A stretch of DNA of 64,000 nt, taken from positions 2,716,452 through 2,780,451 of the forward strand of contig RPFO01000156.1 of assembly GCA_009746045.1 (NCBI GenBank). Reading direction: 5' to 3'. The DNA is from Mesostigma viride. Taxonomy: Eukaryota > Streptophyta > Mesostigmatophyceae > Mesostigmatales > Mesostigmataceae. Below are positions 1 through 64,000 of this stretch, one piece after another (position 1 is the first letter of the stretch; each line of letters opens with the position of its first letter). A program made the translations under genes and the position numbers. A model generated the notes under the pieces. That model did no database searches. It was given only the letters and a program-made list of their open reading frames with translations, and was not told the DNA's origin.

Positions 1-1
1 G

Positions 2-607
2 GAGAACGATGACTGGAAGGAGTGGAAGACCGAACGAGGAATGTCCTTCTTCGTGAACAAGCGAACCGGCCATTCCCAGTGGGGTGATCCCCGCAACATC
101 GTGACACCATCCGGGAACAGCAAGGGCGCTGCCAACAACCGTGACAGCACCGCGGCCGCGCAGCAGAAGGCCGCCCAGGAGAAGGCCTCTCAATCGACTC
201 CAAAGTCGGCACGCAGTGACGCATCCGGGTCGGCGGGCGCAGCCGGTGTACGGCGGGCGACGGGTTGGGAGGACGACGTTTGGCAGGAATGGGTGGACGA
301 GAACGGTCGCCGCTTCTATCAAAACAAGGTCATTGGGTACACCCAGTGGAAGCACCCGTACGACCGCACCGGGATGAAGCTGGCGCTGTCGGTGACCGCG
401 TGCTGTGTGGCGGTGGGCGCCGTGATCGTCTACTTCAACTGGGGCAAGTTTGACAACGAGTACTGGAAGCGGCAGGAGCGGAAAGAGATGCGTAAGCTGA
501 GGCGCAACAACCGCGACAAGCTGCCCGGCGTGGGCAAAATCTCGGGGCAGAAGGTCGGGGGAGTACAGGACGCGGGGCGCAAAGGCAGTGCCTGCGGAGG
601 CAAATGA
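2..607 (+). CDS. Two-WW-domain, single-pass membrane protein (5' partial)
   Basis: The frame is open from base 2, so the gene starts before the window; the ATG at 41 lies inside the first WW domain and is not the real start. Seen: WW domain 1 at about 14-94 (DDWKEWK ... SQWGDP), an Ala/Ser-rich linker, WW domain 2 at about 265-360 (GWEDDVWQEW ... YTQWKHP), one hydrophobic helix at about 373-440 (LALSVTACCVAVGAVIVYF), then a basic Lys/Arg-rich tail ending at TGA 605-607. WW domains bind proline-rich ligands, so a membrane-anchored adaptor is plausible. That role is inferred from domains only; I do not recognise an orthologue. Codon use is GC-rich like the SDHA exons. No clear TGTAA signal was seen shortly downstream. 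Confidence 0.8.
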   Translation, partial: ENDDWKEWKTERGMSFFVNKRTGHSQWGDPRNIVTPSGNSKGAANNRDSTAAAQQKAAQEKASQSTPKSARSDASGSAGAAGVRRATGWEDDVWQEWVDENGRRFYQNKVIGYTQWKHPYDRTGMKLALSVTACCVAVGAVIVYFNWGKFDNEYWKRQERKEMRKLRRNNRDKLPGVGKISGQKVGGVQDAGRKGSACGGK

Positions 608-1325
608 GCGCGTCAGGGCAGCGCGTGCTTATCGTGGCCACTTATCATAACAAAAGGAGGCAGCATTGCTGCATGGTTGTCTGTCGTGGGAACATCGGAA
701 TTTGGTTGGCAATGCCGGTGTGGGCGAAGGTGCACCTGTCTGGGCGCAGGTGTCATGTGGGATGTTTTCGTGTTGATCCCAGGTTTAGGGGTTATTCTGC
801 ACAGAGACGTGCACCGCAGCACGATCCAGCTTTGAGGCTGGGATCTTTCCTGTGTGGTAAATGTACTTTTAGCTGCCGGGAGGCCGGTGTACTTTCAAGG
901 CCATCCCGTATGCTTTTGAGGGGGGAGAAGGGGGGGGCATTGACGCGTGGGCAAATGGCAGGAATGAGGTCGCTAATTGCCGCTTAAGATGGGTAAAAGC
1001 ATGGACCTTCTACCCTTTTATACCGTCAAGAGGAATGCATCATTATCGGAGTGCTACTCTTCCTGGACGAATGGCTCCATGGTTTTAACCTGCTGCATGG
1101 CTCATTCTCATTCTGCATGTTTCGATATGCATCATGCACACCATGAGCTACCTCCACAAACCTGTCAGCAATCGATGATAAACCATTTAGGCTTTTTAAA
1201 GGACGTCCATAGTCAATCGATCAGGGGAACTGAACCCCCACTCTGAGCGATGCAGCTTGTCCCCATGGGAGGAGCTTTGTGGAAATGCATTGCAGGCTAA
1301 ACCATATCTTGCTATCAATAGACAA
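608..1325. other. Region without recognised feature
   Basis: This presumably holds the 3' UTR of the WW-domain gene followed by intergenic DNA. Short open frames on both strands show no recognisable domain, and I see no repeat shared with the rest of the window. Confidence 0.5.
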
Positions 1326-1329
1326 TGTG

Positions 1330-1712
1330 GCTGTTTTTTGCCCAGTTTCTCCCTGTGGGGGGGGGGGCTTGCCCACAGGGGCTGGGGTGTGGGCCTGGAC
1401 AGTGGTCTGCCACCTCTTCTTGTCCTGCATAGCAGTTCAATCAAGAGAGAGGGAGGAAATGCCGCGGTGTGCAAACAGGGTTGGGACCACTAGGTCGGCC
1501 AGCAACTGATCTGAAGAGTTCATGGCAGATCTACTAGCCCGTCTGGGTTTGTCCTTGGGGCCAGGCCAGGTCAGGATGTGCCGCCCTGACCGGCCAAGCC
1601 GCTGGGGGCCGGCCAGACCGAGCTAGCTAGGGCAGTGCCTACCTGACTGGTTCGAGCAAGATGTCATGCAAATACTATCCTACGCTGCCTAATCTCATCC
1701 GTAATATGTAGG
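1330..1712 (-). mobile_element. LINE ORF2 3'-terminal relic
   Basis: Read on the minus strand this matches the end of the LINE ORF2 seen at 14290-14622 and 29940-30310. It carries the landmark segments for the GGPQRLGQPGRH-like stretch, the MQDK...RW stretch and the CPVGKPPP-like C-terminus, all degraded by stops and indels. It abuts a plus-strand LINE 3' end at about 1712, so two 5'-truncated pieces lie back to back. Confidence 0.7.
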
Positions 1713-1714
1713 GG

Positions 1715-2008
1715 GCATACCTAGACTCTCTCTCCCGTCTTTGGACTGTCATGCAGGACAAGACGCGGTGGAAGAAGATTGTCAAGGCGCACACGCCCGA
1801 CCCTGTGGGCAAGCCACCTCCCCCCAAGCGGAGGCGGCGTTTTGATGAGTAGTGTAGTTAGGTTTCTCTAGATAGCTTAGAGTTAGTATAGTTCGATCAC
1901 GCGGCTTCCTCCACCCCATCCATCATGGAATATGTGCTACATGTCCTCCCCACGGCGGCATGTTATAATTTAATTTAATTTAATTTAATTTAATTTTTAA
2001 TTTAATAC
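1715..2008 (+). mobile_element. LINE 3' end with terminal hairpin and AATTT tail
   Basis: This holds the last codons of LINE ORF2 (SRLWTVMQDKTRWKKIVKAH ... KPPPPKRRRRFDE, stop near 1850), a short 3' UTR, a hairpin at 1939-1963 (ACATG, CCTCC, loop CCAC, GGCGG, CATGT) and an AATTT-type tail to about 2008. It is a close paralogue of 14500-14755. Confidence 0.85.
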
Positions 2009-2010
2009 CT

Positions 2011-2516
2011 AGACCTTTTCAGTGGTTTCCCATTTGCGGGTATTTCCTCGTAAATGGTGGGAGAGCGATCGCAGCAATGGTGCTTACCCCTAGACACTCC
2101 CGGCCAGTTAGGCTCGAAACACATGCCCTGATCAAGCAAGCTGTTTCCAGCCCCACCGTCTAGGTCATCTAGTCGCTCTACACGTAAGCCAGCCATAATT
2201 TCAATGCACAAGGCTACACATTTCCATCACCATTCATCTTCATCATCCTGAACGACTCGAACACGCGGATAAGATAACGGCAGGCTCGAGCTCTCATGAT
2301 CCGGATTCTCCCGATTTCTGGCCTGAGCTGGTTGTCTCCTTGCATGATAATTTCAATGCACAAGGCTAGCTACACATATCCATCTCCATTCATATTCATC
2401 ATCCTGAACGACTCGAAAACGCGGACAAGACAACGGCAGGCTCGAGCTACTGACCATGGTCCGGATTCTCCCGATTTCTGGCCTGCATGCGCTGGTTGTC
2501 TTCTTGATACCCTTAT
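2011..2516 (-). repeat. Dispersed non-autonomous repeat with MITE-type arms
   Basis: This matches the reverse complement of 14756-15060. It contains two copies (about 2262-2345 and 2386-2516) of a module ending in GGTTGTCT(C/T)CTTGAT. The same module occurs near 5.7, 5.9, 7.0, 10.3, 10.9 and 15.1 kb, in both orientations. There is no coding capacity. Confidence 0.7.
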
Positions 2517-2524
2517 ACAAAGAC

Positions 2525-3535
2525 TCTAATGACCCATGCTTGGAAAACCCTACATTGATTCAGGACCTGTCTGCATTCGGAGCATCCTGTAAACTGTGCC
2601 ATTCAGCCGGGTGACCAGCTTGTCCGCGAGCGTCCATGCCTCGGCGCCGTATAGGTGAGTACCGTGAGGACCAGGACCTCGAAGAGTACGCGCTTGTGGT
2701 CTAGCTCCCCCAGGTCCTTCGAGTGCCGGAGTATGTGTTGAGCCAACGTCGAGCCTGGCCCAGGCCAGGCCGATGCGCGGCCGGTGCATGTGCGTGGACC
2801 CACATCATCGGCGGTGTCACTGAGGGAGCATGAGCACTCCCCAGCAGTTTGAAGCGATCACGGAACGGGACCTCCATCCCGTCCAGCAGCCGCGGCTTCG
2901 GCGGGCGACTGACCAGTAGCCCCAATCACCATCGCCACAGTTTTGACACTAATCTCCAGCCCCACCGCCCGCGCCTCTAAGCCTAGACAGTCCAGCCATG
3001 TCTGAATGTAGCACTTAGGTTTACGTACCCTCCTTCAAGGCGGGGACTTGGTAGTCCGCGGCCGAGGAAGGCGCCGCGGGCCGGGCGGCGGGCGGGGCCG
3101 TCCAGCAACACCAATTAAGGTACGGGCGGCCATCTCGGGGTGAAGCGGCGCGGGGGGGGGCCGGGGGCGCGAGCGGCCTGGCAGTACTGTTACTTAAGGA
3201 AACATTGGTGGCCAACTAGCTGTCACCAAGATTCAATTAAGGCTGACCGGCGCCGCGACATACGTCCCGCCCCCGTGTGCTACACAAGGGTGCGCCGCCG
3301 CCGGCCGCCGAGCCGGCCGGTAATGAGGTGGTACCACATTTCCTCAAGTGCCCTGGTTAACCCATGTTGCGAGCTTGGCAGCAGGCCTTGGCAACCGCGA
3401 TGCACTGGGCTGCCTCGATCTGAGTCCTGAGCACGTGCATGCATAATAGGCCTCCACAAGGGCGGCCTTGAGCACCTACGCCCGTTTTAGCAGCGGGGCC
3501 CGGTTACGCTTGAGGCGGTGCCGGTCGCTACTTGA
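2525..3535 (-). pseudogene. LINE ORF2 relic with internal deletion
   Basis: On the minus strand, 2525-3010 resembles the thumb and C-terminal part of ORF2 (AEAWTL, FKLLGS, EVPFRDRF landmarks). 3020-3530 resembles the region before the palm (the ADYQVPAL-like and WYHL-like segments). The whole catalytic palm between them is missing, and stops are frequent. It is a dead, 5'-truncated copy joined directly to the tail of the ORF1-only element that follows. Confidence 0.7.
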
Positions 3536-5540
3536 ATTGAATTGAATTGAATTGTAACATAACTCCGTTGGGAGTATATGTAGCACATAGCCCTTGAGAG
3601 GGGGCGTATGGCCTATCATACATCCTAAGCTACTTCCTGCAAGGGTGGGGATGTAAAGGACCCTTGCTCTAGGTGCACCAGGGCACTGGCAGCCCCATGA
3701 TCTTCAAGCTATGCCCAGCGAAGGGGGAGCCTGTCATGGGGGGGAAGATCAGCATAGCTATACAAAGAAGCTAGGGCATGGCGTCTCAGCAGAGAGTTAT
3801 TCCCTGCATAGGCACAACAGAACTAAATAAAGCTAGGCATCATCTGGGGTGTGGCTCATAATAGGCACACATGTACATGATTAAGTAAAGCGCGTGGCTT
3901 AGCTGAGATAGTGCCTCTAGGAGGCGTACATGTACATGGCCACGGTCTATCTATTCTACACTACTACTGCTATATTCCCCTAAGCTGGGGCGTCTGGAGT
4001 CGCTGGGGCCGCGGGGGGGAGGGGGTCGCCTGCCAGGGCTTATGGCCGACGTAGATGGCCGCCCCCTTCCAGTACACCGGCTGTCCCGCCTTGGTCTGCC
4101 GGAGCTGGAGGTAGGTCGGCCATAGCTCCCGTCGCCGTTGTTGCTGCGCCAGGGTCAAGTCGTCATCAAGGGTGAAGAGAGTCTTCTCGAGCCGCTTGCG
4201 GCGTCTGAGAAAAGAAATCTTGTCCGCCGGGGTCTTAAAGGTGAGAAGGAGCGGGGGCGGCCCTGCCTTACCCCGCGCGCGGGGAAGGCGGTGGGCGGCC
4301 AGCTCGATCTCACCGTTAAGGCCCATGCGACCAAGGATTTCTCTCTCAAACGCATGCAAAAGCTTCTCGGAATTCTCACCTTCCTCCATCTTGAAGTTCT
4401 TGACAATGACGTTGAGGCTGCGCTTGGCGAGCTCGGCCTCCTCGCGGAGGTCAAGCGTCTGCTGCATGTTGAAGCTGGGCTGCGACGGCGGAGGTGGTGG
4501 AGGTGGTATGTTGCTTAAGCATGTCCGCCCATGTGGTGATGGGAGGAGCATCGCCGGCCAGGCCAGCCGGGGCTGGCTTGGCGGCAATGTCCTTCACCGC
4601 CTGGGCGGTGAGGCCTGCGGTGTTCTGCAGAACCTCGATAGCGATGGCGTTGTCCTTAAGACGCTGGTCGATGTCACGGAGCTGGGCGGTGATGGCGTCG
4701 GAGGTGGGGGTGGTGGCGGTGGAGGAGGCGAGGAGGCTGGAAGTGGCGGTGGAGATGGTGGGGAGCTCAGCAGCCAGCGTGCCGCCCATTGCCGCCACAT
4801 CTGCGGCTAGGGGCGTCACGTGCTGTGAGATGGTTGCTTGGAGGTGGAAGAGGAAGGTGGATTCGGTCAAGGGGGAGGGGGTCCAGAGGTCCGTGACAGA
4901 GCGGTCAAGGATGGAAAAGAGGGCGCCGATCTGAAGACGGGGGCGAGACCAGCTGGCCAGGTTCTCAGATTGTTGTCGCATTGTGAACCGGCCGTCAGGT
5001 CCATTGCGGAAGCGGTAGCATTGTTGAAGGCGTTGGCACAGGTCGAGAAGGGAGGCGTGTGACCCATAAAACACGAACTCCAGTAGCTTGAGGGGTGGCA
5101 TGTCGAAATAGCTGGGTCTGTGATCGTTGAAGGTTTTGAAGGTGGAAAATATCCCGTCAACGTCAAAATCGCGCTCAGACCAGCTCGGTTCGGCTGGGCG
5201 GCTGCGTTTTGGCTCAGGCGAGGCTGAAGGCGAGGCAGGAAGCCCGGGGGGGTGCTGGACGACCACCAGTGCGCGACTAGTGGCAGCACTGCCTTCCGGC
5301 CCTGATGGCGAAGCTGCAGCCGGAGCTGCAGACGTATTTTCATTGCCGAGCGCAGCCGCCAGGCTGCGTTGCGTCGAGGCGCGTTTATTCGCCATATAGT
5401 GCGTTATAGCTTTGGAAAATTATATCAGCATGTGCGTCTAAGAAAGACGAAGCGATTGTGATATTCACAGCTGAATTCGGGGCTCAAACGTGAAAGTTAT
5501 GAGCTCCGACAGCCATGGCTACCTCGTGGCTCGTAGGCGT
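3536..5540 (-). mobile_element. ORF1-only non-autonomous LINE, copy alpha
   Basis: Read on the minus strand this runs from a 5' end shared with the 37.2-39.1 kb copy (about 5520-5540), through ORF1 (5395-3970), a 3' UTR of about 400 bp, a terminal hairpin (about 3556-3580, stem ACTCC/GGAGT, loop CAAC) and a TTGAA-type tail. No ORF2 lies between ORF1 and the 3' UTR. The second copy has the same layout, so this is the family structure and not a chance deletion. It resembles half-LINE elements such as mammalian HAL1 and presumably depends on another LINE's reverse transcriptase (inference). Confidence 0.75.
3970..5395 (-). pseudogene. LINE ORF1 protein, frameshifted (copy alpha)
   Basis: This is a nucleic-acid-binding ORF1-type protein. 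The N-terminal frame (5395-4451) holds a Ser/Pro/Ala-rich region and a probable coiled coil (AADVAAMGG ... AVAAQLQ). The C-terminal frame (to 3970) holds an L1-ORF1-like RRM and CTD: RSLNVIVKNF, PPLLLTFKTPADK, then LDDDLTLAQQQRRRELWP and PVYWKGAAIYV. Near 4465 this copy has four extra bases relative to the intact copy at 37581-38978, which throws the two halves into different frames. The family assignment rests on the LDDDLT...QQ.RR.LWP...YW.G pattern. Confidence 0.8.
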
Positions 5541-5589
5541 TCATCAGGTCGCTACTTGGTATCCATTTATCTAATTAATTAATATCTAA

Positions 5590-5990
5590 TGATCTCCTCA
5601 CTGGTTAATAAAAATACCCATTTACCCGGAATTAAAAAACGACAACCATATCATATATGCGCTGGTTGTCTCCTTGATATCATATGCCGGCGCTGCATGG
5701 TTGTCTCCTTGATATTGATTATACCAAGTGAGACAACTATGCCTGGACGCATGGCGATCCAACGCCGTGGAAGGACTAGGGTAGTTGTCGGAGACCATAT
5801 CATATACGTCCACTTTGTCTCAAGACTATCAAGGTTCCTTGATAGGACTTCCGGCCACTCATTTTCATCATCGGCCGAACGGTTCAACGTACATTCGCGG
5901 ATAAGAAAACAGCAGGCGAGCTACCCTCAAGGAGACAACCAGCACTGAGTGCGCAGGCCAGAAATGGGGAGAATCCGGACCATGGTATCT
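5590..5990. repeat. Cluster of MITE arm fragments
   Basis: Short copies of the GGTTGTCTCCTTGAT terminus occur at about 5660-5680 and 5698-5715, and an inverse-orientation arm at about 5929-5985 (CTCAAGGAGACAACCAGC ... GAATCCGGACCATGG). The 200 bp between them contain GAGACAACTAT boxes and nothing else recognisable. Confidence 0.55.
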
Positions 5991-6926
5991 TGAACCCATG
6001 ATCGCCAAGCGCCTCACCAGAGCCCACGAAACCCAGCCACGAAAACAAATGGCGCCACTTCCTCCCAATTAAGCCACGACTTGTTTTCTTTCAGCGCCTG
6101 GCTGGCCCTGACGAGGGAAGAATGCAACGACATAGTCAAGTTCTTAGCAACGGAAGGCAAGCTCATGGGGCACGGCGGGCCCATCCACTGGTCACGACGT
6201 GCACACCCTGCGCGCCTCGCCATCGTGTGCAGCCACTGAATTCCAGCTCACTGAAGTCGCCATCATCGCTCAGCTCCGCACCCCAGCCCAGCCTGCGCGG
6301 CCGACAGCCACATCGGCTTCCTCCCTCTGCAAGGATCGATGACATCCGAGCAGTGCTGGAGGAGCACGTGACCTGGCCGCCGTTGGCCGAGAAGCTGACC
6401 TCGCTACACACGACGCTCAACACGGTGGAGGCCCGGGTCTCCTATGTGGAAACCAAGGTCGTCCACAACAAGCTCCAACCACAGTTCACGGCGCTGCACA
6501 TGCACCGCGGCGCAGGCATCTGACTGAGACGCACGCTGCACTTGTCTCTCGCCTAAACCAGGTGGAGGGCAAGTGCGGCCCGACGTGCTCTTGAAGAAGC
6601 TTGAAGTCATCACCGCCCACACGGATCTAGGTCCTGGCCTCACAGGTCGACCAAAGATTGCGGAGCAGACGGCCACCATCGCATCCCAGCCACCCCGGCT
6701 GGATGCTGGTGACCTCCCACCCCTCTCCTATGCGGACCTGCTGCGGACAGCGACCGCTTCCACCACCGACGCCATCGCTACGAAACTCCAGGAGCTTGAA
6801 GACCTTCGCCAGGCACAACAACGGGAGGCCATCGACCGCGCCCGCCGCGACTGCCGGGTGGCCGGTGCTGCGTCGTTTCCCCCAGAAGCCAGGTGAGACG
6901 TCAACCTCCCTTGCCGATGAGCTTAA

Positions 6927-9623
6927 GGGGAGGTGGCACCCCAAAAACCTTAAAATTTGACATATCAAAGAGACAACCAGCGCAGGCCAGAAATCGGGAG
7001 AATCCGGACCATGGTAGCTCGAGTATGCTAATATCACTTGAAATTCATTTGCACAATGCTGAATTATTATTGGGGGCACTAAATAACATCTCTAGTGAGT
7101 TGGGGATGCACTTGTTGGGGGTACTACCCCCATATATACGCCAATAATGCGCTATAAATAGCAAAAGACGCTAATTAGGGCTGGGTATGCCCCAGCCAAT
7201 TCACTTATTTGCTGGCTACCAAAAATCAAGGTCATATAGTTCCCTGAGTTTGTAGCTTGCTGAGCTATTTACATCATGGAAATGGCAAAACCTTGAACAG
7301 TTATTAATTTTCCCGCAAAACAGGTCATTTTTCACCGGACATTGGGAATAAACATATCATAAACACTTCCGATAAGGCCACAAAATCAACAAAAATTCCG
7401 GCTAACAGGGGGACAGCAGTGTTCCAAGTCCCAGGTCATTCCGACAAGTCTAGCTCAAGTTATTGCGTCAGACGTGTTTTCAGAAAAATGCCCGCTAAAA
7501 CAGAAAATGTCACTATATCAGCCCTTGTAAGCATCCTGCACAAGGCAGGCAGGGCAAAACCAATCCCCCTTGGGCTCCTTAGTCAACGGGGGGTCAGCGC
7601 AGCACCCATGCAGTCCTCCCTTGCACCCGAATGTGCTGCACAGCAGGAAAGGGACACCGTCAATTTCATCCGGGGACGCACATGCAAGGCAAGGAATATC
7701 ATCAACATCATTCTCATCATCACTACTACCTTCCCCATCGTCCCCCTGCCCCTCCCTTTGCATCACGTCGTGGCAGCCACCCTTAAAACAGGTCATTCCG
7801 ACAAGTCTAGCTCAAGTAATAAGGTTATGCGTGCTAAAACCTGAACATAAGCTTAAGGGGGTTTTTCTTTGTATATGGCCACTTAGGCATGCTGTTTTCC
7901 ATCCAAAAAGCCAGAAAGCATGCCCCACTCGATCACAAAACATAAGCAAACGGCTAGGCACCACATCTGCCCTCACCTGCCCTCGGCATGGCCAACCTTG
8001 CCAGCGCAAGCATAGCAACACGATCGCTAGGCATACATGCCAAGAGAGCATACACTATACTCTACCCAAGGTTACCTTGTAAACTTCATGCCAAGAACTC
8101 AGCAAATCTATGATCAAAAGCACATATAATTAACTCTAGCACACTGATGACGACACATGCTCAAGGTTGGGGGTCACTGTGGCACGCACTGATGGGTTTC
8201 CTAGAGACGACCACTCACCACCTGACAAGGCGCTAAGGACCACTCAGAAAGCAAGTAAAACAATCACACTTTACATGCCATCAACATGGATCAAATCCAT
8301 GCTGAATATGTATGAAGTACAAAGGGGTGGCCACGCACCTCATACTCCTTCACCGTCCCTCGAGCATGGCCAGACTTATAAGTACGTGAATAGCAATAAT
8401 GATGATGGCACTAACATGCATTACCAGCATTTTCTATGTTTCTCCCAGGTTAGAGTGTAAGGGTTATGCCAACCAAGCTTACCAACACAGCAACAACTCC
8501 TTAACTGCCCTACCCGACATGGGCAACAAACTGGAACTATGGAGGGCAAGGAACCAAGGAGATCATGGCATACAAAGCTTGCATGCAGTCAACCATGTCA
8601 ACCATGGTTGGCTCAGCACATTGCTGTCTTGTCACATCATCATAACAAGGAAAGCTCAAATAAACCAATGATGGCAGCTATCTACATGCAGTCACACAAA
8701 TGCAATATCTCCAACATGATCGTCGATAAAAAACTTCCTTCCCTGCACGATAAAATGCAAAGAAACCAGTGGCGGCCGTTCAGCTTCTGACCGCTGTGAT
8801 GCCGCTGCGAGGAAAGGGTGCGTCACTATCACACAACAAGAAGCGTCCATACGCACAACATCCTTGCCAGAACACGTGCTATGAAATCCCTTACGCCTTC
8901 CCTAGGATCTATCGGCTGAGACTGAAGCGGATTTGATCAAGACATCAACGAAAACAAGCTAAAGCTGCCAGGTATTCGTCAACACGACGGCAAGCAACGG
9001 AGAGTTAACTGGCGGAAACTGACCAAAACGAACGCAAAAAACTTCGAACGATGAGCTCTTCGAAGAAAGAACTGATAGTAGATAACAGTCGCCACAAATC
9101 TATACCTTGCCCTCGTAGATCCCTCGCCCAGGCGCGCAACAACGGCCGTTCTTCCATGGAAGGTTCCGACATGCACTGCGCAGGCCTGAAGAAATACTTA
9201 CCGAGAATGGCCGAAAATGTAGCAAAAAGCACCCGTTCGGTTTAGAATTCGATGCTACCGATAAATGCATCCTTCACGGTCAAAAAGACCCCCAAAACTG
9301 AAAATTTACTGCCGCAATCACGAATTCTATTTTATTCCGCGCGACCAAAAAATGCAGATTACCCCCCATGCCGATGGCAGTAAAAGAAAGCAGCGATATT
9401 GTAAACCAGCCACTTGCCGCCGCAACCCAACATTATTAAATCATCGTCTTCAACATCCAAGCATTTTTTTTGCATTTCTCTAGCCCTACATTGCTAGTTT
9501 CGCCTAAACGCAGTCGCCATGGCCACTTTCGCAAGTGGTGCGCGCACGGAGCACCCACTTTTCACGGTACGGCCGGTGCCGCGAATTTTTTCGCGCGGAA
9601 AATATTCGGCGCGCCACGTCCCC
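6927..9623. mobile_element. TTAA-target DNA transposon, copy 1 (non-autonomous)
   Basis: The ends are inverted repeats: GGGGAGGTGGCACCCC at the left, and GGGGACGTGGCGCGCC read inward from the right. The element is flanked by TTAA at 6923-6926 and 9624-9627. The host LINE reads GAGC-TTAA-GGACCAG across the insertion, and the empty paralogue near 31630 reads GAGCTCAAGAACCAG. TTAA duplication is the hallmark of piggyBac-type transposition. No transposase ORF is visible, so superfamily assignment is inferred from the target site only. Copy 2, in opposite orientation, is at 34289-36570. Confidence 0.75.
7518..7796 (-). pseudogene. PHD-finger fragment inside TTAA transposon
   Basis: A minus-strand frame of about 92 codons contains an acidic stretch (GEGSSDDENDVDD) followed by a full C4HC3 zinc pattern: CLAC, LLCSTFGC, LHGCC, DWFCPAC. 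PHD fingers read histone H3 tails. The segment is bracketed by direct repeats of about 35 bp (7430-7472 and 7789-7830, core GGTCATTCCGACAAGTC) and has no counterpart in copy 2 of the transposon. It may be a captured host exon or a remnant of the element's own protein. No start context or flanking exons could be proven. Confidence 0.55.
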
Positions 9624-10236
9624 TTAAGGACCAGCTCCTTACCCTCATGGGCCTGGTAGGTGAGGTAGAACTGCGTGGGTGCCACCGCCTTCCCCACTCA
9701 CGGGACAAGGCGGCTCCCCCACCAGTCCTGCTCACCTTCCCCTCCATTGAGGACAAGCAGCGGTTCCTCTCTCGTCGCAAGCGGTTGCACGACCTCACCT
9801 GGACGCTAGCTGGACGATCGCGACCTGACCCCCGCCCAGCAGTGAGCAGCAGCAGCGACGCGACCTGTGGCCGGAATACCTCCGCCACAAGCAGGACCCC
9901 GGCCCTGAAGCCCAAGGTGTACTTGAGGGGCAGGGACCTGATGATCAACCACGTCAAGATGTGCGGACGCCCCCAGCGGGCTAGAATAGCTTGCATAATA
10001 GCCAGTAGCTAGCTTGTATCCATTGGTAGTCACTGCCGCTATGGCAGCCATGCTTAGCATCGATCAAGGAGACAACCAGCCATGTTTGCCTAGCTGTGCC
10101 ACCATACCTAGTCACGTGCCCCGCTAACGCACTGTACACAACCAGCCATAGCCTTAGCTTAGTTCTTGTACAGCCACGCTGCGTCCTGGCTATGATCGAT
10201 CAGATTACTTGCCCACGCCGGCCTTGTTATGCATGC

Positions 10237-10458
10237 TATCAAGGAGACAACCAGCGCAGGCCAGAAATCGGGAGAATCCGGACCATGGTAGCTCGAGCCT
10301 GCCGTTATCTTGTCCGCTTACGTGTTCGAGTCGTTCAGGATGATGAAGATAAATGGTGATCAATGGAAATGTGCATGTATCCTTGTGCATATATTCGAGC
10401 TACCATGGTCCGGATTCTCCCGATTTCTGGCCTGCGCTGACCAGTTGTCTCTTTGATA
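10237..10458. mobile_element. Palindromic MITE, 222 bp
   Basis: The left arm 10237-10296 (TATCAAGGAGACAACC ... CATGGTAGCTCGAG) is the inverse complement of the right arm 10394-10458, with few mismatches. The central spacer is about 100 bp. There is no ORF. It is inserted in the 3' UTR of the surrounding LINE and abuts a SINE-like element on its right. Confidence 0.75.
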
Positions 10459-10675
10459 TTCTGATCAGACACTCCGCAAAGGTGAAAACCTTTGCGTTCA
10501 GTGCCAGGCCGCGGAAAACGCGGAAAACGCGATCTGCAAATGAATCCGACCGGAATCGAACTGGGGACCTCTCGCACCAATTTTGCTGACTATAGGACGG
10601 ACGTCTCCGGTTACCATGGCATCGCCAACTTACACCTACAGTCATCCGCAAAAGTTCTCCTGTCCGGGGAGTGAT
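10459..10675 (-). mobile_element. SINE-like element with tRNA-type B box
   Basis: Read on the minus strand this has a head with a possible A box (TGGCGATGCCATGG, near 10625), a good B box (AGTTCGATTCCGG, near 10545-10560), a GCGTTTTCCGCG repeat, a perfect hairpin (CGCAAAGGT, loop TTTC, ACCTTTGCG) and the end CTGATCAGA. The last 105 bp recur at 33792-33896 with target duplications. tRNA ancestry is inferred from the boxes; no complete cloverleaf was found. Confidence 0.5.
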
Positions 10676-10724
10676 GCAAGCCTTTCGGATTTGGTACTAG
10701 ATAAATCACTTTGATATATTGAAA

Positions 10725-10890
10725 TTATGGCTGGCTTACGTGTAGAGCGACTAGATGACCTAGACGGTGGGGCCGGATCGAAACAGCGTGCTTGATCAGG
10801 GCGTGCATGTGTTTCGAGCCTTAAACTGGCCGGGAGTGTCTAGGGGTGAGCACCATTGCTGCGATCGCTCTCCCACCTATCAAGGAGACA
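10725..10890 (+). repeat. Fragment of dispersed repeat (as at 14756-15060)
   Basis: It shares long stretches with 14845-15010, including GCGACTAGATGACCTAGACG and TGGCCGGGAGTGTC, and ends in TATCAAGGAGACAACC at about 10878-10893. There is no coding capacity. Confidence 0.65.
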
Positions 10891-10977
10891 ACCTATGCTC
10901 GCATGGGTCTTATTGCACCCACAGATTGCCAGATCGTTAGCGTGTCCGTTTAGCGTGTCCGAGTACAGCTGTGGCAT

Positions 10978-11637
10978 TAATTAATTAATTAAAATCATAG
11001 CTCCGTGGGGAGCATATGTAACACATAGCCCTGAGAAAGGGGCATCTATGGGTTTGTAATACAATCAGGGCGACAACCTGCAGGTGTAGGATGTACAACT
11101 ATCACCTGCTCTGGGTGCACTAGGTGCACCTGCACCTCCATGATGGTTCATGCCTCCTAAACAAGCACAGGCACCCAGGGGGGGCTTGAGGAGAGGGCCT
11201 AGAAGGCCTGCATGACATATGGGGTGGAAGGTATGTGGCTAGGCTATAGCTAGGGTACACATGGCCTCTCAGCAGGGAGTAACTCCCTGCATGGGCAAAG
11301 CATGACTCGACATTGCTACGGCTATTGCAAGGGCGGGTGTGGGCCCATCACGTAGGCATACATGGCCACGTCACTAAGCTTTCTAGTCTACACTACTGCT
11401 ATATATTCCCTAGGCTGGGGTGGCTGGGGTGGCTGGGGTTGCAGGGGTCGCCTGCCAGGGCTTGTGGGCGACGTAGATGTCCGCCCCCTTCCAGTAGACC
11501 GGCTTCTGCCCCGCCGTCTGCCGAAGCTGGAGGTAGGTCGGCCATAACTCCCGTCGCCGTTGTTGCTGCGTCAAGGTCAAGTCGTCGTCCAGCGTGTAGG
11601 CGGTCCCCCCAAGCCGCTTGCGACACTTGAGGAGCTG
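10978..11637 (-). mobile_element. 5'-truncated ORF1-only LINE, copy gamma
   Basis: The tail (TTAA-rich, 10978-10993), terminal hairpin (about 10996-11018, GCTCC/GGAGC with loop CCAC), 3' UTR and last 75 or so codons of ORF1 are almost identical to 37162-37815. The copy breaks off at 11637 and meets a plus-strand LINE 3' end, back to back. Confidence 0.8.
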
Positions 11638-12414
<777 letters not shown>

Positions 12415-14755
12415 TGGTATCTTGAGCCCGTTGCTGGCGGCCCGGCACCTGCCGGTCATGCCCCGCCGCGCCGCCCCGGCCCGCTCTACCGCCAGGACCC
12501 CAAGGTCTTGGCCGCCCGGCACCGCCTCAAGCGTAACCGGGACCCGCTGCAGAAACCACTGCTCCAGGCCGCCCTTGTGGAGGCCTACGAGCACGCTCAG
12601 GACGCGGAGGCGGCCCAGTGCATCGCGGATGCCAAGGCCTGCCAGGCTCGCAACCAGGGCAAGGACATGTGGTACCACCTCGACCGGCTCGGCGGCCGGC
12701 GGCAGCGCACCCCGGTGGAGCACACGGGGGACGGCACGGCGCCGGTAAGCCTTGACCGCTGGTTGGCCCACAATGTTTCCTTGACCGGTGGGGCTCGCGC
12801 CCCCCCCCCGCCGCTTCACCCCGAGACGGCCGCCCGCCTCGGGGTCGCCGGACCCCCGCCGCCGCCAGCGCCCCCCTCCTCGGCCGCGGACTACCAAGTC
12901 CCCGCCTTGCAGGAGGGCTGCCTTGCCACTGACGACGTCGTCCCCCCCTTCACTTTGAAGGAATTGGACGGCGCCCTTGCTCCCCTGCGGTACGATGCGG
13001 CGGTCGGTGCCGACCACCTTTCTGCTGAGCTGCTGAAGACCCCTGATCTGGCGGTTAGGGATCTTCTGCTGGCGTTCTGCAACCGTGTCCTGCTCTCTGA
13101 CGAGCCTCCGCCTGCTGAGTGGCAGACGGCCATCCGCGTCATGCTGTGCAAGAAGGGCTCTGCTGCTGACCCCTCCGGGTAACTACCGGGGTGTCTGCCT
13201 CCAGAGCGCCGCGCTGAAGGTCTTCATGCGCATGATGCTGCACAGGCTCCGCGCCGCGCTGGACCCACACCTGGGTGAGTCTCAGATGGGTTTCCGTCGT
13301 GGTCGTAACACTACATCATGGCTGTGTTTGTCGCGCGCCGGTTGATGGAGGAGGTGCGTCGACTTCCCCCTGACAGTTTGCCGCTGGTCTTCATTTTTGT
13401 TGACTATATCAAGGCCTTTGACACGGTTCTCTGGGAGGCTCTTTGGGCCATCCTAGCTCTGGATCGGGTACCACGTGCGTTTATTGCTGCCATTCGCCGT
13501 CTGTATGAGGGTTCACAGGCAGTAGTGCGGACTGCGGAGGGCACCACTCCACCATTCCCCCTTCACCACGGGGTGTGGCAAGGTTGTGTCCTGTCCCCAC
13601 TACCTGTTCATTATTGTCGTGGATCACGTCATGCGCCGGGCACGTGCGCGCTTTACTGCTCTTTAAGGGGTTCGAGCCAGGCTTGGACATCCTTAACGTG
13701 AAAGAGCACGGCGGGGTTAGACCTGGTTACCGCCTTGCCGACCTGATTTATGCGGATGATACCACCCTCATCGAGAGCCCCGAGCACATTCAGACCTGGC
13801 TGGACTGCCTGGGCCTGGAGGCGCGGGCGGTGGGGCTGGAGATTAGTGTCAAAACTGAGGCGATCGTGATAGGAGCATCCAGTAAACCACCGCTAGCTGC
13901 CGCGCCTGCTCGACGTACGGGATGGAGGTCCCGTTCCGCGACCGCTTCAAGCTGTTGGGGAGCTGGCTTCCTGACACCGCCGACGATGTGGACACCCGCA
14001 TCGGCCTTGCCTGGGCCAAGCTCCGTTCGCTCACACCCTACTGGCGCTCGAAGGGCCTGAACGGGCACCGCAAGCGCATGCTCTTCAAGGTCCTCGTCCT
14101 CACGGTGCTCACGTATGGCGCCGAGGCGTGGACCCTCCCCCCCAAACTGGCAGCTCGGCTCGACGGCACAGTTTACAGGATGCTCCGGCAGGTCCTTAAT
14201 GTAGTTTTTTCCGAGCGTCCGTCATCAGAGTCTCTGTATCATGGCATGCCTCGTGTTTCGGACGAGATTATAGACAGCGTAGGATAGCATTTGTAGGACA
14301 CCTTGCCCGCACCAGCCAGGTCGACACCACCCTTGGTCTGGCCGGCCCCCAGCGGCTTGGACAGCCAGGGCGGCACATTCTGACCTGGCCTGGCCCCAAG
14401 GACATTCCCAAAAGGGTAGGGAAACCTGTCACGAACTACGTTCAGATGCTGCTGGACGACCTCGTGGTCCCAGCCCAGTTTGAGCACCGCATCCACTCTC
14501 TCTCCCGTCTTTGGACTGCCATGCAGGACAAGACGCGGTGGAAGAAGATTGTCAAGGCGCACACGCCCGACCCTGTGGGCAAGCCACCTCCCCCCAAGCG
14601 GAGGAGGCGTTTTGATGAGTAGTGCAGTTAGGATTTTCTAGATAGAGTTAGGATAGTTCGATCACGCGGCTTCCTCCACCCCATCCATCATGAAATATGT
14701 GCTACATGACCTCCCCACGGAGGCATGTTATAATTTAATTTAATTTAATTTAATC
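12415..14755 (+). mobile_element. LINE with degraded ORF2 reverse transcriptase and complete 3' end
   Basis: This is a 5'-truncated LINE. Coding remnants run 12508-14622 and are followed by a short 3' UTR, the hairpin 14704-14728 (ACATG-a-CCTCC, loop CCAC, GGAGG-CATGT) and an AATTT tail to about 14752. No endonuclease domain is present in the preserved part. Confidence 0.85.
12508..14622 (+). pseudogene. LINE ORF2 reverse transcriptase, frameshifted
   Basis: Non-LTR reverse transcriptase in at least five frame segments. Landmarks in order: pre-palm region (12508-13182, ELLKTPD ... WQTAIRVMLCKKG), fingers (YRGVCLQSAALKVF, GFRRGRNT), motif A (FVDYIKAFDTVLWE, about 13398-13440), motif B (HHGVWQGCVLSP, about 13565-13600), motif C with catalytic YADD (about 13750-13761), thumb (VPFRDRFKLLGSWLPDTADD), then AEAWTLPPKLAARLDG and a basic C-terminus ending KPPPPKRRRRFDE at TAG 14620-14622. 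Non-LTR elements use this enzyme for target-primed reverse transcription. Multiple indels make it inactive as read. Confidence 0.85.
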
Positions 14756-15060
14756 TTGAGCCTGCCGTTATCTTTTCCGCGTTTAATTCAAGTTGTTCAG
14801 GATTATTCGAATATGAATGGAGATGGAAATGTGTATAGCCTTGTGCATTGAGATTATGGCTTGCTTACGTGTAGCTCTAGCGACTAGATGACCTAGACGG
14901 TGGGGACGGCCAGATCGTCGAGACAGCTTGCTTGATCAGGGCGTGTGTTTCAAGCCTAACTGGCCGGGAGTGTCCAGTGGTGAGCACCATTGCTGCAATC
15001 GCTCTCCCACCATTTACGAGGAATTACCCGCAAATGGAAAACCACTGAAAAGGTCGCAGG
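14756..15060 (+). repeat. Dispersed non-autonomous repeat
   Basis: It is homologous (inverted) to 2011-2260 and (direct) to 10725-10890. It begins at the LINE tail and runs into the MITE at 15070. There is no ORF of note. Confidence 0.65.
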
Positions 15061-15069
15061 CGAGCTACC

Positions 15070-15220
15070 ATCAAGGAGACAACCAGCGCAGGCCAGAAAT
15101 CGGGAGAATCCCGACCATGGTAGCTCGAGCCTGCCATTATCTTGTCCGCGTGTTCGAGCTACCATGGTCGATCCGGATTATCCAGATTTCTGGCATGCAT
15201 TCGCTGGTTGTCTCATGGAT
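15070..15220. mobile_element. Compact palindromic MITE
   Basis: The left arm (15070-15129, ATCAAGGAGACAACCAGCGC ... TAGCTCGAG) and right arm (15153-15220, TTCGAGCTACCATGG ... GGTTGTCTCATGGAT) are inverted copies with a spacer of about 23 bp. Same family as 10237-10458. Confidence 0.75.
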
Positions 15221-15707
15221 ATACTAAGTGAGGCAACTATTCCTAATGAGACAACTATTACTACTAGCTTGAAAAACTAATACCAGGAATATCACTGCAG
15301 TGTGTACATGAATTGCACACAGTTGTCTCAGTGAGGTCCCCTTCTCATCCTTGCGGCTTTGGGAGCTGCTGCCCACGGCCCTACTTGCCATAGTTGTCTC
15401 ACTTATATATTGCTCCTCACGGCACAACGACAAGAGAGAGGACTGACAGAATGTCTTTTTACTGTGCAACGTATTGAGTTCCCGCGCAAACTTCAATCGA
15501 CCACAAACAGGTCAACAGTACGGCCCGCAGGTAGGCAGACTACAAGTACGTCCTCAAGGTCACATCTCAAGGAGGTCACATCCATCCAATCTGAGGCATG
15601 CTCTGCCGGTCATTTTGGGTTCCCTGTGAACGCATAGTCAAGCAGCACGAAGTAAGCAATGCCATTTCTAGTAACCCCCTGAGCCAGCGGTTCGTCTTCC
15701 CCACACG
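15221..15707. other. Intergenic, no feature recognised
   Basis: It contains several GAGACAACTAT/ATAGTTGTCTC boxes (15228-15262, 15386-15402) that may be decayed MITE ends. No convincing exon was seen on either strand. Confidence 0.5.
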
Positions 15708-15712
15708 TTACA
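15708..15712 (-). terminator. TGTAA polyadenylation motif
   Basis: TTACA on the plus strand is TGTAA on the minus strand, about 185 nt after the stop codon of the 15897-17286 gene. TGTAA is the usual green-algal poly(A) signal. Confidence 0.5.
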
Positions 15713-15896
15713 TGGTCCTTGCCAACCTACTATGGGCAAACCCAGAAGGTTGCCGGATCGAAATCCTCTCAGGCTTTCATTTCCATCGGAACGAGCACTT
15801 GCAGATGGACTGCTGCGTGCCAAGCGCTTCCCGAACCGCATCGCCACACTGCCACATTTTCGGGGCCAGGTGTCACCGCCGTCCCTGGATTTTCCC

Positions 15897-17286
15897 TCAC
15901 ACTGCACCCTGAGCCTTCTTGCCTTTCTTCACCATCCCAATCTTTTCCAGATCCTCGGTCACCACGTTTGTTCTGCACACGCAAAGGCAGCACACACGTT
16001 ATGCATCTCAACAATCTTGTCAGCATCAGCCGGGCAGAAGGCAAAGATGGGATCACGTGACCACGCATCACGAAGGACAAGGCATGCCAGTGCCAAATGA
16101 GAACAGGATCAGGTAGCTAGATATGCAGAATCAACTGGACTCATACTAAAATTAAAAGCTTGGGCCTTTTCAAGAAAAAGAGCTGCCCCAACGAGGTTCG
16201 ACGATAAAAACCATCAAAGCAGCAAAGACGCCTGACGCGGCAAGAACAGCAGCTGTGACTGAGCTTAGGCAATGACTGCCGTGAAAAAGCTGCTGAAGAG
16301 GACAAGGGCAGTGGCCTGAACAACATTGACAGGGAGCGCAGCAGGGATGAAACCTTGACACTAAATGACAATATTGTAAATCACATTCAAAATGATAAGA
16401 ATGCTGGCATTGAAGGACCACAATGGCCAACCTGTCCATGATGTAGAAACCTCGAAAAATATCATATGCCACAGCTTAACCTACAGTACATATAGTTGAT
16501 TATGAGACGTGACGAAATCCTGCCCTCATGCCAATGGAGCAGGTGGGCTAAAAGTACCATTGATAGCAACAAACAAAAGCACCTTCAATGTCAATCCTGC
16601 TCAACCAACCACAACCCCCCCGACCTGATGAAAATGCAATGATGCCCCTACCCAACCCTCCCTGTGAATGGCAGGCCTTATAACAATGGGCACGCGGTGG
16701 GAAAGCCTTGCCAAGTAGATACACACCTTCCAGACAACTGTGGCGGGCGAAACATGATCCCAGCAGCCTTTGGTTGAGAATACGATTCGCCTGCCTTTGG
16801 TTGCTTCTTTGGCGCCGGATTCTGCACCTGGCCTGCAACCCCTCCGGCCACGGTAGGTCTCTTCGTCGGGAAGCTGGGTACAGACGACGCTGAGAAATCC
16901 CCGCTTAACAAGGAGGCAGCGGATGGGAGGATAATTTTCGGCGACTCCGTGTCGGGTTTAGCCTGCATTTACCAAGGAAAGGTGGACACCACAGGAGGTA
17001 AAAAAACTTGATGTTTGCCATGTGGCCCACAACACCGGCCACTCACTAAAGGGCAACATATTTTAATCAACCACGCTCTTGCCGACTCGTGGAACGCTGG
17101 AACCTCGCGTTGAATTAACCAAGCCGGATTCCACAATGATTAAGTGCTGGTAACTGGAAACAAATGCAGTACCTTGTCGGCCGCAACCTCGCTCCGAGTT
17201 TGTGCCGCAAGTTCCTCAGCTCCAGCTTCTTCCGACCCGGTGTCCGAATCATAATCCCCGCTAACGAGTAAATTTGGCTTTTCCAT
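15897..17286 (-). CDS. Conserved small protein with C-terminal FRPPQL..GR.NVVTED motif (3 exons)
   Basis: I rebuilt this from splice sites. Exon 1 is 17286-17173 (MEKPNLLVSGDYDSDTGSEE ... VAADK, then GTACTG). Exon 2 is 16962-16727 (AKPDTESPKIILPSAASLLS ... GIMFRPPQLSGR, acceptor TGCAG, donor GTGTGT). Exon 3 is 15972-15897 (TNVVTEDLEKIGMVKKGKK, acceptor GTGCAG, stop TGA). Phases 0 and 2 join cleanly, giving 141 residues. The acidic N-terminus, the ILPSAASLL box and the PPQL-GR-NVVTED end resemble a widespread eukaryotic family that I know only as uncharacterised. Its start lies 51 bp after the stop of the ATP synthase subunit e-like ORF on the same strand, so it may be the second cistron of a shared mRNA. 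Confidence 0.8.
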
Positions 17287-17337
17287 CCCACCCCTTGCAA
17301 CCTCTATCCCCGAAAACACGGCATACCATGTAGCATC

Positions 17338-17487
17338 TTAGTGGTGGTGGTCAGCCTTCTTCTTCGGGTACCAAATCTTCAGCATCTGAAGTTTGGTGTA
17401 CCCATACACCAATCCAGCCGAGGCAGCACCCACGCGGCAAACAGTGGCCAGCGTGCTCTTGGAGCTAAATGCAGAGTAGCCGGACAT
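17338..17487 (-). CDS. Mitochondrial ATP synthase subunit e-like protein (49 aa)
   Basis: An uninterrupted ORF of 49 codons starts MSGYSAFSSKSTLATVCRVG and continues with a short hydrophobic helix containing the GLVYG (GxxxG) dimerisation-type motif, then TKLQMLKIWYPKKK and a His-rich end. Plant and algal subunit e proteins have this same layout: a short N-terminus with ST-LA, one membrane helix with GxxxG, a basic stretch, and a terminal His run. In that family the protein sits in the F0 sector and stabilises ATP synthase dimers in the inner mitochondrial membrane. It has no intron. Identification is by motif order and length, not by alignment. Confidence 0.7.
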   Translation of the reverse strand: MSGYSAFSSKSTLATVCRVGAASAGLVYGYTKLQMLKIWYPKKKADHHH

Positions 17488-18253
17488 GGTAGCTGTGCAA
17501 TATTACCAGCTGACCAAAGAACCCACAGGCCGGCTGAAGCTATGCAGGTGATGCCTGCCTTCGACAACGCTGGTTTGCTCTTTTACAGCTGGACAGCGAC
17601 GCTCATCGCCCCGACCCCCCGTCCTCCTGCATGCCGTCGTCGTTTGCCATGCCATGCGCCATGCCGCCATCGTCGGCAACAACCCGCAAGGTTCCAACTA
17701 TGTAAATCATACGGTATAGAGTAGTACGAGTACCTAGAACCATACCTGAATCTGCATATACAAGAGGCTTTGCCGTAGTGTATGGAAAATATTATGTCAG
17801 AAGATAGCGAACCGACGCGCCGCGCTGCGAGGACGCCTGACTGAACGCGCGAAACGGCAGATTGGAACGAATGGCAGTCTTATAGACTTCGGGCAATTCC
17901 GGTACAAATACCGTTACAATCATGTACAGTACAGTAGTACATACATGTACTGTACCAGTGTACCTAGGCCAGGGCTACAGTTCTAGGGGGCGCTAGGCGA
18001 CCTGGGCTGGCAGGAATGGGAAGTGGGAACGCACGAGCCAAGCACACTGTCAGCAGGGATGCACGCAGCACGAAGCGTCGCGCCATTGAACAAGCCCCCT
18101 GGCAATTTGCCTGTCGACTGTCGTCACTCGTCACGATTTTATGCATGGTGGGCAGGCGTGTCTCCATGGCAAGCCAGCTCGTCACTGCACGCTGGTAACA
18201 GGACCCTTGCCCTTCGGTGGAAATAGCCGGGCAATGCCAGTATAGTGGTAAAT
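17488..18253. promoter_or_regulatory. Divergent intergenic region between subunit e-like gene and SDHA
   Basis: These 766 bp separate two mitochondrial genes transcribed away from each other, so they should contain both promoters and both 5' UTRs. I see a GTACAGTACAGTAGTACAT palindrome-like run at 17923-17957 and no clear TATA box. No ORF with recognisable content was found. Confidence 0.45.
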
Positions 18254-29372
<11,119 letters not shown>

Positions 29373-29558
29373 GCTGTTTCAAATGTTCATTTGGAGCCCT
29401 GGGCACGATTGTCATTTGAAATAGGCAGCATATCATCTGTTCTGATGCCTGATGGAATCGTGAACGTTGCATATCAGACGTGCCTGCCACCGTGGGATGG
29501 ATTGGCATGAACAACCTTGATGGTTGTGTGGCTGCGTGAACGTTTCAATTTGCATCCT

Positions 29559-29563
29559 TGTAA
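29559..29563 (+). terminator. TGTAA polyadenylation motif of SDHA
   Basis: TGTAA lies 187 nt after the SDHA stop (TAA 29370-29372), at a typical green-algal distance. Confidence 0.6.
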
Positions 29564-29765
29564 AATTATACTCGTCGTGAGTAAAGAAATCCTTCTGCAA
29601 ACTGGGCGTACGCGTGGATGGGTGGTGGTCCATTAATTCCTGCATGACGCGTGGCGGTCCAACTTTGTACTAATGGAGTGTACTTAAGGAGTTAAGTATA
29701 CTAATTAAGGACTAGAGTAGGCTAATTAAGTACGCGCTGTCCCATTCATGTGCAGACACGTGGAG

Positions 29766-30886
29766 CATTAAAAATTAAATTAAATTATAACATGACTCCG
29801 TTGGGAGATCATGTAGCACATATTCCCATGGATGGATGGAGGGGGGGGACAAAGCCGCGAAACCGAACTAATCTAACTCTAAGCTAATCTAATCTAGAAA
29901 ACCCTACCTATTCTACTCAGCAAAGCGCCCCTTCCGCTTGGGGGGAGGGGGCTTGCCCACAGGGGCGGGCGTATGAGCCTGGACAATGATCTTCCACCTC
30001 CTCTTGTCCTGCATAGCAGTCCAAGCAAGAGAGAGGGAGTGAATGCGATTTTCAAACTGCGCTGGGACCACTAGGTCAGCCATCAACTGCCGTGTGGGTA
30101 GGTCATGACATGTTGGCCTACCTTCTTAGGAATGTCCTTGGGGCCAGGCCAGGTCAGGATATGCCGTCCTGGCTGGCCAAGCCGCTGGGGGCCGGCCAGA
30201 CTGAGGGCGGTGTCTACCTGGCTGGTGCGAGCAAGATGTCCTACGAATGCTATCCTACGCTGTCTAATCTCGTCCGAAATGCGAGGCATGCCCTGGTACA
30301 AAGATTCTAGATGCCTATGCGTGGAAAACCCGACAGTCAGGGCCTGACGGAGCATCCTGGTTACCGCGCCGTTTAGCTTGGCCGCCAGCGTGTCCGTGAG
30401 CGTCCATGCCTCGGCGCCATACGTGAGCACCGTGAGGACCAGGACCTTGAGGAGCATGCGCTTGCGGTGCTCGCCGATGACCTTCGAGTGCCAGTAGGTT
30501 TTCAGCGAACGATGCCGAGCCCAGGCCAGGCCGATGCGGGTGTCCACATCGGCGGCGGTGTCAGGAAGCATGCTTCCCAGCAGTTTAAAGCGATCACGAA
30601 ACGGGACCTCCGTCTAGCAGCCGTGGTAGCAGCGGGCTACTGGAAGCCCCAATCACCAGAGCCTAGCTCAGTTTTGACGCTAATCTCCAACCCCACCGCC
30701 CGCGCCTCCAAGCCCAGACAGTCCAGCCAGGTCTGAATGTGCTCGGGGCGCGCGATGAGGGTGGTGTCGTCCGCATAAATCAAGTCGGCCAGGCGGTTGA
30801 ACCCCGCCATGCTCTTTCTCGTTAAGGATGTCCAAGCCAGGCTCGAACCCCTTAAGAGCAGTAAACCGCGCACGTGCCCGGCGCAT
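29766..30886 (-). mobile_element. LINE ORF2 C-terminal fragment with complete 3' end
   Basis: On the minus strand this runs from motif C (LIYADDTTLIARPEHIQTWL, near 30790-30730) through the thumb to the basic C-terminus, then the 3' UTR, the hairpin at about 29788-29812 (ACATGA, CTCC, loop CAAC, GGAG, TCATGT) and an AATTT tail. It is cut at 30886, where another LINE tail begins. Confidence 0.8.
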
Positions 30887-31780
30887 TAATTAATTAAACA
30901 CGTGCTCCCGTTGGGGAGTCACGGAGCACCAAAGTGCTTGTAATCCCTGTGTGTGCACTACAGGAGAAAGGGCAGAGACCCCCAGTCTCCTTCATGCCAA
31001 AGGCATGCCACAGCTGCATTCGGGCGCGCTAGCTAAACGGACACGCTAACGATCCAGCAAACTGTGGGTGCAATAAGACCCATGTAAGCGTAGCATAACA
31101 AGTATAGCGTGGGCAAGTAATCTGAACATAGCCAGGGCGTAGCATGGCTATACTAGGACTAGGCTAAGGCTATGGCTGGTTCTGTACCGTGCGTTGGTGG
31201 CACGTGACTAGGTATGTTGGCACAGCTAGGCAAACATTCTAGGCATGGCTGCCTTAGCGGCAGTGACTCCAGTGGTTACAAGCTAGGGCTATTGCTGTTC
31301 TAGCCCGCTGGGGGCGTCCACATCTTGTGGTTGATCATCAGGTCCCCGCCCCTCCAGTACACCTTGGGCTTCTGGGGGTCCTGCTTATGGCGGAGGTATT
31401 CCGGCCACAGATCGCGTCGCTGCTGTTGCTGAGCGGGGGTCAGGTCGTCATCCAGCGTCCAGGTGAGGTCGTGCAACCTCTTGCGACGAGAGAGGAACCG
31501 CTGCTTATCCTCAGGGGAGGGGAAGGTGAGCAGGACTGGTGGGGGAGCCGCCTTGTCCCGTGAGTGGGGAAGGCGGTGGCACCCACGCAGTTCTACCTCA
31601 CCTACCAGGCCCATGAGGGTAAGAAGCTGGTTCTTGAGCTCGTCAGCAAGAGAGGTTGACGTCTCACCTGGCTTCTGGGGGAAGCGACGTAGCACCACTC
31701 GGCACTCGCGGCGAGCGCGGTCGGTGACCTCCCGGTGCTGGGCCTGGCGGTGGTCCTCCAGCTCCTGGAGCTTTGTGGCG
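30887..31780 (-). mobile_element. LINE (ORF1 subtype 2) 3' part with hairpin tail
   Basis: Read on the minus strand: ORF1 C-terminal half (31780-31300), a 3' UTR of about 390 bp, the hairpin at about 30900-30925 (CTCCC, loop CAAC, GGGAG) and a TTAAT tail. It is the uninterrupted paralogue of the element at 6000-10975. Confidence 0.8.
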
Positions 31781-32058
31781 ATGACGTGATCCACAACAAT
31801 AATGAACAGATATGGGGACAGGACACAACCTTGCCACACCCCGTGGTGAAGGGGGAATGGTGGGGTGGTGCCTTCCGCAGTCCGCACTACTGCCTGTGAG
31901 CCCTCATACAGTCGGCGAATGGCAGCAATAAACGCAGGTGGCACTCGATCCAGAGCTAGGATGGCCCAAAGAGCCTCCCAGAGGACCGTGTCAAAGGCCT
32001 TGATATAGTCAACAAAAATGAAGACCAGCGGCAAACTGTCAGGGGGAAGGCGACGCAC
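31300..32058 (-). CDS. Chimeric ORF: LINE reverse transcriptase palm fused to ORF1 C-terminus
   Basis: One open frame of 252 codons. The N-terminal 90 or so residues are reverse transcriptase motifs A and B (FIFVDYIKAFDTVLWEALWA ... LHHGVWQGCVLSPYLF). After VVDHV the frame switches to ORF1 subtype 2 (IATKLQELEDHRQAQHRE ... PPPVLLTFPSPEDK ... LDDDLTPAQQQQRRDLWP ... VYWRGGDLMINH). The motif C YADD is absent, so it cannot be an active polymerase. The junction (about 31781-31785) falls at a CAT/CATC microhomology, as expected for template switching. Whether it is expressed is unknown. Confidence 0.75.
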   Translation of the reverse strand: MRRLPPDSLPLVFIFVDYIKAFDTVLWEALWAILALDRVPPAFIAAIRRLYEGSQAVVRTAEGTTPPFPLHHGVWQGCVLSPYLFIIVVDHVIATKLQELEDHRQAQHREVTDRARRECRVVLRRFPQKPGETSTSLADELKNQLLTLMGLVGEVELRGCHRLPHSRDKAAPPPVLLTFPSPEDKQRFLSRRKRLHDLTWTLDDDLTPAQQQQRRDLWPEYLRHKQDPQKPKVYWRGGDLMINHKMWTPPAG

Positions 32059-32930
32059 CAGTCCTCCATCAACCGGCGCGCGACAAACACAGCCATGACA
32101 GTGTTACGACCACAACGGAATTAAACCCATCTGAGACTCACCCAGGTGTGGGTCCAGCGCGGCGCGGAGCCTGTGCAGCATCATGCGCATGAAGACCTTC
32201 AGCGCGGCGCTCTGGAGGCAGACACCCCGGTAGTTACCCGGCGGGGTCAGCAGCAGAGCCCTTCTTGCACAGCATGACGCGGATGGCCGTCTGCCACTCA
32301 GCAGGCGGAGGCTCGTCAGAAAGCAGGACACGGTTGCAGAACGCCAGCAGAAGATCCCTAACCGCCGGAGCAGGGGTCTTCAGCAGCTCAGCAGAAAGGT
32401 GGTCGGCACCGACCGCCGCATCGTACCACAGGCGAGCAAGCCGGTGCCGTCCAACTCCTTCAAAGTGAAGGGGGGGACGACGTCGTCGGTGGCAAGGCAG
32501 CCCTCCTGCAAGGCGCGGGGACTTGGTACTAGTTCGCGGCCGAGGAGGGTGGCGCAGGCGGCGGCGGGGGTCCGGCAACACCGAGACGGGCGGCCTTCTC
32601 GGGGTGAAGCGGCGGGGGAGGGGCGCGAGCCCCACCTGTCAAGGAAACATTGTGGGCCGGCCAACCAGCGGTCAAGGCTGACCGGCGCCGTGCCGTCCCC
32701 CGTGTGCTCCACCGGGGTGCGCTGCCGCCGGCCGCCGAGCCGGTCGAGGTGGTACCACATGTCCTTGCCCTGGTTGCGAGCTTGGCAGGCCTTGGCATCT
32801 GCGATGCACTGGGCCGCCTCTGCGTCCTGAGCATGGGCGTAGGCCTCCCCAAGGGCGGCCAGGAGCACCGGTTTCAGCAATGGGTCCCGGTTACGCTTGT
32901 GGAGCATGCATGTACATAGTAAGTGCACTT
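32059..32930 (-). pseudogene. LINE ORF2 pre-palm region, frameshifted
   Basis: Minus-strand remnants in three frames match 12508-13345 of the plus-strand copy (MWYHLDRLGGRRQR, ELLKTPAPAVRDLL, WQTAIRVMLCKKG, YRGVCLQSAALKVF). They are continuous with the chimeric ORF at 31300-32058. Confidence 0.8.
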
Positions 32931-32944
32931 TACATCCCTGTCTG

Positions 32945-33215
32945 TATCTTAAAATGAAACTAAATTAAATTATAACGTTATGACTCCGTAAGGAGATCAT
33001 GTAGCACGTATTCCATTGCGTGATGGATGATGGGGGTGAGCGAAGCCGCGAAACCTACCTAAGCTAACTCTTGGCTAATCTAGATTTATTCCTACTAATA
33101 ACTCTATACATACTCAGCAAAGCGCCCCTTCCTCCTGGGGGGGGGGCTTGCCCACAGGGGCTGGCGTGTGGGCCTAGCTGGATGAATGGTCTGCCACCTG
33201 TTCTTGTTTTGCACC
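32945..33215 (-). mobile_element. LINE 3' end
   Basis: Tail (about 32950-32970), a variant hairpin (ATGA, CTCC, loop TTAC, GGAG, TCAT at about 32983-33003), 3' UTR and the last codons of ORF2. It meets a plus-strand LINE at about 33215, back to back. Confidence 0.7.
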
Positions 33216-33219
33216 CACC

Positions 33220-34275
33220 CACCGCCAGCCCTCTTTCTCCTTGACGGCTCTCGAGTCCTGTATCGGGACCGCGTCAAGCTGCTGGGCAGCTTGCTTCCCA
33301 GCTGCGAGGCCGATGTGGACCACCGCATCTCCCTCGCCTGGCACGCTTTACGCCAATACCGGGCCCTGTGGCGCAAGCCCCTGGGCAAGATCGAGAAACA
33401 GGACCTGTTTCGATCATGTCCTCGAGTCCTTCCTGTTCTTACGTATGGGGCCGCGACGTGGACCCTCACCGCCGACCTGGCCCGCAAGCTGGCCGGCCGG
33501 GCGCGGTCACCAACATGCTGCGATCCATTTTCAGAGTTGCATGGATATGCTGCTCATGTCCGGCGCAATGAGGACCTGTACCTTGGCATGCCATACATCA
33601 CCAGCACCATTAAGCAGCTAGTAGCGCACCTAGCTCGCACCAACCAGGTAGTAGACACCTCACGTGGCCCCCCTGCGGGACTGCGCCCAGCTCAGCCTGG
33701 CCGGCACCTCCTTACGTGGGCCCGGCCCCGTGATGCAAGACGCCGCAAGGCCCGCACCTTCAAAGAGCAGCTAGTAAAGGACATATGGGGGCCAGTTCGA
33801 TTCCGGTCGGATTCATTTGCAGATCGCGTTTTCCGCGTTTTCCGCGGCCCGGCACTGAACGCAAAGGTTTTCACCTTTGCGAAGTGCCTGATCAGAATAT
33901 GGGGGGCCTAGGCCTCTCCGTGATTTGGAAGAAGATGATCGATGGACAAGGCCACGTGGGCCCATGCAGGTCATGTAGAGAACAACGCGCCCCCCCCCCC
34001 ATGGGAAAGCGCCTGCGTGTGCAAATTAACCCGCGGGAGGCACGCCAGACAGGTCGATAACTCGATATCCCCTAGGGTATAGAGTTGATGTTGATAGATC
34101 TTGTAGATAGATGTTGTAGAGTAGCTGTTGTAGATAGATTAGACCGACCGGTATAGGACTGTTTGCACCCATCCATCCCTCCATCGGGGTTAATGCTCCG
34201 TGACTCCCCAACGGTAGCGCGAGTCTAACTAATAATTAATTAATTAATGAATTAATTGATTGTTCTGCGCATGCA
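33220..34275 (+). mobile_element. Second LINE subfamily: ORF2 C-terminus and 3' end
   Basis: Coding remnants at 33230-33780 (YRDRVKLLGSLLPSCEADVD, LTYGAATWTL, PGRHLLTWARPRDARRRKAR) are related to, but distinct from, the main LINE ORF2. After a 105-bp insert the 3' UTR continues to the hairpin near 34197-34222 and a TTAAT tail. A minus-strand relative without the insert is at 36575-37150. Confidence 0.75.
33792..33896 (+). mobile_element. SINE-like insertion with 9-bp target duplication
   Basis: The 105-bp insert (CCAGTTCGATTCCGGTCGG ... CTGATCAGA) is flanked by ATATGGGGG at 33783-33791 and 33897-33905. The related LINE at 36890-36920 lacks the insert. It contains the B-box-like segment and the perfect CGCAAAGGT/ACCTTTGCG hairpin, and matches the 3' half of 10459-10675. 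Confidence 0.8.
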
Positions 34276-34288
34276 TTTAATTAATTAA

Positions 34289-36570
34289 GGGGACGGGACA
34301 CCCCCGAATTTTTTGGCGCCAAAAAATTCGCGCCGGAACCGAAGGTCACAAATTTCACGTGCACGGTGCGCGCACCCCTTGCGGAAGTGGCCATGGCGAC
34401 TGCGTTCAGGCGAAACTACCACAATAGGGCAAGCGAAATGCAAATATTTTACTCGAATCTAAAAGACGATGAGTTTATGATGTTAGTATGTGGCGGAAAT
34501 CAGCTGGTTTACAATATCGCTGTTGTTTTTTTATGCCATCGGCATGGGGGGTAATCTGAATTTTTTGGTCGCGCGGAATGAAATAGAATTCATGATAGCG
34601 GCAGTAAAATCGCGGTTTTGGGGGTTGTTCTGACCGTGAAGCAGGCATTAATACCGGTAGCATCGAATTCTAAACCCAGCTGGTGGTTTTTGCCAGATTT
34701 TCGGCCATTATCGGTAAGTAATTGTTCAGACCTGCGCAGTGCGTGTCTGACCTGTCCATGGAAGAACGGCTGTTGTTGCGCGCCTGGGCGAGGGATTTAC
34801 GAGGGCAAGGTACAGAAGTGTCGCGAATGTTATCTGCTATCAGTGCTTTCTTCTATGAGCTCATCGTTCGAAGTTTTTTGCGTTCTTTTTGGGCAGTTTC
34901 CGCCAGCTAGCTCGCCGTCGCTTGCCGTTGTGTTGTCGAATACTGGCAGCTTTAGATTGTTTTCGTTGATGTCGTGATCAGGGCCGCTTAAGTCGCAGCC
35001 TATAGCTCGTCGGGAAGGTATAAGGCATTTCATAAAACGTGTTGTGGCAAGGATGTTGTGCGTATGGACGCTTCTTGTTGTGTGAGAGTGACGCACCCTC
35101 TCTTCGCAGGCCGCAGCGGCATCACAGCACTCATGCGCTGAAGGGCCGCCAATTGTTTATTTGCATTTTATCGTGCAGGGATGGAAGTGTTATAGTGATG
35201 ATGATGTTGGAGATATTGCATTTGTGTGACTGCATGTAGATAGCAGGCACCATTGGTTGTTTGAGCTTTCCTTTGTTATGATGATGTGATAAGACTACAA
35301 TGTGCTGAGCCAACCATGGTTGACATGCATGACTGCATGCAAGCTATATATACCATGTTCCTACTTGGTTCCTTGCCCTCCATAGTCCCAGTTTGTCATC
35401 CATGCTGGGGAGGATAGTTTAGGAGGTGTTGTTGTGTTGATTAGCTTGGTAGGCATCAACCTTACACTCTAACCTGGGAGAAACATAGGAAATGCTGCTT
35501 AGGCATGTTAGGGCTACCATCGTCAAGGCTATGCACATATTTACAAGGCTGGCCATGCTCGAGGGACGATGAAGACGTATGAGGTGCGTGGCCACCCCTT
35601 TGTACTTCATAACATATTCAGCATGGATTTGGTGCATGTTGGATGGCATATGAAGTGGCATTGTGGTGTTACTAACTTACTGAGTGGTTCTTAGCGCCTT
35701 GTCAGGTGGTCATATAGGAAACCCATCAACTTGAGTAGTTCTTGTCACAATGACCCCCCACATTGAGCATGCGTTGCCGTCAGCGTGCAAGAGTTAATTA
35801 TGTGTGCTTTGGTCAGTTTGCAGATGTCTTTGATGAAGAAGGAGGTGCTAGTGTGGCTAAATGGTTACTCTAATTTCCTTGTAGCGTCTACATGGGTGGC
35901 CGTCTTGGAATGGTTGTAACTTGGGCAGTTCTTGTCAGAATGTCGTCAAACCTTGAACATAGGAGGTACCATATGTGCAGAGGATGGTAGTGTGTGGTTT
36001 GGCCAGTTTTCACGCGGCTTGGATGAATAAAGGGGTGTTAGTGTGGTTAAATACTGGCTAAAACCTCCCTTAGCTTCGTCATTGGTGACAACCTAAGAAC
36101 GTTAATAACTGGAGCTGTGGTGGTCAGAATGACCTGAAATTTTGGGGCTGCATGTCCCCCCTCTCTAGTATTTGGGAATATATGGTATGGCAACATTTGA
36201 AGTGTTTATGATTTGATTTATTTTTTTTTCATTAAAAAAGGACCCTTTTTGCGGGAAAATTAATAACTGGTGCATCCATGCTTATGTATTGGTCCCAATT
36301 AGGCAGACTTTCTCAAAAGTGGGGGAACTATGCGGGAATATGTGATTTGGTCCCAATATGTTTGCCCATTGTCCTAGGAAAAATGTGACTAAAATAGCGT
36401 CTTTTTCTATTTTTAGCGCGTAACCGGTGTATGGTGGGGGCTAGTACCACCCCCAAGTGGCTGGAAAATTTTTTTTTAATCATATTTATGGTCCCCAATC
36501 ATCATTGGATTTTTAGCACATGCATAGGTATGGTTTCCAGAAAAGTGCCCTTTAGGGGTGTCCCCTCCCC
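34289..36570. mobile_element. TTAA-target DNA transposon, copy 2
   Basis: Inverted ends GGGGACGGGACACCCC and (read inward) GGGGAGGGGACACCCC match at 15 of 16 positions and are bordered by TTAA on both sides (34285-34288, 36571-36574). It shares with copy 1 (inverted) the GAAGTGGCCATGGCGACTGC region and a 150-bp segment at 34735-34910 that is about 88% identical. Internally, three degenerate tandem units of about 190 bp start near 35728, 35920 and 36109. No transposase was found. Confidence 0.8.
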
Positions 36571-36574
36571 TTAA

Positions 36575-37150
36575 TTAATTAGACTCGTGCTCCCGTTGGG
36601 GAGTCACTGAGCATTAACCCCGATGGATGGATGGATGGGTGCAAACAGTCCTATACCGGTCTAAGCTATCTACATCAGCTACCTACTACATCTATCTAAC
36701 AGCATTCTGACTACAACGTACATCTATCTAGCTAGACAGCCTTACGCTGCCCTAGGGGAGCTGTCTGGCGTGCCTCCCGTGGGTTTGCACACGCGGGCGC
36801 TTCCCCACGGGGGGGGGCTCGTTGTCGATCCTCTATGACCTGGGCCCACTTGGCCTTGTCCATGATCTTTTTCCAAATCAGGGATCGAGAGGCCTAGGCC
36901 CCCCATGTCCTCTACTAGCTAGCTGTTCCTTGAAGGTGCGGGCCTTGCGGCGTCTAGCATATCACGGGGCCCGGCCCACGTAAGGAGGTGCCGGCCATGC
37001 AGGCTGAGATGGGCGCAGTCTCGCGGGGCCGGGGGCCAAGTGAGGTGTCTACCCGTGGTTGGTGCGAGCTAGGTGCAGGCGCCGCTGCTTAAGGGTGGTG
37101 CTGGTGATCATATATGGCATGCCAAGGTCAGAATATAAGATGGCATGCCA
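36575..37150 (-). mobile_element. Second LINE subfamily 3' end, minus copy
   Basis: Tail, hairpin (about 36590-36612, CTCCC, loop CAAC, GGGAG), 3' UTR and a short ORF2 remnant match 33680-34275 in inverse. It lacks the SINE-like insert and so serves as the empty site. Confidence 0.75.
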
Positions 37151-37161
37151 AGGTACAGGTC

Positions 37162-39125
37162 CTCATTAATTAATTAATTAATTAAAATCATAGCTCCGTG
37201 GGGAGCATATGTAACACATAGCCCTGAGAAAGGGGCATCTATGGGTTTGTAATACAATCAGGGCGACAACCTGCAGGTGTAGGATGTACAACTATCACCT
37301 GCTCTGGGTGCACTAGGTGCACCTGCACCTCCATGATGGTTCATGCCTCCTAAACAAGCACAGGCACCCAGGGGGGGCTTGAGGAGAGGGCCTAGAAGGC
37401 CTGCATGACATATGGGGTGGAAGGTATGTGGCTAGGCTATAGCTAGGGTACACATGGCCTCTCAGCAGGGAGTAACTCCCTGCATGGGCAAAGCATGACT
37501 CGACATTGCTACGGCTATTGCAAGGGCGGGTGTGGGCCCATCACGTAGGCATACATGGCCACGTCACTAAGCTTTCTAGTCTACACTACTGCTATATATT
37601 CCCTAGGCTGGGGTGGCTGGGGTGGCTGGGTTGCAGGGGTCGCCTGCCAGGGCTTGTGGGCGACGTAGATGTCCGCCCCCTTCCAGTAGACCGGCTTCTG
37701 CCCCGCCGTCTGCCGAAGCTGGAGGTAGGTCGGCCATAACTCCCGTCGCCGTTGTTGCTGCGTCAAGGTCAAGTCGTCGTCCAGCGTGTAGGCGGTCCCC
37801 CCAAGCCGCTTGCGACACTTGAGGAACTCCATCTTATCCGCCATGGTGTCGAAGGTGAGGAGCAAGGGGGAGGGGCCAGCCTTACCCCGCGAGCGGGGAA
37901 GGCGGGTCACCCCCCGCGGCTTGCCCTTACCAGTGATAGCCATGGGGACAAGGATTTTGTTCTCAAACGCCAGGGCAAGGGTCTCGGAGGTCTCGTCCTG
38001 CAGCGGGTCGAAGTGCTTGACTATGACGTTAAGGCTGCGCTTGGCGAGCTCGGCCTCCTCGCGGAGGTCCAGCGTCTGCTGCTGAAGCTGGGCGGCGACG
38101 GCGGAGGTGGTGGAGGTGGCGTGCTGCTTCAGCATGTCCGCCCAGGTGGTGATGGGAGGAGCATCGCCGGCAGGGCCAGCAGGGGCTGGCCGAGCGGCGA
38201 TGTCCTTCACCGCCTGGGCAGTGATGCCGGCGGTGTTCTGCAAGCATTCGATGGCTATGGCATTGTCCTGCAGGCGCTTGTCGATGGCGAGGAGCTGGGC
38301 GTTGAGGGCTTCGGTGGTGGTGGAGGTGGCGGCGAGGAGCTTGGAGGTGGCGGTGGTGGTGGAGGAGAGGAGGGGAAGCTCGGCAGCCAGCGTGCCGCCC
38401 ATGGCCGCCACATCTGCGGCCAGGGGTGTCACGTGCTGTGCGATGGCCTTGTTGATGAGGGAGCGAATTTCGGAGGTGGAGGGGGGGGCCCAGATCTCGG
38501 CGACAGAGCGCCCGAGGAGGCAGCAGAGGGCGAGGAGCTGAAGGCGGGGGCGGGAGTAGCGGGACCCGCGATCCGGCTCAAAGAAATCACCACGGGTAGG
38601 CGAAATGATGCGATGTTGGACGTAAAAGTGCTTGCACAGGGCAAGAAGCGAGGTGCGCGTCCCGTAGAACACGGCTTTCATAAACTCGATGGGATCTGCT
38701 TGGCCTTGTGTCCACCAGGCAGCTGATTTGGCGTCAAAGTCGATTTCTTTCCAGCCCGGCTCGTCAGGGGGCGGATCCTCAGGGCGACTGCGTTTAGGCT
38801 CAGGCGATGCCGAGGGCGAGGCAAGTCCGTGAGGGGGCTGGGCAACCACCAGTGCACGACTAGTGTCACCGTTGCCTTCCGGGCTTGAGGGCGAATCTGC
38901 TGCCGAAGCTGCAGACGGACTTTCATTGCCGAGCGCAGCCGCCAGGCTGCGTTGCGGCAAGGGGCGTTTGCTCGTCATATATTGCGTTATAGCTTCGGAA
39001 AATTATATCAGCATGTGCGTCTAAGAAAGACGAAGCGATTGTGATATTCACAGCTGAATTCGGGGCTCAAACGTAAAAGTTATGAGCTCCGACAGCCATG
39101 GCTACCTCGTGGCTCGTGGCTCGCT
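37162..39125 (-). mobile_element. ORF1-only non-autonomous LINE, copy beta (full length)
   Basis: Read on the minus strand: 5' region (39125-38979, shared with copy alpha), an intact 465-codon ORF1, a 3' UTR of about 395 bp, the terminal hairpin (about 37198-37220, GCTCC/GGAGC, loop CCAC) and a TTAAT tail. There is no ORF2. Being undamaged, it is probably the youngest copy in the window. Confidence 0.8.
37581..38978 (-). CDS. LINE ORF1 protein, intact (465 aa)
   Basis: Non-LTR ORF1-type nucleic-acid chaperone. Residues 1-70 are Ser/Pro/Ala-rich with a KRSRPEDPP basic patch. A central Ala/Thr-rich region (about 190-310) with heptad-like spacing may trimerise. Residues about 325-450 form the L1-ORF1-like RRM and CTD: RSLNVIVKHF, TRLPRSRGKAGPSPLLLTF, TLDDDLTLTQQQRRRELWP, KPVYWKGADIYVAHKPWQ. 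In L1-type elements such proteins coat the RNA and assist target-primed reverse transcription. The ATG at 38976-38978 follows a 5' leader conserved between both copies. Confidence 0.85.
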   Translation of the reverse strand: MTSKRPLPQRSLAAALGNESPSAASAADSPSSPEGNGDTSRALVVAQPPHGLASPSASPEPKRSRPEDPPPDEPGWKEIDFDAKSAAWWTQGQADPIEFMKAVFYGTRTSLLALCKHFYVQHRIISPTRGDFFEPDRGSRYSRPRLQLLALCCLLGRSVAEIWAPPSTSEIRSLINKAIAQHVTPLAADVAAMGGTLAAELPLLSSTTTATSKLLAATSTTTEALNAQLLAIDKRLQDNAIAIECLQNTAGITAQAVKDIAARPAPAGPAGDAPPITTWADMLKQHATSTTSAVAAQLQQQTLDLREEAELAKRSLNVIVKHFDPLQDETSETLALAFENKILVPMAITGKGKPRGVTRLPRSRGKAGPSPLLLTFDTMADKMEFLKCRKRLGGTAYTLDDDLTLTQQQRRRELWPTYLQLRQTAGQKPVYWKGADIYVAHKPWQATPATQPPQPPQPREYIAVV

Positions 39126-39184
39126 TCGTGGCGTGGAAGGGGGAATCGGAAGGGGATGGATGGATGGATCCTCATTGCGGACTG

Positions 39185-40140
39185 ATTAATTAATTAAATA
39201 ATTAAATAATTAGTTAATTAATTAGGAACATAACTCCGTTGGGAGTATCTGTAGCACATAGCCTCGAGCCACGAGCCACGAGCCACGAGCCACGAGCCAC
39301 GAGCCACGAGCCACGAGCCACGAGCCACGAGCCACGAGGTAGCCATGGCTGACGGCGGAGCTCATAACTTTCACGCCTCCTCCTCTTGGGGGGAGGTGGC
39401 TTGCCCACAGGGTAGGGCGTGCAGTGAGCGGCTTGACAATCTTCTGCTACCGCGTCTTGTTCTGCATGGCAGTCCAAAGAAGGGAGAGAGAGTGGATGCG
39501 GTATTGAAACTGGGCTGGGACCAGTAGGTCATCCAGCAACATCTGGACGTAGTTCGTGACGTACATGTTTCCCTACCCTTTTGGGAATGCCCTTGGGGCC
39601 AGGCCAGGTCACTGAGGTCAGAATGTGCCGCCCTGGCTGGCCAAGCCGCTGGGGGCCTGCCAGACCAAGGGCGGTGTACGTCGACCTGGCTGGTGCGAGC
39701 AAGGTGTCCTACAAATGCTATCCTACGCTGTCTAATCTCGTCCGAAATGCGAGGCATGCCCTGATACAAAGACTCTAAACTATGCCGGACCTATGCGTGG
39801 AAACCCCTACATTCAGGGCCTGACGGAGCATCCTGGTTACCGTGCCGTTGAGCCTGGCTGCCAGTGTGGGTGTGAGTGTCCACGCCTCGGCGCCATACGT
39901 GAGCACCGTGAGGACGAGGACCTTGAAGACCATGCGCTTGCGGTGCTCGCCCAGGCCCTTGGAGCGCCAGTAGGTGTTAAGCGAACGTAGCCTAGCCCAG
40001 GCCAGGCGGATGCGGGTGTCCACATCGCCGGCGGTGTCAGGGAGCCAGCTCCCTAACAGTTTGAAGCGATCTCGGAACGGGGCCGTCGTCCCGTCGAGCA
40101 TGCAGGCGCGGCAGCGGCGGTGTACTGGAGGCCCCACTAT
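39185..40140 (-). mobile_element. LINE ORF2 C-terminal fragment, mosaic 3' end
   Basis: Minus strand: thumb and C-terminal ORF2 remnants (FRDRFKLLGSWLPDTAGDVD, AEAWTLTPTLAARLNG, MYQGMPRISDEIRQRR) are followed by an inverted piece of the ORF1-only element's 5' end, then the hairpin (ACTCC, loop CAAC, GGAGT at about 39233-39250) and a tail. Confidence 0.7.
39266..39338 (+). repeat. (GAGCCAC)n, ten units, at an inverted LINE 5' end
   Basis: Ten CGAGCCA units are followed by GAGGTAGCCATGGCTG, which is the 5' end of the ORF1-only element in inverse orientation. The normal 5' ends at 5530 and 39110 carry only one to three such units. Confidence 0.85.
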
Positions 40141-40144
40141 ACTT

Positions 40145-40345
40145 TTCGTCCGAGGGTGGTAAAAAGCATCCGAGGCGTAAATTACGAGGTGGTAAGTTAT
40201 ACTCCGCTTTTACTCTTACCGTTTGCATACGAGTTCGGATCTTTCTCGTAAGCTACGAGTTAGATCCGAGGTAAGATCCGACGTCGTAATTTACGAGGTA
40301 GTAATTTACGAGGTAGTAATTTACGAGGTAGTAATTTACGACACA
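40145..40345 (+). repeat. TTTACGAGGTAGTAA iterons, locus 1
   Basis: Three perfect 15-bp units (about 40290-40340) sit in a 200-bp zone rich in TACGAG and TCCGAG variants. The same iteron occurs at 43812-43840 and 53265-53375, always in the same orientation. Confidence 0.8.
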
Positions 40346-41490
40346 ACACCGCGAACCCGCCAAATTTTGACATAAATTATTGTCCGGATTTCGTCCGAGA
40401 TCTAGATTTTTCCCGCGCCGCGAGAGACGAAAACGACGAAAACACCCATGGCGGTCGAGCATCAGCTAGCGTTCTGAAACCTGCGTCATTTCAGCCGCCT
40501 GAGGTGTCAAAACGAAGCTTACATCACGATTAATCCATGGAATAAGTTTGGAATGATATGCGCTGTGATTGCGACGAGGGCATTGAGCGGGACAAATATT
40601 TTTTTTGCAGCGCACAATTTTTTTCGCGAAATCCAGATTTCTCGGTGGTACGTGTCTCACGGTCCTGGATACGGGAGGAAACGAAAAACCCGGCACGATA
40701 GCTCAGCTTGTTCGTTATAATATTCCCGAAGAGGTTAGTGTTTTCGTTTTTTGAGTTTCGCTTTTAATTTTCCGGCATTTGCGTGAATAAACTGGGGGGT
40801 GCGAAATCCGTCTGTTTCTTGCGTCATGCAATGCATATCTTTATCGTCAGATAATTACCTCTTTAGGCTATGCCCGACCTTCCTATACTGCCAGCCTGCG
40901 GCAATAAGCCAGCAGGACATATGGCGTGCACGAGATTCCGCGCAAAGGTCCCTAATGGTCTCCCGGCTGTGCAATAAGTGCGGTAAAAACTGCGAAAATT
41001 GCTTATAATGCCTGTAGAAAGCTCTTTGCGACAGTGTTTTCCAAGCGAGTTTATCGTTCTTTTGACGCCCGATACAAAAGGCAAAGGGGGGCATCGTTTT
41101 TAATTAGTCGGCATGCGGTTTCGAGGTGTGATGGGCCGGGCAGAGGACCTCGCCACGACACGCTGGGTTCAAGCTTCGCATCTCCCGGCAGCCATAAAGA
41201 AGCGCAGATTAAGCGAGGTGAGCGAGCTAGAGGGCCCAGGATTGCTGCTAACGCAAGGCAGCTTCTCAAAGGGTAGAGAGCTGGATTAATAAGACGTTCT
41301 CAAGTGCATTTTGCAGTGGTTATTGCCACCTTGTCCAGATATTTGCCCTCGTCTTTCTGATTTAAAGACTGTTTTAAAGAGGGATAGGATAACGTTTCCA
41401 ACGTTGTTGCTCATTCATTAAAGTATTAAAGAAAGAGCCTTTTCAGTTGCTGACAACGAGATGGAAGCTGCCTCATGCAAGCTACCCATG
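40346..41490. other. Unassigned region
   Basis: The longest frames are under 85 codons (40855-41094 minus; 41034-41276 plus). None shows a domain or convincing splice partners that I can recognise. Confidence 0.4.
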
Positions 41491-41499
41491 CAATGCAAG

Positions 41500-42800
41500 T
41501 GATGCAACGTGAGGCCATGCATGGCTAACGTTGACTTCATGCGTGAGTTGGGCAGGTGGCTGGCTAGGTGTGTGGCTGGCTAGGTGAACGGGGCGTGTAT
41601 GGAGGGACCTGATGGTGCCGCGGGCGTGCGAGGGCAAATGGGCGGGCACATGCCTGGCTGGTTTGGGTGTTGGGTGGTTAGGTGGTTTGGTGATCGGGTT
41701 GTTGAGTGGTTAGGTGGTTAGGTAGTTGTGTAGCTGGTTGATTGGTTGGTTGGTTGTTCAGTTGCCCTGGAAGTCTTGGGTGGGAGGCTTAGGCTGTAGA
41801 TGCTTCAAGGGATTCCTAGACATGGGTGGGTTCAATGGCAGGTGGCTGGCTGAAAGGTGGATGCCTTGGTAAATGGCTGGCCGAGTAGCTGGGAGCACAG
41901 GCAGGTGGAGAGGGTGGGTGGATGGGTGGCTGGTCATGATGGGTAGACGAGTGTTAGGGTGATCGGTTGTAGGCAGATGGCCAGGTGTCTGCGTGATGAT
42001 AGGCTTTGGAGACTCCTATTAAAGTGGGTGGGTAGTTAGATGTGTGAGTGAAACAATTGCATGGGTTTGAGGATGGTGGGTTAGTGGTTGGGTGGTTAGG
42101 GATGCGTGTGGGTGGGTGCATGGGTTGGTGGATGGGCCATTGGTGGTTGGTGGCTGGTGGATGTGTAGATGACTAGGTGTGGGTCGGTGGGCGAAGGGAC
42201 GGGTAGATGGGCGGGTGGGCGCACAGATATGGATGCGTGGGTGGGTTTATGGTTGGGACCGACTCACCTGATATCGCTGGTGAAGGGCTGTGCAGGTTGG
42301 GGGTGAGGTGGGGGGTGGCTGGCTGAGAAAGTGCATGTGTGGGTGGGTCAGTGGGTATAAGGGTGGGGGGCACTGAGTGGTTGAGTGGGTGGGTGGGTGG
42401 GTGGGTCAAGGGTGGGTGGCCGGATGGTGCATATGGGGCATGCTGGCTGGGTGTTTAGGTGGTTGGGTGGTTGGGTGGTTGGCTCATTGGATGGGTGAGT
42501 GCTTCCTTATTACCTATTATAGGTGTGTGGGTTGCAAGCGCAGGTGCCTTGCTGGGTGGGTGAATGTCCAAGTGGGTTGGTTAAGCTGGTTGGGTGCCTA
42601 GGTGCATGCGTGGTTATATAATAAGGTGGGTTAGCACGTGCACGGCTGGCTGGCTGGCTTTGGTCACTAGGTGGGTGGACGTGTGGGTGGCTGGGTGCAC
42701 GGGCGCGCAAGAGTGTAAGCAGTTCATTGGGTGGGTGACCAGGTGGCTGCATGGGTGGGTTACTGCATGGGTGGCTCGGTGCCCACAAAGCACAAGAGAT
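41500..42800 (+). repeat. G/T-rich low-complexity tract (GGTGG/GGCTGG/GGGTGG)
   Basis: About 1.3 kb of imperfect TGGGTGGCTGG-type repeats. Pro/Thr/His-rich minus-strand frames here are composition artefacts. Confidence 0.85.
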
Positions 42801-43280
42801 GGAGACATGGGATATGCCAATACCATATCACGTGAGCATACGTGGATGCCAGGTGACATGTGCCAGCGGCTGGGTGTCACTTCACCTTGATGTTCGCTCG
42901 GCATGTTCTTGACATGTATTACACGCATATATCACGCATGGTGCGTGTTGGTAGCAACCAAATGGCTGTGTTCTAGTGACGTGGCATGTATTGTCCACCT
43001 TTCCTTCCCATTTTGCAATGTGCCAAGTAGTTTAAAGGTATGGTGTTATGGGGTATATATGGACGTGCACTGCGCATCACAGCAATGTGGCATACTGGCA
43101 ATGTCTACCTTACATCATACATTCTGCTAGCTATGGTCACCACTCAGGCATTCACATGCCCCAAGGTTTTGCACGCTGTTTGTACTAGTCATTCTTGAGT
43201 TGCCCGCAAAGAATTAACATGATGTGCCCTAGCTTGGGGAGTGTCTTGGTGGTTAGTGTTTTTAAAATTGTGATAAAAAA

Positions 43281-43490
43281 GAGCCAAAATGGTGACAAAT
43301 GCAGGCAAATGTCACCATTTTGGGCTCCGTATGATCTGAATTTTTGCACATGAATTGTGGGGACCCTGTGTCAGGTGTTGGCATGATGACAATAGGTTTG
43401 GGTGTCATTCTGACATTATTTGGATTTAATATTAATTAAAAATTGCCATTTACGACAAATGCTAGCACTATTTTGCTAGCATTTGTCACT
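43281..43490. repeat. Pair of perfect or near-perfect hairpins
   Basis: Hairpin 1 (43281-43327) has a 17-bp stem, AAAATGGTGACA against TGTCACCATTTT. Hairpin 2 (43454-43487) has a perfect 14-bp stem, GACAAATGCTAGCA against its complement, with a 6-base loop. Both are followed by GGGCTCCG. No coding content. Confidence 0.75.
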
Positions 43491-44006
43491 AAATAGGGCT
43501 CCGAATGCCCTAGAACTTTGTACAAGGTCAGAACAACTCGTATTCGTCACCCTTGCAAAGTTACAGCATAATCTGATATCAATTATTGTTGCTATGCAAG
43601 TGCAAGTGGTTTAGGTGGCCAGTTTTGGCCTTGGATCTGGAGTTAACTTAAGCAGGGAATACCACGTAAACTTAACATTTTGACTCAACTACTCCACCAC
43701 TAGCCAGACACATCCCGGGGAGTCGTGGGATCCAATCCTAGGTCAATCCAACCATAAACTTGCCATGGGCCAGAATTTATGTAAAAAAAAGGCCATTTCA
43801 AGGTGTTGTGGAGGTAGTAATGTACGAGGTAGTAATGTCGCGTCTGCGTACCACAATCTCCGGCGCTACCATGGCGGCTGGCCATGCTCAGCTTTGGTAA
43901 AACCCAAATGAGCTGAGCTGACGTGCCTGCCTTAACTGCATGCCCGGTGGGGTGGGCGAGGACCTGTCCCATGATTCCCCCCCTCGCTGGCTCTCATCAT
44001 GGCTCC

Positions 44007-44339
44007 TCACATGGCCAGCGACCGTGCCAACACCACAGCAGCTAAGGAAATGGTGACGCTACTGGTTGCGAAGCGGGCAGCGACACAAACTGGGCAAAAC
44101 CACTGGCCCGCTGGCACGGTGGTGAGCGCTGGCTGCAAGCAGTGCATGTGCCACCCACAATTACAGTGATCACACAGCAACATGGTATCCCCCTGGTCTA
44201 CGCGATGGCAAACCTGACACTGTGCGTCCTTGACCCGCCTGGCCGTGTGCGGGGCGAGGTCAGGCAATAAGTTGGGCAACGAACACGGACTGAGGTTGCT
44301 TACGTTATCGGTGGTGCGACTGCCGTCGACGCCCTCCAA
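44007..44339 (-). CDS. C-terminal PHD finger of the retrotransposon polyprotein
   Basis: The frame overlaps the end of pol by about 40 bases. It begins with a linker typical of the region after integrase (LEGVDGSRTTDNVSNLSPC), then a canonical C4HC3 PHD finger: CQVC, MLLCDHC, GWHMHC, QWFCPVC. No in-frame ATG precedes it. One extra T in the TTT run near 44342 would make it continuous with pol, so it is probably the C-terminal domain of the same polyprotein. PHD fingers bind histone H3 tails. By analogy with integrase chromodomains it could steer integration, which is inference. Confidence 0.8.
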   Translation of the reverse strand: MEGVDGSRTTDNVSNLSPCSLPNLLPDLAPHTARRVKDAQCQVCHRVDQGDTMLLCDHCNCGWHMHCLQPALTTVPAGQWFCPVCVAARFATSSVTISLAAVVLARSLAM

Positions 44340-47300
44340 ATGGCGACCCCAGATGGCTTGATGGCGACGATCCGCAAGATGGTCGGCCCCGCAGTCACGT
44401 CAAGAGTGTCGGTCAGCTGCGTGCGGAGAAAGACGAACTGCCCCGGACGAAAATGCAGCTGACGGGCCATGTAAGCGCCCCCCCGGCGCTGAGCGTAGCG
44501 CAGGGTATCTCGGTGCTGGGCGATGAACAAGTTGTTCATGGCGATGGGCATAACCTTGCGGAAAGTAGCCGCCCGTGCGGTCACCTCAGCCAGAAACTGA
44601 CTGGCGTTGTCAAACGCCATAGGGGTGGGGTGTGCACTCTGCGCCTCCGTGGGGAGCAAGGGTGCGCGCCCAAACAACAGGAAATACGGGGAGAAACAGG
44701 CGAGCGACTCCTGGGGTGACATTCGGTAACCCATGGCTATCCACGCCAGTTCACGATCCCACATAGTGAATGATGCTGACTGCAGGCTCCACTTGCGCAA
44801 AGCCTGCTTGACAGTCTGCACCAATCTCTCAGCCAAACCATTGGCCTGAGGATGCTCGCGAGAAGTGCGACGGTGATCAATGAGACATGCATCCAACAAT
44901 TCCTGAAATTCCCCACGAAACTCCCCGCCCTGGTCGGTGACCACCTCCGCGGGGGCGCCAAACCTGGCGATGATGTCGGCGAAGTGCTTGGCGGTGGTGG
45001 CGGCCTGCTTGTCAGCAATGGGGATGAGCTCGACCCACTTGCTAAAACTTTCGACACACACCATGACATACTTGTGGCCATCTGCACTTTCATCAAAGGG
45101 CCCACACAGGTCTACGTGCCAGCGGTAGAAGAGCCCTCTGATGGGTAGGCTCATCAATTCTTTCGCATCGTGGTCCACATTGAACCTGGCCTTCACCCGG
45201 GCACACTGCGCGCAGCTAGCGACGACCTGCGCGACTGTGGCACGCATGCCGTTCCACCAATAAGAGGCGCGCACTAGCGCCAAAGTGCGGTTACCACCCA
45301 GGTGGCCATACCGCTCATGGGCTTGCTGGACGATGGCGACCCGCTTGTGAGGCGGCGGCACCACCACTTTGCGCTTGCCGATCATTTTGTGGAGGACCCC
45401 GGCATCCCACGAGTAGGTGACCGCCCTATGTTGCACCCTATTCAACTCAGCGTCACGCTGGGCTGAGGACCAATCAACAGGGGTTGGGGTGAGAGCTATC
45501 CCTTGGACCTGCTCCAACACACGCCCATCGAGCCACACATCACCCATGTTGCATTCCACTGTGAGATGGCCAACCAACACCACCTGGAGTGCTAGGTATC
45601 GTGCCAAGGTATTGTCAATGTCAAAGGACGGAGAATTACCTTCCTCCAACGCGAGGAGGCCAGCGGCAGGGGTGAAGGGAGAAGGGTGAACTGCATTGCA
45701 GCTTGCCGCAAAGTCTGCGACTGTATACTCGACTGCGCGCCAGTCTGCCTCGGCGTCGGCGTCAGCGAAGCCTGCAGCATTAACAAAAACCACAGACCCA
45801 GGCGAGCTCTCGGCCCCTAGGGCCCGCGCACCAGTGTTGTCAACAGTGGTTGGTAGAGCATACCTGGACAGGACGTCCGCGTTGGAGTGATCCACACCTG
45901 GCCGATGGACGATTGTCAGGTGGTACTCCTGAATGATCATTGCCCACCGGGCCAGCTTACCCGTGAGTTTGTCGCTGGTCATCAACCACAATAAGGGCTG
46001 GTGATCAGTGACAAGTGTGAACACCCGCCCAAAGAGATATGGCCTGAAGTGCTTGATGGCCCACACAACGGCTAACGCTTCCCCCTCGTAGGAAGAGTAC
46101 CGACTCTCGGCAGAGTTGTTACTCCGACTAGCGTACGCGATAACATGCTCGCGCCCCGCATCGTCCTTTTGTGCTAGCACAGCCCCTAGGCCTACCTTGG
46201 ACCAATCGGTGTAAAGAATGAAGGGCAGAGCATAGTCGGGGGCGCGTAGGATAGGAGCGGCAGTCAGTTCCTGTTTGATGGTATCGATGGCTCGCTGCTG
46301 AGCCGGACCCCACGCCCAGACATTGCCCTTCTTCAACAACTCAGTCAGGGGTTTGACTTTGGTGCTGAAATTCTGAATATATCCTCGATAATAGCCAGCT
46401 AGCCCGAGATACGCGCGCACCCCCGAGATGTCGATGGGCACTGCGGCGTTGCTGATGGCTTCCACTTTGGCTGCCTCAGGGGTCCGGCCACCTGGTACAA
46501 TCTGATGGCCAAGAAACCCTATGGTCTGTTGGGCGAACTTGCACTTTTCAGGGTGCAGCCGCAGGTTGGCCTTATCTAGGGCGATCCGAACCTGATCGAG
46601 GTGAGCTAAGTGCTGGTCAAACGTCTCGCTAAAGACAATGACATCGTCTATGTAGCAGGCTGCAAATGGCAACCCTGCCAGCACCTGGTCCATGGCACGT
46701 TGGAACACCGCACTAGCGTTGCGATGTCCGAATGGCATGCGAACCCACTCGTACAGACGGGTCCCACCCCAAAAGGCCAGCTTGCGCTGATCTGCCTCTA
46801 CGACCTTGATCTGATGGAAGCCGCTACGCAAATCTAGCGACGACACATACTTGACCTGGGGAGATATTTTATCCAAAACATCATCGACCCGAGGCATGGG
46901 GTACCTATCAACAGGAGTGTGCGCGTTCAGCTGACGCAGGTCAGTGGCCATGCGCATACCTGTCCACTCGCCTGTGATGGTATCCTTCTTGGGTGCGACC
47001 ACCGTGGCAGCTGCATAACTGGAGGATGAAGCGCGGATGATCCCAGCTGCCTCTAGCTCTCGACAGTTAGCATCTACGAATTCCAGCTCAGCCAAGCTCA
47101 GCCTATGCTGCCGCCTGAATAAGGGCTGATCCGTATCTAGTGGGACCCCCATGCAGCCCCCGTTGTAGCACCCTAGTTCTTCACTGCTGAAAGCGAATAC
47201 TGAGCGTGCAGAATGCAACCAGTGCTCCATAGCCTTGCGTTGCGTGGCGGTGAGGTGCTCACCTATGGCCCATATGTGAGAGGCAGCAGGATCTGCGACT

Positions 47301-48076
47301 GCGGCACTCCTACTGTCGAGACAAGGCCCCCGGACAGCGGCATCGTGGAAAAGGGAAAATGCGGCTACACCGGGTGTGACGCTCACCTGCTGAATGGCAC
47401 GGACTGCGCGACCGACCGATTGCTGCAGGGTGGGCGCTCCAGCGAACACCGTGCTGGACAACAAGGACGTCATGAGGATAACGCTCCATAGTTGAAGCAG
47501 CCGCGATCTCCATGGCGACCCAGTGCCGCCGGACGCTGTTGGCCGGACACCAGCCGCGTGGGCACTGACAGGCGGTGGCGGTGTGGGGATATCTCCCCCA
47601 CCCTGGCGCACTTGCATTGCGGCCCGCAGAACATACCCAACCTGGAAGGCTGACATGGCTTGCCCAACGAGAGACCACCTAGTGGCCTCTAAAACCCCCT
47701 CAGCGGCGGACGCCCCCACATGGAACCCCATGCTCACCTCCCGAAACTCAGCGGGCGGCTGCACCAACAAACCCGTACCGGTGTCCCATACCAAACCCTT
47801 GCCCCGGTCCCTGTAGGCCGATGACCCCTGGTAACTAACCAAGGTGGGAAGAGCGCACATAGGCTTACCTACGTGATTGACGGGTGCGTAAGGGTGCCGA
47901 TCGGCGACATCTACCGCTGCGTGACCAAATGTGGTGGCAGCGCCACCTCCGCGGGCATGCCGTCGTGCTGTCGTGTGATCGCATCTACCACTGCCTGGAT
48001 GGTGGTGGTGAGTGCAAGGTTGGTCCAGAATGCGCGGTACCTGTGGGTGAGCCCGCCCAATCCTGCATTGTCGCAC
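44300..48076 (-). CDS. pol: Pol polyprotein: methyltransferase C-terminus, reverse transcriptase, RNase H, integrase (1258 aa)
   Basis: Residues about 60-155 are the methyltransferase end (motifs IX-X). The reverse transcriptase follows: FVDANCRELEAAGIIRAS, YVSSLDLRSGFHQIKV (motif A), PFGHRNASAVFQRAMD, and catalytic YIDD at residues 475-478. RNase H: FILYTDWSKVGLGAVLAQ (Asp near 623), SSYEGEALAVVWAIKHF, VTDHQPLLWL. Integrase: HHCC zinc site (HERYGHLGGNRTL ... CAQCARV), then the catalytic triad D (WHVDLCGPF, near 986), D (VTDQGGEF, near 1046) and E (GLAERLV, near 1079). All key residues are present, so this part looks functional. The stop at 44300 falls just where the frame passes to the PHD ORF. 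Confidence 0.93.
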   Translation of the reverse strand: MRQCRIGRAHPQVPRILDQPCTHHHHPGSGRCDHTTARRHARGGGAATTFGHAAVDVADRHPYAPVNHVGKPMCALPTLVSYQGSSAYRDRGKGLVWDTGTGLLVQPPAEFREVSMGFHVGASAAEGVLEATRWSLVGQAMSAFQVGYVLRAAMQVRQGGGDIPTPPPPVSAHAAGVRPTASGGTGSPWRSRLLQLWSVILMTSLLSSTVFAGAPTLQQSVGRAVRAIQQVSVTPGVAAFSLFHDAAVRGPCLDSRSAAVADPAASHIWAIGEHLTATQRKAMEHWLHSARSVFAFSSEELGCYNGGCMGVPLDTDQPLFRRQHRLSLAELEFVDANCRELEAAGIIRASSSSYAAATVVAPKKDTITGEWTGMRMATDLRQLNAHTPVDRYPMPRVDDVLDKISPQVKYVSSLDLRSGFHQIKVVEADQRKLAFWGGTRLYEWVRMPFGHRNASAVFQRAMDQVLAGLPFAACYIDDVIVFSETFDQHLAHLDQVRIALDKANLRLHPEKCKFAQQTIGFLGHQIVPGGRTPEAAKVEAISNAAVPIDISGVRAYLGLAGYYRGYIQNFSTKVKPLTELLKKGNVWAWGPAQQRAIDTIKQELTAAPILRAPDYALPFILYTDWSKVGLGAVLAQKDDAGREHVIAYASRSNNSAESRYSSYEGEALAVVWAIKHFRPYLFGRVFTLVTDHQPLLWLMTSDKLTGKLARWAMIIQEYHLTIVHRPGVDHSNADVLSRYALPTTVDNTGARALGAESSPGSVVFVNAAGFADADAEADWRAVEYTVADFAASCNAVHPSPFTPAAGLLALEEGNSPSFDIDNTLARYLALQVVLVGHLTVECNMGDVWLDGRVLEQVQGIALTPTPVDWSSAQRDAELNRVQHRAVTYSWDAGVLHKMIGKRKVVVPPPHKRVAIVQQAHERYGHLGGNRTLALVRASYWWNGMRATVAQVVASCAQCARVKARFNVDHDAKELMSLPIRGLFYRWHVDLCGPFDESADGHKYVMVCVESFSKWVELIPIADKQAATTAKHFADIIARFGAPAEVVTDQGGEFRGEFQELLDACLIDHRRTSREHPQANGLAERLVQTVKQALRKWSLQSASFTMWDRELAWIAMGYRMSPQESLACFSPYFLLFGRAPLLPTEAQSAHPTPMAFDNASQFLAEVTARAATFRKVMPIAMNNLFIAQHRDTLRYAQRRGGAYMARQLHFRPGQFVFLRTQLTDTLDVTAGPTILRIVAIKPSGVAIWRASTAVAPPIT

Positions 48077-48573
48077 GTGACTGGGCCCCTAAGATGTCCA
48101 CGATCTGGGCCCAGTCCTTCCTCACTACCTCGTGAGGGCTGTCGTCGGCCACCACGTTCTCAAAAAGATACGCTAGTGGCTGGTCCTGCAGCTGCTGCAA
48201 GAGTCCAACGACTCGAAGCAGATCCCAAAACAACCCGCTCCTAGGATCCGCAAGCCCGCGTCCTACGCCGGCCTGACTCAACCCTTGACATTCCCAGCCC
48301 GCGAGGACGAGGTCTATCCTCTTGTGCCGCCTCAAAAGGCCTCGCACATGAACCTCCCCAATGCACGGATATCCTGAGGGCACTCCCCAAACGGATCTGT
48401 CCACGCAGACGGAGGAACTGAGATGGATACAGGGCAGACAGCTGGGCACAGTGATGCCTATACACTGCCCGAGCGGTAGGAGACGGCTCTACGGCGATCA
48501 ACGTGTGGCACGTACCGCCTGCAGCGAGAAAGCCAGCCAGCCCCCCTCCCATCCCAGCAAACAATTCTAGCAA
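47610..48573 (-). pseudogene. Cytosine-5 DNA methyltransferase domain inside retrotransposon pol
   Basis: The motifs of a C5-MTase appear in the correct order: motif I LELFAGMGGGLAGFLAAGG (48571-48515), motif II IAVEPSPTARAVYRHH, a QDIRALG segment, motif IV LVLAGWECQGLSQAG with the catalytic Cys (about 48300-48280), DPRSGLFWDLLRVV, motif VI LFENVV (about 48165), motif VIII-like THRYRAFWTNLA, then LPTLVSYQGSSAYR and motifs IX-X FREVSMGF ... RWSLVGQAMSAFQVGYVL (in frame with the reverse transcriptase). The residue before the catalytic Cys is Glu, not the usual Pro. The domain is spread over several frames. Each switch corresponds to a one-base difference, mostly in T or G runs, so it may be decayed or mis-assembled. 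Confidence 0.85.
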
Positions 48574-50041
48574 TACAACCCCTCGGACAAGACCCGCGAC
48601 TCTGCCACAACATCGGCACAGAAGTTACCTTCGTTGTCGCGACAGCCACTTGGGACTGCGATTGCCGCGGGAGATGAGAGAGTTGTTGCTGCCGCACCGC
48701 GTTGGTGACGTGCTGACGCAAAAGGGCCTGCCGCGCTTGCGGCTGCTGTCGCGCCGCCCACGTGCTGTGCAATGAGGCCCGTCCCACCAGCGCTGTTGGG
48801 ATGCACGGCCGATGCTTATCACGCACAGCCCCCCCAGCTGCCGTGACCTCCCCCATCCGTACCTCCACCACCGCGTCGTGCGAGCCAGCCTCGACCCGGT
48901 TGACCGTCGAGACACGCACTGCCCCAGTGTCCGAGCTGTAGCAGCTCACCGGGATGCTTGCTTGGCGCATGGCGTCACCGTCTCTGTCAACGATGTACAC
49001 CGCGCGGCCTTCCCACATGCGTACCTCGAGCCGCATGGGAAACATGACCTCCATGCCGACCAGCACGTCATACGATGACTGCTCGGTCACAAGGGCATTC
49101 ACAGGGATGCAGGCCATGTCGGATGGCCTGAGCGGGTTGAGGATGACCATTACCTGGACCGCAGTCATGGCAAAGGGTTTAGCGGCAGGGCCCTGCCAGC
49201 CCGCCACGGACACATGACTGTCCCGCAGCCCGCCATTCTCCCTGGTTAGGTTGAGCAACTGGGCCAGCCGAGCACTGATAACGAGTGGCTGGGCCCCGCT
49301 GTCCAGTTTCACGACCAATTCATGGTCAGTACTGTAGACCACGTTGCTCAGGGGCTCCCCGTGCCCCTGCGCCTGAAACGCCATTGCTGGCTCGCCATCC
49401 GGATATGAGGTGACAGTGGGTGCCCTAGGCACTACGCACGCCCGCTGCGCGTTGTCCAAGACACCATGAGCGACATGACCCACGATTACCGAAGCCGATG
49501 CAGGGCGATGCCCGACAAATGTGGCTGTCTCAGCGTTGTGCAACCTACGGGCGTCCATTGTGTCAGCGTACCGCTGTACCTCTGACGCATGCGACCCGAG
49601 CACCTCCACGGCCCGCTGACCGAACCACTCGACCACTTGCCGGGGAGTGTATGCAGGCGTGTCCACGACCGATGGCATAGGGTATAATGGCAACAACCTG
49701 CGCCGCTGCTCTGCCCCAGCAGGATTGTCGTGTTCCAGGGTGGAGCCGGTCCGAGCGGGAGCCATGCGAAAGGACTGAGGCAACTGCCCCACAGTCTCAC
49801 TTGGCTGCCCCACCTGAAACGACGGTGGTGCACGTGCTTGCTTCCCGCGCGCGCCAACTGCGTGGATGTCCAACGCCATCACGTCGGCTGGCCGCCAGAA
49901 GTCCTCGTCCCTGTATTGAACCTGCGATCCCCCATCCTCCCTTTCACGCCCCCCGCCTCGCCCGTCGGCTGAATGATGACCACCCCCGCGTCCACCTTCT
50001 TGTCCTCCACGTCCGCAAAGTGCACCCCCGGCGCTGGGCAC
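48458..50041 (-). CDS. pro: Retroviral-type aspartic protease region
   Basis: The domain is seen in the middle of the ORF: HELVVKLDSGAQPLVISARL with the active-site DSG, then SYDVLVGMEVMFPMRLEVR, matching the flap and ILG-type end of retropepsins. It would cleave the element's polyproteins. Flanking parts are low-complexity. The ORF overlaps gag at its start (G5 run near the frame change) and the methyltransferase at its end. Expression by frameshifting, or one continuous frame broken by homopolymer errors, are both possible. Confidence 0.75.
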   Translation of the reverse strand: MPSAGGALCGRGGQEGGRGGGHHSADGRGGGREREDGGSQVQYRDEDFWRPADVMALDIHAVGARGKQARAPPSFQVGQPSETVGQLPQSFRMAPARTGSTLEHDNPAGAEQRRRLLPLYPMPSVVDTPAYTPRQVVEWFGQRAVEVLGSHASEVQRYADTMDARRLHNAETATFVGHRPASASVIVGHVAHGVLDNAQRACVVPRAPTVTSYPDGEPAMAFQAQGHGEPLSNVVYSTDHELVVKLDSGAQPLVISARLAQLLNLTRENGGLRDSHVSVAGWQGPAAKPFAMTAVQVMVILNPLRPSDMACIPVNALVTEQSSYDVLVGMEVMFPMRLEVRMWEGRAVYIVDRDGDAMRQASIPVSCYSSDTGAVRVSTVNRVEAGSHDAVVEVRMGEVTAAGGAVRDKHRPCIPTALVGRASLHSTWAARQQPQARQALLRQHVTNAVRQQQLSHLPRQSQSQVAVATTKVTSVPMLWQSRGSCPRGCIARIVCWDGRGAGWLSRCRRYVPHVDRRRAVSYRSGSV

Positions 50042-51750
50042 TGCCCCGCCAGATGGGTGCGGACCGTTGCCGGGTGTGACTTCTTACACGCCTTGGGACA
50101 ATCACGTTTGATGTGCCCATCCTGACCGCACAGGAAGCAGCCCGATTTGCGCGCATCCGTCCTACCCGTCTGTGAGGACGTGCCCCCCCCAGCTCGCGTC
50201 GGCGGAGCGGCAGCGTCCTTGTTGCCGCCAGCGGCGTTACCCTGGGTTGCATCATGCGATGAGGCGTTGCGAGACCCCCCTTGGTTCCTGCTAGCACCGT
50301 GGCCGCCTTGCGGGCGCGCTTGTCTTGTGGCAGACGACTCACCCGACTTGGCCTTGGTCAGCGCGTCGACCTTGGCCTGCAGCTCGGCCACCACCGTGCT
50401 TACCGAGATCCGGCCTTGCGCGTGTCGTCGCATCATGGCCCTGACCTCAATGCACAGTGACCGCAATCGCCACGGCTGGCCGTTGGGCGGCGTGGGCAGC
50501 TCCATCTCCTTGGAGCCTAGCGCTTGCAGCCATTTCTGACACGCCAGCTTTTCGGACCAGTCCTCCACTTCGCCGGCGAACTCCATGAGGCGCTCGTAAG
50601 ATTGCTCCGGGGTTTCACCCTCGGCTATCTTGAAACTGCGCCACTCACGCTCTGCCTTGATGGTCTCCACCGGGTATTCCTGGCGAAGGAGGCCCCACAG
50701 TTCCTCGGCAGGGTCGACACCATACATGATGTTGTCATAGTCGGGCTGGCCACGCCCGTCGAAGCCGAACCACACGTCCGTGTGACGCGTGTACAGCGAG
50801 ACCTCTCTCCACTGCTCCACCAGCCTAGCCACTCGCCTCAGCGTAAGGCCGTGAAAGAAGAAATGCATGTTGTTCATCACAAACTCATGCATTACAGCGC
50901 CTTGCGTAGTCATGTATTGCAGATCAATCCATGACTTGTACGCGTTGTAGGCCTGCGCCAGCGTGGCCAGATTGCCGGTTGTGGAGAACTTCTCGCGCAT
51001 GTCCACCCGTGGTAGGGTGGGCATCTTCGCGCCTTCAGGTATGAGGCGCACCCTTTGCGGGTACTGCACCCCATCGGCATCCTCCGGCGGTCGCTGAGCT
51101 GCGCGTCCCTGCGCCAGCGTGCTTGGGCGTGCTGCCTCCCGTACTCGGAAAGCCAGCGGCGTGGTTATGTCCTCCATGGGCGGAATGCGCCCGATTGGCA
51201 CACTTGACCACCGTGCAGTCGACCCGCCGGTCAGCGCCCCACCGCCTCGCCCAAACGGAATTGAGACCCCGCCTGGCAGCATGCGTCCTGGTGCACCCCT
51301 GCGTGGGTCCATCGCGCGCGCCAGCCCTGCCCCGTTCTCCTCGTGCAATCCGTCTCGCGCTTGATCGAAAGGCAGGCGCCTGGGCGCCAGCGTATACTCG
51401 CCCCGTGGCTGACCATCCGCCTCACCAAGCAAGTCGTGTTGGGTTAGCGACCCAGCCAAAACCCCCGGTTCCATCGGAGCCCTTCCCGCCGCATTACCTG
51501 AGGTTGGCGGCTGGTCCCGCTCCCTCGGCTCCGCGGCAACACCACTTGGGCCCGGCATCGATGCCTGCCCGTCCCATGGTGTGGACTGCAGATGACGACC
51601 CTCTACGGCCACCAATCTGTCGGTCACTTCCCGCATCTGCAGCGCCAGTTGCTGCTGCAACTGTTGCGACTGTTGCTGCATCTGCGCTTGCATCTGCGCG
51701 AACAGCGCCACCATACTCAGCGGCGCTTCTTGGTCGCGACTCTCACCCAC
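49879..51750 (-). CDS. gag: Gag polyprotein with CCHC zinc knuckle
   Basis: Structural protein of the virus-like particle. An N-terminal Gln-rich coiled coil (MVALFAQMQAQMQQQSQQL) is followed by a long variable region and a retrotransposon-gag domain (about 230-430, FVMNNMHFFFHGLTLRRV, EEWRSFKI-like, AEGETPEQSYERLMEF), then one CCHC knuckle (CFLCGQDGHIKRDC). This frame opens with a GTG. A better start is the ATG at 51835-51837 (MADANRADANTSAPGSNGG) in a frame one base off, so a one-base discrepancy probably lies near 51750. The next ORF overlaps by 163 bases in another frame. Confidence 0.85.
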   Translation of the reverse strand: MGESRDQEAPLSMVALFAQMQAQMQQQSQQLQQQLALQMREVTDRLVAVEGRHLQSTPWDGQASMPGPSGVAAEPRERDQPPTSGNAAGRAPMEPGVLAGSLTQHDLLGEADGQPRGEYTLAPRRLPFDQARDGLHEENGAGLARAMDPRRGAPGRMLPGGVSIPFGRGGGALTGGSTARWSSVPIGRIPPMEDITTPLAFRVREAARPSTLAQGRAAQRPPEDADGVQYPQRVRLIPEGAKMPTLPRVDMREKFSTTGNLATLAQAYNAYKSWIDLQYMTTQGAVMHEFVMNNMHFFFHGLTLRRVARLVEQWREVSLYTRHTDVWFGFDGRGQPDYDNIMYGVDPAEELWGLLRQEYPVETIKAEREWRSFKIAEGETPEQSYERLMEFAGEVEDWSEKLACQKWLQALGSKEMELPTPPNGQPWRLRSLCIEVRAMMRRHAQGRISVSTVVAELQAKVDALTKAKSGESSATRQARPQGGHGASRNQGGSRNASSHDATQGNAAGGNKDAAAPPTRAGGGTSSQTGRTDARKSGCFLCGQDGHIKRDCPKACKKSHPATVRTHLAGQCPAPGVHFADVEDKKVDAGVVIIQPTGEAGGVKGRMGDRRFNTGTRTSGGQPT

Positions 51751-51880
51751 TGCGGGTACGGCGGGAGGAATCCGCCATTCGACCCCGGAGCGGACGTGTT
51801 GGCATCTGCTCTATTTGCATCCGCCATGGCTCGAGTCTGCGCTCGCGTCAGTGGCATGCACCAGCTGACCGATGGGCAAA

Positions 51881-52940
51881 ACAAGAACCAACAAGCCTAG
51901 GTTAGCCTGCCAGAAAAAGACAAGAGCCAGCAAATTCTGGCTAGTTCTATTTTCTTAAAATCTGTCTCAAGACACTTCCTTTACAAACTGTCAGCCAGGC
52001 CGTTCCCTGTACTGCTGATGGTTGATAAACACTAAAGCCAACGTCTTGGCTTCGAACAGGAGGAAGCAGACTACCGGGTAGTCTCTTCGAGTAACGAAAG
52101 GAGGTTCTCAGCCGAGGACAAGGAATTGTCCCTCGTGCCTGATGACCACCTTAATGCTTTTTCCTCCCCTGATATAGAACAATGTTTTCACAACACACAC
52201 TTTGCACAGTCTGATGATGAAGCCGCACATGCGGAATTTATTGAGAAAGTTAATACAATTACAACACGTTGATAGTCTCAATATCGATGCACTCCATGCT
52301 CACGAGCCCGCAGTTAGGCAGCGCTCCATGACATGCTACCGGCCTTGCTCCCAAGGAAAGGGAGAAACACGAAGGCCACTAACGAGAGACTCGAAGAGAC
52401 TACACGCTACGTGAGAGTCCTCTTCGACTATGAACCAAACCATTCGTCATGCCACACGCATGACACACGCCACACTTGTCAGTCCAGCCAGGAATGCCAA
52501 AACTATCTTGCTGCCTGAACCATGCAAACAGAAACCGCATTCCAGTTGCCGTCCTGGCTTACTACCACACATGCCAACAAAAACAGGAAGGCATCCCGAC
52601 AAATCTAAATTGCTACCCTGTTGCCGATCTCATCTCCTAGAGGCTCCGGCATTTCTGTCCCTGGGAATGTCCGGCATTTAGTCACGACCACCAAGGTCGA
52701 AGCATAATATCCTTCAAACAATCTGCACGCTCACACCTTGCGTGTGAGTGGCCCAGCAAACATTGCTTCTAATCTTTCCTTTCTAGAAGAAATCCCTTTG
52801 TAGGGCTGCCAGCGATTTCGCATTCATTCCAGCGATCTGGCTCCGCACCGCAAATTGTCCTTTTCCATTTTCTGTCCAGTCCTCATAACGTTGACCCGCT
52901 ATTCTACACCACAAAGACACCTGGCCTGTCAATAGCCTCG
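51881..52940. other. Region upstream of gag, no LTR recognised
   Basis: This should contain the 5' LTR if the retrotransposon is complete, but no stretch matching the downstream side was found by eye. No convincing genes were seen. Confidence 0.35.
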
Positions 52941-53021
52941 GCGCTGTTGAAGTCCAGCAGTCCAGCTCCAGCTCCAGCTCCAGCTCCAGCTCCAGCTCCA
53001 GCTGTCCACTATAACTCGCGT

Positions 53022-53150
53022 ATGATCCTCTCGACGCTGCGCACTTGTGCTGCCGTCCGCTCAAGTGCGTCAGTGCTGCGCGCCCAGCCGTGCCTGGCCC
53101 GGCGCGCGCGCACGTGCACTTTCGTCCGCTCTTATGCTGCAAGTGCTAGT
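53022..53150 (+). CDS. Possible first exon encoding a mitochondrial presequence
   Basis: From ATG 53022 the frame reads MILSTLRTCAAVRSSASVLR and continues QPCLARRARTCTFVRSYAAS: Arg/Ser/Ala-rich, no acidic residue, ending in an RSYAA-type cleavage context, all typical of mitochondrial targeting signals. It is preceded by a (CAGCTC)n stretch. No downstream exon that completes a known protein was found before iterons begin at 53265. The gene may be truncated, or this may be chance. Confidence 0.35.
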
Positions 53151-53264
53151 GTCCCCCCCCCGGTCACTAGCCTTTGTCGAAAATGCGCAGAAAACAAATT
53201 CCTTGCGCACGTCACCGGTATTGTGCATAGTGGGTGCCCGGATGACATAGCTCGCGTCCGTGAC

Positions 53265-53375
53265 AGTAATGTACGAGGTAGTAATGTACGAGGTAGTAAT
53301 TTACGAGGTAGTAAGGTACGAGGTAGTAATTTGCGAGGTAGTAATTTACGAGTTGGTAATTTACGATCCCGGTAC
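53265..53375 (+). repeat. TTTACGAGGTAGTAA iterons, locus 3
   Basis: Six to seven 15-bp units (GTACGAGGTAGTAAT and variants) in tandem, the same family as 40290-40340 and 43812-43840. Confidence 0.85.
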
Positions 53376-53693
53376 TCGGTCCCGTAGGTTACGGCGTCGT
53401 ATGCTTCTCGCGTACACTACCGGTACTACAATCATGTCGCTATGTCGTTCTGAATTGCAGTACGCATGTCACTTATCAGAATTTCACTTTGATTTCACTT
53501 ATCATTTCGGTCAACCTAACCCCTAACACCCATTTACCCGGGGGAAAAAAATGAATGGCATTTGCAGCAAGGCTCATGCAAGACGAGTTCCTATTTCATA
53601 AAAATTTTCATTATTAAATGCAGGATTACATGTCATGCACAAAAATCCAACGCCTTCACAGAAAATAGCATATCAAGTCTTCTGACGACAATA

Positions 53694-53942
53694 TCAAGTC
53701 AATATCAAATTCGTGGCTTCTCTTCGTGGCTTGAAATACTGTTTCCATGCGGTGCTTAGGACAGCTCCGGGGATGTCGGCACCGCACAGAAGCTCCATCC
53801 GGGAGCAAGTGCGCCGGGGGAAGATGTTGTACATCCAGAGCTCGATATGTGCGGGAAGCCGTCGTGTTGGAAACCGAGGTGTCTGCACATAATTCCGCGC
53901 GCAGGCAGCTTGTGCCTTTACGGGGGAAGACCTGCGACACAA
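53694..53942 (-). other. Exon-like ORF, function unknown
   Basis: The minus-strand frame contains a well-ordered segment (PAHIELWMYNIFPRRTCSRM followed by ELLCGADIPGAVLSTAWKQY) that looks protein-like and is preceded by a possible acceptor (TGTCGCAG). I do not recognise the family and found no neighbouring exons. Confidence 0.3.
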
Positions 53943-54089
53943 AAACCGTGTCCGGACAATGCAATACGGAGAAATGGCAACGGCAGATGGAGTCGGCTAA
54001 GGCCGCTTGTAAGGAAAGTGATTTTTAATGCACGAATAAATGTATAATGCATGCTACATCGCCATCGCTTGGGCGGTGAAAAGACAAGG

Positions 54090-54325
54090 ACCAACCACAT
54101 GCCCCCACCTACCCTTCGTGCATCCCGCCCTTGACGAGGCACAACCATGTGCCCCCACCTACCCTTTGTGCGTCCCTCCCTTGACAAGAAACAAGCACGT
54201 GCACCTATCTAACCTTTGTGCATCCCTTCCTTGGCAAGGAACAAGCACACCCACCCACCTACTCCACATGCATCCCTCCCTTGACAAGGAACAAGCACGA
54301 TCACCCAGCTACCCACTAGCACGGC
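54090..54325 (+). repeat. Minisatellite, four to five units of about 55 bp
   Basis: Repeated pattern of TGCATCCCTCCCTTGACAAG, GAACAAGCAC and CACCTACC, with increasing divergence at the edges. Confidence 0.85.
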
Positions 54326-54559
54326 AGCAAGGCAGACCTTACAATGGCAAGTGATGTTTATCGGTAGAAACTGTTAGACAACTAGCAAACGAGCCAGCCG
54401 GTGAAGAGCAAGGCACGCATGCAAGGAATTTGTCGTTGCCTATGTCTACGCTTGTGTTTGTCACTGCCGTTGAAATCTGCATTTGCATCAGCAGGCCCGA
54501 TCGAACTCCATGTCGCCACCCGCATTTCCACTTATACTTCACGGCCCCTTATTCTTCTC

Positions 54560-54950
54560 TTGTGCCTGCCTTTGCCCTAACTGTTACCCTAGCATCTGCC
54601 CTTGCCCCTATCCTTTGATCCCCAGTGTTTGCCGTTGCCCTCATCCTTTCCCTAGTGCCTGCCCTTGTCTTCATCTTTTCCCTTGTGCCTGCCCTTGCCC
54701 TTGTCCGTTCCCTCGTGCTTGACTTGTCCTAATCTCTTTCCCTTGCGCCTGCCCTTGCCCTTATCCGCTTCCCTTGTGCCTGCCCCTGCCCTTGCCCTTG
54801 TCATTTCCCTTGAGCCTGCCCTTTTGGCAAGCACAAGTGCCTTTGTCCTTTCCTTGGCCTTGTGCTTGCTCTTCCAGTTTCCCTTTCCTTTGCTCGTGCG
54901 GTTGCCTTTGCTCTTACCCGGGTGCTTGCCCTTGCCGTTTGCAAGCTGCA
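54560..54950 (+). repeat. Pyrimidine-rich TGCCCTTGCCCTTGTCC repeats
   Basis: Imperfect 6- to 12-bp units across about 390 bp. Long Lys/Gly- or Pro/Cys-rich frames here are artefacts. Confidence 0.85.
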
Positions 54951-54969
54951 TTATTGTCTTAGCAAGCTA

Positions 54970-55670
54970 GCAAGTGCAAACTGGCACTGAGCCAGAAATG
55001 CAAGCAAAGCAGCCAGTGTAAATAAGGATGGACGGGAACAGTAGAAAGCTAGGGGTGGCAACGGTGCTAGAGCTCATGGCAACAAGGTGGTCCCATTCTT
55101 GCTGCATTGGGTGCGTTGCGTGGGTGGGATATTGCGAGAGGGGGACATTCTTGCCTTGGTTGTGTTTTCACATGCACCCGGTGCTTGAATTTATGCGTGC
55201 AAGGGTGGCTGGTATCCCAACCAACAGCCTAAGAGGAAAAAGAGTGCTTAGAAAGCAAGAATGACTTAATGTTGGTAATAGCAGTGGCGGCAGCAAAAAC
55301 TGTTGTTATAGATGCAAGCTACAACACTGCGGATGGTTTCTCACACTAATGTGGATAATGATAATGCATGCCACTTAACGGGACCATATAAACCACAACA
55401 AGAATAAATCGTGAGAGCAAAAGAAAGGGGAGTACAAAATGGCCGGCTTACCTAGCTACAGCAAAAAAATTACATGAAAAACAAGATAACTCACCTTTGT
55501 CGCAGCAGTGACCATATCAGACAGCTCACAAAAACTTGTTGATCCTTGAAACTTCCTGCTTGAAGGCAGCCACCAACGGTCTGGAGTTTTCACCCCAGTC
55601 CTTCTCAACAGCCAAGGAAAAGGGAAAGAGAGAGGAGGGGTGCGGGAGGGACAAGAGAGCGGGGGGTGGG
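54970..55670. other. Region without recognised feature
   Basis: Unique-looking sequence with no domain-bearing frame on either strand. Confidence 0.4.
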
Positions 55671-55671
55671 A

Positions 55672-55849
<178 letters not shown>

Positions 55850-55859
55850 AGAAGTGCGG

Positions 55860-56845
55860 GTGGGGGTGGGAGAGGTGGGATGGAAGATTCACTACGTTAG
55901 CAGGCGACTAAACTGCTACAATGACACAAAACCACGGAGCTAGGCCCTTAACTCCATCAGATCAGAGTGAAAACCCATGTTGAAACTGGGACAAATGCCA
56001 TTAGAATGTTACTATGACCGTGGCTAGTAAACGTGAATTGACACCCAGGTTGTGACTTCAACGATTGGAGGCAACCTTGCCAAGTCTCCCAAATGCAGTC
56101 GGCTAGACAAGCTTCACAAAAAACGCAGCAAACATGTTAACGTTGCTAATATTCCAACGACGCGCATCCGCAGTCCGGCTGCCAATGAAGTCTTCTTGGT
56201 CGCCAGCTGTGCACAGAGGAGTAACCGCTAGAGACGCCAATTTGCGAACAACTCATTACAATTACAAAGCGCAGGAAGCAGATGGCTATGCATCAACAAT
56301 TACTTCCGCTCGCCCTCGTATTTTGCCAGGTCTATCTGCCCAAACTGGGTAAATGTTTTGCGATCGGTGAAATTGGCACTCTAGTGACTTACTTTCCCAG
56401 AAAGTGTCCATTCACACGACAACCGACTCACGCTCACACGTCGTGAGGAGTTGCCGATAGGATAAAGAAGCCGAACGATGAATTGCTGTACATAAATGCC
56501 ACGCTAACGGCGTCGTGAACTGACTTCTTGCAATCACGATTAAAGTGCCCGGCCCAACAACAAATTGGCGACACACGACCCCGCAACTGGAAAAGAATTC
56601 TGGCCACATTGATATACATCGGTTTGATAAATTAAAACCTCGCATTCGGTTCTGGCTAGCCTCAAACGCATGCGCCTTGAAACCTTTCTCCTCCTGGCGG
56701 CCACAGTTTCTCGGTTCTCTTGTTCCGTTGGTCGTGCCGCTAGCGTGCCACCCGCTCCAGTCCCTAAAATTCAAATTCGTGTTGTTCGAGAAAACGTTGT
56801 CGGGTCGGCGACGGCACGATGCCGGGCCGGGCTGCATGGGCCATG
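55860..56845. other. Region without recognised feature
   Basis: No recognisable domain, RNA or repeat. Frames running through 56545-57329 are long only because they enter the tandem array that follows. Confidence 0.4.
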
Positions 56846-56849
56846 GAGG

Positions 56850-57285
56850 GTGGTGGTACACAAATACCGTACAGGTGGTACACAACTGCAGCCAGGACAA
56901 CAGCCGGGCGCTGCGTACCTGCCGTGGGAAGGAGGGGGTGGTACACAAGTACCGTACAGGTGGTACACAACTGCAGCCAGCACAACAGCGAGTCGCTGCG
57001 TACCCGTGGGAAGGAGGGAGGTGGTACACAAAAACCGTACAGGTGGTACACAACTGCAGCCAGCACAACAGCGAGTCGCTGCGTACCTGCCGTGGGAAGG
57101 AGGGGGGTGGTACACAAATACCGTACAGGTGGTACACAACTGCAGCCAGCACAACAGCGAGTCGCTGCGTACCTGCCGTGGGAAGGAGGGAGGTGGTACA
57201 CAAAAACCGTACAGGTGGTACACAACTGCAGCCAGCACAACAGCGAGTCGCTGCGTACCTGCCGTGGGAAGGAGGGGGGTGCTAC
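56850..57285 (+). repeat. 86-bp tandem repeat, five units
   Basis: Units of 83-86 bp (GGTGGTACACAA, ACCGTACAGGTGGTACACAA, CTGCAGCCAGCACAACAGCG, AGTCGCTGCGTACC). Units are nearly identical, and several frames stay open on both strands. These are not taken as genes. Confidence 0.95.
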
Positions 57286-57296
57286 ACAAATATCCG

Positions 57297-57534
57297 ACCT
57301 ATATATTAGCGATAGCCGCCGCCTATTAAACAGGTCCTATTCATCACGAGCGTCAACGCCCCGTCATCGCCCCGTCATCGCCCGGCCGAGGGCCTTAACC
57401 TGTTAACTGTTTATTCGGAGTGATAGTCAACGACCTATACTACCAATAGCTGCCGCATTTCAAACATCGGTTTTTCATCGGGCCCGTCGAGGGCGATGAC
57501 GGTGACGGTCGTCACCGTCATCGCCCTCGACGGG
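57297..57534 (+). repeat. Repeat unit R and palindrome P, left of hAT
   Basis: R (AGCCGCCGCC ... CGTCAACGCCCCGTCATC) recurs at 61667-61905 and 61955-62150. It is followed by a palindrome at 57484-57534 with a 25-bp perfect stem (CGTCGAGGGCGATGACGG side) and loop GGTC. The hAT element is inserted exactly at its right edge. Confidence 0.85.
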
Positions 57535-60500
57535 CAGTGTTTTTTTTAAGGTTTTCGCTACTAGTGGCGCTAGGCCACTTGTGGCGTTTCGAACTATGAA
57601 AACTTCAGTTTACTCGGCCAATGTGTGGCTTTAAGCCAATTAAAATTGGGCTTGGCACGGCCACGTGTGGCGGGCTGGCTTTTTGGTGCAGCAAATGACC
57701 CTGCCGGCAGTGGGGTCAGCGCGGCGCGGCGCCGTACTGGCTGTACACAAGGCGGGCGAGCGTCTCCGTCTCAGGCATCGGCGCCGGGCGCCGGCCGGGC
57801 CGCCGGCTGCCCGGCCTGCTGGCGGGCAGCCCCATTCTCATCATACTTCAATTGCACTTGTGTCTTCCTACTTAAATGAAAAGTATAAAAACCTATGAAG
57901 GTGTAGTGTTTACTAACGCGTTAAATAATGAGACTAAGGATGCATTATAGTTACCTAATTAGTTTCAGTCTACTATGAAGTGAGGTTACTCAGTCAAAAG
58001 TCAACTGAAAGTTAGTCAGCTCATAAGCTTCAGTAAGCGGCCGTACTAAATTTATGAAATCACTACGTCACGCGAGAATAAATTCAAAAAAAAGCACTGT
58101 GTGCTTTGAACTTACTTAATTTGTTGTATTGGCGCAGTATTACTTCTCACGACCGACTTAGTAATGTTTGGCTTCCTAGTTTCCGTGATTCCGTCATGAA
58201 CGAATAATAAGGATTATGGCTCATTCGCAATTGCTCATTGGTGGCCTCATCATTTTATTTAAAGTTCATTAATAATTACGCCCCTCTAAAAGCGAAGCCA
58301 TGACTAGCTTGCACACTTGACTACATGCCGATGGCGGGGACAATGTAAGCAATTACGTTGTCGTCAGAAGGCCGGGCAACAAACTTGAAAACGCTAGCTG
58401 CCCAAAATTTGAGATTCCGCGGAAAGCACAGAAAATAAGAAAACTTAGTAGCTAGCAGCAAGGAATCATATAAGCAATTATGTATTTAAGTAAGAACACT
58501 GCCGGTTGCGCGGCGGCCCTTCTCCGCAGACCACACTGCATATGCCGCCTGGATCGGCATGTCTTCGTATGAAGAGCTGCATGCAAAGATGCGGACCGCC
58601 ACGTTCAGATGGCGCTCGAGAAGGCGGTTGCGAATATCGCTCTTAATGAAATTCATGTGGCTGAACCTCCGCTCATTCTCCACGCTGGTAAGAGGGAGGA
58701 GCAGCATCAACTCTGCCAGCTGCAGATACGCCCCCACAAACTCGTGCATGAGCGGGTTGGTCAACAAAACCTTCCACAACGCCCTTGCGGACGTGTACTC
58801 CTGGCTGTTGCTCTTCATCATGAGCATAAAGGAGTCGAGCTGGTCATCCAGGAGGGACGGGGAAATCAGTGGGCCCACCTTCTTCCCATTCACCATGGTG
58901 ACCCCCACAGCAAACTTGCGCTTGAGCACCTGAACTTGTTTCTGCACCTCGGCCACGTCGCGCTCCTTCTCAGTCCACCAGCCTGGCTGCAAAATGGACA
59001 TCGCGGAGAGCAGACCGTTTGGTGGGAATCGGATATCGAAGTCGTCCAGCACCACCTTGGCCGCAGCGGTAGCCTGCTCCTGCGCAGCAATTACGCGGAG
59101 TCTGAACTCCTCCTCCGTGACACTTGCCACTGAAACGTAGCGAGCCCGAGAACCCGAGGCCTCGTGCACCGTTTGACATGTTACCGGGTGTTCCATTTCC
59201 TGGCAGTTGCGGAAAACCTCGCCGCGGTCGGTGAGAAAGGGTGACGTGTCGGCATCCAAGTCTATAAACCCCTTCCAGAGGGTCCCAGTGAACACCTTGG
59301 GCCCTTCCACATACTCATCACGGATTGTTGTCTTGCAGTCCTCGATCGCATGGGCAAGGGTGTCGAGCTGCAGGTCCTGCTGCTGGCACTGCTTGACCAA
59401 GAAATTCATGGCATCCAGCATGCGCGCGAACACGACCACCCCGAGCTGGGTGTCAATGTCCAGCATGTTGGCTAGCAAGTCCTGTGCTGCTGCCATTTGC
59501 TCCACTTCCTTGTGTTGGTAGGTGGCCAAGCACATGGCGATCGCAGGATACTCAATGCGGAACGTGTTGAGGCACCCCTGCACGCTAAGCCAGCGTGTGT
59601 CGGACACGCGCTGCAGCTTCCGGCCACCCGTGCCCAGCATCCCCTGCCACATCTTCAGTTGCTCTGACTTCATGGCTGAGTGCGCCACCCAGTTGTGTGC
59701 TGACTTGAGGATTGACTCCACCCGCGCAAACAAGGAGTTCCCCTTGAGCTCGTTCGCTATCAGGCTGAGCTTGTGCGGCGCGCAGTGCATGGGCACGAGG
59801 AAGGGTGCATTGCTCATCAAGAGCTTCTTCCCGACACCCTTCCGCTGCCCCATCATCACCGATGCCCCATCTGACCCGAAGCCAACCAGCTTCACCACGA
59901 GCTGATCGTCCGTGATTCCGAGCATGCCTCGCATTACTATGCACAGCTCGTTGTGCAGGGAGAGGGCGTCCACCGCAGTCACCTTTTTTAGCGTGACAAA
60001 CTCCTGCTGCTTTATTCCATCCTCCACAAAAGCCACCTCCACCGACATGAATTCTACGTTATCATTGGCCTTGGACTCATCGACGGTGACCGCGACATAC
60101 CTAGCCGCGGCGACCCTTGCCTTAAGGTCAGCAAGCAACACGGCATCCAACGCCTCCGCCATCTCCCAACCTGAGCCGTCAGTCCAATGGTGGGAGGGGA
60201 GCGCGTCCCTCATCTCCTCGTATTCGCAAAGGAGCGTTGGCAGCGACTCATAATCAGTCATAGGCTTACCCTTCGCCAGGGTGTACGCCATCGCCTTGAA
60301 CTGCTTGAGCTTAAGTCGGTCGGACTTGCTCAGCTGACCAGGGGGGGGGCAAACTCGCCCATGACCGTCTGCCTCTGCCGGCTCTGCGTGCTCCTCTCCT
60401 CCCCTGAATACACCCGCAGGCACTCGCTCTTCTCCTTCGCAATGGCGGCCACGTGAGAGTCAGCCACAACGTGTGTCTTGAAAGTGTCGATCTTGAAAAC

Positions 60501-61658
60501 CTTGGTCCCCCTACCCAGCCCGATGGTGACCTTGGCATCACGGCAAGGGCCGCAGTATGCTTCGTCCTTCTCTTCGTCATAGCGCAACCATGGGAAACGC
60601 AGCCCCCATTCGGGTTTCCACTTCCTATTGGCATCCGCGCCCTTCCAATCCCTCTTGGCAGGTGGCGCTACGAAAATGGAAAGCAGCACCAAGGAAATGA
60701 GGGGCGCATCACATCCATTCGAAGGCACATCGGACCCCACTTCCCCGTCCATGACCTTAATGCTGACCTTGATGTAGTTCGCGTCTGCCCCTATCACCTC
60801 GGGATGTTCGGGCGCCCCCTCACTCTCTACCCGCCGAGCAGCAGCCCGCGTCTCCTTCGACCTAAGCCTTTTCGCCTCCTCGGGAGCGATCTCTACCGTC
60901 GCCTTGGTTTTCCCAACGACAATGGAGGCTCCATTCGGACCTGGAAAGATTGGTTTGCATCGCATTCCGGCTGGGAGGGCCAAAGGCTTCCGGCCAAGCC
61001 CGGTGCCATAAAACACACTATTTCTTCTCTCTCCTCCCCTCACTACCTGCGGCGGCCCAGGTGGCCTAAACGGCCCAGCGTCTGCCATGGATTTTTCCTA
61101 CTTGGTAAATTAACAACAACGATTACTAGTGCCGAAAGTCGAAACACATTAGTCAATGCAGTATGGCTGGCGAGTGACTTAATACTGAGGCGCCAGGCCG
61201 CCACTCGCCAGCTGTTATATGAGCCAGCTGTCGTGAAAATGCAGTTAATGAAATGCACACAAGCTGCAGTCTGCACAGTGCACTCTCCGTGCTCTGGTCT
61301 CGGGCAGCGGGCCACTTGCCACTTGGCACTTGGCCGCCGGCCGGGCTCTACGTACTGTACATGCACTATGCAGTCAGTCAGTCATAGTAGTACTCATAGT
61401 AGTAGTCTAGTACTAGGGAGGCTTGTGGCGGAACGCCGACCGGAAGACCGGCTGACACCGCCAATTGTGGCGTAACCTGTACTAGAGTAAACTTCAGGCA
61501 CGGCCACCCTGTGGCGAAACGAAACTACGAAGTAGAACAGCACGGCCAAATTGTGGCTTCTTGGGAGCCCTGTCAAAGTGGGTGGCAACGCCACATTTTG
61601 CCAAAAAAAGTGCCACACCGCCACATTTGGCGGTGTATCGCCACTAAAAAAAACACTG
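57535..61658 (-). mobile_element. hAT DNA transposon, nearly intact (4.1 kb)
   Basis: The ends are CAGTGTTTTTTTTA at both termini (inverted), flanked by a perfect 8-bp duplication TCGACGGG at 57527-57534 and 61659-61666. 8-bp duplications and CAGTG-type ends are hallmarks of hAT. Subterminal regions are dense in TGTGGC/GCCACA motifs, likely transposase sites. One transposase gene runs on the minus strand. Confidence 0.93.
58486..61088 (-). CDS. hAT transposase with N-terminal zinc finger (one frame break)
   Basis: Frame 1 (61088-60330): a basic region, then a TTF/BED-like zinc finger (FPWLRYDEEKDEAYCGPCRD ... FKIDTFKTHVVADSHVAA). Frame 2 (60423-58486): the RNase H-like catalytic core with YVAVTVDESKANDNVEFMSV, LVGFGSDGASVMMGQRKGVG, MHCAPHKLSLIAN, RVSDTRWLSVQGCL and the hAT C-terminal dimerisation motif LPLTSVENERRFSHMNFIKS. 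The two frames overlap at a run of nine G (C on the coding strand) at 60341-60349, where one base of length change would join them. The combined protein would be roughly 860 residues. It cuts and pastes the element; otherwise the ORF looks undamaged. Confidence 0.9.
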
Positions 61659-62150
61659 TCGACGGGCCAACATCTAAACTCTTCTCTTAATCAACAATCT
61701 ATATTACCAATAGCCGCCGCCTATCAAACAGATCCTATTCATCACGCGCGTCAACGCCCCGTCATCGCCCCGTCATCGCCCCGTGATCGCCATGCCGAGC
61801 CAGCCGAGGGCCAACCTCTTAACTCTTTACATTTGTATTCGGAGTAGTAGTCAACGACCTATATTACCAATAGCCGCCGCATATCAAAAAGGTCGTATTC
61901 ATGACGCCCGTCGAGGGCGATGACGGTGACGCCGTCACCGTCATCGCCCACGGGCCAACATCTAAACTCTTCTCTTAATCAACAATCTATATTACCAATA
62001 GCCGCCGCCTGTCAAACAGATCCTATTCATCACGCGCGTCAACGCCCCGTCATCGCCCCGTCATCGCCCCGTCATCGCTCCGTGATCGCCATGCCGACTG
62101 CCGAGGGCCAACCTCTTAACTCTTTATTCGGAGTAATAGTTAACTGCCGG
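61659..62150 (+). repeat. R-P-R tandem units, right of hAT
   Basis: Two R copies with a palindrome between them at about 61907-61952 (GGGCGATGACGGTGAC, loop GCC, GTCACCGTCATCGCCC). This palindrome is unoccupied and gives the empty-site counterpart of the hAT target. Confidence 0.85.
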
Positions 62151-63255
62151 CATTGCCATACAAGAAGAAGCTCTCGATCCTAGGTATAGACTACCTCGGG
62201 TATCATCATCGTAATTGCTAGCATCGAGATCATTCATACCTACCGACGATGGCCAGCTTCAAAAGAAAAATGTCGACCAACAGACAGGACCTATCGCCGG
62301 GAACCCTCAAGGCAATAAGGGCGAGACAGGCTTTCACCGTTAAGTAAAGTTGTCCACATCGTGCTAAGGAATTTGTGCTAATCTATGAGTACCTATATGG
62401 ACACTTTGTCGCATTTTTTACATGGCAAATAAGCGATGTATGTGTCATGTAGGCTGCCATTGGTGCATGCATGCATGGGCCAGCAATGATGGTCAGAGGT
62501 ACATTGTGCCTATGAGATAACCATCGATTTGTTGATCAGCAAGTGATTCATTACGTGAGACAACAATATGTTTGGGGGCTAAGCTTCTTACATTGGTCAC
62601 ATGGCCCGCCATAATTGTTTTCTTATGTGTTTAAGGTTAGGGCTCTGTTCATGACTGAACGTCATGAACGCGCTCTATTCATGACATTGATTAATTGATT
62701 TTAATTAGTCTCATGTCCATGTTGGGGGACCGGGATCTCTGAATTCCCCAAAGAAGATATAGTGGAAGTCCCCCAAGACGTCAATATCCGTCAAGACGTC
62801 AATAACTACATGTATGTCCACAGCTCAGCTAGTAGTCTAAAATATGGGCCTCGAGCTAATCTTGCACGCAAGCAATGCCTATCATCAAGGATGAATTAAT
62901 GCCTATCAACAAGGAGACAATCATGCTTGTTAAATTTCCTAGGACCCACAACTGGGGGGTCGTAGTCTTTGACAATGTCCGCCTGGGCAACGCTACTAAT
63001 CCTACATATCCGAGGTCCCATGTATGAATAAGAGGGGTTGAGCGGATGACGCCAACAGTGTCTGTGCTCTGCATGTCAGCTAAAATCATATCGCGGAGAC
63101 AAACATATGGCGGTATGTCCAATGTTGGCCACTGCGTCGCCTAACAGGTTCTTACATGGTCGGCAAGGGCCTGACCATGTAAGAAGATATCTCCCTGGCT
63201 GGCCAGTCCACAAGGAACCAGCACAGACCTCATCTGAATCAACCTGATTAATTAA
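62151..63255. other. Region without recognised gene
   Basis: A minus-strand frame at 62856-63122 has no recognisable domain. A CAAGGAGACAATCATGC box near 62905 may be a decayed MITE end. Confidence 0.35.
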
Positions 63256-63261
63256 CTAACT

Positions 63262-63325
63262 ACTTAATTCATTTATTAAACTCATGCCCCCATTAGGGAG
63301 TCAAGGAGCATTAGCTAACCCCGAT
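63262..63325 (-). mobile_element. Diverged LINE 3' end
   Basis: Tail and a degenerate hairpin (CTCCC, loop TAAT, GGGGG) related to 36575-36640. Confidence 0.5.
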
Positions 63326-63620
63326 TAATTAATTAATTAATTAATTAAACACGTGCTCCTGTTGGGGAGTCACGGAGCACCGAAGTGCTTTTAATCCCTG
63401 TATGTGCACAACAGGAGAAAGGGCAGAGACCCCCAGTCTCCTTCATGCCTAAGGCATGCCACAGCTGCATTCGGGAACGCTAGCTAAACGGACACGCTAA
63501 CGATCCGGCAATCTGTGGGTGCAATAAGACCCATGTGAGCATGGCATAACACTAGGAGCGTGGGCAAGTAATCTCATCATAGCCAGGACGTAGCATGGCT
63601 GTACTAGGACTATACCCCGA
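63326..63620 (-). mobile_element. LINE (ORF1 subtype 2) 3' end
   Basis: TTAAT tail, hairpin (about 63357-63380, loop CAAC) and 3' UTR closely match 30887-31170. It runs into the GGAT array. Confidence 0.8.
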
Positions 63621-63623
63621 TCA

Positions 63624-64000
63624 ATGGATGGATGGATGGATGGATGGATGGATGGATGGATGGATGGATGGATGGATGGATGGATGGATGGATGGATGGA
63701 TGGATGGATGGATGGATGGATGGATGGATGGATGGATGGATGGATGGATGGATGGATGGATGGATGGATGGATGGATGGATGGATGGATGGATGGATGGA
63801 TGGATGGATGGATGGATGGATGGATGGATGGATGGATGGATGGATGGATGGATGGATGGATGGATGGATGGATGGATGGATGGATGGATGGATGGATGGA
63901 TGGATGGATGGATGGATGGATGGATGGATGGATGGATGGATGGATGGATGGATGGATGGATGGATGGATGGATGGATGGATGGATGGATGGATGGATGGA
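63624..64000 (+). repeat. (GGAT)n microsatellite, reaches the window end
   Basis: More than 90 perfect ATGG units. The true length is unknown because the window ends inside it. Confidence 0.98.

What the first reader, a model, noticed from the sequence alone, without database searches (positions are those of the whole stretch)
47610..48573. Cytosine-5 DNA methyltransferase embedded in a Ty3/gypsy polyprotein
Seen: C5-MTase motifs I, II, IV (catalytic Cys in WECQGLS), VI (ENV), VIII-like, IX and X in order, placed between the protease and reverse transcriptase. The last motifs are in the same frame as the 1258-residue pol. Known: methyltransferase-bearing retrotransposons have been reported in a few protist and charophyte lineages; they are rare. 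Inferred: this element could write methylation on itself or its target, coupling transposition to its own silencing state. The Glu before the catalytic Cys is unusual.
Basis: partly seen in the sequence, partly recalled or inferred. Interest (0 to 1): 0.92.

Follow-up and report, generated by a model that had tools for sequence, protein, structure and literature searches.

The report
Methyltransferase gene inside algal retrotransposon
A jumping gene present in many copies in a green-alga genome carries its own DNA-methylating-enzyme domain, of the kind cells use to set down new silencing marks, and the domain has been kept by selection although an active-site residue usually thought fixed is changed.

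Summary
On the minus strand, between protease and reverse transcriptase of a Ty3/Gypsy-type element (43836-53265, 4-bp target duplication TTAC), lies a C5-cytosine methyltransferase domain with motifs I, IV, VI, VIII, IX and X in order. The window copy is frame-broken (three frames). It is not a chance insertion: the genome (inferred Mesostigma viride) holds three subfamilies with the domain in this place. One search (122 scored of 540 candidates) lists 23 copies of the window's subfamily, 12 of them open over the full domain, and 99 of a sister subfamily, all open, 39 in one 2074-aa frame. Between subfamilies synonymous sites are near saturation while protein changes stay few. By profile, and by the model of a relative, it is DNMT3-type. 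Glu replaces the Pro before the catalytic Cys (WECQ) in 41 of 67 proteins found; no WECQ in 116 prokaryote/virus loci. Relatives occur in Closterium, in metagenomes and, catalytically dead, in Chlamydomonas. Retrotransposon-borne DNMT3 is known (KnitGypsy-Dnmt3), so this is a new variant of a known kind: Glu-Cys motif, C-terminal PHD finger, permuted repeats suggesting insertion from circles. Most likely it methylates the element's own new DNA; no activity was tested.

The parts
43836..53265 (-). whole inserted element, termini TGTCACGG...CGCGACA; no direct LTR pair in this copy
   Evidence: ends coincide with the ends of homology to copy L010; flanked by TTAC on both sides
53266..53269 (.). 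target-site duplication, 5' side of element (TTAC read on the minus strand)
43832..43835 (.). target-site duplication, 3' side of element (TTAC read on the minus strand)
49879..51810 (-). gag open frame (643 residues stop to stop) with CCHC zinc knuckle at 50098-50139
   Evidence: (zf-CCHC 7.2e-6)
48458..50083 (-). protease-bearing open frame; LDSGA at 49292-49306
   Evidence: (Asp_protease_2 3.8e-4, below its cut-off)
47610..48573 (-). C5-cytosine methyltransferase domain, frame-broken in this copy (three frames)
   Evidence: open in sister copy L043, 99.2% identical DNA over 2446 bases
47453..47488 (-). hydrophobic segment (WSVILMTSLLSS) between methyltransferase and RT
   Evidence: a like segment passes a hydropathy cut in subfamily B but not in A
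44300..48088 (-). RT - RNase H - integrase open frame (also holds methyltransferase motifs IX and X)
   Evidence: RVT_1 8.9e-28, RT_RNaseH 2.7e-38, Integrase_H2C2 3.3e-17, rve 9.7e-12
44085..44219 (-). PHD finger at the C-terminus of pol, in another frame than the integrase in this copy
   Evidence: (PHD 4.8e-10)
43976..43984 (-). purine-rich tract AGGGGGGGA, the likely plus-strand primer (inferred)
   Evidence: a like tract lies just before repeat B in copy L011
50080..53265 (-). 5' region and gag of subfamily-A type (95-98% DNA identity to L010) while alignable pol parts are only 71-76% identical: a mosaic element, joint near 50080

Best explanation
It is a Ty3/Gypsy-type retrotransposon whose Pol polyprotein includes a DNMT3-type cytosine-5 methyltransferase between protease and RT, and a PHD finger at its C-terminus. 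Shown: the domain, its place, its conservation, its DNMT3-like sequence profile and (for a relative) its DNMT3-like predicted fold. Inferred: it is cut out with the other Pol parts, sits in the particle or pre-integration complex, and methylates the element's newly made DNA (linear or circular) de novo, most likely at CG, the most abundant methylated context in this alga. The new copy would thus enter already marked, which could protect it or let it persist quietly in a CG-methylated genome; the PHD finger would help choose chromatin. The Glu for Pro next to the catalytic Cys is a lineage trait, not damage in this copy. The element probably inserts from circles, cutting at the joint GCGACA-GC-TGTC inside its repeat (a perfect palindrome in subfamily B).
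Against: No activity, expression or methylation was measured. Motif IV lacks the Pro recalled as invariant. A Chlamydomonas pol carries a homologous domain without Cys, ENV or the motif VIII Arg residues, so the domain can persist without catalysis. SymbioLINE-Dnmt did not methylate DNA in yeast (PMC5890265, discussion). Of the 23 listed subfamily-C copies 11 are not full-length open, and the window copy is broken; of the 40 DNA matches, 27 have a span whose length is out of phase with that of the open copy L043, though at least two of these (C351, C887) read open through the domain. With a single Mesostigma sequence the solved-structure signal is weak (best 0.0013), and the fold evidence is from a metagenome relative (P0011, 38% identical over 95% of the query). 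Retrotransposons without a DNMT also transpose in the hosts studied in PMC5890265.
Confidence: 0.6

Rival explanations
1. The domain is kept for a non-catalytic role (binding DNA, RNA or a partner, or as a structural spacer in Pol), with little or no methyl transfer.
For: Glu replaces the Pro beside the catalytic Cys across most of the family; the Chlamydomonas homologue P0008 lost Cys, ENV and the motif VIII Arg residues yet still scores 145 bits with the domain profile in a 2354-aa pol.
Against: Cys, the Glu of motif VI (EMV rather than ENV in P0007) and HRxR are kept in all five rows of the first alignment; A/B/C constraint reaches the whole domain.
Confidence: 0.22
2. The enzyme is active but acts on RNA (its genomic RNA or primer tRNA) rather than on DNA.
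For: Proposed for the dinoflagellate SymbioLINE-Dnmt, which did not methylate DNA in yeast (PMC5890265, discussion read).
Against: Best sequence-profile and fold relatives are DNMT3 DNA methyltransferases.
Confidence: 0.1
3. The methyltransferase acts in trans on the host genome and favours the element by silencing rivals or host defence genes.
For: Near-identical open copies are numerous, so expression could be high; host CG methylation is widespread (PMC6947507).
Against: No data here; K. nitens with a similar element has a methylome like that of land plants (PMC5890265 section 9 read).
Confidence: 0.06
4. A chance insertion of a host MTase gene into one element copy.
For: The window copy is frame-broken and would look like debris if read alone.
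Against: Same position in three subfamilies and in 111 full-length open copies, with codon constraint; same PR-MTase order in P0007 and P0065.
Confidence: 0.01

Closest known systems
KnitGypsy-Dnmt3 of Klebsormidium nitens (PMC5890265; abstract, sections 6, 9, 11 and passages read)
   Same: Dnmt3-type MTase inside the Pol frame of an LTR Gypsy element; intronless; purifying selection; repeats arranged as in DIRS elements (A-coding-B-A-B), as in copies C777 and C1690 here
   Different: Other host; place within Pol and motif IV of the K. nitens domain could not be read here; PHD finger and Glu-Cys motif are not mentioned in the parts read. Whether the two MTases share one capture is untested, because no K. 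nitens protein came up in three protein searches.
SymbioDIRS-Dnmt3 and SymbioLINE-Dnmt of dinoflagellates (PMC5890265)
   Same: Retrotransposon-borne DNMT; Dnmt3-type and in the Pol frame in the DIRS element
   Different: The DIRS element uses a tyrosine recombinase and the LINE an endonuclease; here a DDE-type integrase with 4-bp duplications
DNMT3A/DNMT3B (solved structures)
   Same: Closest by profile and, for relative P0011, by fold
   Different: Glu in place of Pro before the catalytic Cys; 23-27% identity in the listed DNMT3 rows; no PWWP or ADD among the Pfam matches
Gypsy-type pol of Chlamydomonas with a PHD finger (P0008, CHLRE_09g398141v5; the PHD-bearing element REM1 is recalled, not looked up)
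   Same: PHD at the C-terminus, RT-to-IN 39% identical to A, MTase-derived domain
   Different: MTase-derived domain lies between RNase H and integrase and has lost its catalytic residues

Membership tests
Ty3/Gypsy (Metaviridae-type) LTR retrotransposon | Pol order PR - RT - RNase H - integrase (DDE) | tested here: met
   (RT, RNase H, integrase over cut-off; protease by signature and a sub-cut-off Pfam match)
Ty3/Gypsy (Metaviridae-type) LTR retrotransposon | Short (4-6 bp) target-site duplication | tested here: met
   TTAC, AACC, TCTC, AGCC in the 4 copies with both ends read; in C1690 the far end lies beyond an interruption
Ty3/Gypsy (Metaviridae-type) LTR retrotransposon | One complete LTR at each end | tested here: not met
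   No direct repeat pair at the ends of the window copy or C224; C777 and C1690 have split repeats A-coding-B-GC-A-B. So it is called Gypsy-type by its domains, not a standard LTR element.
C5-cytosine DNA methyltransferase (PF00145) | Motifs I, IV, VI, VIII, IX, X in order with catalytic Cys, Glu, Arg | tested here: met
C5-cytosine DNA methyltransferase (PF00145) | Pro-Cys dipeptide in motif IV (recalled as invariant) | tested here: not met
   Glu-Cys (WECQ) here and in 41 of 67 related proteins; in the forward frames of 36 viral and 80 prokaryote loci no WECQ, the only xECQ being outside the match in L096
C5-cytosine DNA methyltransferase (PF00145) | Transfers a methyl group to cytosine | not testable with these tools
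   needs an assay
DNMT3 | Nearest in sequence profile and fold to DNMT3 | tested here: met
   profiles; model of relative P0011
DNMT3 | Falls inside the DNMT3 clade of a tree | tested here: inconclusive
   Only one, partial, DNMT3 row was on hand. It is the nearest non-retro row in the quick tree (support 91); in the careful tree, drawn unrooted, it lies with the other outsiders.
KnitGypsy-Dnmt3 group | Dnmt3-type MTase in Gypsy Pol with DIRS-like repeat order | tested here: met
   for repeats in 2 copies
KnitGypsy-Dnmt3 group | MTase and RT of common descent with the K. nitens element | not tested
   no K. nitens sequence was retrieved

The most novel reading that the evidence does not exclude
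A distinct, old lineage of green-plant retrotransposons carries its own DNMT3-type enzyme with a Glu-Cys active-site motif not seen elsewhere in the collections searched. It was taken up once (one retro clade), moved within Pol between the PR-RT and RNaseH-IN places, was kept active in Mesostigma and lost its catalysis in Chlamydomonas. It marks the element's DNA as circles before a DDE integrase inserts them at a repeat joint.
Probability: 0.35. Interest if true: 0.85.

Novelty: new variant of a known kind. Interest (0 to 1): 0.72.

Why it matters
Cytosine methylation is what hosts use to silence transposons; a young, high-copy element that keeps its own DNMT3-type methyltransferase makes it testable why a transposon would methylate itself. 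Many near-identical open copies in a culturable unicellular alga with a published methylome are a good place to ask. If the enzyme is active, the Glu-Cys motif would change what is thought fixed in C5-methyltransferase catalysis; the dead Chlamydomonas homologue gives a natural contrast.

Tried and rejected
Host-gene insertion or debris: rejected. Eukaryote genomes are not in those collections, so the donor stays open. One prokaryote hit with 66% identity over 35 residues (L149) is a bacterial MTase with WPCQ among bacterial genes. Grouping the PR-MTase types as one clade: neither favoured nor firmly rejected (p-AU 0.08). LTR pair in the window copy: none found. CpG-transition scars: 8 of 13 substitutions between window and L043, 62 of 200 in A, 78 of 276 in B; no control for composition was run, so nothing is built on it. 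Counting the repeat joint in the whole genome, an 18S search and a count for subfamily B did not complete. Foldseek on PDB was not accepted; the 50 entries shown by VIA are DNMT3 and bacterial C5-MTases, with no DNMT1 or CMT row, which excludes nothing. Rows dropped before the trees: 26 retro proteins were used, and the shorter fragments among P0009-P0050 and the Mesostigma models P0014, P0036, P0064, P0068 left out; 8 of P0051-P0063 (13) were used; 24 best-scoring of the 116 viral/prokaryote loci; in the careful tree 6 outsiders plus DNMT3A.

Full report
WHAT IS THERE. The feature lies on the minus strand. Reading 5' to 3' of the element: gag with a CCHC knuckle (49879-51810), a protease-bearing frame (48458-50083), a cytosine-5 methyltransferase domain (47610-48573), a short hydrophobic segment, RT, RNase H and integrase (44300-48088) and a PHD finger (44085-44219). 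The inserted unit runs 43836-53265 with a 4-bp duplication TTAC. The methyltransferase motifs are present and in order, but in three frames, so this copy is broken there; the PHD finger is also in another frame than the integrase. I describe this and mend nothing.

HOST. Proteins of the EukProt source labelled Mesvir1 match: P0064 is 99% identical over 64% of the subfamily A query, and P0014 nearly matches subfamily B by eye. The genome held is 439.9 Mb; the published Mesostigma viride NIES-296 assembly is 441.8 Mb (PMC6947507, passages). I take the host to be Mesostigma viride (inference). That paper reports 5mC across the genome, CG most abundant (section 2.4.5 read).

COPIES. PF00145 gives 127 matches in the genome, including unrelated MTases. 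Three retroelement subfamilies carry the domain: A (L010, one 2074-aa frame with MTase, RT, RNase H, IN and PHD over Pfam cut-offs and a CCHC just below; a DSGA protease signature by eye), B (L011) and C (the window and L043). L043 is 99.2% identical to the window over 2446 bases and has an unbroken MTase frame. A DNA search with the window's MTase stretch returned 40 scored matches of 318 candidates, all full length at 98-100%. A protein search returned 122 scored of 540 candidates: 23 rows of subfamily C (12 are 1-329 with no stop, 1 is 1-319, 3 carry stops, 7 are partial) and 99 of subfamily A (all 1-328, no stop, 39 in a 2074-aa frame). The tool says such counts are lower bounds. Against a tidy picture: 27 of the 40 DNA matches have a length out of phase with L043, although two of them read open through the domain. 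Of 20 A copies compared with L010, 4 show no substitution over 3.3 kb and 2 more none over 1.8 kb, so amplification is recent. The window copy is a mosaic: 5' region and gag 95-98% like A, alignable pol parts 71-76%.

CONSTRAINT. Between A, B and C the MTase differs mainly at third positions (A-B 80/69/193, A-C 77/50/190, B-C 100/69/204 over 323 codons); pN 0.23, 0.18 and 0.25 with pS 0.73-0.78, near or beyond saturation; the one computable dN/dS is 0.10. The following stretch into RT (206 codons) has pN 0.17-0.19. The MTase is held about as tightly.

RELATIVES AND PLACE IN POL. In Mesostigma, P0007 and P0065 the MTase follows the protease; in P0005, P0006, P0008, P0018 and P0031 it follows RNase H. 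The 26 retro MTases used fall on one side of a branch (99 quick, 100/99 careful), and 17 rows that include all five RNase-H-linked ones group at 99/97; the other 12 show no RNase H or protease signature to tell their place. The split of the Glu-Cys from the Pro-Cys retro types is weak (74/89). P0042 is named Closterium sp. NIES-54. P0008 is a Chlamydomonas reinhardtii pol of 2354 residues whose MTase-derived domain has lost Cys and ENV but scores 145 bits with the profile; its RT-to-IN is 39% identical to A. Hosts of the metagenome proteins are unknown.

ENDS. Four copies with both ends read have 4-bp duplications (window TTAC, C224 AACC, C777 TCTC, C1690 AGCC). The window copy and C224 are A-coding-B without a second repeat. 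C777 has A-coding-B-GC-A-B, with A about 1132 bases (its first copy interrupted by a nested insertion) and B about 136 bases. C1690 shows the same order with its last B interrupted. C111 shows two B-GC-A joints 9450 bases apart, a head-to-tail unit. B starts just after a purine tract, and the inner A/B joint of C777 joins the end of A to the start of B. The simplest reading, an inference, is that the true LTR is B-GC-A and that integrase inserts one-LTR or two-LTR circles by cutting at GACA-GC-TGTC, not at the LTR ends. PMC5890265 states DIRS-like repeats with Gypsy domains for KnitGypsy-Dnmt3 in a figure legend. The number of copies with each end type could not be counted (joint searches unanswered).

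KNOWN OR NEW. Retrotransposon DNMTs were reported in dinoflagellates and Klebsormidium (PMC5890265, abstract and sections 6, 9, 11 read); PMC12344493 (passages) repeats this, calling the families LTR Copia and DIRS; PMC11244446 (passages) adds no such element. Full-text searches listed no report of a Mesostigma retrotransposon DNMT: of five papers, only PMC6947507 was opened (passages and one section) and what I saw names none; the two papers concern arthropods by title. One search listed one Zygnematophyceae genome preprint (listing only), and only PMC5890265 for retrotransposon-DNMT phrases. The library holds open-licence papers only and supplements were not read, so absence in print is not shown. 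I file it as a new variant of a known kind.

MECHANISM. Most likely the enzyme methylates the element's own new DNA before or at insertion. This rests on conservation, DNMT3 likeness, place in Pol and analogy with SymbioDIRS-Dnmt3. The main rival is a non-catalytic role, encouraged by the Glu-Cys motif and the dead Chlamydomonas homologue.

Noticed in passing
L001, L002 (G000:C1468 and C35) and other, mostly short, contigs: A second set of repeated C5-MTase genes (337-378 aa, canonical PCQ) beside unknown genes; ten places have the same score. Looks like another mobile or viral element family, not DNMT3-like in the tree.
   Followed up: partly
window 12801-14746 and 29772-32623: Inverted, 82-94% alike stretches, each containing TGTCGCGCGCCGGT (13329 and 32085), which resembles the start of subfamily B repeats.
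   Followed up: partly
window 31300-32103 (-): Open frame with a reverse transcriptase match (RVT_1 6.5e-9) and no BLASTP match to the element's pol at 1e-3; another retroelement.
   Followed up: no
window 53265-53366, 40241-40341 and 43811-43836: A 15-base tandem repeat (GTAATTTACGAGGTA type) at the insertion site and about 3.5 kb further on; the element sits inside or beside such an array.
   Followed up: partly
P0006 residues 852 and 927: Two 2A-like motifs (DVERNPGP, DVEPHPGP) in a Gypsy-type polyprotein that carries the MTase.
   Followed up: no
P0067 (EukProt, Prorocentrum lima): A 159-aa protein 99% identical to subfamily A over 24% of the query, listed under a dinoflagellate; probably sample contamination, transfer not excluded.
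   Followed up: no
G000:C111 (L016): Head-to-tail joint of the element with a 9450-base period on a 41 kb contig; C105, C133, C140, C178 and C217 (37-41 kb) also carry copies: tandem arrays or circle-derived contigs.
   Followed up: partly
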